Part shown: positions 1-64,000 of the stretch, in pieces
How positions within the stretch are numbered: position 1 is the stretch's first letter
Layout: each line of letters begins with the position of its first letter
Assembly (NCBI RefSeq): GCF_037040815.1
Contig: NZ_CP146232.1
Location: 3,442,001 to 3,506,000 of the forward strand
Length of the DNA: 64,000 nt
Direction: 5' to 3'
From: Pararoseomonas sp. SCSIO 73927
Lineage (GTDB): Bacteria > Pseudomonadota > Alphaproteobacteria > Acetobacterales > Acetobacteraceae
Position numbers and translations under genes: made by a program
Notes under the pieces: model-generated
Database searches by the model: none
Seen by the model: only the letters and a program-made list of their open reading frames with translations
What the model was told of the DNA's origin: nothing

Positions 1-327
1 AGCGGGAAGGGGCCTCTGGTCTTCCCCAGCCTCCGGCATGCCCACAAGCCGCTCAGCGCCAACACGATCGGCTACCTGCTCAACCGCGCCGGCTTCGCCG
101 CCCGGCATGTCCCCCACGGGTTCCGGGCGGCCTTCTCCACGGTGATGAACGAGCGGCACCCGGCGGACAAGCCGGTCATCGACCTGATGCTGGCCCACAA
201 GCCGAAGGACCGCATTGAGGCCGCCTACAACCGTTCCGAGCGCTCCGTCCGCCGCCGCGAGCTGGCAGGGATCTGGGCAGACCTGCTGCTGGAGGGGCGG
301 CCGGAGGCGAGGGCACTAATCAGGTGA
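1..327 (+). CDS. Tyrosine recombinase (integrase), C-terminal part
   Basis: The frame is open from the window edge to the stop at 325-327, so only the last 108 residues are visible. It shows the catalytic end of a phage or island integrase: HGFR (R of the first catalytic box), then LAHKPKD with the second His, and AAYNR carrying the nucleophilic Tyr. Spacing fits P4-type integrases. It probably excises and integrates the accessory region that follows. The N-terminal arm-binding domain lies outside the window. An ATG at 142 inside the frame is not a plausible start because the catalytic Arg lies upstream of it. Confidence 0.9.
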   Translation, partial: SGKGPLVFPSLRHAHKPLSANTIGYLLNRAGFAARHVPHGFRAAFSTVMNERHPADKPVIDLMLAHKPKDRIEAAYNRSERSVRRRELAGIWADLLLEGRPEARALIR

Positions 328-469
328 AGCTGGGTGACCTGACACCTAGCTCCCGCTCTACACCCAAACCACTCGCGATGGTTGCATTAATCTCCTGCTG
401 ATCACCCTCGGGTAGAAACAATGCTAGGGCTAGCGGCGTTATCGGCCACAGTAAGGGGTCAACAACCTG

Positions 470-1810
470 ATGGATAGTTCCGCCGAGATGCGATCGCGGC
501 ATTCCGCGGGGCGTCGCTGCCTAACCTGTGAGGGGCCGCTCTGGCGTGGTGACGCACTTACAGAGCTGGCTGACCGCCGCGAGTTCCGCGCGCGATTGGA
601 AGAAGTGCTGGCCTTCGCTGAGCTCACCCATGGCAAGCAAAGTGATCGCTGCACAGCAGTCATGCTGCTCGATCTTGATCGGTTCAAGGCCGTCAACGAC
701 AGCCTCGGTCACCCAGCCGGTGACGAGTTGCTTCGCAAGGTTGCGGTGCGACTTCGATCTGCTCTTCGCGAACAAGATCTGCCCGCTCGCCTCGGAGGCG
801 ACGAGTTTGCGGTGCTTCTCGACAACCCCGTCACTCGGGACACGGCCGCGAGCATAGCTGCTCGGCTGGTTGACCTCATAAGCCGCCCATACATGATCGA
901 TGGGAGCATCGCGAATATCGGCGCAAGCATCGGGATCGCGCTTGCCGAACCAAGTTCGACTTTGGATGACGCGCTTCGCCGCGCTGACCTTGCACTTTAC
1001 AAGAGCAAGGCAGATGGTCGGGGACGCTTCACCTTCTTTGAGCCATCACTCCAGACGGCAGCGGAAGCTCGTCAGGCGCTTGAATTCGATCTGCGCGCTG
1101 CGCTGGCGCTAGGGCAGTTTGAGCTATTCTACCAGCCCAAGCTCGACCTGCGGACTGATCAGCTTAGCGGTTTTGAAGCGCTTATTCGGTGGCGGCACCC
1201 TCAACGCGGGTTGGTTCCTCCCGACAGCTTCATCCCGATGTCTGAGGAACTCGGCCTCATTACTCGGATTGGTGAGTGGGTGATCCGAGAGGCTTGTGCC
1301 GAGGCGGCAAGGTGGCCGGACAGCCTGACCGTCGCGGTGAACGTTGCGCCTTCTCAGTTCAGCACAGGCTCATTGCTGCCGACGGTACAAGCTGCGCTCG
1401 CAGGGTCGGGCTTGTCCGGCTCACGGCTTGAACTGGAGATTACAGAGACTGCGCTGCTGCGTAACGGTCCAGATGTGATGAAGCAGTTGCAGGCGATCAA
1501 AGCTCTAGGTGTCCAGATCGCCCTCGATGATTTCGGCACCGGATATTCGTCCCTAACACAACTTCGAAGCTTTCCTTTTGATCGCGTGAAGATCGATCGA
1601 TCGTTTGCTGACGATGTACAGATCGTGCGCGCGGTGACGGCACTCGGAGCCAGTCTCGGCATGTGTGTGACTGCTGAGGGCGTCGAGACTGCCGAGCAGA
1701 TGCTCCGCCTTCGTGGAGACGGCTGCACGGAAGCTCAGGGCTACCACCTGAGCCGGCCAGTCCCATCGTCAGACGCTGTTAAGTTGATCCACCGGTACCT
1801 GAAGCAGTAG
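470..1810 (+). CDS. GGDEF-EAL c-di-GMP turnover protein
   Basis: This 446-residue protein has a short N-terminus, a GGDEF domain (about residues 30-190) and an EAL domain (about 205-440). The GGDEF signature is intact at 109-113 and an inhibitory RxxD site (REQD, 100-103) sits five residues upstream of it. The EAL part keeps EAL (236-238), DDFGTG (353-358), KID (374-376) and AEGVET (402-407). Both diguanylate cyclase and phosphodiesterase activities are therefore possible. No sensor or membrane segment is present. The BLUF gene starts 17 bases downstream with a strong ribosome site, so the pair is probably co-transcribed. The ATG at 470 is preceded by AAGGGG. Confidence 0.93.
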   Translation: MDSSAEMRSRHSAGRRCLTCEGPLWRGDALTELADRREFRARLEEVLAFAELTHGKQSDRCTAVMLLDLDRFKAVNDSLGHPAGDELLRKVAVRLRSALREQDLPARLGGDEFAVLLDNPVTRDTAASIAARLVDLISRPYMIDGSIANIGASIGIALAEPSSTLDDALRRADLALYKSKADGRGRFTFFEPSLQTAAEARQALEFDLRAALALGQFELFYQPKLDLRTDQLSGFEALIRWRHPQRGLVPPDSFIPMSEELGLITRIGEWVIREACAEAARWPDSLTVAVNVAPSQFSTGSLLPTVQAALAGSGLSGSRLELEITETALLRNGPDVMKQLQAIKALGVQIALDDFGTGYSSLTQLRSFPFDRVKIDRSFADDVQIVRAVTALGASLGMCVTAEGVETAEQMLRLRGDGCTEAQGYHLSRPVPSSDAVKLIHRYLKQ

Positions 1811-1827
1811 GAGGGGCAGGAGGAGCA

Positions 1828-2259
1828 ATGGCCGTGCTGAACAAGATCTACCGTTTGATTTACGTGAGCCAGAACACGCTACATGGACCGGTGGAGGACA
1901 TGAAGCGGGAAGTGGATCAAATTCTTGCAGTGTCCCGCCACAACAATGCGCGGGATGGCATCACTGGTGCGCTGTTGTTCAACTCCAGTTGCTTTGCCCA
2001 AGTGCTGGAGGGCGAACTGGATGCTGTCCACGGCGTGTTCGAGCGCATTCAGATGGATCCCAGGCACAGCGAGACTGTCGTCCTTGCGTGCGAGCCTGCC
2101 TCAAGGGAGTTCGGCGACTGGTCTATGGCTTACGCAGGGGCGGTTCGGAATGAGGAGATCGCGTTCTCCCCCCTAGCCGAACCTGCCGTTCATCAAGCTT
2201 CTGCCACCCGCATCCTGGACCTCCTTCGAGGCGTAGTTCTTCGACAGGGCGCCCAGTGA
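1828..2259 (+). CDS. BLUF blue-light photoreceptor protein
   Basis: This 143-residue protein is a stand-alone BLUF (FAD-binding blue-light sensor) domain with a short tail. The expected photocycle residues are visible: Tyr12 in RLIYVS, Asn39/40 in RHNNARDGITG, Gln58 in FAQVLEG, and Trp98 and Met100 in GDWSMA. Ribosome site AGGAGGAG lies just before the ATG. It directly follows the GGDEF-EAL gene, an arrangement that resembles BLUF-EAL proteins such as BlrP1 and YcgF split into two polypeptides. Inference: it may control the neighbouring c-di-GMP enzyme in response to light. A second BLUF gene of identical length lies at 14,264-14,695. Confidence 0.93.
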   Translation: MAVLNKIYRLIYVSQNTLHGPVEDMKREVDQILAVSRHNNARDGITGALLFNSSCFAQVLEGELDAVHGVFERIQMDPRHSETVVLACEPASREFGDWSMAYAGAVRNEEIAFSPLAEPAVHQASATRILDLLRGVVLRQGAQ

Positions 2260-2335
2260 TCGCTGGATACTGGGCCAGCCTCAGGCCGGGAACCGTAGCC
2301 GTTACATCATCTGCTTGGTGCCAATAAGCGCCCGC

Positions 2336-2557
2336 CTACTCCGCTGAAGCGAGCTGTGGGCCAAACGTCACTCGCTCTCGTGTGTCGGCCCAGCCTTTCA
2401 CTTCAGATTGTCGCCAGCGCACCTGACCGCCGCCGACGTTCAGCGCCTCAGGGAAGCTGCCCTCGCGGATGCGCCGGTAGATCGAAGACCGGCCCAGCCC
2501 GGTCTGCTTCTCCACCTCCCCAATGCGGATGAGGTAGTCCACCTCGGCCTCAGCCAT
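2336..2557 (-). CDS. AlpA-family HTH regulator / excisionase-like
   Basis: This 73-residue protein has the AlpA/MerR-like winged-helix pattern: IRIGEVEKQTGLGRSSIYRRI, then GSFPEALNVGGGQVRW and a Trp-rich end. Such proteins act as phage regulators or excisionases. The start chosen is the ATG at 2557, giving a short overlap with the upstream gene's stop at 2550; a longer in-frame start exists at 2575. It is the last gene of the leftward early operon, on the integrase side, which suits an excision-control role. Confidence 0.8.
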   Translation of the reverse strand: MAEAEVDYLIRIGEVEKQTGLGRSSIYRRIREGSFPEALNVGGGQVRWRQSEVKGWADTRERVTFGPQLASAE

Positions 2558-2897
2558 GGGCGGCCTCCCCGACAAACCCCTTGGCCCGCAGCGGGGCGTC
2601 CAGGGCGCGCATGGCCTCGTCCCACTGGCACTGCTCCAGCCCGTGACTGCCAGGCCTCCGGGGCCCGTCGGGCAGCATGCCCACCTCGCCCCAGGTCCTC
2701 AGGACGATGGCGTGGTGGTAGTGGAGCGCGCCGGCCTTGATCAGCCGATCCAGCACCAGCACCACGTCGTCGGCGGTGCAGGGCCGGGGCGGGCCAGCAG
2801 GCGGCTTGGCGCCCTCCTGCCGGGCCACGAGCCGAGCCATGGTCCAGAACCAGGCATCCTCGGCCGTGCGGAAAGGGTAGGTGACGGGCCCGTTCAC
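2550..2897 (-). CDS. Hypothetical phage protein
   Basis: This 115-residue protein has no recognised catalytic motif. It is relatively rich in Trp and His, for example EDAWFWTMARLVARQEG and ALHYHHAIVLRTWGEVG, which reads like a folded helical domain. It sits in a tightly overlapping leftward operon: its start overlaps the stop of the gene at 2894 and its stop overlaps the AlpA-like gene. Function unknown; position suggests an early accessory function. Confidence 0.7.
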   Translation of the reverse strand: MNGPVTYPFRTAEDAWFWTMARLVARQEGAKPPAGPPRPCTADDVVLVLDRLIKAGALHYHHAIVLRTWGEVGMLPDGPRRPGSHGLEQCQWDEAMRALDAPLRAKGFVGEAAHG

Positions 2898-3259
2898 GCC
2901 CGCCCTCCCGCCGCGCGCCGCCGTGTCAGCAGCTCGTCCACCAGCCGGTCCACGACCTTCCAGCCCGCCTCACCGGGCCGCTTCTCCCGGTCCACGAACG
3001 CGGCCGCCTCCAGGGTCACGTTGAGGCTGCGCCGTTTCCGGTCTGGCTTCGGCGTCCGCATCGCCAGCAGGGCGCGTTCCACCTTGTCCTGGGCGAGGTT
3101 CAGCGCGGCCGCGATCTCCGGCGCGTCCTGCCGCTTCCGCCGCAGCCGGCGGATGTTCTCCACCTGCAGGTCCGTCAGCCCCAGGCCGGGGCGAAGCGCC
3201 ACCGTCCTGCGGCTCATGTCCCCGGCGTGGAAGCCGGGCGGGGTGCCCGCGAAGGTCAT
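2894..3259 (-). CDS. Hypothetical HTH-like phage protein
   Basis: This 121-residue product starts at the ATG at 3259, which overlaps the stop of the upstream ProQ-like gene in ATGA fashion. A longer frame to 3409 exists but its extra residues are compositionally odd. The middle reads GLTDLQVENIRRLRRKRQDAPEIAAALNLAQDKV split by helix-turn-helix spacing, so DNA binding is plausible. The C-terminus is basic. No family assigned. Confidence 0.65.
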   Translation of the reverse strand: MTFAGTPPGFHAGDMSRRTVALRPGLGLTDLQVENIRRLRRKRQDAPEIAAALNLAQDKVERALLAMRTPKPDRKRRSLNVTLEAAAFVDREKRPGEAGWKVVDRLVDELLTRRRAAGGRA

Positions 3260-3591
3260 GCCGCCGCTCCCTTCCGAGCGCGCCGTGCCAGCAGCGTCTG
3301 CGCCAGCTCGACCTGCTCGGGCGTGATAGGCTCGGCGGGTGAGCCGTTCAGCACTACGCGGTGCCCCCCGGCAGCGACCGCCCGGAGGTACTGCGGCCGC
3401 CGAACCCACTCCCGCAGGAACAGGCGGACCTCATGGCGCGGGACCACGCCACTCTCCTCCAGCAGCCGGTGCACACCAATCGTCAGCGCCGGGCGGGGCT
3501 GGCCGTCCGGCGGGAAGGCGGCCGGGAAGGCGGTGCCCAGGGCTGCACGGTGCTGGTCCCAGCGCACCCAGTACTCGGATCGACGGCTCAT
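3256..3591 (-). CDS. ProQ/FinO-domain RNA chaperone-like protein
   Basis: This 111-residue protein matches the ProQ/FinO core pattern. It has ALTIGVHRLL (compare the PLKIGI element), a following RxxLREWVRRPQYL segment, then GGHRVVLNG and a helix starting PITPEQVELAQTLL. FinO/ProQ domains bind structured RNAs and antisense RNA/mRNA pairs. The protein consists of little more than this domain. It is embedded in the leftward early operon with overlapping starts and stops. Similarity is judged by eye; a profile search would settle it. Confidence 0.7.
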   Translation of the reverse strand: MSRRSEYWVRWDQHRAALGTAFPAAFPPDGQPRPALTIGVHRLLEESGVVPRHEVRLFLREWVRRPQYLRAVAAGGHRVVLNGSPAEPITPEQVELAQTLLARRARKGAAA

Positions 3592-3764
3592 TCTCCGAAG
3601 ACCTCCTGGATCTGGTCAGCAAGGCGCGCCTCGCTGGTGAAGCACATGGTCTCCAGCAAGCGCTGGACCGCGACCCCGATGCTGATGAAGGGCGGTGGCA
3701 GATCCCCGGGATCTCCGGGCAACTCGCGGCTCGGCGCCGTGTCGAGGCAGGCTGCGTCAGCCAT
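3588..3764 (-). CDS. Small hypothetical phage protein
   Basis: This 58-residue product begins MADAACLDTAPSRELPG and ends ARLADQIQEVFGE. The frame extends upstream to 4004, but that extension is low-complexity Ala/Ser/Pro and is antiparallel to a better small ORF. The ATG at 3764 overlaps the end of the Cys-rich ORF at 3757 by eight bases, and its stop overlaps the ProQ-like start. These are typical spacings for this operon. Function unknown. Confidence 0.5.
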   Translation of the reverse strand: MADAACLDTAPSRELPGDPGDLPPPFISIGVAVQRLLETMCFTSEARLADQIQEVFGE

Positions 3765-3900
3765 GGCCAGCGCCTCCAGTCTCCACGATCTCGCCGGCCC
3801 CTGAGGCCTCGACGTCGGGGTGGCAGGTCGTGCAGAACCAGATGCCGCCGTTCCCGCACCAGCGCTTGCCGTAGCAGGCGGAGCAGAAAGCCCCGACCAT
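3757..3900 (-). CDS. Small zinc-ribbon-like protein
   Basis: This 47-residue ORF has four ordered cysteines: CSACYGKRWC, then WFCTTCHPD. The two CxxC pairs are separated by about 14 residues, as in zinc ribbons. It fills a gap between two operon genes and its stop overlaps the next start (8 bases). No strong ribosome site is visible, and a non-ATG start slightly upstream is possible because the frame is open back to about position 3964. The conserved-looking Cys spacing makes this frame more convincing than the alternative frames here. Confidence 0.5.
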   Translation of the reverse strand: MVGAFCSACYGKRWCGNGGIWFCTTCHPDVEASGAGEIVETGGAGHG

Positions 3901-3972
3901 CGGTCGAGCTGCCGGGCCGTGCAGGCGGAAGGGCGCATCCGGGCGGAGCGGAGCAGGCCATCAGAGAGGGCG

Positions 3973-4233
3973 TCAGCCACGGGCCGCCCTCCGCTCCAAG
4001 GCATCTTCCTCGCGCATCTCGCGCGCGACCCGCACCAGCACCGGCTCTAGCATGGTCAGGGTGACGATCCGTGTCTCGGCGGCCGCCACCGCGCAGGGGG
4101 AAAGGTCCTTGTAGGTGACCGAGCCCCGGAGCCGCTGGGCGCCGCGCCGGCACGAGCCGGCCAGCACCATCACGTCGTCGGCCGTGACCGACTTCGGGAG
4201 GCGCACGAGATGCTCCTGGGAGGAAACGACCAT
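3973..4233 (-). CDS. Hypothetical phage protein
   Basis: This 86-residue product starts at the ATG at 4233, which overlaps the stop of the DnaB-N gene (TGATG). A longer upstream frame to 4404 lies antisense to that gene's coding region and is rejected. The sequence looks helical in its second half (LTMLEPVLVRVAREMREEDALERR). No family recognised. Confidence 0.6.
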   Translation of the reverse strand: MVVSSQEHLVRLPKSVTADDVMVLAGSCRRGAQRLRGSVTYKDLSPCAVAAAETRIVTLTMLEPVLVRVAREMREEDALERRAARG

Positions 4234-4799
4234 CAGAAGGGGATGTCCGCGTCGGTGTCGTAGCGCCCGGCCATCGCCTCGCGCGCCAGGCGCATGTCCT
4301 CCAGCTTCCCGGCAAGCTGAGCCGCTACAATCAGGGTGCAGGACCTGGAAGCGAGCTGAGTGAGGTATGCCGGCCCACCGACCTCGCCCAAATCGTCGTT
4401 GCACTCGAAATAGTCGCGTAGTGCCTCCGTCGTCGGCGCTACGCCCTTGCCATGCAGCAGCTCGATCGCATCCCAGATGCGCTGATGGACGGGGTCCACG
4501 AACACGCGCCGGGACACGTCCTGCACGAGGATGCGGAAGAATTCGGTATGAGCGAGGACTGAGCCGAGGACCAGCTGCTCCGCCTCGATGTCCGAGGGTG
4601 GCACGTTCAGGGCGGCGCGCCCCTGCAGGTAGTCCACGATCTTCCGGATGTGCCGGTCGCCCAGGATGGCCGTCTGGGACGCCGACGCATCCGAGCCGCG
4701 ATCTTCAATCCGCAGCATGATGCGGCCGTGCGTACCGTCGCTCTCCGGCCCAAGAATGATGCGGCCGGTCGAACCGGTCAGGATGAGTGCATTCGCCAT
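4233..4799 (-). CDS. Stand-alone DnaB helicase N-terminal domain protein
   Basis: This 188-residue protein has a DnaB N-terminal domain at about residues 65-150: PPSDIEAEQLVLGSVL, a VFVDPVHQRIWDAI segment, and LGEVGGPAYLTQLA. In full helicases this domain builds the hexamer collar and contacts primase or loader. Here the RecA-like ATPase that should follow is absent; the protein ends shortly after with an acidic tail. The phage's own ATPase is the Toprim/helicase at 11,041. Possible roles are helicase loader, decoy or inhibitor of host DnaB, or a regulatory subunit. Confidence 0.78.
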   Translation of the reverse strand: MANALILTGSTGRIILGPESDGTHGRIMLRIEDRGSDASASQTAILGDRHIRKIVDYLQGRAALNVPPSDIEAEQLVLGSVLAHTEFFRILVQDVSRRVFVDPVHQRIWDAIELLHGKGVAPTTEALRDYFECNDDLGEVGGPAYLTQLASRSCTLIVAAQLAGKLEDMRLAREAMAGRYDTDADIPF

Positions 4800-4800
4800 G

Positions 4801-5145
4801 TCAGGCGGCCTCCGGGTTCGGGATCTTTCGGAGGTGCGCCGGCTGACGCGGGCACACCGGGTTCTTGCAGGCCCGCTCCGCGGTGGCGGGGCAGGCGCAG
4901 GTGCCGGGGGAAGGGTCCGCGGCGGGAGGCACGGGCGCGGCCACCACCTCGTAGGAGGTCACCACGACCTTGCGGACGCCCACGGCAGCGAGCATGCCGG
5001 GGCCGGGGTGGCGGTTGCCTTTCATCGCCTCGTGCACGTCCTGGCGGGGCAGGCCGTACTTCCTGGCGAAGGCGCTCTCCCCGCCTGCCTCGCGCACGGC
5101 GCGGTTCAGGCGGCCCAGCACGTCGGGCCAAGCGATGACTGTCAC
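4801..5145 (-). CDS. Small HTH-like protein with Cys-rich tail
   Basis: This 114-residue protein starts at GTG (5145), overlapping the upstream stop as GTGA. The N-terminal half (GGESAFARKYGLPRQDVHEAM and the following GNRHPGPGML) has the look of a Cro/HTH fold often seen in small phage regulators. The tail holds four cysteines (CACPATAERACKNPVC), possibly a metal site. It is one base from the DnaB-N gene. Function unknown. Confidence 0.6.
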   Translation of the reverse strand: MTVIAWPDVLGRLNRAVREAGGESAFARKYGLPRQDVHEAMKGNRHPGPGMLAAVGVRKVVVTSYEVVAAPVPPAADPSPGTCACPATAERACKNPVCPRQPAHLRKIPNPEAA

Positions 5146-5345
5146 GTCCGCCCTCCCGTAGTCCGGCGGATCGGGCGCGCCACGTCCGGGCAGAGGGTGA
5201 GCGGTTGGGCGCTCACCTCTACCAGGGCACCCATAGCGGCCGGCATGCGCAGCTCCGACTGCACCGCTACGAAGATCGCGGCCGCCGCGGGCGGCACGCC
5301 GAGGAGAAGGGCGGCGCTGGTGGCCCAGGGAAGGAAGGGGCGCAT
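5142..5345 (-). CDS. Small exported or membrane hypothetical protein
   Basis: This 67-residue product begins MRPFLPWATSAALLLGVPPA and continues AAAIFVAV, a likely signal peptide or single membrane helix. Its ATG at 5345 overlaps the stop of the 411-residue gene (TGATG) and its stop overlaps the next GTG start, so it is part of the same operon. Function unknown. Confidence 0.55.
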   Translation of the reverse strand: MRPFLPWATSAALLLGVPPAAAAIFVAVQSELRMPAAMGALVEVSAQPLTLCPDVARPIRRTTGGRT

Positions 5346-6580
5346 CAGGTGGCGCTCACCTGGGACATCGCCGCCGCGTGTTCGTCGGGCGTGGCGTGCG
5401 GGTAGCGATACATGCCGAGGTAGTGGTTGCAGAACCGCTCGGCGCCGCCGGTCGCGTGCAAGGCGGCGAAGATGTAATAGGCGCCGGAGAGCAGCGTGCG
5501 CGCCTCCTCCAGCATGCGGCTGATCTCTTCGCGCGGGTGCTCGAAATCCTCCACGTCCGATACGAGACGAGACGCGCCAGCAAGGCAGAGGAACGCCCCG
5601 GCCGGGCTTCTGGGCCGCACGGTGGGCAGCAGGCGCCACAGCGCGTCCATGCGGGCGCCGGCGACCTGCGAAGCCAGCTTCTCGTGCAGCGTTTCTGCCA
5701 TCTTCGTGGACCAGGCCTCCTCCGCGCAGTCCGCCTGGATGAAGTCCGGCAGCAGGGCGGCGGCAGGGCACGGCGGCAGCGGGCGGAGCGAGCCCACTTG
5801 GTCCGTCCCGATGAAGAGGACGATGTCCTTCGCCCAACTCTCGGCGATGGTGCCGTTCAGCTGATAGCTGCCGTCAGGGTCCCGCATTTCGGCTCTCGCC
5901 GCCCGCGCCTTGGCAGCGAACCCGGCCTGGGAACGCGGCTCGAAGTTGGTCACCGCGTCGCGGCTCCTGGCGTAGGCAAGCCAGTGCGGGCAATCGTCCC
6001 GGCCGCTCCCGCGCTCGTTCATCGCGGCGATGAACGCGGCATGCCCATCGCAGACGCGGATCCCCTCGGCATCGTCGGCCGTCGCATCCGCCTGCGCCCG
6101 CAGCTCGTGCTCCACGCGGCGGGCGATGGCGAAGGTGGCGTCGTCGGAGGAGTAAACGCCGGGGCTGCGGTGCTGGTCCTCGATGACGAAGGCGAGGGCG
6201 TCAGCCATGTGACCGGGGGAGAGCGGGACCGCAATCGCGGCCAGCCGCGCCTTCAGCACGTTCTCGACCGCGATCCAGCGATCCACCCAGGGCTGCGCCT
6301 CCTCGTCGGTCACGCCCCAGGAGCCGCGCGCCGGCTGCTGCGTGTCGATGCCGTCCAGGCGGTGCAGCAGCCCGAAGATCGCCTCGACCGTCGTCGCGCC
6401 GGGCAGGTCCCTCTCGATCGCCTCCAGCAGGGGGCGCGGATCGAACTGGCCCGGCTGCACACGCTGTTCCACCGCGGGCGCAGCGGCGACTTCCTTCGCC
6501 CTCGGCACGCGAATGGCGTCCCGGACACCGGACGCACTTTTCCCACCCGCCCTGGAGGCGGTATCAGTCCTCACAGCCAT
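5345..6580 (-). CDS. Hypothetical 411-residue phage protein
   Basis: This is the largest gene of the leftward block. The protein appears soluble and mostly helical, and no Walker, nuclease or metal motif was identified. Segments such as VEHELRAQADATADDAEGIRV and the Cys/His-containing end (GGAERFCNHYLGMYRYPHA) look folded. It heads the run of overlapping genes down to 2336; a 109-base gap separates it from the gene at 6690. Function unknown. Confidence 0.75.
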   Translation of the reverse strand: MAVRTDTASRAGGKSASGVRDAIRVPRAKEVAAAPAVEQRVQPGQFDPRPLLEAIERDLPGATTVEAIFGLLHRLDGIDTQQPARGSWGVTDEEAQPWVDRWIAVENVLKARLAAIAVPLSPGHMADALAFVIEDQHRSPGVYSSDDATFAIARRVEHELRAQADATADDAEGIRVCDGHAAFIAAMNERGSGRDDCPHWLAYARSRDAVTNFEPRSQAGFAAKARAARAEMRDPDGSYQLNGTIAESWAKDIVLFIGTDQVGSLRPLPPCPAAALLPDFIQADCAEEAWSTKMAETLHEKLASQVAGARMDALWRLLPTVRPRSPAGAFLCLAGASRLVSDVEDFEHPREEISRMLEEARTLLSGAYYIFAALHATGGAERFCNHYLGMYRYPHATPDEHAAAMSQVSAT

Positions 6581-6689
6581 TGATCGGAGGCTCCTGGCCT
6601 ATCGCGGTTGATGGTCAGGGCCGTTGGGGGAGCACCACCTCCGCCAGCGGCCCGCTTCGCCTGGGATCACCCGCCCAGGCGGCGGGGTC

Positions 6690-6992
6690 TCAGGCGGCGA
6701 CGCTCTCCGGCTCGGAGGGTGGCAGGCCAAGGGCGGCGCGGCGCAGTGCGCGGAAGCGGGCGCCGGCGTCGAAGAAGGTGGTGGAGGTGGGGGCGAGCAT
6801 CACCTGCTCGGTCAGGTCGAGGCGGCCCGACATTGCCCAGTAGTCGCCGTCCATGCGGACGAGCCAGCCGCCCTGGCCCTGCTGCGCGAGGCGGTACCCG
6901 GCGTCGTGCTGGTCTGCCTCACAAGGCATGCCGCCGCGGGTCAGGCTGACGTGGCGGCCATCATCGGCGAGGACAATGTAGGTGGTGGGCAC
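6690..6992 (-). CDS. Hypothetical protein, first gene of the leftward transcript
   Basis: This 100-residue product starts at GTG (6992), with ribosome site GAGGGA seven bases upstream. It is compact and beta-rich (TTYIVLADDGRHVSLTRGG, GGWLVRMDGDYWAMSGRLD). The likely promoter and operator at 7019-7062 place it first on a leftward transcript separate from the repressor. No family recognised. Confidence 0.65.
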   Translation of the reverse strand: MPTTYIVLADDGRHVSLTRGGMPCEADQHDAGYRLAQQGQGGWLVRMDGDYWAMSGRLDLTEQVMLAPTSTTFFDAGARFRALRRAALGLPPSEPESVAA

Positions 6993-7018
6993 GGGCAGTT
7001 CCCTCGGTGGGTGCCCCC

Positions 7019-7062
7019 ATAGTGATGCGCTAGAATTGGCGCGTCAAGCGTGAACGCGCCAA
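7019..7062 (-). promoter_or_regulatory. Leftward early promoter overlapped by a repressor-type operator
   Basis: On the minus strand there is TTGACG (7047-7042), a 17-base spacer, and CACTAT (7024-7019): a good -35 with a weak -10, ending about 27 bases before the GTG at 6992. The -35 lies within a perfect 9-bp inverted repeat, TTGGCGCGT/ACGCGCCAA (7036-7044 and 7054-7062). Inference: the adjacent S24-type repressor binds here. It could alternatively serve as a terminator for the repressor gene, which stops at 7073. Confidence 0.55.
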
Positions 7063-7072
7063 AAATATCGCG

Positions 7073-7837
7073 CTAGAGATCGGTGGCGCGATCCATGAGC
7101 ACGCTGATGACCCGTGAGGTGATGAGTACGTCTGGCTCCCCGGCCTGGTGGAAGGCTGCGTGATCCCAGTCCTGGGTGGCGAAGCTACCGTTCGGCGAGG
7201 CGACCGGCGCGGCGCCCTGCGGGATGACGATGGGCGCCTGAAAGGCGGGGTCGGTGCTTCTGGGCCACAGGACGTGACGCCCTTCCTCGTCCATCTGGTA
7301 CTCCTTCACTGTCGCCTCGAACCCGCCGAGTTGGACACTTCGGCGCATGACGATGACGTCGTCGCCAGTCTTGGGGCCCCGCAGCAGGTCGTAATAGCGG
7401 ACGCAGATCAGCATGGAGCCGGGGGGATATACCCTGTCCATGGATCGCCCTCTGACGAGAAGCCCGAAGCGTTCCGCCCCCTTGGGAAGGCGCGGGTCTG
7501 TTGGGGCCTGGATTTCGATCCAGTCGCCCGGATCCCACTCCAGAGCGTCCGTCCATACGCCTGCCTGCACAGCGCCCTTCACGAAGACAGTCTCCATCTG
7601 AAGGACGCCCGGCCGGCCGTCTTGAGGCGCTGCCGCCAGTAGGAAGTAGCTGGGCGGCACTTTGAGCGCGCTGGCGAGCTTCGCCAATGTCTGCGGACGG
7701 GGCGAGTGCCCCTTCTGAATATTGCGGAGCGCGTGCTCATTCACGCCGGCCTGACGCATGGTCTCCCGTTCACTCCAGCCCATGACGTCCATCCGCTCTC
7801 TGATGCGGCGGATCAGCATCTCTAGCTCGTTTTCCAT
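7073..7837 (-). CDS. CI-like phage repressor with S24/LexA-type autoprotease
   Basis: This 254-residue protein has an N-terminal HTH (about 8-66: GWSERETMRQAGVNEHALRN with IQKGHSPRPQTL). The C-terminal S24 domain shows catalytic Ser132 in GRSMDRVYPPG and Lys178 in ATVKEY. An Ala92-Gly93 bond in VQAGVW is the expected self-cleavage site. The layout predicts SOS-type inactivation through RecA. It is divergent from the Cro-like gene at 7920, with the switch region in between. Confidence 0.93.
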   Translation of the reverse strand: MENELEMLIRRIRERMDVMGWSERETMRQAGVNEHALRNIQKGHSPRPQTLAKLASALKVPPSYFLLAAAPQDGRPGVLQMETVFVKGAVQAGVWTDALEWDPGDWIEIQAPTDPRLPKGAERFGLLVRGRSMDRVYPPGSMLICVRYYDLLRGPKTGDDVIVMRRSVQLGGFEATVKEYQMDEEGRHVLWPRSTDPAFQAPIVIPQGAAPVASPNGSFATQDWDHAAFHQAGEPDVLITSRVISVLMDRATDL

Positions 7838-7919
7838 GCGCGGTTTTTAGCGCAGGGCCTTGCGGCTGGCTTGCGCCAACCCTATCGTGCCACTGAGACA
7901 AAAATGGCGCGGAGGCCGC
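7838..7919. promoter_or_regulatory. Immunity switch region between cI-like and cro-like genes
   Basis: This 82-bp divergent intergenic region must hold the promoters for the repressor and the rightward early operon. The half-site GCGCCAA, found in the operator at 7054-7062, recurs at 7873-7879. GGCGCG motifs flank A/T runs at both ends (GCGCGGTTTTTAGCGC near 7838, AAAAATGGCGCG near 7903). No unambiguous -35/-10 pair was found. Confidence 0.5.
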
Positions 7920-8162
7920 ATGCGGCTCACAGACGAGCTGGTGGTCCTGGCGGAGAGGTTCGCCGCGATCACAGGCAGGAGCGAGGCCACGGTAGCGAAC
8001 TTGGCCGGCCGGGATACGCACTTCTTTACCCGGCTCCGGGGCGAGGGGTCCTGCACGGTCGACACCTTTGAGCGGGTCAAGGAGTGGTTCTCCTCGAACT
8101 GGCCCGAGGGCGCGCCCTGGCCGAAGAAGATCGCCCGGCCTCGCGCACGGGTGGCGGCATGA
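7920..8162 (+). CDS. Cro-like small regulator
   Basis: This 80-residue protein is the first gene of the rightward early transcript. The start is the ATG at 7920, just after GGAGG; a TTG start at 7860 is less likely. The sequence VLAERFAAITGRSEATVANL and the following GRDTHFFTRLRGEGS has HTH character, and it ends in a basic tail. Position opposite the repressor suggests a Cro-type role. Its 3' end overlaps an antisense gene. Confidence 0.7.
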   Translation: MRLTDELVVLAERFAAITGRSEATVANLAGRDTHFFTRLRGEGSCTVDTFERVKEWFSSNWPEGAPWPKKIARPRARVAA

Positions 8163-8427
8163 CCGCGCCCATCCAACCTGCCGGCGTCAGGATGCAGGTC
8201 AGTTCCTGCCCGTCACCACCCCTGCGGACGGCGGCGGTCACGCCGAGCACGATCCGTTCCCCCACGAACTCCACCGGCAGGCGGCGCGGCAGCATCTCGG
8301 CGCGCGCGGCCATCAGCCGCCAGATCAGCGTCTCCAGCTCCGCAGGGCCCAGGTCCCGCCCGGCTACCCGCGAGGTCTGCCCGTCGACGCCGACCAGCAC
8401 CTCCACCCCATTCGTCGTCTCGCTCAT
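8077..8427 (-). CDS. Hypothetical protein, antisense to the early rightward operon
   Basis: This 116-residue product starts at the ATG at 8427 and overlaps the 3' end of the Cro-like gene on the opposite strand. Residues 1-90 look like a genuine folded protein (VEVLVGVDGQTSRVAGRDL, LPVEFVGERIVLGVTAAV), whereas the last 25 are low-complexity. It diverges from the CII-like gene across a perfect palindrome at 8481-8497. Function unknown; it could be regulatory by transcription alone. Confidence 0.55.
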   Translation of the reverse strand: MSETTNGVEVLVGVDGQTSRVAGRDLGPAELETLIWRLMAARAEMLPRRLPVEFVGERIVLGVTAAVRRGGDGQELTCILTPAGWMGAVMPPPVREAGRSSSARARPRASSRRTTP

Positions 8428-8480
8428 CACTGCCTCCGTGGCTGATGCGCGGACCCTCTCCCAACCCGCCAGCCCTGCAT

Positions 8481-8497
8481 ATTGGAACCGTTCCAAT
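8481..8497. promoter_or_regulatory. Perfect 17-bp palindromic operator
   Basis: ATTGGAACCGTTCCAAT is an 8-1-8 perfect inverted repeat in the 99-bp divergent gap between the minus gene starting at 8427 and the CII-like gene starting at 8527. It is unlike the GCGCCAA-type sites of the immunity region, so a different regulator is implied, possibly one of the flanking products. Confidence 0.6.
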
Positions 8498-8526
8498 GCG
8501 GGCGCCCTCACCGCCGGAGCCCTCGC

Positions 8527-8985
8527 ATGAGCGAGCATCACCCCGTGGACATGCCGCTGAAGGTGGCGACCCGGCTGCTCATCGAGAAGGTCGGAGGCCT
8601 GGAGGCGGCGGCCAGCTGCACCCGTATCGGCAAGAGCCAGATCGCAAACTGCTACAGCCCGACCTCGGACCAGCATCTGCCGATCGACGTGGTCTGCCGG
8701 CTGGAGGAGATCGCCGGCGAGCCGCTCGTGACGAAGGAACTCGCCCGCCGGTCGCGCCACCGGCTGGAGCGCCTGGACGACGGCAAGCCGGGCGACGCCA
8801 TGAAGCACGTCGCCGCGGTGGCTACCGAGATGAATGACGTGCTCGCCGCGATGGCCGCGGGTATGTCGGACGGGCGGCTCTGCGCTGAGGACCTGGGGCG
8901 GCTGCAGCGGGAGCTGCTGGACGTGTCGGTCCGGGCGGCGGCGGCTGCGGCGGCCATGGTGCCCTGCCAGGAGGGCACGGCATGA
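8527..8985 (+). CDS. CII-like phage regulatory protein
   Basis: This 152-residue protein has the layout of phage regulatory CII (CP76-type) proteins. An N-terminal KVATRLLIEKVGGLEAAASC segment with the following IGKSQIANCYSP forms a likely HTH, then LPIDVVCRLEEIAGEPLVTKEL. A helical C-terminal half (MKHVAAVATEMNDVLAAMAAG) follows. The start is the ATG at 8527. The next gene starts inside its stop codon (ATGA). It likely activates or delays lysogeny-related promoters. Confidence 0.7.
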   Translation: MSEHHPVDMPLKVATRLLIEKVGGLEAAASCTRIGKSQIANCYSPTSDQHLPIDVVCRLEEIAGEPLVTKELARRSRHRLERLDDGKPGDAMKHVAAVATEMNDVLAAMAAGMSDGRLCAEDLGRLQRELLDVSVRAAAAAAAMVPCQEGTA

Positions 8986-9833
8986 GGCTCGCCGACCGGA
9001 TCGTCGCGGCTGGCCGCGACAAGCGCCACCCGCTCCAGCCGGACTATCAGCGCCTCGCCCAGGCAATCGCGCCGGCCTTGCACCTTGAAGTCACGCCACC
9101 GGCAGGGCGCCTTGCCGCCGTGATGGGATCGTCGGACGCCGCTTGGCTGCGCGACGTGCATTGCCTCGCGGTAGCCCCCGCCGAGGTGGTCTGGATCGAG
9201 TGGGACGGGGTAAGCAGCGCCTTCTACGGCGTGTCGGATCCGCTGGAGCCCGGTCAGATCAAACCGAGCCGGTGCGGCCTGCTGATCGAGACCGACGCAT
9301 CCCGCCAGCGCGGCACTGTCACGCAGGCCTGGTACGGCACCGGCCCGGACGGCCGACACTCCATCGAGGTCTCGCCGCTCTGCGTCACCTTCGACTTCCG
9401 TCCGGAGCCTGGGCCGGTGCCCACGCTGGCCAGGGCTGACAGGTCCGCGCCGCTGTTTCCCGGTGGCGTGCGCACCCGAGCGGACAAGATGATCCAGGCG
9501 CAGCTCAGCACCCTGAGCAAGGAGGAGGTCCACGACGAGCTGGACCGCTTCGGCTTCATCCCGAACGACCGGATGCGGGTATTCCAGGACGCCCTGGATG
9601 CGGCGGCCCGACAGAACCCGGTGGCGGCCTTCATGCGCTTCCAAGGCATCGTCCGGGACTGGCACGGCGAAACGAACTTCATGCACGCCTTGCTGGTGTG
9701 CCTGAACGCGAAAGGCGCCATCTGGATCGGTGAGCGTGAGGACGTGGAGACGCAGAACAGGGCGCGGCGCCGGCTGGGCAGGCCGTCTCTGTTGCCGTTC
9801 TCGCCGATCGAGGCGGTTGAGGTGCCTGCTTGA
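8982..9833 (+). CDS. Hypothetical 283-residue phage early protein
   Basis: It overlaps the CII-like gene by ATGA and is itself overlapped by the TTG start of the DUF1376 gene. The N-terminal 170 residues are mixed alpha/beta (AEVVWIEWDGVSSAFYGVSDP, CGLLIETDASRQRGTVTQAW); the C-terminal 100 are helical. No motif was recognised. Position just before the replication genes suggests a replication-accessory or regulatory role. Confidence 0.75.
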   Translation: MRLADRIVAAGRDKRHPLQPDYQRLAQAIAPALHLEVTPPAGRLAAVMGSSDAAWLRDVHCLAVAPAEVVWIEWDGVSSAFYGVSDPLEPGQIKPSRCGLLIETDASRQRGTVTQAWYGTGPDGRHSIEVSPLCVTFDFRPEPGPVPTLARADRSAPLFPGGVRTRADKMIQAQLSTLSKEEVHDELDRFGFIPNDRMRVFQDALDAAARQNPVAAFMRFQGIVRDWHGETNFMHALLVCLNAKGAIWIGEREDVETQNRARRRLGRPSLLPFSPIEAVEVPA

Positions 9834-11044
9834 CCCAGGACGCCCGGCCGGAACCTCTCACGCCGCCAGATTGCGACCTACGGGACTTCCAGCACATGCA
9901 GCTGGACGTGCGGCGGCTGCTCACCAGCGAAACTTGGGTGCTGGGAACCGCCGAGGAGAAAGTGGCAGCTCTCACCCTGTGGCTGGAGAGCTGGCACCAG
10001 CAGCCCGCGGCCAGCGTGCCGAACAACCCGCGCATGCTCGCCCACCTTTCCCAAGCCGGCGCCCGCTGGCCGAAGGTGAAGGAGCACGCCCTCCGCGGCT
10101 GGGTCCTGTGCAGCGACGGCCGGCTCTACCACCCCGTGGTGGCGGAGAAGGCGCTGGCGGCCTGGGAGAAGCGCGGCGCGCATCGCACGAGGCGGGAGAG
10201 CGCCGCGGAACGGCAGCGCCGGGCCCGCGAGGAGCGTGACCGCCTCTTCGAGCAGGCACGCGGGCGGGGCCTCACAGTGTCCTGGAATGCCAGCACCGCC
10301 GACCTGCGCGCGATGCTGGCGGAGACGCCCGACGACGTGACAGGCCCATCCCCGTCACATGACCCCGCACACCCTGTCACGCGTGACAGGTCGGAACCTG
10401 TCACGGAACCTGTCACGCCCCGTCACGACCTCGCACGGCTAAGAGAGGGAGAGGGAGAGGGAGAGGGAGAAAGAAGAAGAGCTACGCTCTCGTCGCCTGA
10501 CGGCGACGCGCCCGCTGCCGGGGCTGGTGGGGGTTCCTCGCCAGCGCCACCCCCCGAGGTCGCGGCAGCCGGCCCGAGCCCCGTGGACGAGGCGCTCGCG
10601 GCCTGGGAGGCGATCTGCGTCCCGGCCGGGCTGTCCCGGGTCGCCAAGGTCACCGACAGCCGGAAGCGCGCCATCGCGGCGAGGTTGCGCGGCGACTTCG
10701 GCGGAGACCTGGACCGGTGGCGCGGCTACCTGCGCCGGATCGCCTCGTCCGGGTTCTGCCTCGGCGGCGGCGACAAGGGCTGGAAGGCCGACATCGATTG
10801 GGCGGCGAAGCCCGACAGCGTCGTGCGGGTCGCGGAGGGCAAGTACGACGACCGCGGTTCCGGAGGCGCGCCGGCGAAGCCCGCTCGCGAGCTGAACGAG
10901 AGCTACTGGGACCGCCCCCCGAGCGCAGTGCGACAGTTGCCAAAGCCCACGCTCGGGACGCCTGAGCGCCTCGCCTGGGACGAGGCGCAATTCAACCGAT
11001 CCGCCCCTCACCCCGTGACCCGGAAGAGCTACGCCCCCACATGA
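9830..11044 (+). CDS. DUF1376-type phage replication initiator-like protein
   Basis: This 404-residue protein starts at TTG (9830), overlapping the previous stop. Residues about 12-110 match DUF1376 (YdaU-like): FQHMQLDVRRLLTSETWVL, then EKVAALTLWLESWHQQPAAS and VPNNPRMLAHL, a fold common in phage replisome proteins. A long disordered linker (about 165-255) is encoded by iteron-like DNA and a GAGAGG purine tract, followed by a helical C-terminal domain. By position and layout it is the counterpart of lambda O. Overlaps the primase-helicase start by four bases. Confidence 0.78.
   Translation: MTQDARPEPLTPPDCDLRDFQHMQLDVRRLLTSETWVLGTAEEKVAALTLWLESWHQQPAASVPNNPRMLAHLSQAGARWPKVKEHALRGWVLCSDGRLYHPVVAEKALAAWEKRGAHRTRRESAAERQRRAREERDRLFEQARGRGLTVSWNASTADLRAMLAETPDDVTGPSPSHDPAHPVTRDRSEPVTEPVTPRHDLARLREGEGEGEGERRRATLSSPDGDAPAAGAGGGSSPAPPPEVAAAGPSPVDEALAAWEAICVPAGLSRVAKVTDSRKRAIAARLRGDFGGDLDRWRGYLRRIASSGFCLGGGDKGWKADIDWAAKPDSVVRVAEGKYDDRGSGGAPAKPARELNESYWDRPPSAVRQLPKPTLGTPERLAWDEAQFNRSAPHPVTRKSYAPT
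10336..10417. repeat. Iteron-like CCTGTCACG repeats, candidate replication origin
   Basis: Five exact copies of CCTGTCACG lie within 82 bp inside the DUF1376 gene: inverted at 10336-10344, direct at 10373-10381, inverted at 10382-10390, direct at 10397-10405 and 10409-10417. The middle pair forms a perfect 18-bp palindrome, CCTGTCACGCGTGACAGG. The last two lie in tandem 12-bp units GGAACCTGTCAC. Looser copies (CGTCAC) flank them. A purine tract follows at 10442-10478. Lambda ori has the same plan, iterons inside the initiator gene. Alternative: a peptide repeat (EPVTEPVT). Confidence 0.6.
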
Positions 11045-12852
11045 GCGCGCCCGACAACCTGCCCGAGCTCCTGGGCGAGCACGGCATCCGCCTGAAGCGC
11101 TACGCGGCCGGGCACACCGAGCGCCTGCGCTGTCCCCGCTGCGAGGGCGGGCGGAGCCGGGAGGAGTGCCTGGCCGTCACCATCGACCCGGACGGCGAGG
11201 GCGCCGTGTGGGTCTGCCACCGCGGCCACTGCGGCTGGACCGACGGCGCGCACCTGCCGCGGCGCGATGGCGGCCAGGGGTGGCGGCGCGAGGTGGAGCC
11301 GCCGCGCGAGGTGCTCCAGCCCACGCCGCACCGGGAGGACCAGCAGCGCCGGCCGGAGGGGCTGTACGCCTGGTTCCGGGCCCGCGGCATCAGCCAGGAG
11401 ACCGTGGACGCATTCGGCATCTACGAGACCACGAAGCGCTTCAGGCAGCCCGGCGACACCTGGCAGGACAAGCCTGCCATCGTCTTCCCCTACCTGTTCG
11501 AGGGGCGGCTGGTGAACCGGAAGTACCGCTCCCTGGACAAGGAGCTGATGCAGGACAAGGCGCCGATGCCGACCCTGTTCAACATCGACGCGGTGACCGG
11601 CGACGACGTGCTGATCTGGGTCGAGGGCGAGCCGGACGTGATGGCCGTGCATGAGGCGGGGTATCCGCAGGTGGTCAGCCTGAAGGATGGCGCGTCGAAG
11701 CGTGTGCTGGCGGCCGACGACCCAAAGCGCCAGGAGCAGAAGCGCTACCTCGCCCTCGGCACGCACGCCGAGCGGCTGGACAAGATCGCCAAGCACATCC
11801 TGGCCGGCGATGGCGACGAGCCGGGCAAGGCCCTGCGAGAGGAGATGGCCCGGCGCCTCGGCTTCCACCGCTGCTGGTTCGTGATCTGGCCGGAGGGCTG
11901 CAAGGACGCGGGCGACGTGCTGCGCCTGCACGGGCCCGAGCGGGTGCGGGAGTGCATCGAGGCGGCGCAGCCCTACCCGATCGAGGGCGTGTACCGGATC
12001 CAGCCGGGCGATCTGGTCGCGCTGCGGAACCAGGGCAAGCCGCCCGTGCTGTCCACCGGCACGCGGGCGACGGACGCCATCATGGCGCTGCCCAGCGAGG
12101 GGCGGCTGATCGTCATCACCGGCATCCCGAACCACGGGAAGAGCACCTGGGCGATGTTCGTGAAGGCCCACATCATGCGGCACCACCAGCGCCGCTTCGC
12201 CATCTTCAGCCCGGAGATGGAACCCTGGAAGCGCTTCGTCGCGCACATGGGCTCGGTGCTCTGGGAAAAGCCCTACTACCGCTCCGCAGCCGGCGACGAG
12301 ATGACCGACGCCGAGCTGCGGGAGGCCGAGGCCTACCTGAACCCGCGCGTCGCCATGCTCGTCGCTGACCCGGACAAGGAGAACCAAGCGCCAACGCTGG
12401 ACTGGCTCCTGGAGCGGGCGCGGCTGGAGGTGCTGCGCTCCGGGGTGACGGACCTGTTCATCGACCCGTGGAACGAGCTGGAGCACCGCCGAAGCCGCGA
12501 GTTCAGCGAGACCGAGTACGTCGGCCGGGCGCTGCAGCGCCTGCGGTCCTTCATGCGCCGGCACTCCTGCAACGTCTGGGTGGTGGCCCACCCGACGAAG
12601 CTGCACCCGGAGAAGCCGGGCAAGAAGGTGCTTCCGCCCACGCCCTACGACATCGCCGGCAGCGCCAACTGGGCGAACAAGGCCGATGTCGCGATCACCG
12701 TGCACACCGAGGGAGGGCAGACCCAGATCCACCTGCAGAAGGCACGCTTCCAGGAATGGGGGCGCCGAGGCTCGGTAGCCTACCTGGAGCTCGACCAGCG
12801 CTGCGGCGTCTACTCCGACGCCCCCGTGCCGCTGCCCGGCGAGGACGAGTGA
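11041..12852 (+). CDS. Phage primase-helicase (zinc finger, Toprim, DnaB-like)
   Basis: This 603-residue protein resembles T7 gp4 and Twinkle. The zinc-binding part has C31, C34, C59 and C64. The Toprim core shows VEGEPD (Glu195) and AGDGD (Asp257, Asp259). The DnaB-like helicase has Walker A GIPNHGKS (361-368), then LFIDPWNEL as a Walker B-like strand and VVAHPTKL. It would prime and unwind DNA at the phage fork. ATGA overlap with the DUF1376 gene. Having both activities in one protein makes the separate DnaB-N protein at 4233 puzzling. Confidence 0.92.
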   Translation: MSAPDNLPELLGEHGIRLKRYAAGHTERLRCPRCEGGRSREECLAVTIDPDGEGAVWVCHRGHCGWTDGAHLPRRDGGQGWRREVEPPREVLQPTPHREDQQRRPEGLYAWFRARGISQETVDAFGIYETTKRFRQPGDTWQDKPAIVFPYLFEGRLVNRKYRSLDKELMQDKAPMPTLFNIDAVTGDDVLIWVEGEPDVMAVHEAGYPQVVSLKDGASKRVLAADDPKRQEQKRYLALGTHAERLDKIAKHILAGDGDEPGKALREEMARRLGFHRCWFVIWPEGCKDAGDVLRLHGPERVRECIEAAQPYPIEGVYRIQPGDLVALRNQGKPPVLSTGTRATDAIMALPSEGRLIVITGIPNHGKSTWAMFVKAHIMRHHQRRFAIFSPEMEPWKRFVAHMGSVLWEKPYYRSAAGDEMTDAELREAEAYLNPRVAMLVADPDKENQAPTLDWLLERARLEVLRSGVTDLFIDPWNELEHRRSREFSETEYVGRALQRLRSFMRRHSCNVWVVAHPTKLHPEKPGKKVLPPTPYDIAGSANWANKADVAITVHTEGGQTQIHLQKARFQEWGRRGSVAYLELDQRCGVYSDAPVPLPGEDE

Positions 12853-13070
12853 TGCAGGGGCAGCCGGACGCCAACGACCAGGAGCGCGCGCTGAAGGTGC
12901 GGGCCCTGATCGCCCGCGAGGCGACCATCACCCAGCACGGCGGGGACATGCTGGCAATGTCGCTGCCCGGGGTCGGCAACACAGCCTTCCTGAGCGGTGA
13001 CGAGATGCGGCGGATCATCCCGGGGTGGCCGCGCCCGGACGAGGCGAAGGTGCCAGGGGGAAGGCGATGA
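12852..13070 (+). CDS. Small hypothetical phage protein
   Basis: This 72-residue product is translationally coupled to the helicase (TGATG overlap) and to the next gene (ATGA overlap). The sequence includes VRALIAREATITQHGGDMLAM and then SLPGVGNTAF. No family recognised. Confidence 0.65.
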   Translation: MQGQPDANDQERALKVRALIAREATITQHGGDMLAMSLPGVGNTAFLSGDEMRRIIPGWPRPDEAKVPGGRR

Positions 13071-13822
13071 GCCACATGAGGAAGCCGCGCCCGGTGCGCG
13101 AGATCGCCACCGGGCGGCCGCTCGATCCCGTCTTCCCGCCGACCCTGGTGGAGCACCGCCGCAGGATCCTGCCCGACCCTCATGCCGAGGAGGCGGATCG
13201 CGTCGGGCGGGAGGGACGGCTGCAGCGGGCGCGCATGCTGTGCAGCGTGCTGGTCTCGCGAGAGCAGGCGGCGGCCAAGGCGGAGCGGCTGGCCGCCCAG
13301 CGCGCGCAGCTGCGCCGGGTGGGAGCGTCCGAGACATGGGCCAGCGATGCCGACAGGGGCGCGCAGGGCCCGGCCATGCGGGCGAGGGGGGTGAAGGTGG
13401 AGGACGTGCTGGTGGACACGCGGGAGGGCGACGACGGGCTGACGAAGCTGGAGCGGGTCACGGTGGCGCGGGTGAGGGACGGGGTGATCGACCACTATGA
13501 GCGGGCAGGGGTGCTGTGGGGGCGCCGCCTGGAGGCGATGGAAAAGCTGGCCGGGCTCTACCAGTCCAGCCGGGTGAGCCCCGGCGTGCAGCGGGGCGGT
13601 GACGGCCTGGACCGCGGGCACGACGAGATCAAGGACCGGCGGTCCACCGCCTGGGGCAAGTTCTGCCAGGCGTCAGACCACCTCTCCGCCAGCGTCCGCA
13701 ACGTGGTGGAGGACGTGGCCCGCGGCCTATTCCCCAGCGCGCTGGACGCCGTGCCGAAGCTGCGGCTGGGCGCCATGCAGCTGGCCGACCACTTCCAACT
13801 CTGCCCCGACAAGCACCCTTGA
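13067..13822 (+). CDS. Hypothetical phage protein, possibly DUF6456-like
   Basis: This 251-residue protein starts at the ATG at 13067, after GGGGGAAGGCG and overlapping the upstream stop. The N-terminal half is basic and helical. The C-terminal part (ERAGVLWGRRLEAMEKLAGLY, later ASVRNVVEDVARGLFPSAL and LRLGAMQLADHFQL) resembles the C-terminal helical domain seen in alphaproteobacterial DUF6456 proteins. This is a tentative by-eye match. As the last gene before a terminator in the early operon, a late-gene regulator is possible. Confidence 0.55.
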   Translation: MSHMRKPRPVREIATGRPLDPVFPPTLVEHRRRILPDPHAEEADRVGREGRLQRARMLCSVLVSREQAAAKAERLAAQRAQLRRVGASETWASDADRGAQGPAMRARGVKVEDVLVDTREGDDGLTKLERVTVARVRDGVIDHYERAGVLWGRRLEAMEKLAGLYQSSRVSPGVQRGGDGLDRGHDEIKDRRSTAWGKFCQASDHLSASVRNVVEDVARGLFPSALDAVPKLRLGAMQLADHFQLCPDKHP

Positions 13823-13882
13823 CGGTGCCCTGCAGGGATCGTAGATGAGGCAGGCATTCGCTGTTACCCGAATTGCGTCCGA

Positions 13883-13915
13883 AGCCCGGAGCCACTTTCT
13901 GGCCCCGGGCTTTTT
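13883..13915 (+). terminator. Rho-independent terminator of the early operon
   Basis: AGCCCGG (13883-13889) pairs perfectly with CCGGGCT (13905-13911) across a 15-base loop and runs directly into a T tract (13911-13915). It lies 60 bases after the last early gene and precedes the convergent DUF3606 gene. Confidence 0.8.
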
Positions 13916-13924
13916 GTTGCGGGG

Positions 13925-14104
13925 TTACCTCTTCGCCAAATGCCCGGTCACATCGGCCGTGCTCGTGCCTACCACACGCACAGCGTCGAGCACCTCCCTG
14001 ACTGGTATGCCCCATCTACCCGCCCAGTAGCCGACCTCCCAATTATCATCGACGTTGATCTTCTCGGGGTTCTTCGGCCCGCGCCGAATGGGGTCTGTCG
14101 TCAT
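13925..14104 (-). CDS. DUF3606-domain small protein
   Basis: This 59-residue protein matches DUF3606: KINVDDNWEVGYWAGRWGI followed by VREVLDAVRVVGTSTADV. The family is common in Proteobacteria and of unknown function. The ATG at 14104 is used rather than the GTG one codon upstream. It is in a small leftward cargo group with the BLUF gene, convergent to the early operon terminator. Confidence 0.85.
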   Translation of the reverse strand: MTTDPIRRGPKNPEKINVDDNWEVGYWAGRWGIPVREVLDAVRVVGTSTADVTGHLAKR

Positions 14105-14217
14105 CACGTCCTCGCGCAGTGAGCCAGCATCTCTCGCTGGCGTGATCGGGCAGCTACTTGCGACGAAAAGTCCGGGTGAGCAATGACCAGATGCCGTGCC
14201 GACCCGGGGTTTTTCAT
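14104..14217 (-). CDS. Possible 37-residue ORF between BLUF and DUF3606
   Basis: ATG at 14217 reads MKNPGSARHLVIAHPDFSSQ and stops in a TGATG overlap with the DUF3606 start, which suggests translational coupling. There is no clear ribosome site and the frame is open further upstream into the BLUF 3' end. It may be real or chance. Confidence 0.3.
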   Translation of the reverse strand: MKNPGSARHLVIAHPDFSSQVAARSRQREMLAHCART

Positions 14218-14263
14218 GTCCGCACGGATGGTGACATAACCCTGGTGGTTGACCTTCTCGCCC

Positions 14264-14695
14264 TCAACGGTCCTCTCGCACGAGGAACTTGAGTAGCGAG
14301 AGGATGCCGGAGGCTGAGACAGAGGGGAGGCTGAGGTCCGAACCGGCCGGCCGCGATGACAGTGGAACTTGGAGTTGACGCTCCTCGTCCACAAAGGCCA
14401 TGGACCAGTCTCCGAAGAAGCGGACGTCGGAGGGCTCGAACTGGAGAAGTGTCGGGAAGCGGTGTCTGGGGTCGCAGGCAATCTTTCCGAACAGTGTGCG
14501 TAGCGTCTCTCGTTCACCTTCAAGAACTTGAGCGAACTGGCCCTCACTCGCCATGAGGGCGCCCGTCAAGCCGTATTTCGGGTTGTGCGTGCGTGACCAC
14601 TCCAGGATCCCTTGGATATCCTCATTGAAGGGTAGCCGTGACGCACTGATGTTGGACGTGCTCTTGTAGACAAGCCGAAACAGGCCTCTTTCCAT
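14264..14695 (-). CDS. Second BLUF blue-light photoreceptor protein
   Basis: This 143-residue product, from the ATG at 14695, is a stand-alone BLUF domain. It has Tyr10 (RLVYKS), Asn38 (THNPKYGLTGAL), Gln56 (FAQVLEG), Trp97 and Met99 (GDWSMA). It is the same length as the BLUF protein at 1828 but clearly diverged, so it is not a recent duplicate. It sits as cargo between the early operon and the packaging genes, opposite to both. No effector gene is adjacent, so the output partner is unknown. Confidence 0.92.
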   Translation of the reverse strand: MERGLFRLVYKSTSNISASRLPFNEDIQGILEWSRTHNPKYGLTGALMASEGQFAQVLEGERETLRTLFGKIACDPRHRFPTLLQFEPSDVRFFGDWSMAFVDEERQLQVPLSSRPAGSDLSLPSVSASGILSLLKFLVREDR

Positions 14696-14835
14696 GGCAG
14701 GCAACGTCTCTCCTCGGCTCGGTCTATTGACCCCGAGCATCGCTGTTGTGCTTCCATTCTAGCACTGGCAGCCCGTGGTTCTACAACCTTGGGTATTCTG
14801 CTGGATGCGGCCACAACTCCGGCAGGGTTCAGCCA

Positions 14836-15168
14836 ATGCGACGCTCAAGACCCGCCATTGCGAAGCCGGTCCTGACCGTCATCGCCGGCGGCCCCGACAC
14901 CGGCAAGAGCCTGATTGCCGAGGCGCTCGTCGCCTACCGCGGCCAGGCCATGATCGCCCGGGACCACGTGCGGGCGCTGCTGCAGCATCAGGTTGACGAG
15001 TGGCTGATCACCCTGACCACCTTCGCCATGGCGCGCGAGTTGCTCCGTGCCGGCATCAGCGTCTGCGCGGTCGGGTGGAACCTGGAGCCCGATGACCGGG
15101 CCGGGTGGACCGCGGTGGCGCGGGAGACCGGCGCCGACTGCCGGTGGGTGCAGGTCGAGGCGGGGTAG
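14836..15168 (+). CDS. P-loop kinase-like protein, short
   Basis: This 110-residue product starts at the ATG at 14836; longer in-frame starts overlap the BLUF promoter region. Walker A GGPDTGKS is at about residues 18-25, followed by LIAEALVAYRGQAMIARDHV and a lid-like end (DRAGWTAVARETGADCRWV). This is the style of AAA_33/zeta-type nucleic-acid or small-molecule kinases, but about 40 residues shorter than usual. It may be a trimmed remnant. Next to the packaging region by position only. Confidence 0.6.
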   Translation: MRRSRPAIAKPVLTVIAGGPDTGKSLIAEALVAYRGQAMIARDHVRALLQHQVDEWLITLTTFAMARELLRAGISVCAVGWNLEPDDRAGWTAVARETGADCRWVQVEAG

Positions 15169-15412
15169 CCCCCCCCTCCCCCCCTGGGCACCCCCCCCTC
15201 CCCCGCCGGGGCCCCTGGGGGTCTGATCGAATTACGGTGGGGCAGAGTGCTCGATCTCGCTAGCCACGAGGTTTTCTAAGGGGGTTCCGCTTCCGGTTCG
15301 CCCGGAATGCAGCAAATCCGGGGGTTCTGGCGCTGCCGGGGCCCCTTTTTGTCGTCCGCGACCATCCCGACCGCTTCCGGTCTAGGGCGCGTGCTGGAGG
15401 GGGTTCCGGTTC
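15169..15412. other. Candidate cos/packaging-initiation region
   Basis: This 244-bp non-coding gap lies just before the terminase small subunit, where cos lies in lambdoid phages. It opens with C-runs (15169-15205). It carries three GGGGGTTC copies (15280, 15320, 15399; spacing 40 and 79) and an 11-bp direct repeat, CCGCTTCCGGT, at 15287 and 15371 (84 bp apart, eight helical turns). GGGGCCCC followed by TTTTT near 15337-15350 could be a weak terminator. Repeats phased this way could be terminase binding sites. Confidence 0.45.
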
Positions 15413-15922
15413 ATGGCGACGGACGCGGAAGTCGGGGCGCACCTCGACCTGAGCGACCGGACCGTGCGCGACCTGAAGAAGCGCGGGGTGCTGCCGGACG
15501 CGGCCCGCGGGCAGAACGACCTCGACGCCTGCCGGCTGGCCTACATCCGCCACCTTCGCGACCAGGCCGCCGGCCGGAGCCATGAGATGGGTCCGAAGAA
15601 GCTGGACTTCATGGCGGAGAAGGCGCGCGACGCGAAGGAGAGCGCCGACGCCCGGGCGATGAAGAACGCGGTGGCCCGCGGCGAGCTGGTGCCGGCCGGC
15701 GCGATGAGCGCGGCCATCATCGGCATGGTCGAGATGGCGAAGGCCCGGATGCTGCGTGTGGCGGCGGTGGTGGCAAAGGGCGATGTCGCCCTGCAGGACC
15801 GCATCGACCGCGCCATCCGAGACGGCCTGGAGGACCTGAGCGCCACCCGCGTGGAGACGGTGGCCGGCGAGGAAGACGATGGAGGCGACGAGCCCGCCGA
15901 CGCCCCCGACACCGAGGGGTGA
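15413..15922 (+). CDS. Terminase small subunit (Nu1-like)
   Basis: This 169-residue protein has an N-terminal winged HTH (ATDAEVGAHLDLSDRTVRDL, GVLP) for binding cos DNA, as in lambda Nu1. The central coiled part (EKARDAKESADARAMKNAVA, RGELVPA) is the usual dimerisation region with the hallmark KNxxxRGELV pattern. An acidic tail follows. It begins after GGAGGGGGTTCC. Its end overlaps the large subunit start by 44 bases. Confidence 0.88.
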   Translation: MATDAEVGAHLDLSDRTVRDLKKRGVLPDAARGQNDLDACRLAYIRHLRDQAAGRSHEMGPKKLDFMAEKARDAKESADARAMKNAVARGELVPAGAMSAAIIGMVEMAKARMLRVAAVVAKGDVALQDRIDRAIRDGLEDLSATRVETVAGEEDDGGDEPADAPDTEG

Positions 15923-17840
15923 GCCCTTCCCCGTAGGGGACGGGGTTCTCGCCGGGCACGTCCGGGCCTGGTTCGACGCCTGGCAGCCGCGCCAGCGGCT
16001 GAGCCTGCCGGAGTGGTCGGCGGAGCACGCGAGGCTGGAGGACGGACGGGCCTACCGCGCCTTCCCGTTCCAGCGCGACATCGCGGCGGCGTTCACCCAG
16101 CTGGGCGTGCGGCAGATCACGGTGATGAAGAGCGCCCGCGTCGGGTACTCGAAGATCATCCAGAACTTCATCGGCTACAGCATCGCGCAGCACCCGAGGA
16201 AGGTGCTGATCTACCAGCCGACGATCGACGACGCGGAGAAGTATTCCCGCGACGACATCGAGCCCGTGCTGCAGTGGAGGGCGGTGCGCGAGAAGGCGGT
16301 CTTCAAGCCGCGGCACAGCGACAACCAGACCCGGGCGAAGCGCTTCCCCGGCGGCTGGCTGCAGATCAAGGGGATGAACTCCGCCAAGGAGTTCCGCCGC
16401 GTCTCGGCGGACGTGGTGATCATCGAGGAGCCGAGCGGCGCTCCGCCGACCGCCGGGATCTCCGGCGACCAGTCGAAGCTCGCCTTCATGCGGTGCTTCA
16501 CCTCGGACGATCCGTTGAAGGTCGCCGGTGGCACGCCGCTGGTCGCCGGCAGCGACCGGACCGAGGCGCTCTTCCTGGAGGGCACGCAGGAGCACCGGTA
16601 CGTCCCGTGTCCCCACTGCGGGCACCGGCAGGTGCTGGTGTTCGGCGACGGCACGGGCCCCGGCATCCGGTTCGAGCCGAGGGAGAAGCCGACCAGGGCC
16701 TGGTACCGGTGCGCGGGCGAGAAGGCCTGCGACATCGACGAGGAGTGGAAGTCCTGGATGGACGAGCGGGGGGAGTTCGTCCCCCACGCACCGGAGAATG
16801 GCCGGTCGCACCGCTCCTTCCACATCTGGGCGGCCTACAGCCAGTTCCCGGAAGCGTCGTGGCTGAACATCGCGAGGGAGTTCCTCGCCAGCCGCAAGGA
16901 TCCGACGAAGCTCCAGCCCTTCACCAACGAGTGGCTGGGCGAGACGTGGCGGCTGAAGGGCGAGGCGCCGACCTGGCGCCGGCTCTACGACCGGCGCGAG
17001 GAGCGGCGGAAGGGCCTTGTCCCGCGCGACGCGTTGCTGCTGCTGGGCGGCATCGACGTGCAGGGCAACCGCATCGAGATCTTCGTCTGGGGCTGGTCGT
17101 CCGACCGGCAGAGCTACCTCGTGGACCACCACGTGGTGGTCGGGAACCCGGTCCTGCCGGCGACCTGGGACGAGGTGAGCAGGTTCGTCACCGGCGAGTG
17201 GGACCGCGAGGGCGGCGGCTCCATGAAGCTGGCGAAGGTGGGTGCCGACACCGGCTACCAGCAGACGCATGTTCTGGCCTGGGCGCGGAAGCACCCCGGC
17301 CTCGTCGTCCCCGTGAAAGGCGCGTCTTCCCACCAAGCGCCGGTCTTTGCCTGGGGTGAGGCCCGCGACCCGGGCCCACGCGGCGGCAAGCGCAAGAAGG
17401 GCCAGCGTCTCGGCCTCGTCGGCAACACCGTGGTCACGACCGAGCTCTACGGCTTGCTGAACCTGGACCCGCCGACGCGGGAGGAGGCGGAGGTCGGGGT
17501 GTGCCACCCGCCCGGCTACGTCCACCTCTCGGACCTCGCGACCGAGGAGTTCTGCAAGCAGCTCGTCGGCGTCGAGTGGATCGAGAAGACCGGGCAGTGG
17601 AAGGACGTCCACGTCCACGAGGCGCTCGACGGCTGGAAGTACGCCCGGGCGATGTTCACCGCCATCGGCGCCGATCGCTGGTCGGCGGCGCACTGGCGCG
17701 AGCTGCGCGCCTCCTGGGACGCGGTCGCGGACCCGGAACCTGCCCCTGCGGTGCCCGAAACCGCGCTGGCGCCCCCACCGCAGGCAGCGCGCCAGCGGCG
17801 TGTCGGCCGCTCATCGTACCTATCGAGGATCAATCGCTGA
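15879..17840 (+). CDS. Terminase large subunit (lambda gpA family)
   Basis: This 653-residue protein has a typical gpA layout. The adenine-binding region is near PFQRDIAAAF, the Walker A variant near MKSARVGYSK (about residue 84), and the Walker B region near ADVVIIEEP. A Cys4 element follows (CPHCGHRQ, then CAGEKAC). The C-terminal nuclease domain starts near LLGGIDVQGNRIEIFVW, with the conserved Asp. It cleaves concatemers and powers DNA packaging. Long overlap with the small subunit gene. Confidence 0.95.
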   Translation: MEATSPPTPPTPRGEPFPVGDGVLAGHVRAWFDAWQPRQRLSLPEWSAEHARLEDGRAYRAFPFQRDIAAAFTQLGVRQITVMKSARVGYSKIIQNFIGYSIAQHPRKVLIYQPTIDDAEKYSRDDIEPVLQWRAVREKAVFKPRHSDNQTRAKRFPGGWLQIKGMNSAKEFRRVSADVVIIEEPSGAPPTAGISGDQSKLAFMRCFTSDDPLKVAGGTPLVAGSDRTEALFLEGTQEHRYVPCPHCGHRQVLVFGDGTGPGIRFEPREKPTRAWYRCAGEKACDIDEEWKSWMDERGEFVPHAPENGRSHRSFHIWAAYSQFPEASWLNIAREFLASRKDPTKLQPFTNEWLGETWRLKGEAPTWRRLYDRREERRKGLVPRDALLLLGGIDVQGNRIEIFVWGWSSDRQSYLVDHHVVVGNPVLPATWDEVSRFVTGEWDREGGGSMKLAKVGADTGYQQTHVLAWARKHPGLVVPVKGASSHQAPVFAWGEARDPGPRGGKRKKGQRLGLVGNTVVTTELYGLLNLDPPTREEAEVGVCHPPGYVHLSDLATEEFCKQLVGVEWIEKTGQWKDVHVHEALDGWKYARAMFTAIGADRWSAAHWRELRASWDAVADPEPAPAVPETALAPPPQAARQRRVGRSSYLSRINR

Positions 17841-18073
17841 TGCCCTACTCGCAGGAGGACCTCGCCGCGCTCGACGCCGCCATCCTGCGGCGCGGGGGCG
17901 GCCGCCAGGTCACGCAGGTGCAGACGCCCGAGGGGCAGCTCCGCTACGCGGACACGCCCATCGCCGAGCTGCTCACGCTGCGCGACCGCATGGCCCGCGA
18001 CCTCGGCGCGCCGCCCGCGGGCCAGCCCCGCCCCGCGCGCGCGTTCCGCGGCACCATGGCGTCCGGGTACTGA
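17840..18073 (+). CDS. gpW-like head-tail joining protein
   Basis: This 77-residue product is coupled to the terminase (TGATG). The sequence SQEDLAALDAAILRR, then GGRQVTQVQTPEGQLRYADT and ELLTLRDRM follows the gpW pattern (short helix, beta-hairpin with a YADT-type strand, helix). It completes the connector after packaging. Order matches lambda: A, W, B. Confidence 0.85.
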   Translation: MPYSQEDLAALDAAILRRGGGRQVTQVQTPEGQLRYADTPIAELLTLRDRMARDLGAPPAGQPRPARAFRGTMASGY

Positions 18074-18075
18074 GC

Positions 18076-19608
18076 ATGGACCCCGTCGCGCCGGCCAAGC
18101 CACGCATCCGCGTGCCTGCCGGCTCCTCGCGCATGGACACGCCCCTGGGCGCGCCGGTGGCCCTGCCCATGGCGGCGCCCGCGCAGCCGCACACCGGCGC
18201 CAGCACGGGCCGGCGGCTCATGCACTGGCGGCCGGGCGCCAGCGGCCCGAACGCGGTGGTGCAGGCCAGCGGGCCCGAGCTGGTCCGCCGCTCGCGCGAC
18301 GCACGGCGGAACAACCCGCTCGCCAAGCGGGCCATGGACCTCATCCCCACCCATGTGGTGGGGACGGGGATCAAGCCACGCAGCCTGTGCTCCAACCGCA
18401 AGGTGCGGGAGGCGCTGAACCAGCTCTGGGCCGACCAGGTCCCCTTCATGGACGCCGATGGCACGCTCGACTTCTACGGGCAGCAGGCCCTGGCGGTATC
18501 CGAGATGGTGGAAGGCGGCGAAGCGTTCGCCCGCCTCCGCACGCGGCGCATCACCGACGGGCTGCCCGTGCCCCTGCAAATCCAGCTGCTCCCGGGCGAG
18601 ATGGTGCCGCTGGACTACAAGGCCCTCGCCGGGGCGAACCCCGTAGCCCAGGGGATCGAGCGCAACGCGATCGGGCAGCGCACCGCCTACTGGATGCTCC
18701 CGCGTCACCCGAACGAGTGGATCGGGACCGACTTCGGCCTCGACATGACGCCGCGGCGCGTGCCGGCGGGCGATGTCTGCCATCTCTTCAACGTCTCCCG
18801 CGCCGGCCAGCTGCGCGGCCTGCCCTGGCTGGCGGCCGGCATAGCCACGCTGCACCAGGTCTTCGCCTACCAGGACGCCGAGCTGCTGCGGAAGCAGATG
18901 GCCGCATCCATCGTGGCCTTCGTGAAGAAGGCCGTCACCGGCGACACCACGCCGGAGGAGATGGCGGCCGCCTACGGCCAGGTGCAGCAGGGGCTGGGCG
19001 ACCTGCCCACAGTCTCCATGGAGCCCGGCACCGTCCAGTACCTGGAGCCGGGCGAGGATATCACCTTCAGCACGCCGGCCGACGTGGGCACGAACTACGA
19101 GCCCTTCCTCGCCTCCGGCTACCGCGCCGTCGCCGCGAGCGTGAACGTCCTCTACGAGGAGCTAACCGGGAACTGGAAGGACGCCAACGACCGCACCTTC
19201 CGGGCGCAGTTCGGCACCTTCAAGCGGGCCGTGCGCCAGTGGCAGTGGCACCTCGTCTGCGCGCAGTTCAACGAGCCGATTTGGCGCCGCTTCGTGTCCT
19301 ATGCCGTCGGTTACGGGCTGGTGCGGGTGCCGAAGTCCGTCACCGAGGCGGACCTCTACCGCGTCGAGCATCGGCCGGAGCGCTGGGAATACCTGAACCC
19401 GAAGCAGGACGTGGAGACGGTCTCCTCCGAGATCGAAGCCGGCCTCACCTCCCGCGAGGCCGCGGTGGCGGAGCGCGGCGACGACATCGAGGTGATCGAC
19501 GCGCAGCGCGCGAGCGATCTGGAGCGCGAGGAGCGGCTGCGCCTGAGCCGGCCCGCCAAGCCGGGGTCGCAGCTGCCCGAACAGGCCGATCCGTCCGGCG
19601 CCGAGTAG
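18076..19608 (+). CDS. Portal protein (lambda gpB family)
   Basis: This 510-residue portal starts at the ATG at 18076, two bases after the gpW-like stop. Conserved features include RRSRDARRNNPLAKRAMDL, THVVGTGIKP, then VEGGEAFARL and LPGEMVPLDY. Also present are AGDVCHLF-type RAGQLRGLPWLA and NVLYEELTGNWKDANDRTFR. It forms the dodecameric ring at the capsid vertex. Confidence 0.95.
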   Translation: MDPVAPAKPRIRVPAGSSRMDTPLGAPVALPMAAPAQPHTGASTGRRLMHWRPGASGPNAVVQASGPELVRRSRDARRNNPLAKRAMDLIPTHVVGTGIKPRSLCSNRKVREALNQLWADQVPFMDADGTLDFYGQQALAVSEMVEGGEAFARLRTRRITDGLPVPLQIQLLPGEMVPLDYKALAGANPVAQGIERNAIGQRTAYWMLPRHPNEWIGTDFGLDMTPRRVPAGDVCHLFNVSRAGQLRGLPWLAAGIATLHQVFAYQDAELLRKQMAASIVAFVKKAVTGDTTPEEMAAAYGQVQQGLGDLPTVSMEPGTVQYLEPGEDITFSTPADVGTNYEPFLASGYRAVAASVNVLYEELTGNWKDANDRTFRAQFGTFKRAVRQWQWHLVCAQFNEPIWRRFVSYAVGYGLVRVPKSVTEADLYRVEHRPERWEYLNPKQDVETVSSEIEAGLTSREAAVAERGDDIEVIDAQRASDLEREERLRLSRPAKPGSQLPEQADPSGAE

Positions 19609-19618
19609 GAGCCATCCC

Positions 19619-21094
19619 GTGAACCACGTGCGCTTCCTGAGCCGGCTGCTCAACCGGCCGCAGATGATCGCGCCTGCCGCCGGCGCCTCCGTGCTCGCCG
19701 CCCTCATGCCGGGCGCGTCGCTGCGTGGCTGGGACGGTGAGCCGGACACCATCGAGCGCGACGCCCGCGCCTACGGCGTGGTGAACGGCATCGCGATCAT
19801 CCCGATCGTCGGCGAGCTCGTGCACCGCGGCGCCAGCATGGACGCCCTCTCGGGCCTCACCAGCTACCAGGCCTTGGGCGACATGGTTTCCGACGCGCTC
19901 TCCGACCGGAAGGTCACCAGCATCATGCTGGACGTGGACAGCCCGGGCGGCGAGGCCGGCGGCTGCCTCGACTTCGCCGAGTGGCTGGGCCAGCAGCGCG
20001 GCGTCAAGCCCATCTGGGCCAGCGTGAACCAGCGGGCCTGCTCCGCCGCCTACGCCATCGCGAGCGCCGCGGATCAGATCCTGATCGGCGAGAGCGCGCT
20101 GGCCGGCTCCATCGGTGTGGCCTGGTACTACGCGGACCTCTCGGCCGCGCTGGCGAAGGAGGGGGTGAAGGTCACCTTCCTGTACCGCGGCGAGCGGAAG
20201 CTGGCGGCTCACCCCGCCCTGCCGCTCTCCGACGAAGACGCCGCGATGATCGATCGCACCATCGGCGTCGACTACGCCCGCTTCTGCTCCCTCGTCGCCC
20301 GGCACCGGGATCTCTCGGTCGAGGCCGTGGAGGGCACGGAGGCGGGGATCTTCATCGGGCAGGACGCCATCGCGGCCGGGCTCGCCGACAGCATCGCAAC
20401 CCATGAGGAGGCATTGATGGCCCTCGCAACCCACATCGCCCCTGCCGGGGCGCGCATCGCCTCGCCCAGTGCCAGGGCGGCTCTCCTGGCGGGCGCCGCT
20501 GGGGCGGCTCTCGCCGCACCGAAGACGGGCGGCACGCCGGCCCCCGCCGCTCCGGCGTCGCCCCCGGTCGATCCGGCCGCGCCCGCGCCGGCTGCCCCGG
20601 CCGTGCCGCCCGCCCCTCCGGAGCCGCCCGCCGGCGACCCGCCCGCCGATCCTCCCGCCGGGCCCGCGCCGGCCGACGTGCCGCCGAACCCGGCGCACTA
20701 CGACCCGCCGGCGACGAACCCCTTCCAGCCTGCCGACCCGGTGGCGGTCGCGCAGGCCTGCGAGCGCGCAGGCTTCGCGCAGCTCACCTCCGGCCTCCTC
20801 GCCCAGCGTGCGACCATGGCGCAGGTGACGGCGCGGCTGACGCTGGCGAGCGAGATCGTCTCCTCCGCCCGCCTCCTCGGCCAGCCGGCGATGGGCGCGG
20901 AGCTGGTGGGTGCCGGCGTCTCGCTGGAGACCGCCCGCAAGCTGCTGAACACGAAGGCGGCCGAGGCAGACGCCGCGATCGTCACCGATCCCACGAACTC
21001 CGACGGCCCCGGCAAGGCGAAGCCGGCGCTGGACGCGGGCGCCATCTACGGCCGCCTGAACGAGACCATCACCCCGCAGCGCCGGAGGGCCTGA
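19619..21094 (+). CDS. S49-family head maturation protease (lambda gpC-like)
   Basis: This 491-residue product starts at GTG (19619) after TAGGAG. The N-terminal 265 residues are an S49/SppA-like protease: DVDSPGGEAGG, catalytic Ser142 in RACSAAYAIAS, and Lys194 in RGERK. After about residue 266 comes a Pro/Ala-rich linker and a helical end typical of scaffold. As in lambda C/Nu3, an in-frame internal start at 20417 would produce the scaffold alone. Confidence 0.93.
   Translation: MNHVRFLSRLLNRPQMIAPAAGASVLAALMPGASLRGWDGEPDTIERDARAYGVVNGIAIIPIVGELVHRGASMDALSGLTSYQALGDMVSDALSDRKVTSIMLDVDSPGGEAGGCLDFAEWLGQQRGVKPIWASVNQRACSAAYAIASAADQILIGESALAGSIGVAWYYADLSAALAKEGVKVTFLYRGERKLAAHPALPLSDEDAAMIDRTIGVDYARFCSLVARHRDLSVEAVEGTEAGIFIGQDAIAAGLADSIATHEEALMALATHIAPAGARIASPSARAALLAGAAGAALAAPKTGGTPAPAAPASPPVDPAAPAPAAPAVPPAPPEPPAGDPPADPPAGPAPADVPPNPAHYDPPATNPFQPADPVAVAQACERAGFAQLTSGLLAQRATMAQVTARLTLASEIVSSARLLGQPAMGAELVGAGVSLETARKLLNTKAAEADAAIVTDPTNSDGPGKAKPALDAGAIYGRLNETITPQRRRA
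20417..21094 (+). CDS. Nested scaffold protein (Nu3-like), internal start
   Basis: ATG at 20417 is in frame with the protease and is preceded at five bases by GAGGAGG (20405-20411), the best ribosome site in the area. Translation from it would give a 225-residue protein containing the Pro/Ala linker and the C-terminal helical segment (AQVTARLTLASEIVSSARLL). This is exactly the lambda C/Nu3 arrangement. The internal initiation is inferred from the site only. Confidence 0.65.
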   Translation: MALATHIAPAGARIASPSARAALLAGAAGAALAAPKTGGTPAPAAPASPPVDPAAPAPAAPAVPPAPPEPPAGDPPADPPAGPAPADVPPNPAHYDPPATNPFQPADPVAVAQACERAGFAQLTSGLLAQRATMAQVTARLTLASEIVSSARLLGQPAMGAELVGAGVSLETARKLLNTKAAEADAAIVTDPTNSDGPGKAKPALDAGAIYGRLNETITPQRRRA

Positions 21095-21097
21095 GCC

Positions 21098-21469
21098 ATG
21101 CCGAACGTCATCAACGAGCCCGTCCGCACGGGCGAATACATCGTCGGCGAGGAGGAGGACTACCGCTCCCGCGACGTGGCGGTGATCGCCTCGGAGGCCT
21201 TCGACCGCCCGGCCGGCACAGTGCTCGGCAAGGTCACCGCGACCGGCAAGCTGAAGACGCTCGCCCCCACCGCCACCGACGGCACGCAGACCGCCGTGGC
21301 CATCCTCTACCAGGGCGTGCCGGCGAACACCGAGGCCAAGCGCACGGTCCACTCCCGCGAGTGCACCGTGAACGGGCAGAAGCTGACCTGGCTGGCGGGC
21401 ACGACCGACCCGCAGAAGGCCGCCGCCACGGCGCAGCTCACCGCGCTGGGCATCATCACGCGCGTCTGA
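21098..21469 (+). CDS. Head decoration protein (gpD-like)
   Basis: This 123-residue protein resembles lambda gpD: EYIVGEEEDYRSRDVAVIAS, PAGTVLGKVT, ATDGTQTAVAILYQGVPA and a C-terminal LTALGIITR. Trimers of such proteins stabilise the expanded capsid. Located between scaffold and capsid as in lambda. Confidence 0.93.
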   Translation: MPNVINEPVRTGEYIVGEEEDYRSRDVAVIASEAFDRPAGTVLGKVTATGKLKTLAPTATDGTQTAVAILYQGVPANTEAKRTVHSRECTVNGQKLTWLAGTTDPQKAAATAQLTALGIITRV

Positions 21470-21515
21470 CCCGCAACCGCCGGCCCGTCAGGCTGCCGGC
21501 CTGGAGAACAATGCC

Positions 21516-22568
21516 ATGTCCGGCACCATGATGGACATCTTCAACGGGGACGCCTTCACCAGCGTGACCCTCACGTCGAAGGTGAACGAGACCTTCCCCT
21601 ACGTCCCGACCTTCCTCTACGACCTGGGCATCGCCCCGGCCGAGGGGATGGTCACGCTGACCGCGGCCTTTGAGGAGGAGACGGGCGGCATCCGCCTGAT
21701 CCCCACCTCGCCGCGCGGCGCGCCGCCGAGCCAGCAGACTGGCACCAAGGCCAAGCTGCGCAAGCTCGACGCGGTGCACTTCGCCCGCGAGGCGCACGTG
21801 AACGCGGACGAGCTGCTGGCGCTGCGCGGCCGCGGCGCCCTCACCCCGGAGACGGCGCAGGGGCTTCTGCTGAAGCGCACCGATGGCCCGGTCGGCCTGA
21901 AGGTGGAGTGGAAGCTCACCCTGGAGCACATGCTGCTGGGTGCGGTGGACGGCGTGGTCTACGACGCCGACAACAGCACCGTCCTGTACGACTACTTCGA
22001 CTGGATGGGCACCACCCGGCCGGATGCGCTGAACCTGCCGATCAGCACCATGACGGCGGACACGGCCGTCTTCGAGGCCTTCGCCATGGCGCTGCGCCGG
22101 GAGATGATCCTGGCCCTCACCGGAATGGCGTTCGCGGGCGGCCAGGTCGTCGTACTCTGCGGCGACAACTTCTTCGACGCCCTGATCACCTCCAAGGAGC
22201 TGAAGGCCGCGAAGAAGAACGGCGCCATGGGCAACCAGGACGCCGCGCTGAAGATCGCGGACAACTCGCCCTACTCGGCCTTCATCTATGCCGGGATCGT
22301 CTGGGTGAACTACCGCGGCACGCTGGACACCAAGGTGTCGGTGCCCACCGACGAGGCGCGCGCCTTCATGCTCGGCGTGCCCGGGCTGTTCCAGACGCTG
22401 TTCGCGCCGGCGGACACCTTCGACACGGTCGGCGCGGAGGGGCTCCCCCTCTACCTGCTGAACCTGCCGGAGCGGCAGACCAGCAAGCGCTTCACGGCCG
22501 AACTGCAGTCCAACCCGCTGATCGCGTGCCTGCGCCCGCGCAGCCTGCGCCGCATCACCAAGAGCTGA
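21516..22568 (+). CDS. Major capsid protein (lambda gpE family)
   Basis: This 350-residue protein starts at the ATG at 21516 after GGAG. It shows the family features: MDIFNGDAFTSVTLTSKVNE, FEEETGGIRLIPTSPRGAPP, KAKLRKLDAVHFAREAHVNA, and late VPTDEARAFMLGVPGLFQTLF. The typical length is about 340. It forms the HK97-fold shell. Confidence 0.96.
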   Translation: MSGTMMDIFNGDAFTSVTLTSKVNETFPYVPTFLYDLGIAPAEGMVTLTAAFEEETGGIRLIPTSPRGAPPSQQTGTKAKLRKLDAVHFAREAHVNADELLALRGRGALTPETAQGLLLKRTDGPVGLKVEWKLTLEHMLLGAVDGVVYDADNSTVLYDYFDWMGTTRPDALNLPISTMTADTAVFEAFAMALRREMILALTGMAFAGGQVVVLCGDNFFDALITSKELKAAKKNGAMGNQDAALKIADNSPYSAFIYAGIVWVNYRGTLDTKVSVPTDEARAFMLGVPGLFQTLFAPADTFDTVGAEGLPLYLLNLPERQTSKRFTAELQSNPLIACLRPRSLRRITKS

Positions 22569-22579
22569 GGGGGAGCGCC

Positions 22580-22960
22580 ATGAGCAACGCGAGCACGCGG
22601 GTCGTCCCGCTGACCGGCATCATGACCGAGGACAGCATCCAGCGCCCGGAGTTCATCAGCTGCGACCTCCCGAACGAGGAGGCCGAGCGGCTGGTGAAGG
22701 TCGGGTCGGTGGTGAAGGTCCTGAAGTCCGAGGTGCCGGAGGGCGCCCGGGTCGAGATCTCCGCCCCCGTGGCGGAGGCCGTGCCGGAGCCCGTCCCGGT
22801 CCCCGCGGCGCCGATCCGCATCCAGCTCGGCGCGGCCGGCGAGACGGCCAAGGCGGTGAAGGCGGAGGAGGTCGCCCCGGAGCCCGCGCCGGCGCCCACC
22901 GCCGCGTCGGCCGAGGCCGCCACCGGCGAGGCCGCCAAGGCGGGCAAGGCGAAGCCCTGA
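22580..22960 (+). CDS. Head protein in the gpFI position, Pro/Ala/Lys-rich tail
   Basis: This 126-residue product starts at the ATG at 22580 after GGGGGAGCG. Residues 1-60 form a compact segment (MTEDSIQRPEFISCDLPNEE, VGSVVKVLKSEVP). The remainder is Ala/Pro/Glu/Lys-rich and probably disordered. In lambda order the next gene after the capsid is FI, a packaging-stimulating protein; the assignment here is by position only. Confidence 0.65.
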   Translation: MSNASTRVVPLTGIMTEDSIQRPEFISCDLPNEEAERLVKVGSVVKVLKSEVPEGARVEISAPVAEAVPEPVPVPAAPIRIQLGAAGETAKAVKAEEVAPEPAPAPTAASAEAATGEAAKAGKAKP

Positions 22961-23277
22961 TGGACCCCTTCACCCAGGCCGCCGTCGATCTTGCGGCGGG
23001 CGACCTGGGTGTAGACGCCGAGTACCGCGCGCAGGGGACGGGCAAGCCGATCCCCTGCCGCATCCTTCTCTTCACCGAGCCCGACGACACATCCCGGCCT
23101 GGGCTTTCGGCGGGCGCCATGGTGGCGTCCGGCCACCTCCACCCGACCCTGGGCATGGTCGCCGTCGCCCGCAAGGACACTTTCGCCGTCGCCGGCCGAG
23201 GCCTCCTGACGGTGGATCAGCTCAAGAAGCCCGCCCGCGGCTGGGACTGGCGGGTCTACCTCCAGGAGGCCGGCTGA
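22960..23277 (+). CDS. Head-tail connector (gpFII-like)
   Basis: This 105-residue product is coupled to the previous gene (TGATG overlap). The sequence CRILLFTEPDDTSRPG, MVAVARKDTFAVAG and LTVDQLKKPARGWDWRV is typical of small beta-rich head-completion proteins in this position. Family assigned by order and general pattern. Confidence 0.65.
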   Translation: MDPFTQAAVDLAAGDLGVDAEYRAQGTGKPIPCRILLFTEPDDTSRPGLSAGAMVASGHLHPTLGMVAVARKDTFAVAGRGLLTVDQLKKPARGWDWRVYLQEAG

Positions 23278-23278
23278 T

Positions 23279-23761
23279 ATGGCCCGCATCGCCCTCCGCG
23301 AGGCCTGCTACGCCGCGCTCGCCGCGCGGCTAGTGGCGGCGCTCACCGGCGTACCGCTGGAGCGGAACCGGCGCTCGCAGATCTCCGATCAGGAGGAGTT
23401 CCCCAGCCTCGTCCTGCGCGACGGCGGCCAAGTGCCGATGGATGACAGCGAGAGCATGGGCGAGTTCGCCCGCCACATGACCGCGACCCTGGAGGGCTAC
23501 GTCAGGAGCCCCGACGCCGACGCCGGCGCCGAAGCGAGCGACCTCTACGCCCGCGCGGCCGAGGCGCTCTGCGACACGCCGGTCATCCCGGACGCCACGC
23601 TGCCCGGCGGGGTCCAGATCGAGATCTACGTCACCGAGGGCGCGCTGGACTTCGACGCCGCGACGGTGGCCGAGAGCAGCAAGCCCATCGCGGCCTTCTA
23701 CCTGGACCTGTCCTTCGCGGTCCGCGTGCCCTTCGGCACCCGCTTCCTCGAAAGTCGCTGA
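23279..23761 (+). CDS. Tail terminator / minor tail protein
   Basis: This 160-residue protein starts one base after the connector gene. N-terminal ALREACYAALAARLVAALTG, RRSQISDQEEFPSLVLRDGG and a C-terminal FYLDLSFAVRVPFGTRFL suit the tail terminator fold (gpU-like), which caps the tail tube. Assigned from position between connector and tube plus sequence style. Confidence 0.7.
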   Translation: MARIALREACYAALAARLVAALTGVPLERNRRSQISDQEEFPSLVLRDGGQVPMDDSESMGEFARHMTATLEGYVRSPDADAGAEASDLYARAAEALCDTPVIPDATLPGGVQIEIYVTEGALDFDAATVAESSKPIAAFYLDLSFAVRVPFGTRFLESR

Positions 23762-23768
23762 GGTGCCC

Positions 23769-23948
23769 ATGACCGACGAACAGTTGCGCCGTCTCGGCCC
23801 CGGCGACGTGGTCCAGCACGCAAACGGCGACGGCTACGTGATCATCCTCGACCGCGGCGCGACGAAGGTAGCCGTGCGCACGGTCGAGGTGAGCAACCCC
23901 GCCGAGTGGACGCTGATCCGCCCGGCTCCTTCCTCCCCCACCGCCTAA
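23769..23948 (+). CDS. Small hypothetical tail-region protein
   Basis: This 59-residue product starts at the ATG at 23769, five bases after GAGG. It reads MTDEQLRRLGPGDVVQHANG and continues DGYVIILDRGATKVAVRTVE, an SH3-like beta pattern. It lies between tail terminator and tube. Function unknown. Confidence 0.7.
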   Translation: MTDEQLRRLGPGDVVQHANGDGYVIILDRGATKVAVRTVEVSNPAEWTLIRPAPSSPTA

Positions 23949-23963
23949 CCAGAGGAGGCCCGC

Positions 23964-25148
23964 ATGGCCACCCCGCAGGACTATGTGGTCTGGAACCTCT
24001 CCGCGATCGCGGTGCGGACCGAGACCCTCGCCTCCGTCGATGCCATCAACGGCACGCCGGCGCTCTCCGACATGATCGTCGGCGAGATCACGGTCCGCAT
24101 GCCGCAGCAGGCGGCCGAGGACCCCTCCATCAACTTCAGCCTCGACAGCAACGCGCCGATCGTCACGGGCATCAAGCCCGAAGTGACGATCCGCGTGCCG
24201 CTGCGCGGCGCGGGCACCCCCGGCCAGGCGCCCGAGTGGGGCAAGCTCATGCGGGCCTGCCGCTTCGCCGAGCTGCTCACCGCGGCCGCGATTGGCGCCC
24301 CGACGGCGGCCACCGCCGGCAACCGGACCAGCGTCACCCTGCCGGCCACGCCCTTCTCCGGCGCGGCCAACGCTTACCGCGGCATGCCCACTCAGCTCTC
24401 CGGCGCGCCGGCCTCCGCCATCGTCCTGCCGGCCTCCGGCTACACGGCCGGCCGCACCCTGACCCTGCCGTACTACTTCGATGCGCCGCTCAGCACCTCC
24501 ACCCTGGTGCAGGTTCTGCCGAACGCGCTCTACACGCCGACCTCGGACATGGCGCTGATCAAGCCGGTCACGATGTACGCGTACCGCAACGGGCTGCGGC
24601 ACCGCATCGTCGGCAGCGTCGGCAGCGCGCAGCTGGAGATGAACGCCGGCCAGCCCGCCTTCATCACCTTCACCATGAAGGGCATGCTGCTGGACGCCTT
24701 CCAGCCGGCGAACCCGCCCGCGGGCTGGAACCAGGTTGCCCGCGTCCAGCCCCCGGCCTGGCTGAACGGCGTCTCCCGTCTCGACGGCCTGCTCTGCAAC
24801 TGCGCCCGCTTCACCTGGGATCTAGGCGTCGAGGTGGTGGACCCGGAGAACCCGGAGGCGGCGCAGGGCTTCGACAACCCGATGATCGTCTCCGCGACCC
24901 AGCGCCTGACGATCGACCCGTTCTCCAACAGCACCCGCTCGCCGACGCGCTTCACGAAGTACCAGGCCGGCCAGGGCCTCGACTTCGCCGCCGTCATTGG
25001 TCAGACGGCCGGGAACCGCATCTCGGTGTGCATGCCGAGCGGCATCCTGACCGCCATGGACGAGAGCAACCGCTCGAAGCTCGGAGTGGACCAGATGACG
25101 CTCGCCCCGAACTTGCCCGACGCGGGCGTGTTCCTGGCGGTGTTCTGA
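23964..25148 (+). CDS. Major tail tube protein
   Basis: This 394-residue protein is preceded by GAGGAGG. Features such as VTIRVPLRGAGTPGQAPEWG, LLTAAAIGAPTAATAG and later MYAYRNGLRHRIVGSVGSAQ with FITFTMKGMLLDAF match large tail tube proteins of siphophages (gpV-like function). It polymerises around the tape measure. Confidence 0.88.
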   Translation: MATPQDYVVWNLSAIAVRTETLASVDAINGTPALSDMIVGEITVRMPQQAAEDPSINFSLDSNAPIVTGIKPEVTIRVPLRGAGTPGQAPEWGKLMRACRFAELLTAAAIGAPTAATAGNRTSVTLPATPFSGAANAYRGMPTQLSGAPASAIVLPASGYTAGRTLTLPYYFDAPLSTSTLVQVLPNALYTPTSDMALIKPVTMYAYRNGLRHRIVGSVGSAQLEMNAGQPAFITFTMKGMLLDAFQPANPPAGWNQVARVQPPAWLNGVSRLDGLLCNCARFTWDLGVEVVDPENPEAAQGFDNPMIVSATQRLTIDPFSNSTRSPTRFTKYQAGQGLDFAAVIGQTAGNRISVCMPSGILTAMDESNRSKLGVDQMTLAPNLPDAGVFLAVF

Positions 25149-25151
25149 TCC

Positions 25152-25814
25152 ATGTCCACGAAGAGCACTCGCGCGGCCCTGCTGGCCACCACCGCTGCCA
25201 TCGCCCCTGTCGTCACCGGGGGCGGGGTGATCGAGAAGGTCACCCTGGGCCCGCGCGTCTACACCCTGGCCGCGCCGACCCTGGCCGAGGTCGGGCAGCA
25301 CCTGGACGACCAGGCGCGCAACGGCGCCCCGGGCGCGGTGGAGATGATGGAGGCGGTGCGCGCCGCCCTGCAGGAGGACGGGGAGGGCGACAGCGCTCTG
25401 ACCGCGTTCGAGGAGGCCGAGGACGCCTGGGTGTCCTTCTCCTCCATCCACATCGTCACCGGCCCGGACGCGACCGAGAACATCCAGGCGCAGGCGACGG
25501 CGCTGCATCTCGCCCTGCTGAAGGCGCGCCGCGGGCGGGACCGGGCGGTGGCGAAGGTGGCGCGGCACGCGCAGGTGCTGGACATCCGGGCGCAGCAGGA
25601 GCGCGCGCAGTGGGAGGAGCACTGCCGGATCGTGGCGCTGCTCTGCCGGAGCTGGGAGGGCGCGGGCCTGCCCGAGTTCCCGAAGGATCTGGACCGTGAG
25701 GCGGTGGCCGCCACCCTGCCCATGGGCGACGTGGCGGCGCTCGCGCGGCGGGCCTACCAGCTCATGCAGCCGACCGGGGACGCGGAAAAAAACTCCGCGC
25801 CGCCCTCGTCGTAG
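25152..25814 (+). CDS. Tail assembly chaperone (gpG-like), zero-frame product
   Basis: This 220-residue product has the position and helical character of the G chaperone: YTLAAPTLAEVGQHLDDQAR, then helices with KARRGRDRAVAKVARHAQVL. Near its 3' end the codons GAA AAA AAC contain a canonical A_AAA_AAC slippery heptamer. A fraction of ribosomes should shift to -1 and continue into the frame ending at 26089. Preceded by the tube gene, as in lambda. Confidence 0.85.
   Translation: MSTKSTRAALLATTAAIAPVVTGGGVIEKVTLGPRVYTLAAPTLAEVGQHLDDQARNGAPGAVEMMEAVRAALQEDGEGDSALTAFEEAEDAWVSFSSIHIVTGPDATENIQAQATALHLALLKARRGRDRAVAKVARHAQVLDIRAQQERAQWEEHCRIVALLCRSWEGAGLPEFPKDLDREAVAATLPMGDVAALARRAYQLMQPTGDAEKNSAPPSS
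25787..25793 (+). other. Programmed -1 frameshift site A_AAA_AAC
   Basis: Seven nucleotides AAAAAAC lie in the correct register: zero-frame codons AAA (25788-25790) and AAC (25791-25793). After a one-base back-slip, reading continues from 25793 with no stop through 26089. A perfect 9-bp hairpin, GCCGGAGGG/CCCTCCGGC (25835-25843, 25853-25861), lies 41 bases downstream, further than the usual stimulator distance. Confidence 0.8.
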
Positions 25815-25825
25815 CACGGGGGCCG

Positions 25826-26089
25826 ATGGCGTTCGCCGGAGGGCTGTATCACCCCTCCGGCGGGGACTGGATCGTCGGGGCGACGGAGCGGCGCCGGAAC
25901 CCGCGCCTCACCCTCCCGGCGGTCTACAACCACGTGGTGCGGCTCTGGGCCCGGTGCCGGGGCGGGATGGGCGCGGGGCTTCTGCCCGAGGCGGGCGGGG
26001 TCAACGATCAGCCGAACTGGCTGATGAAGGCCTTCGCGCTGTTGGATGGGGCCGACGCCGAGTTGGAGAAGACGGGTAAGGATGCCTAA
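25826..26089 (+). CDS. T extension of the GT tail chaperone
   Basis: This reading frame is -1 relative to the gpG-like gene and open from the slippery site at 25787. An ATG occurs at 25826, but the segment is best understood as the C-terminal extension made by frameshifting. The sequence (GGLYHPSGGDWIVGATERR, LTLPAVYNHVVRLWARC, NWLMKAFALLDGADAELEK) would form the T domain that recruits tail tube protein. It stops one base before the RelA/SpoT gene. Confidence 0.8.
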   Translation: MAFAGGLYHPSGGDWIVGATERRRNPRLTLPAVYNHVVRLWARCRGGMGAGLLPEAGGVNDQPNWLMKAFALLDGADAELEKTGKDA

Positions 26090-26090
26090 C

Positions 26091-27362
26091 ATGGAAGCGA
26101 CCCAGCTTGCCGTGCCCGACCCCTTCGTGCTGTTCGATGGGGAGGCCGGCCGTGGGATGAGCGCTTGCACAATGGCAGCCTTTCCCGACTTTGGCTTCAG
26201 CAAGAACGAGGTCAGGCGAGCCGGAGAAGTCATTGCCAGCAGCCTCGTTTGGAGCCCCGAGACAGAGGAAGAAATCCTTCAGGCTTTCAAGGTGGCAAAC
26301 AGTTGGCGCGATAGCCACGCCTACCCGATGCGGAGCATTCGGAACTCCGTCATCCAGCATATCCATCACGCGGGACTGGACGGGCTAACCGCGGCGCGGC
26401 TTAAGCGGATGCAAGCTATCAGGCGAAAGCTGCGGCGTACCGGAGCCACCTTTCTGCTGAACCAGCTGCAGGATCTCGGCGGGTGCCGGGCGATCATGGA
26501 CGACATCGGTGGCGTCAGGGTGCTGGCTGACCGCCTACGGTCACAGATGCGGCACGAGATCCGGAAGGAGGACGACTACATCAGCAATCCGAAGGGGGAC
26601 GGCTATCGCTGCCATCACCTCATGTTGTCGTTCGTGCCGGATGACCCCGAGCGAGCCTCTTTCGCAGGCAGGCGCATCGAACTTCAGATCAGGACCCGTC
26701 TTCAGCACTCCTGGGCAACAGCTGTGGAGGCCGTTGGGCTTTTCCGCGGCGAGGACCTGAAAGGTCACCAGGGCAGCCCCGAGTGGCTGCGGCTGTTCTC
26801 CCTCATTTCAGCCGAATTTGCCGAGATGGAGGGGTGCCCACTCCCCCCGGGAACCTTGGACAAGGCGGACCGGGTCAGTGAAATCAAGCGCCTCGCCGGC
26901 GAGCTAAGCGCGGCGAAAACCCTGGAAAGCATCAAGCATGGGGTCCGTGGGACTGACTTTCCGATCTCTCCGAACTACCGGCCGACCCATTACTTGATCG
27001 TGTTCGACCACGCCACGCAGTCAGTCCGGGTCACTCCGGCAGCCGCGCCTGTGAATGCGGCCGTCCTGTACGACAGCGCAGAATTCCACGACAACCGGGC
27101 CGATAGCGATACTCAGACGGTGGTGCTGGTCGAGGTCGACAAGATGGAAAGCCTGAAGGCGGCTTATCCGAACTATTTCGGCGACGTGACTTTGTTCGGC
27201 GAGCAGCTTGAAAGCATAACGCGGACGGGGTTCGGGTTCGGTTATGGTGTCGCACCACGGCAGCCTGCACCGCGTCCAAGGGAGAAGTGGGGCGACCTGT
27301 CCTGGCTGCGCCGGAGACGGTTTCCACAACCCTCCCTGAAGGACCCCGAGAAGAAAGAATAG
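26091..27362 (+). CDS. RelA/SpoT-domain alarmone synthetase-like protein (tail-module cargo)
   Basis: This 423-residue protein starts at the ATG at 26091, eight bases after AAGGA. The RelA/SpoT nucleotide pyrophosphokinase domain (about 65-215) has RLKRMQAIRRKL (103-114), QDLGGCR with Asp128, DDYISNPKGDGYR (161-173, G-loop Tyr172) and ELQIRTRLQHSW with Glu198. There is no HD hydrolase domain. About 200 further residues follow, including QTVVLVEVDKMESLKAAYPN. Base composition is visibly lower in G+C than its neighbours, a sign of transfer. It could make (p)ppGpp, or modify tRNA as toxSAS enzymes do; a fused antitoxin-like C-terminus as in CapRel is possible but unproven. Confidence 0.85.
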   Translation: MEATQLAVPDPFVLFDGEAGRGMSACTMAAFPDFGFSKNEVRRAGEVIASSLVWSPETEEEILQAFKVANSWRDSHAYPMRSIRNSVIQHIHHAGLDGLTAARLKRMQAIRRKLRRTGATFLLNQLQDLGGCRAIMDDIGGVRVLADRLRSQMRHEIRKEDDYISNPKGDGYRCHHLMLSFVPDDPERASFAGRRIELQIRTRLQHSWATAVEAVGLFRGEDLKGHQGSPEWLRLFSLISAEFAEMEGCPLPPGTLDKADRVSEIKRLAGELSAAKTLESIKHGVRGTDFPISPNYRPTHYLIVFDHATQSVRVTPAAAPVNAAVLYDSAEFHDNRADSDTQTVVLVEVDKMESLKAAYPNYFGDVTLFGEQLESITRTGFGFGYGVAPRQPAPRPREKWGDLSWLRRRRFPQPSLKDPEKKE

Positions 27363-27370
27363 GCCTGCGC

Positions 27371-27976
27371 CTACAACCCGTAGGCCCGGTAGCAGCCCTG
27401 CCTCGCCTCCTCGGCCGCGAAGGACGAGTTTAGCGAGCCGACGATGGCGGAGCCCAGGACGCCCTGGCTGGGGCGGTACGGGGTCTGGACGCCGGCGCCG
27501 ACCGCGGAGGCCTGGGCGTCGCAGGCGGCGCGGGCCTGGGCGCGGGCTGCGGCAGCCTGGGCGGCCTGCGCGGATGCGGCGCCAGATGCCAGCCGGTCGC
27601 GGCGGCGCCTCTCCACCGCGTCGGAGAGGCGGGCCACCTCTGCGTCGATCCGGGCCTAACGCGAGGCGCGGCTCTCGCGAGGAGTGGGGTTCTGCTCGCT
27701 GATGTTCGCCTCGGCAGCACGGCGGAGGGCCTGCACATAGTCCGGGCGGCCTGAGAGGGCGTCTTCCAGGAGGGAGTTCTCGCGGGCCTGGGCAGGGGTG
27801 GGTGTGGCGGCCCTGCTGACAAAACCCGGCGCGCCAGTGATCAGATCGCGGCCATAGCGGATATCGCCCTCTGCTAGTCCGCCAGTCCCGAAGGCGGGGC
27901 AGGTCTCACGAATTGCCTCCGGCTGTGGGGAGCATGCCGCAAGTGCCAGGGCGGCGAGAACGACGATCCGGCGCAT
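27371..27976 (-). pseudogene. Lipoprotein gene split by an in-frame amber codon
   Basis: From the ATG at 27976 the product begins MRRIVVLAALALAACSPQPE with lipobox LAAC, and ends at a TAG (27658-27656) after 106 residues. The very next codons, in the same frame, continue ARIDAEVARLSDAVERRRRD for about 95 more helical residues to 27371. One CAG to TAG change would explain the break, giving an intact exported lipoprotein of about 200 residues. Alternatively the downstream part is a separate gene from the GTG at 27637, or the stop is suppressed. Function unknown; convergent with the RelA/SpoT gene. Confidence 0.65.
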
Positions 27977-28050
27977 GGCGCTCCCTTGCTCTAAGAGGGC
28001 GGGGAGGATGGCCGAACGCCGGGGCGCGAGCAAACTGGCGCCCCGGCTCG

Positions 28051-28263
28051 TTACGCCGCGCGCCGCCGCCAGTCCTGCGGAGGCGGGGAGGCTGCATGGG
28101 CGGCCGCCAGAGCCTCAAGCCAGGAAGCAACGCTCTCCGGGACAGAGGCCGCCCCGGACGCCCAGCGGCGCACGAGACGATCGTCACAGGACAGAGCCTC
28201 CGCCAGCCCCCGAAGGGACCAGCGGAGAAGGGCAAGGCATTCGCCCAGGCGGGCGGGGCTCAC
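28051..28263 (-). CDS. Small HTH protein
   Basis: This 70-residue product, with the GTG at 28263, overlaps the upstream stop as GTGA; an ATG at 28281 is possible. The core ECLALLRWSLRGLAEALSCD with the following DRLVRRWASGAASVPESV is a clear Cro/XRE-type helix-turn-helix. It is a candidate to bind the tandem palindromes at 28539-28597, just upstream of its own operon. Confidence 0.7.
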   Translation of the reverse strand: MSPARLGECLALLRWSLRGLAEALSCDDRLVRRWASGAASVPESVASWLEALAAAHAASPPPQDWRRRAA

Positions 28264-28493
28264 CCCCCGCCTCCTAGCCACCGGGCGATGACCGGAAAGG
28301 CCGCCGTCAGGGCGGCGAGGGCAGCGATCACGGCGGCGGTGGGGGTGACGTAGCGGGCCACGCGGAGGTTGTTGGCCTCCTCCGACAGCTTGCGCTGCTC
28401 GGCCGCGAACTTGTCCGTCTCGGCCTGCGCGCGGCGGATGCGGGCGATCTGCTCATCCAGATCGAGCGGGCTAGGGGCGGTGGTGATGCTCAT
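28260..28493 (-). CDS. Coiled-coil, single-pass membrane protein
   Basis: This 77-residue product has residues 12-45 forming a charged coiled coil (DEQIARIRRAQAETDKFAAE). Residues 50-72 are a membrane helix (PTAAVIAALAALTAAFPVIA), ending in a Gly run. It is the first gene of a leftward three-gene cargo operon within the tail module. Similar small proteins occur as anchors; function unknown. Confidence 0.7.
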   Translation of the reverse strand: MSITTAPSPLDLDEQIARIRRAQAETDKFAAEQRKLSEEANNLRVARYVTPTAAVIAALAALTAAFPVIARWLGGGG

Positions 28494-28538
28494 CGGGGCA
28501 TTGCCTCTCGAAACCGGCGGGGATCATCCGCTCGCCGT

Positions 28539-28597
28539 GTCCGCAATATGCGGACTAACGCGCGTGCCGTCAACAGGTTTGTCCGCGCATTGCGGAC
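28539..28597. promoter_or_regulatory. Tandem palindromic operators in the divergent promoter region
   Basis: Two similar palindromes, GTCCGCAATATGCGGAC (28539-28555) and GTCCGCGCATTGCGGAC (28581-28597), are spaced 42 bp apart (about four helical turns). They lie between the leftward cargo operon starting at 28493 and the rightward gene starting at 28650. Each is a GTCCGC/GCGGAC dyad in a 17-bp frame, the normal signature of paired repressor or activator binding. Confidence 0.75.
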
Positions 28598-28649
28598 AGT
28601 ATTTCGAGGTGCCTCCCCCGGGGCGCCAGTCCCCGACCGAGGAGACCGC

Positions 28650-29342
28650 ATGCTCGCTCCGCGCATCTCGCGGTTCGGCCGCCCCATGCCCGACCTCCTG
28701 GCGGCGTGGCGGCACGACGTGGCCACCGCCGTCCAGGCCTCGGTCTACGAGGCCGAGACCGGGATGACGGAGGAGTTCCGCGACGACCTCGGGGCGGCGT
28801 TCCCCGGCTCCCGGCGCGCCCGGACGCTGGTCACCGGGCGGGTCTACCCGGACCGCCAGGGCGCGGTGTCCATCAACGCCGCCGGCTCCGTGGTCGGGCG
28901 CGGCGGCAAGAACAGCCCCTGGCCTCTGCCGCTGAAGGCCTTCAACGAGGGAGCGGAGATCCGTGGCGCGGCGCAGGGTGCCAGCCTCGCCATCCCAACC
29001 GCCCGCGTCCCGCGCGTCGGCGGGCGCCGCATGACGGTGGCGGAGGTGGAGGCGCGCTTCGGCGAGAAGCTGACCTTCATCCCGCCGAAGGACGGTCAGC
29101 GCGGCGCCGGCATGCTGGTGCTGGAGCAGCAGACCACCGGCCGCTCCGGCGGCGTTCGCCGGCTGAGCGCCGGGCGTGTTCGGCAGGGCCGCAAGGCGCA
29201 GGCCCTCGTCATGTTCGTCCTGGTCCCGAAGGTGAAGGTCCCGACGAGGCTGCACTTCGAGGCCATCGCCAAGCGGTGGGCCGACACCATGCCGTCCATC
29301 CTGGACCGGCAGGCATCTCGCATCATGGGAGGGAGGGCGTAA
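28650..29342 (+). CDS. DUF6441-like tail protein
   Basis: This 230-residue product starts at the ATG at 28650, five bases after GGAG. N-terminal AAWRHDVATAVQASVYEAET, then MTEEFRDDL and a SRRARTLVTGRVYP segment resemble DUF6441 proteins found before tape measures in alphaproteobacterial phages. A basic C-terminal region (LVPKVKVPTRLHFEAIAKRW) follows. It resumes the tail module after the cargo; probable tail completion or minor tail role. Confidence 0.7.
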   Translation: MLAPRISRFGRPMPDLLAAWRHDVATAVQASVYEAETGMTEEFRDDLGAAFPGSRRARTLVTGRVYPDRQGAVSINAAGSVVGRGGKNSPWPLPLKAFNEGAEIRGAAQGASLAIPTARVPRVGGRRMTVAEVEARFGEKLTFIPPKDGQRGAGMLVLEQQTTGRSGGVRRLSAGRVRQGRKAQALVMFVLVPKVKVPTRLHFEAIAKRWADTMPSILDRQASRIMGGRA

Positions 29343-29345
29343 CCG

Positions 29346-32300
29346 ATGTCTGGCAGCCGCACCTACGCCTTCCGCCTGGAGGCCGATGCCGCCCCGCTGG
29401 AGGCTGCCTACGGGCGTGCCACCCGGGCGACGGACACGTTCCAGAGCGCGACCGAGGCGTTCTCGGCCGCCATGGCGCGCACCGGCGCGCCGATCGACGC
29501 CTTCACCGCGTCGCTGGCGAAGATCTCGGGCGGGACCAGCAGCGCGGAGCGCGCGACCCGCTCGGCCGCCACCTCCTTCTCCAACCTCGTGGCCAGCCTC
29601 GACCCGGTGACGGCCGCCTACCAGAAGGCCGCGCGCGCCGAGGCGGCGATGACCGACCTGCAGGTCCGCGGCATCGCCATCTCCGACCGCGAGCGCCAGG
29701 TCATCGGCGGCCTGTGGAGCGAGTACGAGCACTTGGCCGCCTCGATGGGGGCGGCCGGCGAGGCAGCACGGCGGAGCGTCGCAGCGCGCGAGGCGTCCAC
29801 CGCCGCCGCGGTGCGGGAGCGCGAGGCCGAGGCGGCGCTCGGCGCCGAGCTCGACCGCATGCAGGCGCGGCTGAACCCGCTCATCGGCCTGAACCAGCGC
29901 TACCGCGCCAGCCTGGAGGAGATCGGCACCCTCCAGCGCGCCGGGCGCCTCACCTCCCAGCAGGCGGCCGAGGCGGTGGACCGGGAGACCGCCGCCTACG
30001 ACCGGGCCCGCGAGGCCATCTCCGGCCGGGTCTCGGTCGATGAGCAGGCCCGCCGCGCCGCCGCCCAGACCGCGTCCGAGACGGAGCGCGCCGTCGCCGC
30101 GCTGAACGGCTATGTCCGGGCGCTGGACCCCCTCGCGGCCTCCCTGGCCCGCGTCACGCAGGCCGAGGAGGACCTGGCGCAGGCGCAGCGACAGGGCGTC
30201 GCCACCCCCGCGCAGGTTGCGGCCGTGACCCAGATGCGCCGCGGCCACGACGAGCTGGCGGCGGCCTCCAACAGGGCTGGCGGCGCGATCAAGCTGCAGG
30301 CGCACGAGATCACGAACCTCTCCGCCCAGGCGCAGGGCTGGCTGGTGCAGGTGATGTCGGGCGGCGGCCTGTTCCTGCCGACGATCCAGCAGGCACCGCA
30401 GGCTGTGGGCGCGGTCGGCGGCGTCTCCCGCGCGCTGGAACTCCTGCGGCAGACCTTCACGCCCACGCGCGTCGCCGCCCTGGCCTTCGCCGCCGGTGGC
30501 GTCGCGGTCACCGCCGCCGCGATCTCCCAGGCCAACGAGCTGGCCCGGCTGGACACGCAGCTGAAGGGCATCGAGGGCACCTACAGCCGGACGGCCGCTG
30601 CCGTGAAGGCCTCGGCCGAGAGCGTGGCGCGCTCGGCCATCGGGGTATCCGGCAGCGAGGCCCGCGCCGCGCAGGTCTCGCTGGCCAGCAGCGCCGCCGG
30701 CGCCCGGATCGGCGGCCTCGACTACGGCGAGCTGACGAAGCAGACGGCTGACCTCGCCGCCCGCCTCGGGATCGACCTCGCGGCGGCCCTCGACAAGGTC
30801 GGCGGGGCGATGAGGAACCCCGTCGCGCTGGTGGACGAGCTGCGGGCCCGCGGCTTCCCGGGCATGACCGAGAGCCTGCGCCTGACGGTGCAGCGCCTGG
30901 TCGAGGCCGGCGACCAGGGCACGGCTTTCGCCCTCGTCATGGGCCGGGTGGGCGAGACCAGCCGTGACGCGGCGAAGGAGGGCGGCCCCCTCCAGCAGGC
31001 GTTGCGCGAGCTGAAATCCAGCTTCGGCACCATCTGGGACGACATCAAGGACGGGCTGGCGAACGCCGGCACGCCGCTGCTGTCCTGGATGGCGGGGGTC
31101 ATCAAGGAAGCGCAGCGCATCCGTGACCTGAACCTCGGCAAGGGCGCCGGGGATCAGCCGGGCGACCTACCCTTCGGTCGCACTCCGTCGGGGCGGCCTC
31201 GCAGCGCCATTGAGGAGATCTTCGGCCTGAACCGGGCCGACGCCGGCGCGCCCGGCGCTGCCACCGCCACCTCGGGCCGGGTGCCTGCCGACTACCGCCC
31301 CAGCGTCGACCGGGGCGCGGACGTTGCTGGCGTCGATCGCGAGCTGATGTACCGGATCTTCGCGCTGGGCGAGCGCAGCCGGCGCGGGGCGGACGGCAAC
31401 TGGCTCGTCAGCCCCGTCGGGGCGCGCGGGGGCATGCAGGTCATGCCCGGCACCTTCGCGGAGATGGCCTCCCGCTACGGCATCCGGGGCGGGATCGACA
31501 ACGACGACGCGAACGCCGAGGCCGGGGCGCGCTACATGCGCGAGCTGCTGGACCGGTTCGGCGGCAATGTCCCGCGCGCGGCCGCCGCCTACAACGCCGG
31601 CCCGAACCGCCCCGAGGCGACGCTGCGGGCCATCGAGCAGGGCGCCTACGCCCGGCGCGTGACCGACGGCTACACGGGGCCGGGCACGGTTTCCATCCGG
31701 GTCCCCGAGGTGCGGGTGGAAGCCGACCGCATCACCATGCGGCCGGACTTCGACCGGAACATGGGCGACAACGCCCGCCAGCCCGCGATGGTGGGCGGCA
31801 ACGCCTATGAGCTCGCCCTCGGCATCGCACGCGGCGCGCCGGGCTCGCCCCAGGTCAGTGGCGGCACGGACGAGGCGCGCGGCCGCAGCGCGGCCGGGCT
31901 GATCCGGAACCTGCAGGAGGGGCTGCGCGCCGCGGCCGGCACCGACCAGCCGGTCGACAGCATCGTCCAGAAGATCCGCGAGCTGAACCAGGTCGTGGAC
32001 AAGGGCCAGGGCACGCAGGCGCTGTTCCTGCGCGGGCTCCGGGAGCAGTCGGAGGCTGCAGCAATCCTCGACCCGCGCCTGAAGGCCACGGCCGAGGCGC
32101 TGGCGCAGTACCGCGACCGGATGCGCTCGGCCGGCGAGGCGGAGACCGACGAAGGGCGGAAGGCCGCCGTCGCGGCCGCCCTGGCCAACCTGGGCGTCGC
32201 CTACAAGGCCGCGGAGCAGGAGGTCGGGCGCAACATCGCGGCCCAGGGGCGGCTCTCCGTGGCCTGGGGCGAGGGGCGGGATGCCGTGATCCGCCTCACG

Positions 32301-35300
32301 GCCGAGGAGCGCGCCCGGGAGGTGGTGCGCCAGGCGGGCTACGCCGGCACGACCGAGGAGGACGCCCGGGTCCGGAAGCTGACGGACGCCTACCTCCTCC
32401 TCGCCCAGCAGCAGGCCGAGAACAACCAGCGCGCCCAGAACCAGGGGGCGCGGGACAACCTGGCTCTTCTGGAGAAGGAGAGGGACCTCATCGGTGCCAC
32501 GGCCGATGAGCGCGAGCGGGAGCTGGCGGCCTTCCGGGCGCGGCAGCAGGCGCTTGCGTCGGGCGTGAAGGACGAGGGCCTGCTGCGGGAAACCCAGGAC
32601 CTCGCCCGCGCCCAGGTGGACGCCACCCGTCGCAACCAGTTGCTCACCAACTCGGCGACGGCGCTGCGGGACATCTGGTCCGAGACGGGCGACGTGATCC
32701 GGACCTCGATCGTGGGAGGGCTGGCCTCCGGCGAGGCGAAGGCGATCAGCTTCGGTAACGTCATGCGCGCCATCCAGGCGCAGTTCCTGGGCAAGGCCTT
32801 CGAGTTCACGATCAGCAACCCGCTACTGAACCAGCAGGATGGCGGCACGCGCGCTTCAATCTGGAGCGCACCAGGCACGCAGGCGACGCTGAACCGCATC
32901 GGCGGGTGGTTCTCCGGCGGCGGCAACACGAGCGGCAGTGCGCCCGCCACCCCTGGTTCCTCCGGCTTCTCCATGGGCGATGTGAGCAGCTGGGGTAGTG
33001 GCATTTCCAAGCTGTGGGATGCGGGCAAGAACCTGTTCCGGGGTGGTTCAACCTCCCTAGCCGCCACCGATCCGCTCGGCACGGGCGTCATCGGGACGGG
33101 AGAGGCGGTTGGCTCCGTCGCCCCAGCCGCCACCGGTGGCATGGACTTCTCCGGCGTCGGCATGGGCATAGCGATCGGCTCCTTCGCCGGCGGCCTGATT
33201 GCTGGCGCCAAGAACCCCGCCCGCCAGCAGAACTCTCAGATCGGCAGCACCGTCGGCGCGATCGTCGGCGCCTACTTCGGCCCGATCGGCTCCATGGTGG
33301 GCGGCGCGCTCGGCGGCGCCATCGGCGGCCTCTTCGGGCCCAAGGGTGCGTTCACCGGCGGCTATGCGAGCTTCGGCGTCCAGGGTGGCCAGTTCACCAC
33401 GACCAATGTGAACGGCAAGCGGGTGGACGGCGCCCAGCTGCAGAATGCGGCCGACGAGCAGGTCGCCGAGGTCAACCGCGCGATGAAGCGGGTCGGGGTC
33501 ACCCTCGGTGGCCTCGACATGCCCCTGGCGGCGATCCAGGGCTTCGGAGACGCCGCCGGCCGCAGCGCCGAACCCGACTTCGTGCGCCAGATCAGGAGCC
33601 GCGTCGTCACCGGTTCGGCCGTGGTGGACAACGTTACCCGGGCCAGCAAGGCCGACAACCTGGAGGACCTCTTCGCCGACGTGCAGTGGGGGCGGGACGT
33701 CTACGAGCCCCTGACCAAGACCGGCGTGGCCGCATCCGAGTTCCAGGTCGCGCTCGCCTCCTCCCTCAAGACCGTGGATGAGGCGATCAAGAAGGCCCGC
33801 GAGCTCGGCCTCGCCGAGGACGTGCTGCAGCAGAAGCGCAAGGAGGCCAGCGACGCCGCCTATGCCGCGCGCGACCGCGAGCTGCAGTCCACCACCCTCG
33901 ACCTGGAGGCACGCCGCAAGCAGGCCGAGGGCACCTACGGCACCTCCGACCAGCTGCGCCGCTTCGACGTGGCCGCCGGGGAGGAGCTGCGCCTGCGGGC
34001 CGAGCGCCTGAAGGGGCTCGGCTTGGAGCCGGAGGACGGCCGGGAGTTCGACCTCGTCCGGCAGACGCGGGCCGCGCAGGTGGCCGAGCGCATCAAGCTG
34101 GAGCGGGACCTCGCGCGCGCCGACGAGGACAAGGCGCGGGCCCGCTACAACGCAGGCTTCAACCTCGATATCGACACCCTGAACAGCACCGGCCGCGGGA
34201 ACACCGCTGCACGGATGGTGCTGCAGAACCAGGGCGAGACCGCCATCCTAGCCATGCAGCGCAGCCTGCAGGACCTGGGCAAGAGCGCGCAGGAGGTCTC
34301 GGACGCGGTCGAGAAGGCCACCGGCAACCTCGGCATCGCGGCCAAGCGCCTGGAGGAGGACCAGAGGATTGCCCTGGAGGGCCTGAACGGCGGGCTGGTG
34401 GACCGCTACCAGACCGCCATGGGCACCGCGGACGAGGAGGCGAACCAGCTGGCCCGGCTGGAGCGGCAGCACGCCGCCGAGCGGATCCAGATCGCCCGGC
34501 AGGAGGGCGCCGACCTCGCGCAGCTGGAGCGGACGCAGGCGGCGGAACGCGAGGCGATCACCAAGGCCGCGACCGAGCGCAGAAAGACGGAGGCCCTGGC
34601 GGTCGGTCAGAGCATCCGCGCCTTCCTCGACGGTCTGCGCACCACCTCGGCGGCCGCCCGCTCGCCGCAGGAGCAGTTCCAGGCCGCCAGCCTCTTCTTC
34701 GAGCGCGACGTGTCCCTGACGCGCTCCGGCGACGCGGATGCCAGCGGCCGGATCACCAGCACCGCGCAGTCCCTGCTGGAGGCGGCCTCCGCCATGTACG
34801 GCGGCACGCGGCAGTTCGCGGCCGTTCGGGACTACGTGGAGGCGACGCTCGCCAGCCTGCCCCAGACCGTTGCCTACGACGCCCAGACGGTGCAGCTGCT
34901 GCGCCAAGCCAACGCCACGAGCATCGCCCAGCAGCTACAGCTGGACATCATCGCCCAGCGCGCGGGCGGGGCGGAGGGCGCGGGGATCGTGCGCGCCGCG
35001 GTGGACGCCGGCTACGGGGCGACCATCGCCGCCCTGTCCAGCACGAGCGCCCATGGCTGGTCGGTGGCCGAGGCCCTGAGCGCGGCCGAGATCCTGGCGG
35101 GCAACGGCGACGCGGCGAGCATCACCGCCTCGCTGACCGTCGCCCTGACCTCCATCGGCAGCCAGACCATCGCGAACGACAACACCCGCACCGCCTCCAC
35201 CCTGGGCGTGGTGAACGGCCTGATCGCCCAGACCGCGGCGCAGGTCGGCACCCTCGGGCGGATCGCGGCGCGGTCGGACGAGGCCGCGGGCTTTCTGCTG

Positions 35301-36032
35301 GGCACGAACCTGAACACGGGAGCCACCACCCAGGCCGCCCGCGACCTCAACAGCACGATCGCAGGCGGCACGAACCCGCTCCTCTCGCTGATCTACGACG
35401 CCACGGTGAAGGTTGGGCAGATCCTGTCCGCCGGCATCGACGTGCGCGGGGACTTCGGCCGCACGGGCCCGGCCGGCCCGTCCTGGGAGCCGGGCCAGGG
35501 TGGCGACAGCGGCGCCGGCGGTGATGCCGGCGGAGCGGGGGGCGCCGGTGGTGGCGCCGGCGGCTCCTCCTTCGCGCTCGGCGGTGTCTTCGACCGCGGC
35601 CGCGTGGTCCCCTTCGCCCGGGGCGGCGCCTTGGTCAGCACGCCGACCTACTTCCCGATGAGCGAGGGCCGCACCGGGCTGATGGGCGAGGCGGGGCCGG
35701 AGGCGATCATGCCGCTGGGCCGCGACAGCGCCGGGCGCCTCGGGGTCCGGGTCTCCGACGCGCCGCTCGCCCGGGGTTCCACCTCCGCTTCGGGCGGAAG
35801 CGGGGATGCCCTGCTGGCCGAGCTGCGCGGGCTGCGGAGCGAGGTCGGTGGACTGCGCGCGGAAGTCCGCACCCTCCGCGACGAGCGCGGCCGGGATGCT
35901 GCGATCGCGCAGGGCCAGCGCGACGATGCGACGCGCCTTGCCGCCGCCACTGCCGGTGGGGTGGACGGGCTCCGGCGCGATCAGCGGGGCACGACCATGC
36001 GGGCCCGCGCCGCCGGGAACCGCGCGGCATGA
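29346..36032 (+). CDS. Tape measure protein with lytic transglycosylase domain
   Basis: This 2228-residue protein starts four bases after the previous stop. It has long helical and coiled-coil stretches at both ends. An SLT-type transglycosylase domain (about 660-760) shows [15 protein letters not shown] with the catalytic Glu, [20 protein letters not shown] and [12 protein letters not shown] glycine-zipper membrane-type segment lies near 1255-1340 ([27 protein letters not shown]), and a Gly-rich linker near 2050. It sets tail length; at about 1.5 Angstrom per residue the tail would be near 330 nm. The enzyme would open peptidoglycan on entry. Confidence 0.93.
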
Positions 36033-37639
36033 GCGAGCCCGCCATCTGGCTGGTCGAGATCAACGCGCCGCGCCCGGGCCTGCCCGTGGTCATGCCGATC
36101 CCGGAGATGGCGATGGGCGGTCCGACGCTCGCCCCCGACCTGCCGGTACCCGAGCTCAGCGCCGCCCCGGTGCTGCGCCTGGTCGACCGGCGCTGGGTGC
36201 GGGAGCCGGGCGACGCGGCGGCCCCAACCTCGCCCTACCTCGTGCGTCTCGCCACGCCGCCGATTATCGCCCGCCAGCTGCCGATCTACCCGGACGAGGA
36301 GCGGCGGGCCGCCTACAACGAAGCGGAGCTGGAGCTGCTGAACGCGGACGGCGCGCTGGCGGAGCTGGAGGGGGACTGGCGCCTCGCCGGCGCCTCCGTC
36401 GTCCTCCGCCGCGGCCCGCAGCGCCGGCCGCTGCACGCGCCCTTCTCGGCCTTCGAGCGGGTGACGGAGTTGCGGGTGAGCGAGGCCCCTTCCGGCTCGA
36501 CCACGCTGCAGCTGCCCCTCAGCAGTGCGGCGGCCGACCTCTCGGGCGCCCTCTGCGCCACATTCGGCGGCACCGGCGGCGCGGACGGCCCGGCCGGCCT
36601 GACCGGGCAGGCGCGCCAGGAGGTGTTCGGCTACGTGCGGAACGTCGCCACGATCCTGACCGACGGCGCGCTGGGCATCTGGAGCGTCCACCCCCGGGCC
36701 ATCCAGCAGATCGTCGCCGCGCGAGACCGGGCCCTGGCCCTGACGCCGATCGGCAACGTCGCCAGCCGCGCCGCCCTGGCCGCGGCGCAGACGCCGGCGA
36801 CGGGCCAGTACCTGACCTGCCTCGCCTCGGGCGACATCCGCACGGGCGGCGGCGTCCAGGGGCTCACGGTGGACGTGCGCGGCGATGTCGGCGCCGGCGG
36901 CTACGGCGGGGGCAGCCCGGCCCGCATCGCCGTCCAGATCCTCCGCGGTCCGGGCGGCATCAGCACCGACCGCGCGCTGGAGGCCGCCTTCGCGTCCTGG
37001 CCGACGGACGAGGCGGGCATGGTGATCCGGGACGGCAGCGTCGCCGACGCGCTCTCGCGGCTGGCGGCCGGGATCTACGCCTGGTGGGACGCCGACGCCT
37101 TCGGGGCCTTTCGGGGCGGGATCGTCGCGCCGCCCGAGAGCATGGTGCCGACCGTGCTGCTGGACGAGCGAGTGCTCGCTGGCCCACCCGAGCCGACCGG
37201 CGCCGCCCGGGCGCCCTGGTGGCGGGCGACGGTGGGCTACCAGGCGCTGGACGCGGTCCAGGCCACCGACAGCATGCTCGCCGCCGTCACGGCCGCGGAC
37301 CGCGCCTACTACAGCCAGGCTAGCCGCACGGCGGCGGCGGCGGACGTGGCGCTGCGCCAGTTCTACCCGCTTGCCGAGGACGGCCCGGAGGTGGCCGGCG
37401 TGCTGGAAGCGCAGGCCGCGGCGGCTGCGGTGGCGGCGCGGATCATAGCGGTGTGCGGCAAGCCCCGCGGGGAGTGGCGGGCGCCGCTGCGGAGCGGCGA
37501 CCTGCTGGCGCAGCTCCCGCCCGGGGCCTGCGCGCGGGTGCTCTGGCGTCGCCGGCCCGCCTTCGCGGCCGGGCGGAACCTGCTGGTGCGCAGCGTGGAC
37601 GGCGAGGGCGAGCGGCCCGAGCTCGTGTTGTGGGGGTGA
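36029..37639 (+). CDS. Tail tip / baseplate protein, unassigned
   Basis: This 536-residue product overlaps the tape measure by ATGA. N-terminal [20 protein letters not shown], then [18 protein letters not shown] and a middle repeat of [12 protein letters not shown] type suggest a beta-rich structural protein. Its place directly after the tape measure is that of distal tail or hub genes. No enzyme motif seen. Confidence 0.75.
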
Positions 37640-37640
37640 G

Positions 37641-40172
37641 ATGAGCGCCATCATCGGGGGACGCGACCTGCTGCAGGAGGCGGGCGCGCAGATCAGCGCG
37701 TCCAGCGAGCTGGCGGGCCAGGGCATCGGCGCCGTCCTCACCGACCTTATCGGGGAGACCTGGCGCAGCGGGAACGAGGTCACGCGGGTGATCCGCCTCG
37801 CCCTGGCCGGGCAGCGGGACCTCGCCGCGCTGGTGCTGGCGACGCCGGCCGACGAGATGCTGTGCGAGGCGCACAGCCGCATCCGCCTCACCTGCAGCGC
37901 CGTCGCGCCGGACGGCACCGACGTGCTGGACACGGGCGAGGTCTGCGCCGCCATGCCGGCCGGGCGCTGGGTGTGGCCGATCGGGGCGGCGGTGGAGCCG
38001 AACCGGATCTGGAACCCCTGCCTGACGGACGCGGCCGATGGCTGGACGGCGGGCGGCGGCGCCACGGCCGTGGAGCCGGCCGCCGGGCGCTGGCGGCTGC
38101 ACGGCGAGGGCTCCGGCCTGCTCCGCCGCGCCGGCGCCCTGACGCCCGGCGCGCCGATGGAGGCGGCCTTCGCGGCCGTCTCGCTGCTGGACGCGGAGCC
38201 GGCGGCGGACGTGACCTGGAACTTCGTCCGCGACGGCATGCCGGCGGGCCTCGCCACCTCCCGGCCGCACGCCCCGGCCGGCGCCATGGCGACGCGCTGG
38301 ACCGGCACGGCGTGGGAGGAGGTGCCGGCCGATGTGCCGCGCATCCAGTACGACCCGGACACGGGCGCCTGCCTGGGCCACCTGTCCGAGGATCGCACGG
38401 TCAACTGGGCCACGAACCCGCGCGTGATCCCCGCCAACGGGCAGCCCAACGGTGCTCCCATCGGCTTTGGGCTCGCCAGCGGGCAGAGCATCAACGGGCG
38501 TGCGGTGGTCGAGGGGTTGACGCTGCTGGATGTGAACTGCGCCGCGCCCAGCGCCAACTTCAACCGCCGCACCGCCGTGGAGGCCGCCGCCACGACGGCC
38601 GCGCCGGGCGAGGCGTGGAGCGGGTCCTTCTACCTCTGCAACTTCAAGCCGGAACTGAGCGACCTGGGCGCCCGGTCCGAGCTCGTCTTTCTCGACAGCG
38701 GGGGAGCCACCCTCCGGACCACAATCGGTCCTGCCATCGCCATCCTCTCCCCCAGCAAGGCGACGCGCGTCTCCGTCAGCGATGTCGCTCCCGCCGGCAC
38801 GGCCAGTGTCCTGTGCTACGTGCGCATCTTCTTTCCCACCGTGGCGACCTATCGCTACGGGCTCGGCGGCCAGCAGATCGAGCAGGCCGCGGCGCCGACC
38901 ACCCTGGTCCTGCCGCCGGTCGGCACGACGGGCGCCTCCACGCGGGAGGGGGAGCACTTCTTCGGCGCCGTCGCGCCGGCGGAGGGCTACACGCTCTACA
39001 CGGACCGCGTGGTGACGGCCGCGGCCTCCGCCGGCTTCGTGCACGAGGTCCGGCTGAACAACGGCGCCGGCACGGCCGACCGGGCGAGCGTCGCCGTGGC
39101 CGGCGGCATCCCGACGTTCGCGGCGTCGGAGCAGACGCGCGCCGGCGCCGTGTTCCAGGCGCAGTTCGCGGGCGCCACCACCTACCCCTATGCCGTGCCC
39201 TTCCGACAGGCCTACGTCACCGGCTCCGAGCGGTTCTACGGCTTTCGCAACGGGGCGAGCAGCGGCGAGGACCTGGCCGGCTACACGGGCCCGGTGAACC
39301 GCCTGTGGGTGGTGGGCGGCGCCGGCACCATCCTCACCCGCGAGATCCGTCTCTACCGCCGCGCCGTGACGAGGGAGCAGGCCGCGGCCCTGTCCCGGAC
39401 CGGCCTGCTGGGCGGCGACCGGATGTGGGAGGTCCAGCTCCGCGCCCTGCCGCGGGGCTGCCAGGCGGTGCTGGCGCTGCGCTGGCGCTCGGCCACGGGC
39501 GAGGTGGTGGCCGAGACGACCGGCGCGCCCCTGCCGCCCTCTGACGCAACCGACGGCCGCACGCTGGACCGCTACACCCTGCTGCGCGTCGCGGGACTGC
39601 CGCCAGAGGGCGCCAGGACCCTGGAGGCGGTGCTGCGCGGCCAAGTCGAGGCACCGGCCCTGGACCCCTTCGTGGTCTTTGCTCAGGCCGCCCTGTCGCG
39701 GGCGCCGGGCGCACCCTGGGGCCGCTCCTACCTGCCCACCGGGGAGCGGCACCCCGGCGGCCAGCTCGCGCGCTACGTGACCATCCAGTGGACCTCGACG
39801 CGGCCCTACCTGCAGCTCGGCCGCATCCGGCCCAGCGAAGGGGTGATCACCCGGAAGTCGCCGGGCTACGGCATGCCGGAGACCCCGCAGGATGCTGGCA
39901 CCAGCGAGCGCGCCGCGGGCTCTGGCGTGCGCTTCGGCGAGACGGGCGGCCGCTACCGCACCCGCAGCGTGAGCCTGCCGATCCTCGCCCCTGAGGAGGC
40001 GGCAGTCATCCAGGCGATCATCGCCGAGGCCGGCCAGGGCGGGCAGGTCTTCGTGGCGCCGCTCCTGACCCGCGCCTCCGACGAGGGCCTGCTGGGCAAG
40101 GTCGCCGCCGGCAAGTCGGAGCCCCGCCACGGGATCCGATCCCTGGAACTCACCATCGAGGAGGACTGCTGA
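37641..40172 (+). CDS. Large tail tip / receptor-binding candidate
   Basis: This 843-residue beta-rich protein contains a region (about 250-600) resembling lectin-like or carbohydrate-binding modules: VNWATNPRVIPANGQPNGAP, then YTGPVNRLWVVGGAGTI. N- and C-terminal parts (TRVIRLALAGQRDLAALVLA; LARYVTIQWTSTRPYLQLGR) look like tail-attachment domains. Likely determines host recognition. One base separates it from the upstream gene. Confidence 0.7.
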   Translation: MSAIIGGRDLLQEAGAQISASSELAGQGIGAVLTDLIGETWRSGNEVTRVIRLALAGQRDLAALVLATPADEMLCEAHSRIRLTCSAVAPDGTDVLDTGEVCAAMPAGRWVWPIGAAVEPNRIWNPCLTDAADGWTAGGGATAVEPAAGRWRLHGEGSGLLRRAGALTPGAPMEAAFAAVSLLDAEPAADVTWNFVRDGMPAGLATSRPHAPAGAMATRWTGTAWEEVPADVPRIQYDPDTGACLGHLSEDRTVNWATNPRVIPANGQPNGAPIGFGLASGQSINGRAVVEGLTLLDVNCAAPSANFNRRTAVEAAATTAAPGEAWSGSFYLCNFKPELSDLGARSELVFLDSGGATLRTTIGPAIAILSPSKATRVSVSDVAPAGTASVLCYVRIFFPTVATYRYGLGGQQIEQAAAPTTLVLPPVGTTGASTREGEHFFGAVAPAEGYTLYTDRVVTAAASAGFVHEVRLNNGAGTADRASVAVAGGIPTFAASEQTRAGAVFQAQFAGATTYPYAVPFRQAYVTGSERFYGFRNGASSGEDLAGYTGPVNRLWVVGGAGTILTREIRLYRRAVTREQAAALSRTGLLGGDRMWEVQLRALPRGCQAVLALRWRSATGEVVAETTGAPLPPSDATDGRTLDRYTLLRVAGLPPEGARTLEAVLRGQVEAPALDPFVVFAQAALSRAPGAPWGRSYLPTGERHPGGQLARYVTIQWTSTRPYLQLGRIRPSEGVITRKSPGYGMPETPQDAGTSERAAGSGVRFGETGGRYRTRSVSLPILAPEEAAVIQAIIAEAGQGGQVFVAPLLTRASDEGLLGKVAAGKSEPRHGIRSLELTIEEDC

Positions 40173-41251
40173 TGGTCGCCCCGACCTTCGGCGCGGACCG
40201 CGTGCTCGTCACGACGGAGAGCACAGGCAACGGCGCGCTGGTGCTGGGACCGGCGGTGCCGGGCTTCCACGACCCGGATCTGGCCGGCCTCGTCAGCGGC
40301 CGCCGCTACACCTTCGCCTCCCTCAACGCGGTCGGGACGGGCGGCAGCCCGACGAACTGGGACCGCGGCGTCGGCGTGCTCACGCGGGACGGCGCCGGCG
40401 TGTGGACCCTCACGCGCCCCCTGGTGCGCCGGAACCGGAGCGGCGGCACCTCGGCCGTGAACTGGGGCAGCGGCACCAAGTACGTGGTGCTCGGCCTCAG
40501 CTCCGACGACGTGGCGATGCTCGACACCAACGGCTGGCTGGGGCTCGGGGGGGATGCCGGGCGGGAGCGCGCGGCGCCGCTCGACGTGGTCGCCGACCCG
40601 GGCGGGCCGCTGGCGCGCTTCCGAGCGCTGTTCGGCAGCGTCCTCGCCGACGTGCTCACGGTCACCAAGGACGGCACGGTGGCGAACCTGCCGCTCAGCG
40701 TGCCGGCCCCGTCCGCGGCGGCCCACGCGGCGCGGCAGATGGACGTGGATGCCGCGCGGGTGGTCTCCACCATCACCACCTCCGCCGATGGTGGGGTGAA
40801 CATCGCCCTTCCCGCCACGGGGTCTGTCTTCGAGCTGACGGCGAGCATCACCGGCCTGGCCGGCACGGGGGCGGGGCGGTCCCTGGTGGGTTTCGTCTCG
40901 GTCGACGGCACCACCTTCCTCGGGGCCGGGAGCTACAGCCAGCAGCTGGAGCTGGCCTACGCCGGCGCCTACAGCACGACCCAGGACGTGACCTCGGGCG
41001 TGATCAGCTTCTCCCCGCTCCACGACGTGCCGGCCGCGATGAGCCGGCTGGTGTGCACCATCTACCTCGACGGGTCCGGCTTCAGCGGCTTCGTTTTCAC
41101 CCTGGGCCACATCCGGGACGGCAGCACCCGCGCCATCCGCCGGGGGTGGGCGGAGGTCAGCGGTGGCCGCGCGAGGATCCTCCGCATCGTGGACGGCCTG
41201 GGCCAGGGGGTCCGCGCCGGCTCGACCTTCTCGCTCCGGAAGCTGGCGTGA
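40172..41251 (+). CDS. Tail fibre or minor structural protein
   Basis: This 359-residue product overlaps its neighbours (TGATG at both ends). Beta-rich sequence such as PAVPGFHDPDLAGLVSGRRY and WDRGVGVLTRDGAGVWTLTR is typical of the N-terminal tail-attachment part of fibres. The region DVDAARVVSTITTSADGGVN precedes a jelly-roll-like C-terminal part. Function inferred from position. Confidence 0.7.
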   Translation: MVAPTFGADRVLVTTESTGNGALVLGPAVPGFHDPDLAGLVSGRRYTFASLNAVGTGGSPTNWDRGVGVLTRDGAGVWTLTRPLVRRNRSGGTSAVNWGSGTKYVVLGLSSDDVAMLDTNGWLGLGGDAGRERAAPLDVVADPGGPLARFRALFGSVLADVLTVTKDGTVANLPLSVPAPSAAAHAARQMDVDAARVVSTITTSADGGVNIALPATGSVFELTASITGLAGTGAGRSLVGFVSVDGTTFLGAGSYSQQLELAYAGAYSTTQDVTSGVISFSPLHDVPAAMSRLVCTIYLDGSGFSGFVFTLGHIRDGSTRAIRRGWAEVSGGRARILRIVDGLGQGVRAGSTFSLRKLA

Positions 41252-41667
41252 TGGAGGACAACTCCGCCATCACGGTCGAGCCCTGCACGGGGGAGTTCTA
41301 CCTGGCCCTGCAGAGCGCGGCCCCGACGAGGCAGCGCGTCGCGAGCGTGCTTCCCGTGGCCTTCCGCCGCGCCGCGCGCGCCACCCCGATGCCGGGACAG
41401 GCGGGCGTCTCGGTGCTGGACGTGATCCTCGCCGAGGCGGCGCAGGACCCGGAGAAGGCGGACGCCATCGAGTACGCGGTGCGGATGGAGCGCGCGGACC
41501 TGGTCGAGGGCGGCATGCCGGAGGCGCTGGCCGACGCGGTGCTGGATCTCGCGGCCACCTTCCCGGGCGCCGACGCGCGCCTGGAGGCCATGCCAGGCCC
41601 GGCGCCGGAGCCAAAACCAGAGCCGGAGGGCGGGGAGCCCGAGCAGCCGCTGGAGGACGCCCCATGA
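41251..41667 (+). CDS. Small tail-associated protein or fibre chaperone
   Basis: This 138-residue product has a helical core (VSVLDVILAEAAQDPEKADA, EYAVRMERADLVEGGMPEAL) and a Pro/Glu-rich tail (PAPEPKPEPEGGEPEQPLED). It is coupled to the fibre gene and the next membrane gene by overlaps. An assembly role is a guess from position. Confidence 0.6.
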   Translation: MEDNSAITVEPCTGEFYLALQSAAPTRQRVASVLPVAFRRAARATPMPGQAGVSVLDVILAEAAQDPEKADAIEYAVRMERADLVEGGMPEALADAVLDLAATFPGADARLEAMPGPAPEPKPEPEGGEPEQPLEDAP

Positions 41668-41984
41668 TCCGCGAGGCGTCCCGCCGCCTGATCGAGGGCT
41701 TCGGGCTGGTGCTCGCCCTGCTGATCCTGGCGCCGCTGGTCCCGGCGGTGATCCTGTTCGGCCGCCGCACCTACGCCGAGGAGATCGGGAGCGGCGCCTC
41801 GTGCCTGCTGAACGCGGCGACGGGCGGGTCGCGCACCGTCACCTTCTCCGCCTGGTCCGCCCTGCTGCTGGAGCGCGGCAAGCCCGGCGCCGCGCTGCGC
41901 GTGCGCGCCGTGGACCTCGTGAACCTCGCCCCGGGGCACTGCGCCGAGGCGCTCGCCTCGCACCGCGACCGCGGGCTGATTTGA
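41664..41984 (+). CDS. Small membrane protein
   Basis: This 106-residue product, ATGA-coupled to the previous gene, has one strong N-terminal membrane helix (FGLVLALLILAPLVPAVILF). It is followed by a soluble domain with two Cys (SGASCLLNAATG, APGHCAEALASHRD). It could be exported and anchored. Possibly part of lysis or superinfection control; not recognised. Confidence 0.65.
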   Translation: MIREASRRLIEGFGLVLALLILAPLVPAVILFGRRTYAEEIGSGASCLLNAATGGSRTVTFSAWSALLLERGKPGAALRVRAVDLVNLAPGHCAEALASHRDRGLI

Positions 41985-42036
41985 AGGAGTGCGACCTGAT
42001 GCCGACTGTTTTCCGCGCTCGCACAGGGAGGGCGTG

Positions 42037-42525
42037 ATGCCCAGCAGCCCCAACCTCCGGCCCCTCGGGGTCACCGGCGCCAGCGACGCCGCCCTGGACG
42101 CCGCAGCCAGGGCGGCGTCGCGATCGGCCGAGGTCACGGCCGGCTGGTTCCGCGACCCCTTCCGCTACCCGCAGTGGCTGGAGGCGACCTTCGCCATCAC
42201 CTGGCTGAGCTGGTCGGTCGCCAACCTGCTGGCGCCTGACGCGCTGACCGACCGCCCCGCGCTCGCGATCCTCAACTCTCTCGGCGGCTGGCTCTGGCCG
42301 TGGATCGGCTTCGTGCTGTTCCCCTGGCAGATCGCCGCCCTGCGGATGGGGAGCCTGCGGCAGCGGGCGCTCGTGCAGACGGCGGGTTTCGTGACCCTCT
42401 TCCACGTCACCGTCTCGGTCGGCGCGAAGAGCCTGGACCCGTTCTCCCCCATCATCACCCTGCTGCTGGCGCTCACGACCATCGCCGGCATCCTGTCGTG
42501 GAGGCTGTGGCGCCGATATGCCTAG
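42037..42525 (+). CDS. Polytopic membrane protein
   Basis: This 162-residue product starts at the ATG at 42037 after GGGAGGGCGTG. Three to four hydrophobic helices are visible (TFAITWLSWSVANLL, ILNSLGGWLWPWIGFVLFPW, ALVQTAGFVTLFHVTVSV, PIITLLLALTTIAGIL). It is located among late membrane genes of the prophage. Holin or immunity functions are possible; no family recognised. Confidence 0.7.
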   Translation: MPSSPNLRPLGVTGASDAALDAAARAASRSAEVTAGWFRDPFRYPQWLEATFAITWLSWSVANLLAPDALTDRPALAILNSLGGWLWPWIGFVLFPWQIAALRMGSLRQRALVQTAGFVTLFHVTVSVGAKSLDPFSPIITLLLALTTIAGILSWRLWRRYA

Positions 42526-42820
42526 CCTGACCCCGGAGCAGATCGTCGCGATCGGCTCCATGTTCTTCGCCGGCCTCGCCGGCCTTCTCACCGCCTACGG
42601 CGCCATCCGCTCGCGGCGGGACACCATCAACCGGGAGGACGAGGAGGAGCTGGAGGCGGAGAACCGGAAGCTACGTCGCCGGCTCGCCCATGCGCATGCC
42701 TTCATCAGCGAGGCCGTCCTGGCGGCGGTCGCGATCCGGCACGACGCGGCCGAGCGCCTGATCCGGGCCGGCGATCGTGCGCCGCTGCCCGTGGTGCCGG
42801 TCTTCAAGGATATCGAGTAA
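42518..42820 (+). CDS. Membrane-anchored coiled-coil protein (spanin-like?)
   Basis: This 100-residue product overlaps the previous stop by 8 bases. It has an N-terminal membrane helix (IVAIGSMFFAGLAGLLTAYG), then a charged coiled coil (REDEEELEAENRKLRRRLAH). This is the layout of Rz-type inner-membrane spanin subunits, but no Rz1 partner is seen, so the assignment is tentative. Confidence 0.6.
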   Translation: MPSLTPEQIVAIGSMFFAGLAGLLTAYGAIRSRRDTINREDEEELEAENRKLRRRLAHAHAFISEAVLAAVAIRHDAAERLIRAGDRAPLPVVPVFKDIE

Positions 42821-42836
42821 CCCCGCGCCCGGCCGG

Positions 42837-43079
42837 TCAGGCCAGACAAAGGTCCCGCACCTGTTGCTGGATGCGACGGATCGTCCCTTCCAAAACTTCT
42901 GGCTTCTGAAGCTCCTCAACCACGAGGTCAGGCACCAGGAGCGGGCCGAAGTGGCAGGGTATAGAAAGTTCGATGAGGCTTCGACCGCTTCGGAACATGG
43001 CCGCGCATGGCGTCGGGAGGAAAGCTGCGGCCAGCCTTTCAATCACGTCTTCTGCCCGGAGCTGGGCCTTCTCGGTCAT
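42837..43079 (-). CDS. Hypothetical protein, cargo zone
   Basis: This 80-residue product is convergent with the membrane gene ending at 42820. Lower G+C than the tail genes. The sequence KAQLRAEDVIERLAAAFLPT and IPCHFGPLLVPDLVVEELQK reads as a small alpha/beta protein. Not recognised. Confidence 0.55.
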   Translation of the reverse strand: MTEKAQLRAEDVIERLAAAFLPTPCAAMFRSGRSLIELSIPCHFGPLLVPDLVVEELQKPEVLEGTIRRIQQQVRDLCLA

Positions 43080-43164
43080 CGGGAGCCTCTGAGGCTCTGG
43101 ATACGCCGCCAGCCAGCGCGTGGTCCAGCGTTACAAGGTCTCTGGTGCACCTACGTATGGTCGA

Positions 43165-43368
43165 CTAACGAATTGGCAAACGGACCAAGGCCCCTGCCTT
43201 CAGGGCAGAGTAGAGGCGAAGCTCGTAAGCGCGCTCGGAGGTAACGAGGACGATGGAATAGCTCTCGGCACTCTGGAATTCGACTGCCACCACGCGGACG
43301 CCGGTTTCTTCCACGACCGTGGACGACAGGCGCATAATCCTGGCGAAGCCGGCAGGGATGTCAGCCAT
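43165..43368 (-). CDS. 67-residue hypothetical protein, paralogue 1
   Basis: The ATG at 43368 gives 67 residues: MADIPAGFARIMRLSSTVVE with later VLVTSERAYELRLYSALKAG and ending VRLPIR. It aligns along its whole length with the 67-residue product at 44271-44474 (PxGxAR, TxERAxEL, YxA, LVxLP). The two are therefore paralogues. Function unknown. Confidence 0.6.
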   Translation of the reverse strand: MADIPAGFARIMRLSSTVVEETGVRVVAVEFQSAESYSIVLVTSERAYELRLYSALKAGALVRLPIR

Positions 43369-43751
43369 CAAGTGTGCGACAATCGTAACGATCGGGATCG
43401 CGTATCTACCGGGTGCTGCTTCGGACGTCCACCCCGGTTCGACACGCTGTCGCCGCGTGACCGGACCTACTCACAACAAGGCGTAGGCTGCGACGAATAT
43501 CAGAAACGCGATGACGGATATCGCAATCACCATTGTCACCGGCTCACGATCCACCAACCGCCCTCCTCCCGTGTCTTACGGAAGCAAACGCCCGTCTGCA
43601 TCGCGCAACATCCCCAAAATTGGTGAAAATTCCGCGCCCGGACGGAACGCCGGGCACCTCTGACATTTCGAGACGCCGGGCCAGGGCGCCCGCGTGCCGG
43701 CGGCCTAATGCCCCGGCTCTGCCGCCAGAGCGCGGCTGAAAGAGCACGGCT
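43369..43751. other. 383-bp gap without a supported gene
   Basis: No convincing coding frame was found on either strand. The segment has lower G+C, with short ORFs of biased or unrelated composition. It separates the paralogue 1 gene from the Acb2-like gene and presumably holds their divergent promoters. No clear -35/-10 or palindrome was identified. Confidence 0.5.
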
Positions 43752-43979
43752 ATGGACAAGATGGTGGACAGCGCCTCCGACGACCGGACGGCGAACAACG
43801 CGGTGCGCCACGCCTACCGCGTCCTCTCCGACGAGAAGGCGCGCATGGTGGCGCTGAAGGATGCCGGCGCGGCCTTCATCCAGCTCTGCCGCGACGCCGG
43901 AAACAGCCGCGAGCTGTCGCTGGCAATCACCAACGCCGAGCAGGCGGTGATGTGGGCCGTGAAGCACGCCACGGCCTGA
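43752..43979 (+). CDS. Acb2/Tad1 hairpin-like protein (candidate anti-CBASS sponge)
   Basis: This 75-residue all-helical protein carries NNAVRHAYRVLSDEKARMVA, LKDAGAAFIQLC and SRELSLAITNAEQAVMWAVK, then HATA. The pattern matches small phage proteins of the Acb2/Tad1 hairpin family (DUF7681), where the C-terminal AVMWAVKHxT is characteristic. Acb2 hexamers sequester cyclic nucleotides made by CBASS and some Thoeris signals, protecting phage. It sits as an independent unit with a hairpin terminator 11 bases downstream. Assigned from memory of the family pattern, so a profile search is needed. Confidence 0.6.
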   Translation: MDKMVDSASDDRTANNAVRHAYRVLSDEKARMVALKDAGAAFIQLCRDAGNSRELSLAITNAEQAVMWAVKHATA

Positions 43980-43989
43980 TACGACGGGC

Positions 43990-44003
43990 GGGGCTTCGGC
44001 CCC
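43990..44003 (+). terminator. GGGGC-TTCG-GCCCC hairpin after the Acb2-like gene
   Basis: A perfect five-bp stem with a UUCG tetraloop lies 11 bases after the stop at 43979. There is no T tract, so termination is probable but not certain. Confidence 0.5.
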
Positions 44004-44031
44004 GTCTCCAGCCCCGGACATGGAGAGCGCG

Positions 44032-44253
44032 ATGAGCGAAGCGCAGGCTGCCCGCATGGAAGCGGGTGCTGAGGCGGTGATGGCCGCCCTGCGGCATGCA
44101 GGGATCGGCGAGGATCCCGTGGTGCTGGCCGGTGTGCTTGGCAGCGTCGTCGGGTGCCTCGCGGCCGTCACCGAGAACCCGGCCTCAACCCTAGCCGCGG
44201 TCAACCGAATGGCGGAGGGCATCATCAGTGGCGCCCTGCTGGACCCTGCATAA
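44032..44253 (+). CDS. Small hypothetical protein
   Basis: This 73-residue product starts at the ATG at 44032, six bases after GGAG; an in-frame ATG at 44020 exists but lacks a site. Ala-rich helical protein (ARMEAGAEAVMAALRHAGIG, VVLAGVLGSVVGCLAAV) without a recognised family. Follows the Acb2-like gene in the same direction. Confidence 0.6.
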   Translation: MSEAQAARMEAGAEAVMAALRHAGIGEDPVVLAGVLGSVVGCLAAVTENPASTLAAVNRMAEGIISGALLDPA

Positions 44254-44270
44254 CCACTGTGCCGAGCCGC

Positions 44271-44474
44271 TCACTCAAGCGGCAGCGGAACCAGGGTTCG
44301 CCGGCGGTACGCGCCATAGATGCCAAGTTCGAGGGCCCGCTCGACCGTGAGGAAGACAACCTTCGAGCCGGTGGACGTTGTGATCCCGATCCCGACCCTC
44401 CGAACACCGTCAGACGGGTCTAGCATCTCCATGATGCGGTCGACCCGGGCGTAGCCGTCCGGCGGCGTGGACAT
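44271..44474 (-). CDS. 67-residue hypothetical protein, paralogue 2
   Basis: The ATG at 44474 gives 67 residues: MSTPPDGYARVDRIMEMLDP with later KVVFLTVERALELGIYGAYR and ending LVPLPLE. It is homologous to the product at 43165-43368. Both point leftward and bracket the Acb2-like and small plus-strand genes. Function unknown. Confidence 0.6.
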   Translation of the reverse strand: MSTPPDGYARVDRIMEMLDPSDGVRRVGIGITTSTGSKVVFLTVERALELGIYGAYRRRTLVPLPLE

Positions 44475-44637
44475 TGTGCACTCCACGCTCCGGCGGGACG
44501 TCTCGACTACCTGTCGCCCGCCCTCCAAGCAACCCGGCGCAAACCGGCCCGAACCGGTCGCCGAAGCATCCTCAAAATGCATGAGAGATCCGCGTCCGGC
44601 CGGCAGCCGGATACCACAACATAGCTGGAGTTGAACA

Positions 44638-44919
44638 ATGTCCGACGCACTCGCGCCGGCTGCCGATCCCGTTGTGCCCTCTGGCCGGCCGGGGATCGGG
44701 CAGCTCATCGTCACCGTCGTCTCGCCGCTGATCCTGATCCTCATGCTGGGGGCGCTGATCTTCATCCAGCTTCCGACCGAGAACCGGGACATGTTCAACA
44801 TCGCCCTCGGCGCGGTGCTGGGCTGGAACACGGCCGTGGTCGGCTATCACATCGGCTCCAGCGCGGGCAGCGCGGCGCGTGCGGCCACGGTGGACCGGAT
44901 GCTGGGGGTGGGGCGGTGA
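44638..44919 (+). CDS. Holin-like small membrane protein
   Basis: This 93-residue product has two hydrophobic helices (LIVTVVSPLILILMLGALIF and NIALGAVLGWNTAVVGYHIG) and a charged C-terminal end. It directly precedes the endolysin gene with a GTGA overlap, the usual holin-endolysin arrangement. Function inferred from context. Confidence 0.7.
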   Translation: MSDALAPAADPVVPSGRPGIGQLIVTVVSPLILILMLGALIFIQLPTENRDMFNIALGAVLGWNTAVVGYHIGSSAGSAARAATVDRMLGVGR

Positions 44920-45422
44920 CCCCCGCCCTATGCCTCCGCCTGACGGTGGATCCGGTGCTGGCCTGGCTGGCCGGCCTGGGCGTGAAGAGCGACGACCGGG
45001 CGCGGGTGATGCTGCTGGCGATCGGCGGGCAGGAGAGCCGGTTTACGGAGCGCCGGCAGATGGGCAACGGCCCGGCACGCGGCTGGTGGCAGTTCGAGGG
45101 CGGGCCGATGAGCGGCACGGCCGAGGTGCTGACCGGGGCCAGGACCAAGGAGTTGGCAGCGCGGGTCTGCGCGGATCTGGACGTGGCCCCCGATCGGCTC
45201 CTGGTCCACGCCGCCCTGGAGCACAATGACCTGCTGGCCTGCGCTTTCGCCCGGCTGCTGCTGCTCGGCCACCCGGCACCGCTGCCGGGCATGGACCAGC
45301 CGGACGCTGGCTGGCGCTACTACGTCTCCCGCTGGCACCCGGGGAAGCCGCACCCGCAGACCTGGGGCGCCAGATGGGAGGCGGCGCTGGAAGCTGTGGC
45401 GCGAGCTCGAAATCCAACATAA
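44916..45422 (+). CDS. Endolysin / transglycosylase-like muramidase
   Basis: This 168-residue product starts at GTG (44916), overlapping the holin-like stop. A lysozyme-like core shows LLAIGGQESRFTERRQMGNG with the likely catalytic Glu, then PARGWWQFEGGP. C-terminal GWRYYVSRWHPGKPHPQTWG is typical of endolysins found in alphaproteobacterial prophages. It would degrade peptidoglycan at lysis. Confidence 0.8.
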   Translation: MTPALCLRLTVDPVLAWLAGLGVKSDDRARVMLLAIGGQESRFTERRQMGNGPARGWWQFEGGPMSGTAEVLTGARTKELAARVCADLDVAPDRLLVHAALEHNDLLACAFARLLLLGHPAPLPGMDQPDAGWRYYVSRWHPGKPHPQTWGARWEAALEAVARARNPT

Positions 45423-45453
45423 GTTAGTTTTAAGTCTGCCAGGGACGATTATT

Positions 45454-45696
45454 GTGTCGCCAGAGTTATGCCGGGCTGGGAGACAACTGCTCGGCTGGAC
45501 TAGGATGGATCTCGCCGTTGCCGCTCTTGTTTCGAGGCAGACCGTCATCAACTTGGAGGAGGGCAGGCACAGACCCTCGGATCTGACCTGCTCGGCCATC
45601 AGCAGTGCGTTCAGGCGAGCCGGCCTTGAACTCCGGACCGCTCCTGGCGGCGACAACGTGGTGAAGCGAACAAAGAAAGATAGCTGGCCTGACTAA
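45454..45696 (+). CDS. XRE-family HTH regulator
   Basis: The GTG at 45454 (eight bases after CAGGGA) gives 80 residues with a clear HTH: AGRQLLGWTRMDLAVAALVS, RQTVINLEEGRHRPS, then AISSAFRRAGLELR. The frame is open upstream, antisense-free, but the region before the GTG lies within the endolysin gene. It probably regulates local cargo. Confidence 0.75.
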   Translation: MSPELCRAGRQLLGWTRMDLAVAALVSRQTVINLEEGRHRPSDLTCSAISSAFRRAGLELRTAPGGDNVVKRTKKDSWPD

Positions 45697-45885
45697 TTGG
45701 CTGGCTGACGTGGTTCTCAGCTTTGCGGAACGCTGGACACCAGCCCTGTGCCGTTCGCGATGGTCACCGCCCAGCAGTCCGTCCGCTACATGGAAATCAC
45801 CGAGTCGAACCCAACGCAAAAGGATTTCGCCTGAGGCTGGCAGCTGAACCGGGTGGCGGGATAGGAGCGCCTCTGAGAAGGTCAG

Positions 45886-46074
45886 CTATTCTCGCGTACG
45901 TTCATCGATGATGATCAGGATGCTCACGAGCAGCGGCAGCGCCTCGCTGCGCTCGTCCCCGGCAAACTTGATCAAGTCGGACATCACCTTCTCAAAGTCT
46001 GCTTTCGAGGCCGCTTGCCCCTGTCCGAGGCGCGACCGATAGGGTGGTCGACCATCACCTTCTTCCGTGTTCAT
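45886..46074 (-). CDS. Small hypothetical protein
   Basis: This 62-residue product starts at the ATG at 46074 after AGGGGA. Helical sequence SKADFEKVMSDLIKFAGDER with a hydrophobic end SEALPLLVSILIIIDE. No family recognised. The 189 bp between 45697 and this gene hold no supported feature. Confidence 0.5.
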   Translation of the reverse strand: MNTEEGDGRPPYRSRLGQGQAASKADFEKVMSDLIKFAGDERSEALPLLVSILIIIDERTRE

Positions 46075-46248
46075 GATGTCCCCTGACCCGCCCATCTTTG
46101 TGGCCGAAGTGGTCCCGGCGGTTAAAACGGCCACTGAGTAGTCTGGGCATCACGGCCGATTGTTCAACCTTCGGTAGAAATACGGCTGACCAACTTCGCT
46201 CCTGCCGGTAAGTCTGTCGACAAGATCATTGAAAAGGTTGAAAGTCAC

Positions 46249-46503
46249 GTGCCCAGCAAACCCGAGGCTACACTTTTCACTGCTTCCGACCTTGACGCCG
46301 CCGTTAGTGCAGCAGTGAGCCGAGTGTTGCGGGACGTGCCTGATCACCTGCGAAGTGAGGCCTTGGCGCGGATGCGGGTGGAGCTGGAGCGCTGCCTTGT
46401 GGAGGCGCCGGTGACCGGCAACGCGGTGGCGCAAATTACGTTGCGCTCCCAACTCGCCGCGAGTTTCAGCAGGCATCTCGGGGTTCCGGAAGGAGACGAG
46501 TAG
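46249..46503 (+). CDS. Small hypothetical helical protein
   Basis: This 84-residue product starts at GTG (46249). Sequence TLFTASDLDAAVSAAVSRVL, DVPDHLRSEALARMRVELER reads as an amphipathic helical protein. No family recognised. Followed by about 280 bp without a supported gene. Confidence 0.5.
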   Translation: MPSKPEATLFTASDLDAAVSAAVSRVLRDVPDHLRSEALARMRVELERCLVEAPVTGNAVAQITLRSQLAASFSRHLGVPEGDE

Positions 46504-46783
46504 CCGGACTGCTGCGCCCACTGCTGCCCGGAGAAGCTGCAACGTTGGAGCTTGGCTAGCCGGTGAGAGCAGGTGCTGTAGGTGGTAGTGGAGGCACGCT
46601 CGACGGTTCCGGGGAGCGTTTGGCGCGGTTCCAGGCCGCGAGGGCCGTGTCGGGACAGGTCGAGGTTCTTTGAACCTGTAAACAGTCGCGAACTCTTGAG
46701 TGCGCAGACGTCATTCCTTTTTTGCAATTTTTGACGCTTCGCAAGATTATTGGACCCGATCACGCGAGAAGAGACTGGGGCCG

Positions 46784-47038
46784 ATGGATCGTCAGATTTC
46801 TCGCTCGCCTAATCACCCGGACGCACGGCGCCGAAGGAGGGAGGCAGTCAGGGCCCTCCTGCAAGCACCGAGGAAGCCGCCCATTCAGGTCAGTGCGGCG
46901 TGGAGGGCGATGCGTCGTGGAGCGGCCGAGCCTACCTACTCACTAACCGAACGGGCTGCCTATCAACAGCTCGCCGATCAGCTTGAGCAGGCCGATCCGA
47001 GCCTAGGCTCGGCCGGTACAACTGATCGCGCAAGCTGA
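46784..47038 (+). CDS. Hypothetical basic protein
   Basis: The ATG at 46784 gives 84 residues with an Arg-rich N-terminal half (HPDARRRRREAVRALLQAPR) and SLTERAAYQQLADQLEQADP near the end. The frame extends upstream to 46700 but that part is unlikely. Weak candidate. Confidence 0.4.
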   Translation: MDRQISRSPNHPDARRRRREAVRALLQAPRKPPIQVSAAWRAMRRGAAEPTYSLTERAAYQQLADQLEQADPSLGSAGTTDRAS

Positions 47039-47172
47039 GCTAGGTGGAAGTGGCAACCGGAGTGCGGCAGGAGGGGCACTATCCGATCCCGCGAGGCGCT
47101 GCAGCTGAACTGTCCGGTCTTGGTAGTCGAACACCCCGGCCGGAACCGCCGCTGTTTCCGCAGGCGCACAGT

Positions 47173-47424
47173 CTACGAACCGATCGGCTCGAACCCTAAC
47201 CACCTCGTGGCTGCTTCTGCATGGGGAACAGTCACAGTCTGGATATCGTCTCCGACCCAGCGGGCAGTGCACATCCCAACTCCCGGCACCGAGAAGCTGA
47301 TAAGGCAACCCTCCGGGTGCTTCACACGTCGGAGATAGCCCACGACCTCCTCTTCGAGGTCGGCCGTTCCCAGTAGGGAGGGCTCCTTTCCATGCGGAGA
47401 CGGTAGGCAAAGCCTCACTCGCAT
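47173..47424 (-). CDS. Hypothetical 83-residue protein
   Basis: The ATG at 47424 has AGGA eight bases upstream. The sequence (EEEVVGYLRRVKHPEGCLIS, FSVPGVGMCTARWVGDD, HAEAATRWLGFEPIG) looks like a small alpha/beta domain. Its upstream region contains repeat element C. No family recognised. Confidence 0.5.
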   Translation of the reverse strand: MRVRLCLPSPHGKEPSLLGTADLEEEVVGYLRRVKHPEGCLISFSVPGVGMCTARWVGDDIQTVTVPHAEAATRWLGFEPIGS

Positions 47425-47459
47425 TGGCACATTCCTGGGCGAAGTTGCAGGGCCGAGGA

Positions 47460-47559
47460 GGGCCGGCATTCTCGCGCCGGCCCAGGCCTGTGTTGCAGCT
47501 GGAGGTGGTCGGTGGATCGGCCCTCTCGACAGCGGCCCGCCAGGTTCCATCGGGCCGCC
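47460..47559 (-). repeat. Diverged structured repeat, copy C
   Basis: Related to copy D at 48795-48918. Read on the minus strand, GGCGGCCC (47559-47552) can pair with GGGCCGC (47538-47532). Next comes GTCGAGAGGGCC, then TGCAACACAGGCCTG (47497-47483), and a perfect 8-bp hairpin GGGCCGGC/GCCGGCCC (47483-47476, 47467-47460). Stems and certain single-stranded blocks are conserved in D while loops differ. It lies just upstream of the minus-strand gene at 47173. The 350-bp gap 47425-47776 otherwise holds nothing supported. Confidence 0.5.
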
Positions 47560-47776
47560 GCGGCAAGACTGGGCTGATGCCACGGGCAGCGGCAAGTGAA
47601 GAGTGCAAGGCAAAGACAACAGAAGCAACTTCACAGAACATTGTCATCTTGTGACGTTTGGAAATGAGCCGACCTAATGTTTGTCTTTCTCGGCGCCGTG
47701 GTGGGTCAGGAGGCTGGCCCATTAATCCCGTCCCCATGGGAGCACTCCCCAGTACGACGCAGCCACGGCGCCCCTC

Positions 47777-48031
47777 TTAGTCGGCCCGCTGTGCCGCCTG
47801 AAGTGGCAGTACCCCCTGCTTGACCATGATGATTATCATCTTCAACACGGACGGAACCATCTCCGCAGGGCGCTCCTGCAACATGTCCGGATCCGGACGC
47901 CAGAAACAGCGGATCAGTCCATCCTCATCAATGATGGCCAGTTCCCAGCGATCTCCCGCCTCGTAGGCCACCGCGCGGAAGGCGTGCCCTTCGTGGGCGA
48001 AGATATCGGTGAAGTGCGGCTGTCGGTCCAT
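47777..48031 (-). CDS. Hypothetical 84-residue protein
   Basis: The ATG at 48031 gives a convincing small alpha/beta protein: DIFAHEGHAFRAVAYEAGDR, WELAIIDEDGLIRCFWRPDP, then a helical end. The frame is open far upstream but that part overlaps the A/B repeats. No family recognised. Confidence 0.6.
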   Translation of the reverse strand: MDRQPHFTDIFAHEGHAFRAVAYEAGDRWELAIIDEDGLIRCFWRPDPDMLQERPAEMVPSVLKMIIIMVKQGVLPLQAAQRAD

Positions 48032-48142
48032 GGTGCGACAAACGCTGTTACATGACGCTGGGATGCTTCTCTGCCCTGGGTGTCTGTGTTCGACGTGGCC
48101 GGGTGTGGGCAACTCGTCATCCACCTTGCCGTTCGTTAACTC

Positions 48143-48205
48143 GACCCCGCCGTCCAGGCGGGTAAGTAGGCCCAAGGGGGCGTTCAGCCTGTCCAGGGCT
48201 GAAGT
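48143..48205. repeat. Diverged repeat, copy A
   Basis: It contains AAGTAGGCCC (48164-48173) and GGGCTGAAGT (48196-48205) exactly 32 bases apart, as in copy B. It is preceded by a hairpin CCCGCC/GGCGGG. In copy B the equivalent stem is CCCCACC/GGTGGGG, a paired change. On the minus strand both copies can be read as similar Pro-rich peptides (FSPG, GPTxPP), so coding remnants are an alternative explanation. Confidence 0.5.
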
Positions 48206-48210
48206 GCGGC

Positions 48211-48236
48211 GGCCGACAGGGTGACCTCTGTCGGCC
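48211..48236. terminator. Perfect 9-bp hairpin, terminator-like
   Basis: GGCCGACAG (48211-48219) pairs with CTGTCGGCC (48228-48236) over an 8-base loop, followed on the plus strand by GTCTTGCTTTGTT. It sits right after repeat A in the 441-bp gap 48032-48472. There is no upstream plus-strand gene to terminate, so it may belong to an unannotated transcript. Confidence 0.45.
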
Positions 48237-48315
48237 GTCTTGCTTTGTTGGGCACCCGCTGGGGCTGGCCGGAACTCGAAAGGCAACCGCTCCAACATCT
48301 GCCCGTTCCGGACCT

Positions 48316-48382
48316 GACCCCACCATGGGCGCTGGTGGGGAAGTAGGCCCCGGAGGTTGCGCCTCTTCTCCGGGGCTGAAGT
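48316..48382. repeat. Diverged repeat, copy B
   Basis: Partner of copy A, 170 bp away. AAGTAGGCCC at 48341-48350 and GGGCTGAAGT at 48373-48382 are again 32 bases apart, with the preceding stem CCCCACC/GGTGGGG. On the minus strand GCCCCGGAG/CTCCGGGGC forms a 9-bp stem between the two conserved blocks. Located upstream of the plus-strand gene at 48473. Confidence 0.5.
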
Positions 48383-48472
48383 CTTCCCAGGATGGAGCTG
48401 GCAGCACATCGTACTTGGCAATCGAGCGGTTCGCCATTGCGAGGCAGGGCCCTGGCCCTCGTCCTGATTGAC

Positions 48473-48709
48473 ATGAGCGACGAAGAAAATCCGGTGCAGA
48501 CGGCCGAACGCCACCTCGGAGAGGGGGCAAAGCGGATCGCCAAGCAAGATGCCCTGATCCGGCAGTTGGAGGGGGATGGGGACGAAGTCTTGCTGCCGGA
48601 GGCGCGGGAGCTGTTGGAGCAAATGCGCGAGCTTCAGCGGGCGAGCCAGTGGCATTTGGATTACGAGAAGGGCAAGCCCTTACAGGAAGATGGTGGAGAA
48701 GTGCTGTAG
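48473..48709 (+). CDS. Small coiled-coil hypothetical protein
   Basis: The ATG at 48473 gives 78 residues: NPVQTAERHLGEGAKRIAKQ, DALIRQLEGDGDEVLLPEAR, ELLEQMRELQRASQWHLDYE. The pattern (RHLxEGxxxIxxQxxLIxxLE) is common among small alphaproteobacterial proteins of unknown function. A longer upstream frame overlaps repeat B. Confidence 0.65.
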   Translation: MSDEENPVQTAERHLGEGAKRIAKQDALIRQLEGDGDEVLLPEARELLEQMRELQRASQWHLDYEKGKPLQEDGGEVL

Positions 48710-48794
48710 TCCCACTCCGTTCGATGAGGCTCGTGGCAGGCGTGGATCAGCGGACAGGGATGCGCCCTGGGCGGGTAGGCGGGCACGCTGCCAT

Positions 48795-48918
48795 GGCCGA
48801 GGGGGACCGGCACAGTGGTGCCGGCCCAGGCCTGTGTTGCAACTACCAGCGTCCAAGGAACGAACCAGAAGTATGGCCCTCTCGACGGCGGCCCACCTTG
48901 GGAAAGCTTACGGCCGCC
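48795..48918 (-). repeat. Diverged structured repeat, copy D
   Basis: Partner of copy C. On the minus strand there is a perfect GGCGGCC/GGCCGCC stem, then GTCGAGAGGGCC (48886-48875) and TGCAACACAGGCCTGGGCC. It ends with a GGGCCGGCAC/GTGCCGGTCC hairpin containing G-U pairs. 22 consecutive bases (48820-48841) are identical to 47476-47497. The region 48710-48971 otherwise has no supported gene. Confidence 0.5.
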
Positions 48919-48971
48919 ACGACAAAGGTGGCGCACATCGTGGCTGAGGCGCAACCAGATCGTGTGCCTAC

Positions 48972-49325
48972 CTAGGCTGGCGTGGCTTCGGGCGGCAGGG
49001 GTGGCGGAGAAGTAGGCTCTGGCTCATCCGGCCGCTTAGAGAAGGACCGCAGCTTCAAGAGGCCCGAACTGCCTTCCTCATGCAGTGTAATCGCCCCATG
49101 GTAGCCAAGGTCGTCACGGAGGAAGCGGACCAGTCGATTGAGGTCGCGGTAGGCGCGCACACCGGCACCGCGGAACAGGCCGATGGCGACGTAGCTCCGG
49201 CGCCAGCTCGCCAGCAGGTAGGGGGCGTGCTCCACACCATCAGCTTCGTCGCGCCGGGCCACAATCACTACGTTCTCGATGCGGCCGCCGGCCCTGATGC
49301 CTGCGCGGAAGTCTGCCTCTTGCAT
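48972..49325 (-). CDS. Hypothetical protein with Pro-rich tail
   Basis: The ATG at 49325 gives 117 residues. The core (RIENVVIVARRDEADGVEHA, YLLASWRRSYVAIGLFRG, YRDLNRLVRFLRDDLGYHGA) looks folded; the tail is EPTSPPPLPPEATPA. The frame extends further upstream, antisense to the methylase remnant. No family recognised. Confidence 0.55.
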   Translation of the reverse strand: MQEADFRAGIRAGGRIENVVIVARRDEADGVEHAPYLLASWRRSYVAIGLFRGAGVRAYRDLNRLVRFLRDDLGYHGAITLHEEGSSGLLKLRSFSKRPDEPEPTSPPPLPPEATPA

Positions 49326-49361
49326 TGCCCAATATGGCCTGAGGGGGACGGATACACCAAT

Positions 49362-49562
49362 CCCAAACGGGACGACTTCGCCACGCTGGCGGAGATCCTG
49401 CGCCGGCTGAAAGGGCGCTTCCTGCTCTCGCTCAACGACCACCCGGAGGTCCGGCGCATCTTCGAGGGCTTCGCCATGGAGGAGGTGCCCGGCACGTACG
49501 TGGTCGGATCGCGGCAGGGTGGCGGCGCCGCGCGCGGGGAACTGCTGATCAGCGACAGGTGA
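49362..49562 (+). pseudogene. 5'-truncated DNA adenine methylase (D12 class)
   Basis: Only the C-terminal 66 residues remain: PKRDDFATLAEILRRLKGRF, LLSLNDHPEVRRIFEGF, then GGGAARGELLIS. This matches the end of Dam-type N6-adenine methyltransferases (LSxNDHPEVRxxF). The SAM-binding and DPPY motifs that should precede it are absent; upstream sequence is unrelated. A relic of a phage or host methylase gene. Confidence 0.75.
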
Positions 49563-49620
49563 CGGGTGGCCAAAGCCCCCAGGGTGACTTACCCCTCACT
49601 AAGTCCAAGGGGAGAGCGAC

Positions 49621-49791
49621 ATGACCGAGCAGGAGCGTGCCCTACTCCAGCGAATGGCGCACGAGCTGCTCGCTGCGCTGGAACGCGAGCAGGAGCGTCA
49701 CCCAGGCAAAAGCCCCACCTCCGCCGATCTGGCCGAGCTGCGCAAGTCTATGATCGAAGCGGGGCTGCTAGTCGGGCACATCACAACCTGA
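49621..49791 (+). CDS. Small hypothetical protein
   Basis: This 56-residue ORF has a strong ribosome site (GGGGAG, seven bases before the ATG). Sequence MTEQERALLQRMAHELLAAL, EREQERHPGKSPTSADL, RKSMIEAGLLVGHITT is a convincing helical protein. No family recognised. Confidence 0.6.
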   Translation: MTEQERALLQRMAHELLAALEREQERHPGKSPTSADLAELRKSMIEAGLLVGHITT

Positions 49792-49910
49792 GGCGTCCAT
49801 GCAGTTGCGTCCCCGACGCTCTGGGCGGGCATAGCTGACCGGCTGGCGCGGCTCCAGGCGGTACGGGAGGGGGCGTTGTAATGTTGGCGGGCCTAGACGG
49901 CAGCAAAAAT

Positions 49911-49930
49911 GCTTGCATATAAATGCGAGC
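49911..49930. promoter_or_regulatory. hicAB promoter with overlapping dyad
   Basis: GCTTGCAT and ATGCGAGC (7 of 8 positions complementary) flank ATAA, so that TATAAA (49918-49923) lies inside the dyad as a likely -10. Such an arrangement suits autorepression by the HicAB complex. It also means the in-frame ATG at 49909 cannot be on the transcript. Confidence 0.5.
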
Positions 49931-50031
49931 CAAACACGGAACCATCTGTGCCGCCTCAGCCCCGTACCGAAGCCCCTCAGGAGCTCACCCGGGCGCTAAC
50001 GCGCCGCCCTGCTTCCAAGATGTTGGCGAAG

Positions 50032-50274
50032 ATGAAGGCCAGTCCATCTGGAGGTTGGACTATCTCGAACATCGAGACAGCGTGCTCACAGCTGGGACTG
50101 ACGTGTGCGCCTCCCTCTCGGGGATCACACTACAAGGTTTCCAGCCCGCATCTGCACGGCATTTTGACGGTGCCTCATAAGCGGCCAATCAAACTGATCT
50201 ACATCAAATCGTTCATAGGTCTCGCTGAAGCTCACATTCAAGCATGCGAGGAGAGTGAGGAAGATCATGGCTGA
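50032..50274 (+). CDS. hicA: HicA-like toxin
   Basis: This 80-residue product has the HicA double-stranded RNA-binding-like fold pattern: WTISNIETACSQLGLTCAPP, SRGSHYKVSSP with the catalytic His, HGILTVPHKRPIKLIYIKSF. HicA toxins cleave mRNA. Starts at 50020 or 49909 are also in frame; the promoter dyad at 49911 argues against 49909. It overlaps HicB by eight bases, toxin first as usual. Confidence 0.82.
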   Translation: MKASPSGGWTISNIETACSQLGLTCAPPSRGSHYKVSSPHLHGILTVPHKRPIKLIYIKSFIGLAEAHIQACEESEEDHG

Positions 50275-50722
50275 TCATCGTTACCCGGTGGTGGTCTGCC
50301 CTGTCCCTGAGGATGAGGGGGGCGGCTTCGTGGCTTTTGCCCCTGATCTTCATGGCTGCACTGGTGACGGGGATACTGCTGAAGCTGCTATGGCGGATCT
50401 TAACGCCGCCGTTCTGGAGTGGCTGGACGAGGCTGCGCGTCTTGGGAGGGATGTGCCGGCGCCTGGCTGCACTGGCGACGACTTCGACCGAGATATGAAG
50501 AGGATTAGGAAGCTGATCTCCGCGCAGCGCTCCATGATCAAGGAGCAGCAGGAGAGCCTCAATTCAGCCCGCGCTCAGATCGAGGCACTTACAGAGCAGG
50601 TCGCTACTTTCCTTGAAGGCGATAAGAAAACCGACAAGGCATATCTGCTCAGCTGGGGCGCCGCAGTACCCGGCCATGTGGCAATGCGTCCTCGCAGGCG
50701 TTCGTCCCGCCTGCCCAATTAG
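50267..50722 (+). CDS. hicB: HicB-like antitoxin with coiled-coil C-terminus
   Basis: This 151-residue product has a HicB domain (residues 1-65): YPVVVCPVPEDEGGGFVAFA, PDLHGCTGDGDTAEAAM, ARLGRDVPAP. The usual DNA-binding RHH or HTH domain is not evident. Residues 70-125 instead form a long helix (KLISAQRSMIKEQQESLNSA) with a basic end. Ribosome site GAGG precedes the ATG at 50267. Confidence 0.82.
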   Translation: MADHRYPVVVCPVPEDEGGGFVAFAPDLHGCTGDGDTAEAAMADLNAAVLEWLDEAARLGRDVPAPGCTGDDFDRDMKRIRKLISAQRSMIKEQQESLNSARAQIEALTEQVATFLEGDKKTDKAYLLSWGAAVPGHVAMRPRRRSSRLPN

Positions 50723-50759
50723 GCTGCCCAAAGGCTCGCTGTTGAGGGGGCGACGGTGC

Positions 50760-51056
50760 TTACTCCTGCATCCTACGCCGCCACCGTAAGCGCCCGTCCT
50801 GCGGGCGGCGGTGCTGGCGCAGCGCCCACTCCTCGGCCGGTCCCAGCAGCCAGTCCAGCCGGTTGTGCGAGAGGTCCCGGATGATGGCCTCGACCGTCAC
50901 GCGCGGGACGGCGGCCACGCCGCCGGCGTCGAGAAAGGCCTCCACCCCAGCGTTCATCCGCCCGTTCTCGTCCGCGCCGCGGCCGCCGGCCTCCCGATAG
51001 GCCACTCCCACCGCCTCACGCAGGGCGGTGGACCAGCGCGAGCGCCAGCGGATCAT
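50760..51056 (-). CDS. Hypothetical 98-residue protein
   Basis: The ATG at 51056 overlaps the upstream stop (TGATG). Sequence MIRWRSRWSTALREAVGVAY, GRMNAGVEAFLDAGGVAAVP, VTVEAIIRDLSHNRLDWLLG looks genuine; the C-terminus is Arg-rich. Not recognised. Last gene of a small leftward group (51925 to 50760). Confidence 0.6.
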   Translation of the reverse strand: MIRWRSRWSTALREAVGVAYREAGGRGADENGRMNAGVEAFLDAGGVAAVPRVTVEAIIRDLSHNRLDWLLGPAEEWALRQHRRPQDGRLRWRRRMQE

Positions 51057-51253
51057 GTCGCCCGTCTTCCCCGGCCAAGCGACCAGTTGGTCGACATCCG
51101 CACCTCCGGGTTGGGGACCGTCCAGCAGGCACCGTCCGCGTCCAGGAAGACCACCCACATCAGGTGGGTCTCGGGCCCGTAGTCGATCAGGAATGGCGCG
51201 AGACCGGGCCCCTTCGGCGTCTCCATGGGAAGCGGAGGGTTAAGCTGCAGCAT
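51053..51253 (-). CDS. Small conserved hypothetical protein
   Basis: The ATG at 51253 gives 66 residues: MLQLNPPLPMETPKGPGLAP, FLIDYGPETHLMWVVFLDAD, CWTVPNPEVRMSTNWSLGR. The pattern is that of a small protein recurrent in alphaproteobacterial phages and islands, function unknown. Coupled to the next gene by TGATG. Confidence 0.7.
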   Translation of the reverse strand: MLQLNPPLPMETPKGPGLAPFLIDYGPETHLMWVVFLDADGACWTVPNPEVRMSTNWSLGRGRRAT

Positions 51254-51341
51254 CGAGGGGCTTTCGCGTTGGTGCGGTGCACTTGGGCGGGAATGGCGCT
51301 CCGCAAAGGGGCCGTCCGGGGTCGCCGCCCCACTGCCTAGG

Positions 51342-51593
51342 TCAGGCATGACCAGCGACCGCCGAGGCACCGAGATGGGCCGCGCCACGCACCAGCGCCT
51401 CCCCGATCGTCTCCATCTGCTGCCGGCTGAGTGCTAGGCTCAGCACCTTGCGGCGCCCGTCCAGAGCCGCGGCCTCGTCCGGCGGGTACTCCATCGTCAG
51501 CACAACACCCGACGGACCGACGGCCGTCATCGTCATCTTGGCCAGGGATGGGCAGTACTGCCACTCGTCGGGCGGATCCTTCGTGGCGCTCAT
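51342..51593 (-). CDS. Hypothetical 83-residue protein
   Basis: This product starts inside the stop of the previous gene (ATGA overlap at 51590-51593). Sequence YCPSLAKMTMTAVGPSGVVL, TMEYPPDEAAALDGRRKVLS, LALSRQQMETIGEALVRG suggests a small alpha/beta protein. Not recognised. Confidence 0.6.
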   Translation of the reverse strand: MSATKDPPDEWQYCPSLAKMTMTAVGPSGVVLTMEYPPDEAAALDGRRKVLSLALSRQQMETIGEALVRGAAHLGASAVAGHA

Positions 51594-51925
51594 GCCGCGA
51601 CGGGCTCCTCCAAGGCGCGTCCGAACGCCGCGCTGATCTCGCGCAGACAGACCACGGCGTTCTCGGCCTTACGCTTTTCGGCCTTCTGGCCGCTCTCTAC
51701 CTCGTCCACCGCCTCGGTCGCCTGCTCCGTCGCCTCGGCGAAGCCGTCGCGCAGCTCCTCCAGCCAAGTCTGCACCTGCTCAGGGTCCTCATCGCGGCGG
51801 AGACCGGCGACGATGTTCTCCACCTCCAGCACGCAGCGCTGGGGCGACGGCTCCTTTTGCATGAGACGGGTGATGCGCGTTGCCACCTCCTGCTGGACGG
51901 AGGGGCGCTGGGGCTGCTTGGCCAT
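51590..51925 (-). CDS. Hypothetical 111-residue helical protein
   Basis: First gene of the leftward group. Acidic helical protein: VATRITRLMQKEPSPQRCVL, DEDPEQVQTWLEELRDGFAE, ATEQATEAVDEVESGQKAEK. No family recognised. The 213 bp upstream to 52138 hold only short ORFs and end at the truncated Bug gene. Confidence 0.6.
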   Translation of the reverse strand: MAKQPQRPSVQQEVATRITRLMQKEPSPQRCVLEVENIVAGLRRDEDPEQVQTWLEELRDGFAEATEQATEAVDEVESGQKAEKRKAENAVVCLREISAAFGRALEEPVAA

Positions 51926-52138
51926 GGGTCAGATCCTCGGTTGGGGCCGGGGAGAGGTCGCCGGGGGAGCGGCGGGCATCCTAACCAATGTTCTCTAACT
52001 GTTCCACTTCGATTTCTAGAAGGTGGCGGCACGACAGCCCTGCGCGGTGGCATTCGGAAGCACGATGCCGAACCGGGTAGCTGGCCGGGTAGGATCGTGG
52101 CGAAGCGGCTTAATGCCTAAATGATTTCAGCGTATTAA

Positions 52139-52387
52139 GGCGCCGCATGGTATAGCCAGACCTGGTACGCCATTGCCGCCCCTGGCGGCACGCCGCCCGA
52201 TGTGGTGGCGCGTATCGCCGAGGCGACGCGGGCGGTGCTGGCCGACCCGGCCCTGCGCGCCCGCCTGGGCGAGCTCGGCCTCGCTCCACGCCCGCCCATG
52301 GCGCCGGGGGTGGTGAAGGCGGCGGTGCACCAGGAGATCGGCCGCTGGGCCGAGGTGATCGAGCGCGCGAAGATCGAGCGGCAGTAG
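52139..52387 (+). pseudogene. 5'-truncated Bug-family (TctC) binding protein
   Basis: The open frame begins after a TAA at 52136 without a start codon and encodes only the C-terminal 82 residues: WYAIAAPGGTPPDVVARIAE, TRAVLADPALRARLGELGLA, EIGRWAEVIERAKIERQ. This is the end of a tripartite tricarboxylate transporter binding protein, normally about 320 residues. The missing 5' part is replaced by accessory DNA, making this a likely edge of the island. Confidence 0.8.
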
Positions 52388-52390
52388 GCG

Positions 52391-53086
52391 CTACCCCGCC
52401 AGCGGCTCCAGCCCCGCCGCCACCAGGGCCGGCGCTGCCTCCCCGGAGGCGAGGAAGCGGATCAGCCGCCCTGCGGCCCCGGCGCGATCCGCCGGAAGCC
52501 CGCTGAACGGCGCGGCGCCGAACACGGCGACGGTGCCCACCTCCTCCGGCAGGCGTCCGATCACCTCGATCCCCGGCACGGCCAGAAGCTCGCTCACCTG
52601 CTGCACGGCTAGCGCGGCCTCCCCGCGCGCAACGGGCTCCGCGGTGAAGCCGGCGGGGATCACCCGCGCCTTCGCGTTCACCTCGGCGGCGATCCCGAGC
52701 GTCTCGATCAGCGCCGCGAAGGCGATCCCGCTCGCCCCGCTGCGGGAGTAGACGAGGGAGGGCGCGTCCAGCAGCGCCGCCCGCAGCGCCTCCACCGTCC
52801 CGATCGGCGAGCGCGGCGCCCCCGCCCGAACGGCGAGGCCGATATGCGAGTGGACGAGGTCCACGCGGCCCCCCGCGTCCAGCACGCCCTCCGCTACCAG
52901 CGCGTCCAGCCCCTCCGCCGTCAGGATGGCGGCCTCCGCCCTCTCCCCCGCGCGCACCCGCGCCAGCAGGCCCTGGGTGGGGGAGAAGTCGATCGACACC
53001 TCCATCCCCGCCGCCGCCTCGCAGCGTGGCAGCAGCGCCCGCATGGCGCCCGCGACGGCCAGGGTGGAGAGGACGCGCAGGGTCAC
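52391..53086 (-). CDS. ModA-like substrate-binding protein
   Basis: This 231-residue protein resembles molybdate-type periplasmic binding proteins: LRVLSTLAVAGAMRALLPRC, FSPTQGLLARVRAGERAEAA, IAFAALIETLGI, and GEAALAVQQVSELLAVPGIE. No signal peptide is visible, so it may act in the cytoplasm or use a missed start. Overlaps the dehydrogenase gene's stop by ATGA. Confidence 0.8.
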   Translation of the reverse strand: MTLRVLSTLAVAGAMRALLPRCEAAAGMEVSIDFSPTQGLLARVRAGERAEAAILTAEGLDALVAEGVLDAGGRVDLVHSHIGLAVRAGAPRSPIGTVEALRAALLDAPSLVYSRSGASGIAFAALIETLGIAAEVNAKARVIPAGFTAEPVARGEAALAVQQVSELLAVPGIEVIGRLPEEVGTVAVFGAAPFSGLPADRAGAAGRLIRFLASGEAAPALVAAGLEPLAG

Positions 53087-53985
53087 CCCTCCACGCCCGA
53101 CAGCTCCGCCACCAGCGCGCCGAGGGAAGCGGAATCCATTCCCCCGCGGCCGCTGTTCACCAGCGCCTCCAGCATCTGCGCCACCACGGCGGTGGTGGGC
53201 GCGAAGACCCCGTGGTCCCGCATGGCGGAGAGGGAAAGCCGCGTGTCCTTGCGCATCAGCTCCGCCCGGAAGCCCGGCTGAAAGGTGCCCTCAATGATGC
53301 GCTTCGCGTGGTTCTCCAGCACGAAGGAGCGGGCGGAGCCGCCCATCAGCGCCTGGCGCATCGCCGCCGGGTCCAGCCCCGCCTTGCGCCCCAGCGCCAA
53401 CGCCTCCGAAACCGCCAGCACACCGGCCGCGACGAGGAGCTGGTTGGCCGACTTGCAGACCTGCCCGGCGCCGGGCGGACCGAGATGGGTCAGCGTCTTC
53501 CCCACCGCCTCCAGGAAAGGTCGTGCCGCCTCGAAGGCGGCCGCGTCGCCGCCGATCATGAGGGTCAGCGTGCCGTCCCGCGCGCCGGCCGGACCGCCGC
53601 TCACGGGGCTGTCCAGCAGGTGCGCGCCGCGCTCCTCCAGCAGCCGCTTCGCGAAGCCCGCCGTGGGCGCCGCCGCGATCGTGCTGAAGTCGATCACCAC
53701 CGTGCCCGGCGCCACGCCCTCCGCCACGCCGCCCGGGCCAAAGAGAACGGCCTCCACATCCGGCGTGTCGGGAAGGCAGAGCCCGACGCAAACAGCGCCG
53801 CGCGCGGCCTCGGCCGGGCTGGCCGCCCATGTCGCGCCCACGGCCTCCAGCGCCTCCGCCTTGCCGCGGCTGCGGTTGCCCACCGACAGCCTGAACCCGG
53901 CTTTGGCGATGTTGGCGGCCATGGAGGCCCCCATGACGCCGAGCCCGACGAAGGCGACCTGTGCGGGCGGAGAGATGGTGTCCAA
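53083..53985 (-). CDS. 3-hydroxyisobutyrate dehydrogenase-type NAD(P)-dependent oxidoreductase
   Basis: This 300-residue product starts at TTG (53985), seven bases after AGGA; no ATG or GTG fits. The Rossmann motif is VAFVGLGVMGASMAANIAKA. The family signature around DSPVSGGPAGARDGTLTLMI is followed by GxGxVCKSANQLL with the catalytic Lys. It reduces or oxidises beta-hydroxyacids. It lies in a leftward catabolic cluster with Bug, LDH2 and RraA genes, pointing to hydroxy-acid catabolism. Confidence 0.9.
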   Translation of the reverse strand: MDTISPPAQVAFVGLGVMGASMAANIAKAGFRLSVGNRSRGKAEALEAVGATWAASPAEAARGAVCVGLCLPDTPDVEAVLFGPGGVAEGVAPGTVVIDFSTIAAAPTAGFAKRLLEERGAHLLDSPVSGGPAGARDGTLTLMIGGDAAAFEAARPFLEAVGKTLTHLGPPGAGQVCKSANQLLVAAGVLAVSEALALGRKAGLDPAAMRQALMGGSARSFVLENHAKRIIEGTFQPGFRAELMRKDTRLSLSAMRDHGVFAPTTAVVAQMLEALVNSGRGGMDSASLGALVAELSGVEG

Positions 53986-53987
53986 AG

Positions 53988-54956
53988 TCAGGTCCTCTTG
54001 ATGGCGGCGCGGACGGAGTCGAGCAGCCGGTCCATGGAGAGCTGGAAGTCCGCGCCGTTGGCATAGCCGTCGGCCTCGCCCAGGCGCTCCATGAAGCGCT
54101 GCCAGGTCGGGGTCTGCATCCCCTGGCGGAAGCGGTCGTGCAGGTAGGTGACCATCTCGTCCGCCATGCCGGCGGGGCCGACCCAGCCCTTCATGTTGTC
54201 CGCCACGATGTCGTAGCCGAGTTCCCGCAGCGTGGGCACGTCCGGATAGGCCTTGGCCCGCGCCTCGGAGGCGACGGCGAGCGCCTTCAGCGCGCCGGAG
54301 CTCACCTGGTCGCCCAGCTCGTCGGTCGCGTTGATGTTCAGCTGCGTCAGCCCCTGGATCAGCGCCTGCAGGGCCGGTCCGCCGCCATTGTAGGGCACGT
54401 GCAGGAACTCCACGCCCACCGCGCGCTCCAGCAGGATGAAAATGGAGTGCGACAGCGTGCCGATGCCGGCCGAGCCGTGCGCCACCTCGCCCGGCTTCGC
54501 CTTGGCCGCCGCCATGGCCGCCGCGAAATCGGCGTAGGTCGGATTTGCCCCGCCCTTGCAGGACAGCACGTGCCCGTTCCGCGTCAGCCGGATCACCGCA
54601 CGGAAGGACTTCTTCGGGTCGTAGGGCACGTCGCGGAAGGCGGGGAGGGAGGTGCTCTCGCTGCCGCCATGCATCACCAGCGTGTGCCCGTCCGGCGCCG
54701 CGCGCGCCACGAACTCCGCCCCCAGCGCCCCGCCCGCGCCGGGGCGGTTCACCACCACCATCGGCACGGGGATGATGCCGGAGCACGCCTCGGCGATGGT
54801 GCGGGCGATGATGTCGCTGCCCCCGCCCGGCGCGTAGCCGACGATGAGCTGGATCGGCCGGCTGGGCTGCCAGGCGCCGATCTGCTGCGCATAGGCCGGG
54901 GCGGCGAGCGCCGCGCCCGCTGCCCCAAGCAAACTCCGGCGGTTGATCCGCTCCAT
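53988..54956 (-). CDS. Bug-family tripartite tricarboxylate transporter binding protein
   Basis: This 322-residue product starts with a Tat/Sec-like signal (MERINRRSLLGAAGAALAAP). Bug features: QLIVGYAPGGGSDIIARTIA, VVVNRPGAGGALGAEFVARA, GSAGIGTLSHS and FLHVPYNGGGPALQAL. It probably captures a carboxylic acid in the periplasm. Membrane subunits TctA/TctB are not nearby. Gene spacing to the dehydrogenase is two bases. Confidence 0.92.
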   Translation of the reverse strand: MERINRRSLLGAAGAALAAPAYAQQIGAWQPSRPIQLIVGYAPGGGSDIIARTIAEACSGIIPVPMVVVNRPGAGGALGAEFVARAAPDGHTLVMHGGSESTSLPAFRDVPYDPKKSFRAVIRLTRNGHVLSCKGGANPTYADFAAAMAAAKAKPGEVAHGSAGIGTLSHSIFILLERAVGVEFLHVPYNGGGPALQALIQGLTQLNINATDELGDQVSSGALKALAVASEARAKAYPDVPTLRELGYDIVADNMKGWVGPAGMADEMVTYLHDRFRQGMQTPTWQRFMERLGEADGYANGADFQLSMDRLLDSVRAAIKRT

Positions 54957-54987
54957 CTTGTGCCTCCTCCTGGTCGTCCTGTGCGTG

Positions 54988-56079
54988 TCAGTCGTCGCTG
55001 AGCGCGTATTCCGCGCCCGAGCGCGCGCAGATGTCGCGGACGTGCCTCTCCAGCGTCGGCGGCACGGGGATGCCGTCCTGCAGGCGCCGCTCGCGCTCAT
55101 GCGCCTCCGGGTCGCCGCCCACCAGCACGGGCTTCGCGGGATCGGCGGGCGGCGTGGTGCGCAGCACGTCGATCATCGCGTCCATGTCGTCCTCGAACCC
55201 GCCCTCCGGCCGGAAGGCGCGAGGGTCGATCGCCAGGAAAAAGTGGCCCACATCGTCCGGGTCGCCCGGCTTGCGCTGGGGGTTGCGGATCGGCCCGAAT
55301 GCCGCGCCCGTCAGCGTGCCGGAGAGGACCTGCACCATCACGCCCAGGCCGTAGCCCTTGTGCCCGCCCGTCACCTCCGCCCCGCCCAGCGGCGTTACGC
55401 CGCCACCCGGCTCCTTGAAGATGATCTCCATGGCGCGGGCGGAATCGGTGATGGGGTTCCCCGCCTCGTCCACCACCCATCCCTCCGGGATCGGCTTCCC
55501 GTTCAGGTCGTAGACCTTCACCTTGTTCGCCGCGACGGTGGTGGAGGAGATGTCCAGCACGAAGGGCCGGTTCCGCAGCGCCGGCGCCGCGAAGGCGATG
55601 GGGTTCGCGCCCAGCAGCGGCAGCGTGCCGCGCGTGGGCACCATCAGCACCGTGCGCGCGGAGGAGGTGATCATGCCGATCACCCCCGCATCCGTCGCGA
55701 TGCGCGCATAGTGCCCGGCCGCGCCGAAATGGTGGGAGTTGCGCACGCCCACCGCGCCGATCCCGGCCGCCTTCGCCTTCTCCACTGCCAGCCGCATCGC
55801 GAAATCGGCGTTGGGGTGGCCGAGATTGGCGCCGCCATCCACCAGCGCCGTCGCCGCCGCGTCCAGCAGCACCTTCGGCCGCGCGGCGAGGTCGAGCTGC
55901 CCGGCGTTGCGGAAGGTCTCGTACATCATCAGCATCGACAGCCCGTGGCTGTCGATGCCCATGAGGTCCGTCTCCACCATCGCTTCCGCGGTGGTGGCGG
56001 CCATGTCCTCCGCCATGCCCCAGGCATGGAGGACGTTGAGGATCTGGCGCCGGACCCGCTCGGCCGGAACCAGCCTCAC
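54988..56079 (-). CDS. Malate/L-lactate dehydrogenase family (LDH2) oxidoreductase
   Basis: This 363-residue product starts at GTG (56079), overlapping the RraA stop (GTGA). LDH2 family features: ETDLMGIDSHGLSMLMMYET, VGVRNSHHFGAAGHYARIA, GANPIAFAAPALRNRPFVLD, then HKGYGLGVMVQVLSGTLTGA. NAD(P)-dependent oxidation of a 2-hydroxyacid is expected. Confidence 0.92.
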   Translation of the reverse strand: MRLVPAERVRRQILNVLHAWGMAEDMAATTAEAMVETDLMGIDSHGLSMLMMYETFRNAGQLDLAARPKVLLDAAATALVDGGANLGHPNADFAMRLAVEKAKAAGIGAVGVRNSHHFGAAGHYARIATDAGVIGMITSSARTVLMVPTRGTLPLLGANPIAFAAPALRNRPFVLDISSTTVAANKVKVYDLNGKPIPEGWVVDEAGNPITDSARAMEIIFKEPGGGVTPLGGAEVTGGHKGYGLGVMVQVLSGTLTGAAFGPIRNPQRKPGDPDDVGHFFLAIDPRAFRPEGGFEDDMDAMIDVLRTTPPADPAKPVLVGGDPEAHERERRLQDGIPVPPTLERHVRDICARSGAEYALSDD

Positions 56080-56753
56080 TTGGAGACGGCCACGCCCTTG
56101 CCGGCCAGCGTCTCCTCGACCCAGCCGCGAACCCAGCCGCCGCCCCGGATGGCCGCGGTGGTCTCCCCCTCCTTCGCCGCGTGCTTCTCGGCCGCGTCCA
56201 GCACCGCCGCCGCCTCGGCGCGGGGGATCACCACCACCCCGTCCTCGTCCGCCGCGATCAGGTCGCCCGGCATCACCACCTGCCCGCCGCAGGCCACGGG
56301 GTAGCCGATCTCGCCCGGCCCGTCCTTGTAGGGGCCGGCCGGCGTCGCGCCCCGCGCCCAGACCCCGATGTCCATCTTGCGAATGCCGTCCAGGTCGCGC
56401 ACCGCGCCGTCGATCACCAGGGCGCCAACGCCGCGCTTTTCCGCGTGGCCGATCATCAGGTCGCCCGCGAGGGCGATGTTCAGGTCCCCAGCCCCGTCGC
56501 AGACGATCACCTCGCCCGGCCGCGCCAGGTCGATCGCCCGGTGCAGGAACAGGTTGTCGCCCGGCCGCGCCTTCACCGTCAGCGCCGCGCCCACGATGGT
56601 CCGGCGCCCGCCATAGGCGAGGAAGCCGCCGCGCATTGCCTGCAGCCGGTTCATCACGTCGCCGATATTCGCCACCGGCAGCTTCGCCGCGCGCGCGATC
56701 AGCGCGGCGTCGGCCTCGGGGCGAGACTCCGCGATCCGTAGCCCGATGGTCAT
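56076..56753 (-). CDS. RraA-family aldolase / demethylmenaquinone methyltransferase-like
   Basis: This 225-residue product has the RraA/HMG-aldolase fold: LPVANIGDVMNRLQAMRGGF, GAALTVKARPGDNLFLHRAI, VIDGAVRDLDGIRKMDIGVW with the metal-binding D, and PGDLIAADEDGVVVIPRAEA. Such proteins cleave 4-hydroxy-4-methyl-2-oxoglutarate or oxaloacetate. First gene of the leftward catabolic cluster, divergent from the Bug gene at 56946. Confidence 0.9.
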   Translation of the reverse strand: MTIGLRIAESRPEADAALIARAAKLPVANIGDVMNRLQAMRGGFLAYGGRRTIVGAALTVKARPGDNLFLHRAIDLARPGEVIVCDGAGDLNIALAGDLMIGHAEKRGVGALVIDGAVRDLDGIRKMDIGVWARGATPAGPYKDGPGEIGYPVACGGQVVMPGDLIAADEDGVVVIPRAEAAAVLDAAEKHAAKEGETTAAIRGGGWVRGWVEETLAGKGVAVSK

Positions 56754-56945
56754 GCGGTACGCACTCCTGCAGCGCCGGCCCCGCCGGCGGGAATGGGGGA
56801 GAGAACGCGCCCTCGTGATGCGGGGTAGGCGTGCAAGTCGGGCGTTTCTCTCCGGGCCGTCTTGGCGGCGGCGCGGAGGATCGGCACGATCGCCCGGCTT
56901 GGCAAGCCGCCATCCCGAGAAGATGGACGGCCGAGGAGAACGTCC

Positions 56946-57917
56946 GTGACGCAGCCCATCCTGACGCGCCGCCGCCTCGGCGCCGCGGCCGCCCTCGCCG
57001 GCCTTTCCGCCGCGCGCCCCGCCCGCGCCGCCTGGCCGGAGCGCCCGGTCACCCTCATCGTGGCCTTTCCCGCCGGGGGCGGCACGGACGTGGCCGCGCG
57101 CACCCTGGCCCGCTTCATGGAGAAGCAGCTCGGCCAATCCATCGTGGTGCTGAACCGCGGCGGCGCGGGCGGGGAAATCGGCTGGTCCGAGATGGCCCGC
57201 GCCGCGCCGGACGGCTACACGATCGGCTTCATCAACACGCCCAACATCGTCAGCATCCCGATCGAGCGGCAGGCGCGCTACAAGCTGGAGGACTTCGCGC
57301 CGGTCGCCAACGTGGTCGACGATCCCGGCGCCTTCCTCGTGCCCCCCAACAGCCCCTTCCGGACGCTGAGCGACCTCGTCGCCTTCGCGAAGGGGAAGCC
57401 GGACGAGGTGACCTATGCCACCACCGGCATCGGCTCGGACGATCACCTCGCCGCCCTGGCCTTCGCGCGCCAGGCCGGCATCAGCCTCACCCACGTGCCC
57501 TTCGCCGGCGCGGCGCCCGTGCGCAACGCCCTCATCGGCCGGCAGGTCGCCATGGCCAGCATGAACATCGGCGAGGGCATCACCGACATGCGCCAGGGCC
57601 AACTCCGCTGCCTCGGCCAGATGGGCGAGGCGCGCTGGGCGGAGGCCCAGGACACCCCGACCTTCCGCGAGCAGGGCTTCGACGTGGTCCAGGGCTCGAT
57701 GCGCGGCCTGGCCGCCCCGGCCGGCGTGCCTGGCGCCGTCCTCACCCGCATCGCCGAGGCCGCGAAGGCCGCGATGGAGGACCCGGAGTTCCGCCAGATC
57801 GCCTCGCAGCAGGCCCTGCCGCTGCGGTTCCTGGGGCCTGAGGAGTACCGCGCCTCCCTGCTCACCCTGCGCGGACAGTTGACGGATCTCTGGAAGGCCC
57901 ATCCCTGGAAGGAGTAG
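56946..57917 (+). CDS. Bug-family tripartite tricarboxylate transporter binding protein
   Basis: This 323-residue product starts at GTG (56946) after GAGGAGAACGTCC. Signal peptide TRRRLGAAAALAGLSAARPA is followed by the Bug core: VTLIVAFPAGGGTDVAARTL, LNRGGAGGEIGWSEMARAAP, THVPFAGAAPVRNALIGRQV. It is the second intact Bug protein in the cluster and diverges from the RraA operon, so substrate-linked regulation is possible. Confidence 0.92.
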   Translation: MTQPILTRRRLGAAAALAGLSAARPARAAWPERPVTLIVAFPAGGGTDVAARTLARFMEKQLGQSIVVLNRGGAGGEIGWSEMARAAPDGYTIGFINTPNIVSIPIERQARYKLEDFAPVANVVDDPGAFLVPPNSPFRTLSDLVAFAKGKPDEVTYATTGIGSDDHLAALAFARQAGISLTHVPFAGAAPVRNALIGRQVAMASMNIGEGITDMRQGQLRCLGQMGEARWAEAQDTPTFREQGFDVVQGSMRGLAAPAGVPGAVLTRIAEAAKAAMEDPEFRQIASQQALPLRFLGPEEYRASLLTLRGQLTDLWKAHPWKE

Positions 57918-57927
57918 GGCAGGGAAC

Positions 57928-57957
57928 CGCCGGGGGAGGCGGTCCTCCCCCGGCGGA
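57928..57957. terminator. Strong bidirectional terminator hairpin
   Basis: CCGCCGGGGGAGG (57928-57940) pairs perfectly over 13 bp with 57945-57957 across a 4-base loop. It lies between the convergent Bug and aminopeptidase genes. Confidence 0.75.
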
Positions 57958-57972
57958 TCCCCCGCGCGCTTC

Positions 57973-59217
57973 TCAGTCCACCCACTCGCCGTCGCGCATC
58001 ACGGGCGTGCGGTTCCCGGCGGTGTCCAGCCCGTCCACCTCCACCTCCGGCGAGCCGATCATCCAGTCCACGTGGATCAGGCTGCGGTTGGCCCCGCGCC
58101 GCACCAGCTCCTCCTCGGAGAAGGTGTCCACGAAGCACTTGGAGTAGGCCTGGCCGAGCGCGATGTGGCTCGCCGCGTTCTCGTCGAACAGCGTGTTCAG
58201 GAACAGGATGCCGCTGCGCGAGATGGGGTTGGAGGAGGGCACCAGCGCCACCTCGCCCAGCATCCGCGCGCCCGAATCGGTGGAGATCATCTGCTCCAGC
58301 ACCGCCTGCCCGCGCGTGGCTTTCGCCTCCACGATCGCGCCCGCCTCGAAACGCACCTGGATGCCCTCGATCAGCGTGCCCTGGTGCGAGAGCGGCTTGG
58401 TGGCGGAAACGGTGCCCCGCGTCATCGCCCGGTGGGGGGTGGTGAAGACCTCCTCCGTCGGGATGTTCGGGTTGCCGTAGATCCCGTTCTTCGCGCGGCT
58501 GGCCCCGCCCATCCAGGCATGGCCCTCCGCCAGTCCCACGATCAGGTCCGTGCCCGGGCCGCGGAAGTGCAGGGCGTGGAAGCGCTGCTCGTTCAACCGG
58601 TCCTGCCGCGCCTTCAGCTTCGCATTGTGGACGGCCCAGGCAGCGATGGGGTCCGGCGCGTCCACGCGGGTGGTGGCGTAGATCGCGTCCCAGAGCTGCC
58701 GCACCGCGTCCTCCGGCGTCGCGTCCGGGAAGACAGCGCGCGCCCAGGCCGGGTGGGCGAAGGGGACCAGCGTCCAGTTGATGTGGCTGTCCACGATCAG
58801 GTCCAGCGCCGGGCGATAGGCGATGGACTGCGCCCGGTTGGCCCGCGCCACCTTCGCCGGGTCCTGGCCGGAGAGAAGGGCCGGATCGGCGCCCACGATG
58901 GCCAGCCGGGCCGCGCCGCCCCGGAAGGCGGCCGCCATGCCCTCGAAGAGCCAGGGGGCGGAGACGTCGAAGCTCTCGTCCCGCGCGTGCTGGTAGCGCA
59001 GCAGGGCGGACCGCTCGTCGGAGAAGATCGTCGTCACCAGCGTGGCGCCGGCCTTGTAGGCGTGCTCGGTGATCAGCCGGGCCAGCGGCAGCGCCTCCAC
59101 CGGCGCCGTCATCACCAGCTCCTGCCCCGGCACGAGCCCGAGGCCAACATGCACGGCCAACTCCGCCAGCCTGTCCATGCGGGTGTCGGCGGTGGTGGGG
59201 GAGGGGGAAAAGTCCAT
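57973..59217 (-). CDS. M29-family aminopeptidase
   Basis: This 414-residue product starts at the ATG at 59217. Family features: GLVPGQELVMTAPVEALPLA, Glu and His metal ligands in NIPTEEVFTTPHRAMTRGTV, QVRFEAGAIVEAKATRGQAV, and ILFLNTLFDENAASHIALGQ with SLIHVDWMIGSPEVEVDG. A dimeric metallo-aminopeptidase (AmpS/PepS type) is expected in the cytoplasm. Confidence 0.93.
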   Translation of the reverse strand: MDFSPSPTTADTRMDRLAELAVHVGLGLVPGQELVMTAPVEALPLARLITEHAYKAGATLVTTIFSDERSALLRYQHARDESFDVSAPWLFEGMAAAFRGGAARLAIVGADPALLSGQDPAKVARANRAQSIAYRPALDLIVDSHINWTLVPFAHPAWARAVFPDATPEDAVRQLWDAIYATTRVDAPDPIAAWAVHNAKLKARQDRLNEQRFHALHFRGPGTDLIVGLAEGHAWMGGASRAKNGIYGNPNIPTEEVFTTPHRAMTRGTVSATKPLSHQGTLIEGIQVRFEAGAIVEAKATRGQAVLEQMISTDSGARMLGEVALVPSSNPISRSGILFLNTLFDENAASHIALGQAYSKCFVDTFSEEELVRRGANRSLIHVDWMIGSPEVEVDGLDTAGNRTPVMRDGEWVD

Positions 59218-59505
59218 CGAACGAAAACTCCTGTCCCGGCCAAGATCGAGACCGGGGCAGGGATGGACAAGGGGGCTCCAGCCCTCTCGCGAGCCCGACC
59301 GGCGCGGGACCGCCCCGATCCCCGGCCTGCCGACGCTCGGCCGATCACGGACGGGCCGGGTTGGCGGCCGCGCCATCCTGTCCGCAAATCTTACGCCGCG
59401 ACCGGCGAGGCCGTTCAGGGATCGGCCAAGCCGCTGGATTCGCGGTGTAAACTATCCTGGCATGTTGATTGCTGAACCGGCACTCATGGCACGCGAGGGC
59501 ATCCC

Positions 59506-60177
59506 ATGTCGGGCATGAAGGCGTCACTTCTGGCACTGGGTGTTTGCGGTGCCCTCCTCGTCGGGGCGAACTCCGTCGCGCGCGCCGCGCCGATCGCGGT
59601 TGCCGGGACCGAAGGCCTCTCGGTGATCGTGACCAGCACCGACCCCGTGATCGCGACCTACGAGGGCACGAGCGCCGACTACACGAGCCAGCTCCACCTC
59701 GTGACGAACAACTCGGGCGTCATCTTCAACAACCAGACCAGCCCGCTCGGGAGCAGCTTCAACCTCGGCTCCTTCGCGATCGGCACGGAGCTGGTCTTCC
59801 GGCTCGCGACGCTGACGACGGGGGAGGATTTCTACTCCGGCTCGGGGAGCAGCAATCCCGACGGAAGCGCCCATGCGAGGGTTCAGGCGGATTACGCGCC
59901 CGGCCGCACGCTCGTCAGCTTCGAGGACCTTCTCTACGGCGCGTACAACTTCAACGACCTGAGCTTCACCCTGACCAGCACGACCGCCATGCCAGCCGTT
60001 GGCTCCGCGGAGTCCCGCTACACCGGCCAGGCCGGCTTAGCCACTTACTTTGGGGGGGCAGCCTCTCTGAGACTGAACTCCGGCCCGGTCTTGGCGGTGC
60101 CGGAACCGGCTGCCGCCGCGCTGTTCGGCATCGGCCTCCTGGGCCTGCTGGTCCTGGGATGGCGCAGGGCGGCCTGA
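59506..60177 (+). CDS. PEP-CTERM sorting-domain protein
   Basis: This 223-residue product has an N-terminal signal peptide (LLALGVCGALLVGANSVARA) and a C-terminal PEP-CTERM signal: VPEPAAAALFGIGLLGLLVL followed by GWRRAA. The middle is beta-rich and Thr/Ser-rich. It is exported and processed by an exosortase; function unknown. The 288 bp upstream (59218-59505) holds its promoter region but no gene. Ribosome site GAGGG precedes the ATG. Confidence 0.9.
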   Translation: MSGMKASLLALGVCGALLVGANSVARAAPIAVAGTEGLSVIVTSTDPVIATYEGTSADYTSQLHLVTNNSGVIFNNQTSPLGSSFNLGSFAIGTELVFRLATLTTGEDFYSGSGSSNPDGSAHARVQADYAPGRTLVSFEDLLYGAYNFNDLSFTLTSTTAMPAVGSAESRYTGQAGLATYFGGAASLRLNSGPVLAVPEPAAAALFGIGLLGLLVLGWRRAA

Positions 60178-60257
60178 GCCGCCGTTCTCGGCCCGGAAAC
60201 GCGCCCGGTCACTGCACCCGGGGACCCGGGGCAGGAAAGGCGCCACGTTCCGCCGGC

Positions 60258-61847
60258 TCAGTCCCGCCGCACGTTCAGCGGCACCGTCATGCCCCGCCGC
60301 TCCACCTTCAGCCCCCTGCGATAGGCGCTGTCGAGGAAGTACTGCCCCAGCGGGACGAAGGGCACGTCCTGGAAGAACCGTGCCTGAACCGCCCGGCCCA
60401 CGCGCTTCTGCGCCTCCAGGTCCGGGGCCTCCAGCCACTCCTCCCGCAGCGCCTCCAGCCCCGGGCTGCTCGGCCAGCCGAACCAGGCGTCCCCTCCGTT
60501 CCCGCGCAGCAGCGGATGGCCGCCGGGGTTGGTCAGGTCCTCGCCCCCGAAGGCGACGTAGACGGCGTTCCACCCGCCCTGCGCCGGCGGCTCTTTCTTC
60601 GCCCGCCGGGCCAGCATCGTGCCCCAGTCCGTGGTCGCCACCTCCACGTCCAGGCCCATGCGCGTCATCGCGTCCGCGCAGATCAGCGTGCCCGCATTGT
60701 TGTTCACCTGATCGCCGGGGTTGAGGACCACCACCTTCGCCCCGAGCTTGCCCGCGGCCTGCAGCGCCGCCTGCGCCGCGGCCAGGTCCCTCGGTCCCGT
60801 CACGGCGGAGAGTCCTTCCTCCGAGGCCAGGACGGAACCCGGCGGGAAAGGGCCCATCCCGTCCCGGAACCGGCTGCGGTCATCGCCCATGATGCCGGAC
60901 ATCACGTCGGTCTGGCTGATCGCCATCAGCAGGGCGCGGCGCACGGCCGGGTCGTCGAAAGGCGGGTGCAGGTGGTTGGGGCGCAGCATGGCCACCGTGC
61001 CCTGCGTCTCCACCCGGTCCACCACCACGTCGCGCCGGCGGGCGAGCAGCGGGCGCAGGTCCGGCGCCATCCGCTCCCACCAGTCCACCTCGCCCGCCTG
61101 CAGCGCGGCGCCGATGGTGGAGGGATCGCCGATCATCCGCCACTCCAGCCGCTCGAACCCCGCGATCTTCGGGCCGGAGGTGACCGCCACCGGCCCGCCC
61201 GGCGCGGGCGAGTAGCGGTCGTAGCGCCGGTACACAGCCAGGGATCCCGCGCGCCGCTCCTCCGCCACGAAGCGGTAGGGGCCGGAGCCGACGATCTCCG
61301 TCAGCGGCGCCGTGGCGGGCAGGTTCGCGAAGCGCTCCGGCATGATGAAGCAGGGATAGGAGGAGGACTTGCCCAGCGCCTCCAGCATCACGCCGAAGGG
61401 GCGGCGCAGGCGGATGGCGAAGCGCCTGTCGTCCAGCGGCTCGATGGAGTCCAGCCGCCCCGCCAGGGTCTGCCCGTGCGTGTCCCTGGTCATCCAGCGG
61501 CGGATGGAGGCCACGGCATCGGCGGCGCGGATCCGCTCCCCGTCGTGGAAGGTCGGGCCCTCCCGCAGGGTGAAGGTCCAGCGCTTCCCGTCATCCTCCA
61601 CCGCGTGCCCTTCCGCGAGCTGCCGCTGCGGCCGGAAGGCATCGTCCAGCCCGTAGAGCGTGTCCCAGCACAGGTGCGCGTGGTTCCGCACGGCGTAGGA
61701 GGTGGTGGCGAGCGGATCGAGGCTCGTCACGTCCGCCTGCGGCACGAAGCGCAGCACGTGCGCCGCATCCCCCTGCGCGATGGCCGGGGCACCCCGGAGG
61801 AGGGGCGCGGTGGCGGCGGTGCCCAGCAGGGCGCGGCGAGCGATCAT
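60258..61847 (-). CDS. ABC transporter substrate-binding protein, family 5 (peptide/opine type)
   Basis: From the ATG at 61847 the product is 529 residues; a start five codons upstream is possible. Signal peptide IARRALLGTAATAPLLRGAP. SBP_bac_5 features: RFVPQADVTSLDPLATTSYA, WTFTLREGPTFHDGERIRAA, and AEGHAVEDDGKRWTF. It would deliver peptides or similar solutes to an ABC importer not present here. Confidence 0.92.
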   Translation of the reverse strand: MIARRALLGTAATAPLLRGAPAIAQGDAAHVLRFVPQADVTSLDPLATTSYAVRNHAHLCWDTLYGLDDAFRPQRQLAEGHAVEDDGKRWTFTLREGPTFHDGERIRAADAVASIRRWMTRDTHGQTLAGRLDSIEPLDDRRFAIRLRRPFGVMLEALGKSSSYPCFIMPERFANLPATAPLTEIVGSGPYRFVAEERRAGSLAVYRRYDRYSPAPGGPVAVTSGPKIAGFERLEWRMIGDPSTIGAALQAGEVDWWERMAPDLRPLLARRRDVVVDRVETQGTVAMLRPNHLHPPFDDPAVRRALLMAISQTDVMSGIMGDDRSRFRDGMGPFPPGSVLASEEGLSAVTGPRDLAAAQAALQAAGKLGAKVVVLNPGDQVNNNAGTLICADAMTRMGLDVEVATTDWGTMLARRAKKEPPAQGGWNAVYVAFGGEDLTNPGGHPLLRGNGGDAWFGWPSSPGLEALREEWLEAPDLEAQKRVGRAVQARFFQDVPFVPLGQYFLDSAYRRGLKVERRGMTVPLNVRRD

Positions 61848-61941
61848 CGGGCGGTTCTCCATCCCTGGCGCCGCATCCTTGGCGCCGCGCAGCCTCGCAT
61901 GGCGGCGCCCCTGCCTTCCAGCGGGGGCGCCGCCGGGCGGA

Positions 61942-62367
61942 TCACGCCTCCAGCGTCGCGTCCAGGCTGATCTCCGCCTTCAGCACCTTGGAGACCGGGC
62001 AGTTGGCCTTCGCCTTCGCCGCCAGCTCCTGAAAGGTGGCGTCGTCCGTGCCGGGAACCTTCGCCGTCAGGGAGAGGTGAATCTTGGAGATCTCCCAGCC
62101 CTCACCCACCTTGTCGAAGGTGACATCCGCCTTCGTCTCCATCCGCTCCGCCGTCAGCCCCGCGCCGCCCAGCACGGCGGAGAGCGCCATGGTGAAGCAG
62201 CCGGCATGAGCCGCGCCGATCAGCTCCTCGGGGTTGGTGCCCTTCACCCCCTCGAAGCGCATGGCGTAGCCGTAGGGGTGCGCGTTCATCGCCCCGCTCT
62301 CGGTGGAGATGGTGCCGCGGCCGTCCTTGAACCCGCCCTGCCAGCTGGCGGAAGCGCTTCTCTTCAT
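61942..62367 (-). CDS. OsmC/Ohr-family peroxiredoxin
   Basis: This 141-residue product has the two redox cysteines in HAGCFTMALSAVL and ANCPVSKVL, and the catalytic region GTNPEELIGAAHAGC. It belongs to the OsmC subgroup that reduces organic hydroperoxides. Single gene, divergent from the GNAT gene at 62423. Confidence 0.93.
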   Translation of the reverse strand: MKRSASASWQGGFKDGRGTISTESGAMNAHPYGYAMRFEGVKGTNPEELIGAAHAGCFTMALSAVLGGAGLTAERMETKADVTFDKVGEGWEISKIHLSLTAKVPGTDDATFQELAAKAKANCPVSKVLKAEISLDATLEA

Positions 62368-62422
62368 CGTTCTCGTCCCGTCATCGGGGGGCCTGGATCA
62401 GCCCCGCGGCGGCTAACTTAGA

Positions 62423-62878
62423 ATGGCCACGGGAAACCGCTACGGCGTGGATATCCGCGCCGCGCTGCCCGCCGATTCCGCGGATCTTTCGGTTCTGCTC
62501 GGCGGCACGCCCCGGGCCATGGCGCTGCGGCTCGAGGCCCTCTCGCGCGATCCCGGCTCGGCCGTGCTCGTCGCCACCGGCTGGAACGGCGCGGCCATCG
62601 GGGTGATCGCCCTGCACTGGCACCCGGCGCTGACGGCCGATCGTCCCGTCGCGCGCATCTCCGCCCTGGCGGTGGCGGAGGAGGAGCGGCGAAACGGCAT
62701 CGGCCGCCTGCTCATCAAGGCCGGATCCCAGGCCGCCCGCACCGCCGGCTGCGACCTGCTGGAGGCCGCGCCGGAAGGAGAGGGGGCGGCGGCGGCCTTC
62801 CTCGGCGCGCTCGGCTTCGTCCCGGCGGGGCTCAACCTTGCGCGGCCGCTCCGCAAGCGTGCCCAGGAAATGCCCTAG
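62423..62878 (+). CDS. GNAT-family N-acetyltransferase
   Basis: This 151-residue product has a GNAT core with the acetyl-CoA loop RRNGIGRLLI preceded by ARISALAVAEEE. The end reads AAAFLGALGFVPAGLNLARP. Substrate unknown. Starts 55 bases from the divergent OsmC gene. Confidence 0.88.
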   Translation: MATGNRYGVDIRAALPADSADLSVLLGGTPRAMALRLEALSRDPGSAVLVATGWNGAAIGVIALHWHPALTADRPVARISALAVAEEERRNGIGRLLIKAGSQAARTAGCDLLEAAPEGEGAAAAFLGALGFVPAGLNLARPLRKRAQEMP

Positions 62879-62941
62879 TTCCGCCCCGCATCGCATCCCT
62901 TCATCGGGCGTTCTTGCCGAACCTGACGGGAGACCCACCCG

Positions 62942-63628
62942 ATGCGCTACGCCCTGATCCCTGCGGCGGCTCTTCTTATCGGCCTCGCCGCACCCGCCTC
63001 CGCCGCCCCAGGCTTCGCGACGGGGAACGTGAACCTGCGCGCCGGCCCTGGCACCACCTATCCGAAGGTGGTGGTGGTTCCCACCGGCGCCGGCGTGGAG
63101 ATCTTCGGCTGCCTGCAGGGCTACAGCTGGTGCGATGTCGGCTTCGGCGGCGTGCGCGGCTGGGTCTCCTCCAACTACCTGCAGTACACCTACGAGGCAC
63201 GCCGCGTGCCCCTGCCGCGCTACGCCCCGCAGAGCGGCGTGCCGATCGTCACCTTCAGCTTCGGCGACTACTGGCGGGACAACTACCGCGACCGCTCCTG
63301 GTACACGGAGCGCGACCGCTGGGGCGGCCCGCCGCCGCGCGCCGCCTACGCCCCGCCGCCGCCCGGCCCGGGCTGGCGCCCCGGCCCACCTCCCGGCCCC
63401 GACTGGCGGGAGCGCGAGGACTTCCGGCGTGAGCGCCGCGAGGCCCGTGAGGACTGGCGGGACCAGCGACGCGAGGCCCGGCAGGACATGGAGCGCGAAC
63501 GGCGGGAGGACAGGCAGGAAAGGCAGGACTGGCGGGAGAACCGCCGCGAGGAGGTCCGGGATCGCCGCGAGGATCGTCAGGAGCGCCGGGACGAGCGAAG
63601 GGACGACCGGCCGGGCCGACCGGACTGA
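62942..63628 (+). CDS. Exported SH3b-domain protein with charged tail
   Basis: This 228-residue product has a signal peptide (RYALIPAAALLIGLAAPASA), then an SH3b domain (about 24-82: ATGNVNLRAGPGTTYPKVVV, GCLQGYSWCDVGFGGVRGWV). A Pro-rich linker follows, and then a long Arg/Glu/Asp-rich tail (from about 150: ERREAREDWRDQRREARQDM). Such SH3b proteins usually bind cell wall. The tail is extreme but typical of alphaproteobacterial relatives. Confidence 0.9.
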   Translation: MRYALIPAAALLIGLAAPASAAPGFATGNVNLRAGPGTTYPKVVVVPTGAGVEIFGCLQGYSWCDVGFGGVRGWVSSNYLQYTYEARRVPLPRYAPQSGVPIVTFSFGDYWRDNYRDRSWYTERDRWGGPPPRAAYAPPPPGPGWRPGPPPGPDWREREDFRRERREAREDWRDQRREARQDMERERREDRQERQDWRENRREEVRDRREDRQERRDERRDDRPGRPD

Positions 63629-63634
63629 CGGGAA

Positions 63635-63650
63635 GGGGGCTTCGGCCCCC
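63635..63650 (+). terminator. GGGGGC-TTCG-GCCCCC hairpin
   Basis: A perfect 6-bp stem with a TTCG loop lies seven bases after the SH3b gene and before the convergent LysE gene. No T tract, so an intrinsic terminator is likely but not certain. Confidence 0.6.
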
Positions 63651-63670
63651 CATCCACGTTGCTGCGGGCC

Positions 63671-64000
63671 TCAGCGCAGCAGCGGCCCGACCATCAGCAC
63701 CACGGCGAAGCCGCCCACCACTGCCGCGCCGAGCCGCGGCACCAGCCCCTGCCGCCCCGCCGCGCCGGCCGCATGGCCCAGCGCGGCCCCGACCCCGATC
63801 CATCCCAGCGCCACGGAGACGAGCAGCGCCAGGAAGGCCAGGAAATAGGCCGGCCAGCCCGGCGCGCCGAAAGGGATGACGCCGAGGGCGAAGACCAGCG
63901 CCTTCGGGTTCAGCAGCGTCGTCACGAAGACCTGGCGCGGCGCGACGGGCGCCACGGAGGGATCCACCGCCCCCCGCTGCCAGAGCCGCACGGCCAGCCA
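63671..64000 (-). CDS. LysE/RhtB-family exporter, C-terminal part
   Basis: The frame is open to the window edge; the last 109 residues are visible. It shows the LysE hallmark FVTTLLNPKALVFALGVIPF and two or three further membrane helices (YFLAFLALLVSVALGWIGVG, LGAAVVGGFAVVLMVGPLL). These proteins export amino acids. The N-terminal helices lie beyond the window. Confidence 0.9.
   Translation of the reverse strand, partial: WLAVRLWQRGAVDPSVAPVAPRQVFVTTLLNPKALVFALGVIPFGAPGWPAYFLAFLALLVSVALGWIGVGAALGHAAGAAGRQGLVPRLGAAVVGGFAVVLMVGPLLR

Follow-up and report, generated by a model that had tools for sequence, protein, structure and literature searches.

What is a RelA/SpoT-like synthetase gene doing in the tail module of a prophage, between the tail assembly chaperone and the tape measure gene? 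The gene lies in the window, i.e., the 64,000-nucleotide stretch of the Pararoseomonas sp. SCSIO 73927 genome (contig NZ_CP146232.1, positions 3,442,001 to 3,506,000) that was analysed here and whose coordinates are used throughout. We consider it quite probable that it encodes a CapRel-type fused toxin–antitoxin, carried as a moron of a long-tailed prophage, that would stop translation when triggered by superinfection. The features of the locus are as follows.

21516–22568, plus strand: major head protein of the prophage (PHROG 29, E 1.3e-33), upstream of the CapRel gene on the same strand; candidate self-trigger
25152–25814, plus strand: G frame of the tail assembly chaperone, a name based on position and the frameshift (it has no Pfam or PHROG name); related prophages have homologues following the major tail gene
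25787–25793, plus strand: slippery heptamer A AAA AAC, seen in the sequence, for a probable −1 frameshift from G to GT
25826–26089, plus strand: tail chaperone T frame, whose end carries an SD-like AAGGA
26091–27362, plus strand: CapRel-type fused toxin–antitoxin of 423 aa, true start perhaps 26157 or 26172
26202–26750, plus strand: toxSYNTH (RelA/SpoT synthetase-like) domain, approximately residues 38–220 (from Pfam residues 103–212, the model and residue mapping)
26988–27134, plus strand: beta-beta-alpha-beta C-terminal domain, residues 300–348 (AF2 model and fold match to 7ztb)
27165–27176, plus strand: YXXY autoinhibitory motif, Y359-P-N-Y362 (alignment columns and mapping to SJ46 Y352/Y355)
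27371–27637, 27656–27976, 28051–28281 and 28260–28493, minus strand: four small accessory ORFs between the CapRel and DUF6441 genes
28650–29342, plus strand: DUF6441 minor tail-region protein (Pfam E 8e-17), the next gene on the tail strand
29346–36032, plus strand: tape measure protein (family search)

The initial annotation described a 423-residue ORF with intact synthetase core motifs and no hydrolase domain, which starts one base past the GT frameshift product and differs from its neighbours in base composition, and we recovered each of these properties. RelA_SpoT (E 5.8e-17, residues 103–212) was the sole Pfam family found in the protein at E ≤ 0.001, and a hydrolase domain is absent. A −1 shift in the A run, plausible from the sequence, joins G and T into a single open frame of 312 aa that ends at 26089, and the ATG at 26091 (M1) has the SD-like AAGGA at a good distance upstream, within the end of the T frame. 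The GC content of the CapRel gene (0.62) is the lowest among the 34 called genes longer than 300 bp between 2300 and 42900, the two ORFs with a lower value both being shorter than 300 bp, and its GC3 of 0.75 is the second lowest (mean 0.91, sd 0.06). The start is not certain, as the alignment with homologues begins only at about residue 30 and residues 1–22 have a pLDDT below 50 in the AF2 model; M23 (26157) and M28 (26172) are possible alternatives.

Homology, fold and conserved residues agree that the protein is a CapRel, as the initial annotation had suggested, and together they support its view of the C-terminus as a regulatory or sensor domain well. The homology covers the full fused length of a proven CapRel, that of Salmonella phage SJ46 (PDB 7ZTB, 9ERV), the sole experimentally tested CapRel in our alignment: 7ztb matched residues 36–373 with E 1.9e-35, and the PDC-S33 model, which matches SJ46 too, covers residues 33–377. 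Identity to SJ46 is only 31%. Fold comparison of the model with 7ztb gave a structural match over residues 33–379, in which a high rmsd (9–10 A in Foldseek) together with a good Z would fit a domain swing. Residues 300–348 of the AF2 model form the three strands and helix of the pseudo-zinc-finger antitoxin domain, and the YPNY columns behind it are invariant across all 60 rows of an alignment with SJ46 among them. The adenine site of SJ46 consists of R79 and R116, and its G-loop tyrosine is Y155 (PMC9712102); the corresponding R103, R133 and Y172 are kept in the window protein, so the loss of catalytic residues that the initial annotation had named as counter-evidence is not seen. The two proteins thus share the fused toxSYNTH and pseudo-zinc-finger domains, the YXXY motif and the catalytic residues, as well as carriage by a temperate phage.

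The autoinhibitory interface is conserved as well. The SJ46 toxin is unlocked by substituting Y352, Y355, A77, R116, V338, L339, A341 or A351 (PMC9712102), which map to Y359, Y362, A101, R133, V345, L346, E348 and A358, respectively, in the window CapRel; seven of the eight are identical, the exception being E348 for A341. Glutamate also occupies this position in all seven other non-SJ46 sequences of the residue-mapping alignment. As SJ46 A341K is constitutively toxic (PMC9712102), the lock of the window CapRel differs in detail. Unlike SJ46, the window protein also has approximately 45 extra C-terminal residues, and SJ46 L280, where the substitution L280P was used to test capsid binding (PMC9712102), corresponds to Y296.

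By analogy with SJ46, the resting window CapRel would be autoinhibited, the YXXY motif shutting the ATP site, until a protein of an incoming phage (capsid or other) binds the C-terminal domain and opens the enzyme. The opened enzyme would then pyrophosphorylate tRNA and halt translation before progeny form, and the lysogen population and its prophage would survive. In SJ46, the C-terminal domain acts as both antitoxin and sensor, and translation stops when the open enzyme pyrophosphorylates tRNAs (PMC9712102). Two unrelated phage proteins, one of them the capsid protein, are reported to open SJ46 (PMC11578894), and CapRel Ebc is reportedly opened by a different phage protein acting with FtsZ (PMC13423816). 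As known CapRels are opened by such different proteins, the trigger of the window CapRel cannot be guessed. The prophage-borne toxSAS PhRel/ATphRel of mycobacteriophage Phrann likewise acts against superinfection (as told in PMC9712102), but consists of two separate genes, where the window has one fused gene. Homology, fold and residues thus uphold the core idea of a prophage-borne toxSAS-type defence gene, whereas the overall interpretation of the initial annotation is borne out in part.

Is the gene foreign to the tail module? Of 397 genomes from the bacterial family, 33 (own genome included) have a match to the prophage's major tail protein at E ≤ 1e-10 and three (the own genome, G038 and G393) to a CapRel-like protein at E ≤ 1e-30; neither G038 nor G393 is among the 33. 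None of 19 related prophages, from 19 genomes, has a CapRel in the slot between the chaperone and tape measure genes. An ordinary structural tail gene was rejected on this ground, and the possibility that the same gene occurs here as such in many phages, raised in the initial annotation, fails likewise. Neighbouring genes in the relatives, the viral loci and the wider bacterial samples were called with a simple gene caller, which put genes in the wrong place in certain GC-rich loci (L086, L087), and their names were assigned by eye wherever no family search is given.

The nearest relative, L084, belongs to the same genus, has a major tail protein that is 70% identical and is an empty site by gene order. 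Its DNA similarity to the window continues through T to the T stop. Seven bp past this stop lies the end of a reverse-strand gene that is related to the reverse pair at 27371–27976 of the window (62% over 74 residues, plus DNA similarity), and the window pair itself ends 8 bp past the CapRel stop. The DNA similarity returns only approximately 140 bp inside this pair, and the right-hand insertion junction is therefore not fixed to the base. Absent from the relatives, deviant in base composition (GC 0.62) and facing an empty site in L084, the CapRel gene has the marks of a moron, and it may have entered the chaperone/tape-measure junction as accessory cargo.

Several further observations concern the prophage itself. 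Two reverse ORFs of the window (27371–28033) are one 211-aa lipoprotein-like ORF in L084, so that the gene appears split in the window. By eye, the tail chaperone of L084 likely shifts frame at G GGA AAC, where the window has A AAA AAC, i.e., close relatives likely use different slippery heptamers. The major tail protein (23964–25148) had two matches among 50,697 phage records, at 33% and 24% identity; the prophage lineage is hardly represented among described phages, despite the 33 matching family genomes. An integrase gene lies at −905 to 327 relative to the window. No convincing repeat shared with the right flank that could mark attachment sites (longest shared word 16 bp) and no tRNA gene were found. 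Between the integrase and the left prophage genes, at 470–2259 on the plus strand, lie genes for a GGDEF-EAL protein and, by eye, a BLUF-like protein, both of low GC (0.60 and 0.58), possibly signalling cargo of the prophage. Beyond the tail module, at 50267–50722 on the plus strand, an ORF resembles a HicB-type antitoxin by eye.

The slot that holds the CapRel gene is often filled in the relatives. The gap between T and DUF6441 exceeds 300 bp in 13 of 18 relatives (median 706), single values being approximate as starts were estimated from tblastn ends. In the nineteenth relative, L085, no DUF6441 gene was found, and T is followed after approximately 40 bp by the tape measure gene. Gaps longer than 300 bp occur between major tail and G in 5/19, between G and T in 0/19, between DUF6441 and tape measure in 2/18, and between tail terminator and major tail in 1/8. 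HigA/HigB-like genes were seen by eye on the opposite strand in the major tail–G gap of L090, L091 and L095. In the five relatives with an empty slot, DUF6441 begins −4 to +49 nt from the T stop. The statement that the CapRel gene starts exactly where the next tail gene should start thus holds against these relatives and not within the window, where reverse ORFs intervene before approximately 28650.

Pfam identified HicA and HicB in the slot of L090 and BrnT in L095, L099 and L100, accompanied by an HTH gene in L095 and L099 and by HicB in L095; by eye, the L092 cargo resembles that of L099. In L101, Pfam identified DUF6880, in a protein that also matches a further candidate-defence model weakly (E 1.6e-5). 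As far as could be seen, the remaining cargo contains no toxin–antitoxin genes: L084, L086 and L097 have lipoprotein-like genes, L091 and part of L100 metabolic-looking genes, L094 tail-like genes by eye, L098 small ORFs and L088 two proteins that had no PADLOC match. We note the toxin–antitoxin content as a raw observation and do not claim enrichment. In 9 of the 13 filled slots, the cargo lies wholly opposite to the tail genes, in two it is mixed and in two it is on the tail strand, as is the window CapRel. The placement, called unusual in the initial annotation, is thus less so by position, as the same junction is filled in these 13 relatives and in HK97, and remains so by strand.

In HK97, the public annotation places the gp15 'moron product' after the tail gene with the −1 frameshift and before the tape measure gene. 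Compared by position, this superinfection exclusion moron shares its slot with the window CapRel, whereas its 189-bp gene encodes a short protein, which is predicted to be in the inner membrane and reported for a system that prevents DNA injection (PMC10883804). Tab of Pseudomonas phage JBD26 is also a defence moron within a late operon; unlike the window gene, it is encoded on the minus strand between the terminase genes, has a promoter of its own and is paired with anti-Tab, and it blocks tail assembly (PMC10884400). The SJ46 gene differs in place too, as it lies between the maturation control gene and lxc in a Punavirus and not in a tail module.

As BrnT and HicA/HicB genes occur in the same slot of some related prophages, the slot could gather toxin–antitoxin genes that stabilise the prophage by addiction, with CapRel among them as selfish cargo and defence incidental. 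We regard this as improbable. A fused antitoxin would not be lost separately from its toxin, so that classical post-segregational killing would not apply, and the SJ46 CapRel is a proven defence protein (PMC9712102).

One point against the superinfection-triggered CapRel that we prefer comes from a promoter scan that covers one type only: it gave no sigma-70-like promoter on the plus strand between 25700 and 28700 and a single one on the minus strand, at 28573. No terminator-like site was found on the plus strand either. CapRel may be translated at least partly from the late message, in which case the late proteins of the phage itself must be poor triggers or shielded. Other prophages settle this self-conflict with dedicated inhibitors, i.e., anti-Tab (PMC10884400) and Ith for Tha (PMC11087260). 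We recognised no dedicated inhibitor partner of CapRel at the locus, and the three ORFs among the reverse ORFs at 27371–28493 that were searched against PHROGs had no named family. Alternatively, CapRel might be switched on by the phage's own capsid or tail proteins as the lytic cycle ends, stopping translation and excluding late superinfection. The co-directional gene just behind T, its SD-like site, the upstream major head gene and CapRels on the strand of head or tail genes in three other phage loci (L033, L144 and L147) are in line with such a switch, yet it would reduce the yield of the phage, and the anti-Tab and Tha/Ith systems avoid self-damage, which leaves it highly unlikely. An equally slim chance is left for a (p)ppGpp or related alarmone synthetase with which the phage reprograms its host during lytic growth, as the RelA/SpoT fold, the intact core motifs and weak alarmone synthetase matches that all fall far short of the model cut-offs are set against a best family match to CapRel by a wide margin, antitoxin domain included, and a second RelA_SpoT protein in the genome (an 826-aa frame, presumably the housekeeping one). 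A housekeeping alarmone synthetase was rejected on account of the latter protein.

How often do CapRels lie beside virion genes elsewhere? Viral contigs were scanned for codons of QDLGGCR, which gave 48 stretches; 45 of these were new loci, in part on contigs seen before, and each of the 45 encodes a CapRel-like protein. With the 20 loci of a first scan, these make 65 loci in 40 clusters at 90% identity. The closest parallel is L147, whose CapRel is 34% identical to that of the window and lies 218 bp behind a PHROG 8985 gene. Labelled tail tube protein and preceded by a major tail gene, this gene occupies the chaperone position, although no frameshift partner was seen; four accessory ORFs and a tape measure gene (PHROG 17300, E 3.2e-224) follow the CapRel gene, and we take its position as the corresponding slot. 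A minor tail gene of L144 overlaps at its end with the longest CapRel frame, whose homologous part begins 105 bp further on; in L033, CapRel lies behind an internal virion protein gene and, in L031, ahead of tail genes. CapRel is on the same strand as the adjoining head or tail genes in L033, L144 and L147, and no window protein other than CapRel has a match in L147, L144, L033 or L031. In a bacterial genome (L017), CapRel lies behind a gene with peptidase-like virion matches.

A CapRel gene beside a head or tail gene on the same strand was found in 4 of the 40 viral clusters, a lower bound, as only these four were tested against PHROGs, and the remaining clusters either had their neighbours assessed by eye or lacked a readable one. 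By eye, lysis-type genes lie beside or near CapRel in L110, L121 and L132. P2-like portal-type genes, also by eye, form a further recurring neighbourhood beside or near CapRel (L039/L134, L047, L111). In Escherichia phage vB_EcoM-673R5 (L004:3965–5064), the CapRel annotation is divided over two ORFs. In a CapRel tree of 62 members, the six 'late' rows (the window, L017, L031, L033, L144 and L147) require six separate changes (bootstrap range 6–6; 5.8 with shuffled labels), a scatter that separate insertions would give. At E ≤ 1e-30, CapRel was found in 4 of 385 genomes of the class and 13 of 398 of the phylum, own genome included. By eye, within approximately 1.5 kb on either side, none of 16 CapRel loci in these wider bacterial samples (one taken from the 397-genome family set) has an evident structural neighbour. 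A search of mostly literature listings found no published CapRel in a tail module.

HK97 gp15, the CapRels of the window and, independently, L147, and the BrnT and HicAB genes of related prophages raise a more speculative thought, which we put forward as a tentative one: the slot might be a convergent docking site for superinfection exclusion and toxin–antitoxin cargo across unrelated long-tailed phages, where the sensors of late-strand CapRels must be selected to be blind to self. If so, pairing CapRels with their own head proteins would read out the self/non-self discrimination of the capsid sensor.

The type of gene is known; what is new is its place in the tail module, at a recurrent moron slot, which points to a site where defence-type cargo can be sought. 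The main interest of this position lies in the self/non-self question. The window CapRel is on the same strand as, and downstream of, its own capsid gene, which encodes a class of protein that triggers SJ46, and if it is read from the late message, it would be made beside the capsid and tail proteins of its own phage. As both genes are in one locus, the way in which a capsid sensor carried by a phage avoids responding to that same phage is directly testable.
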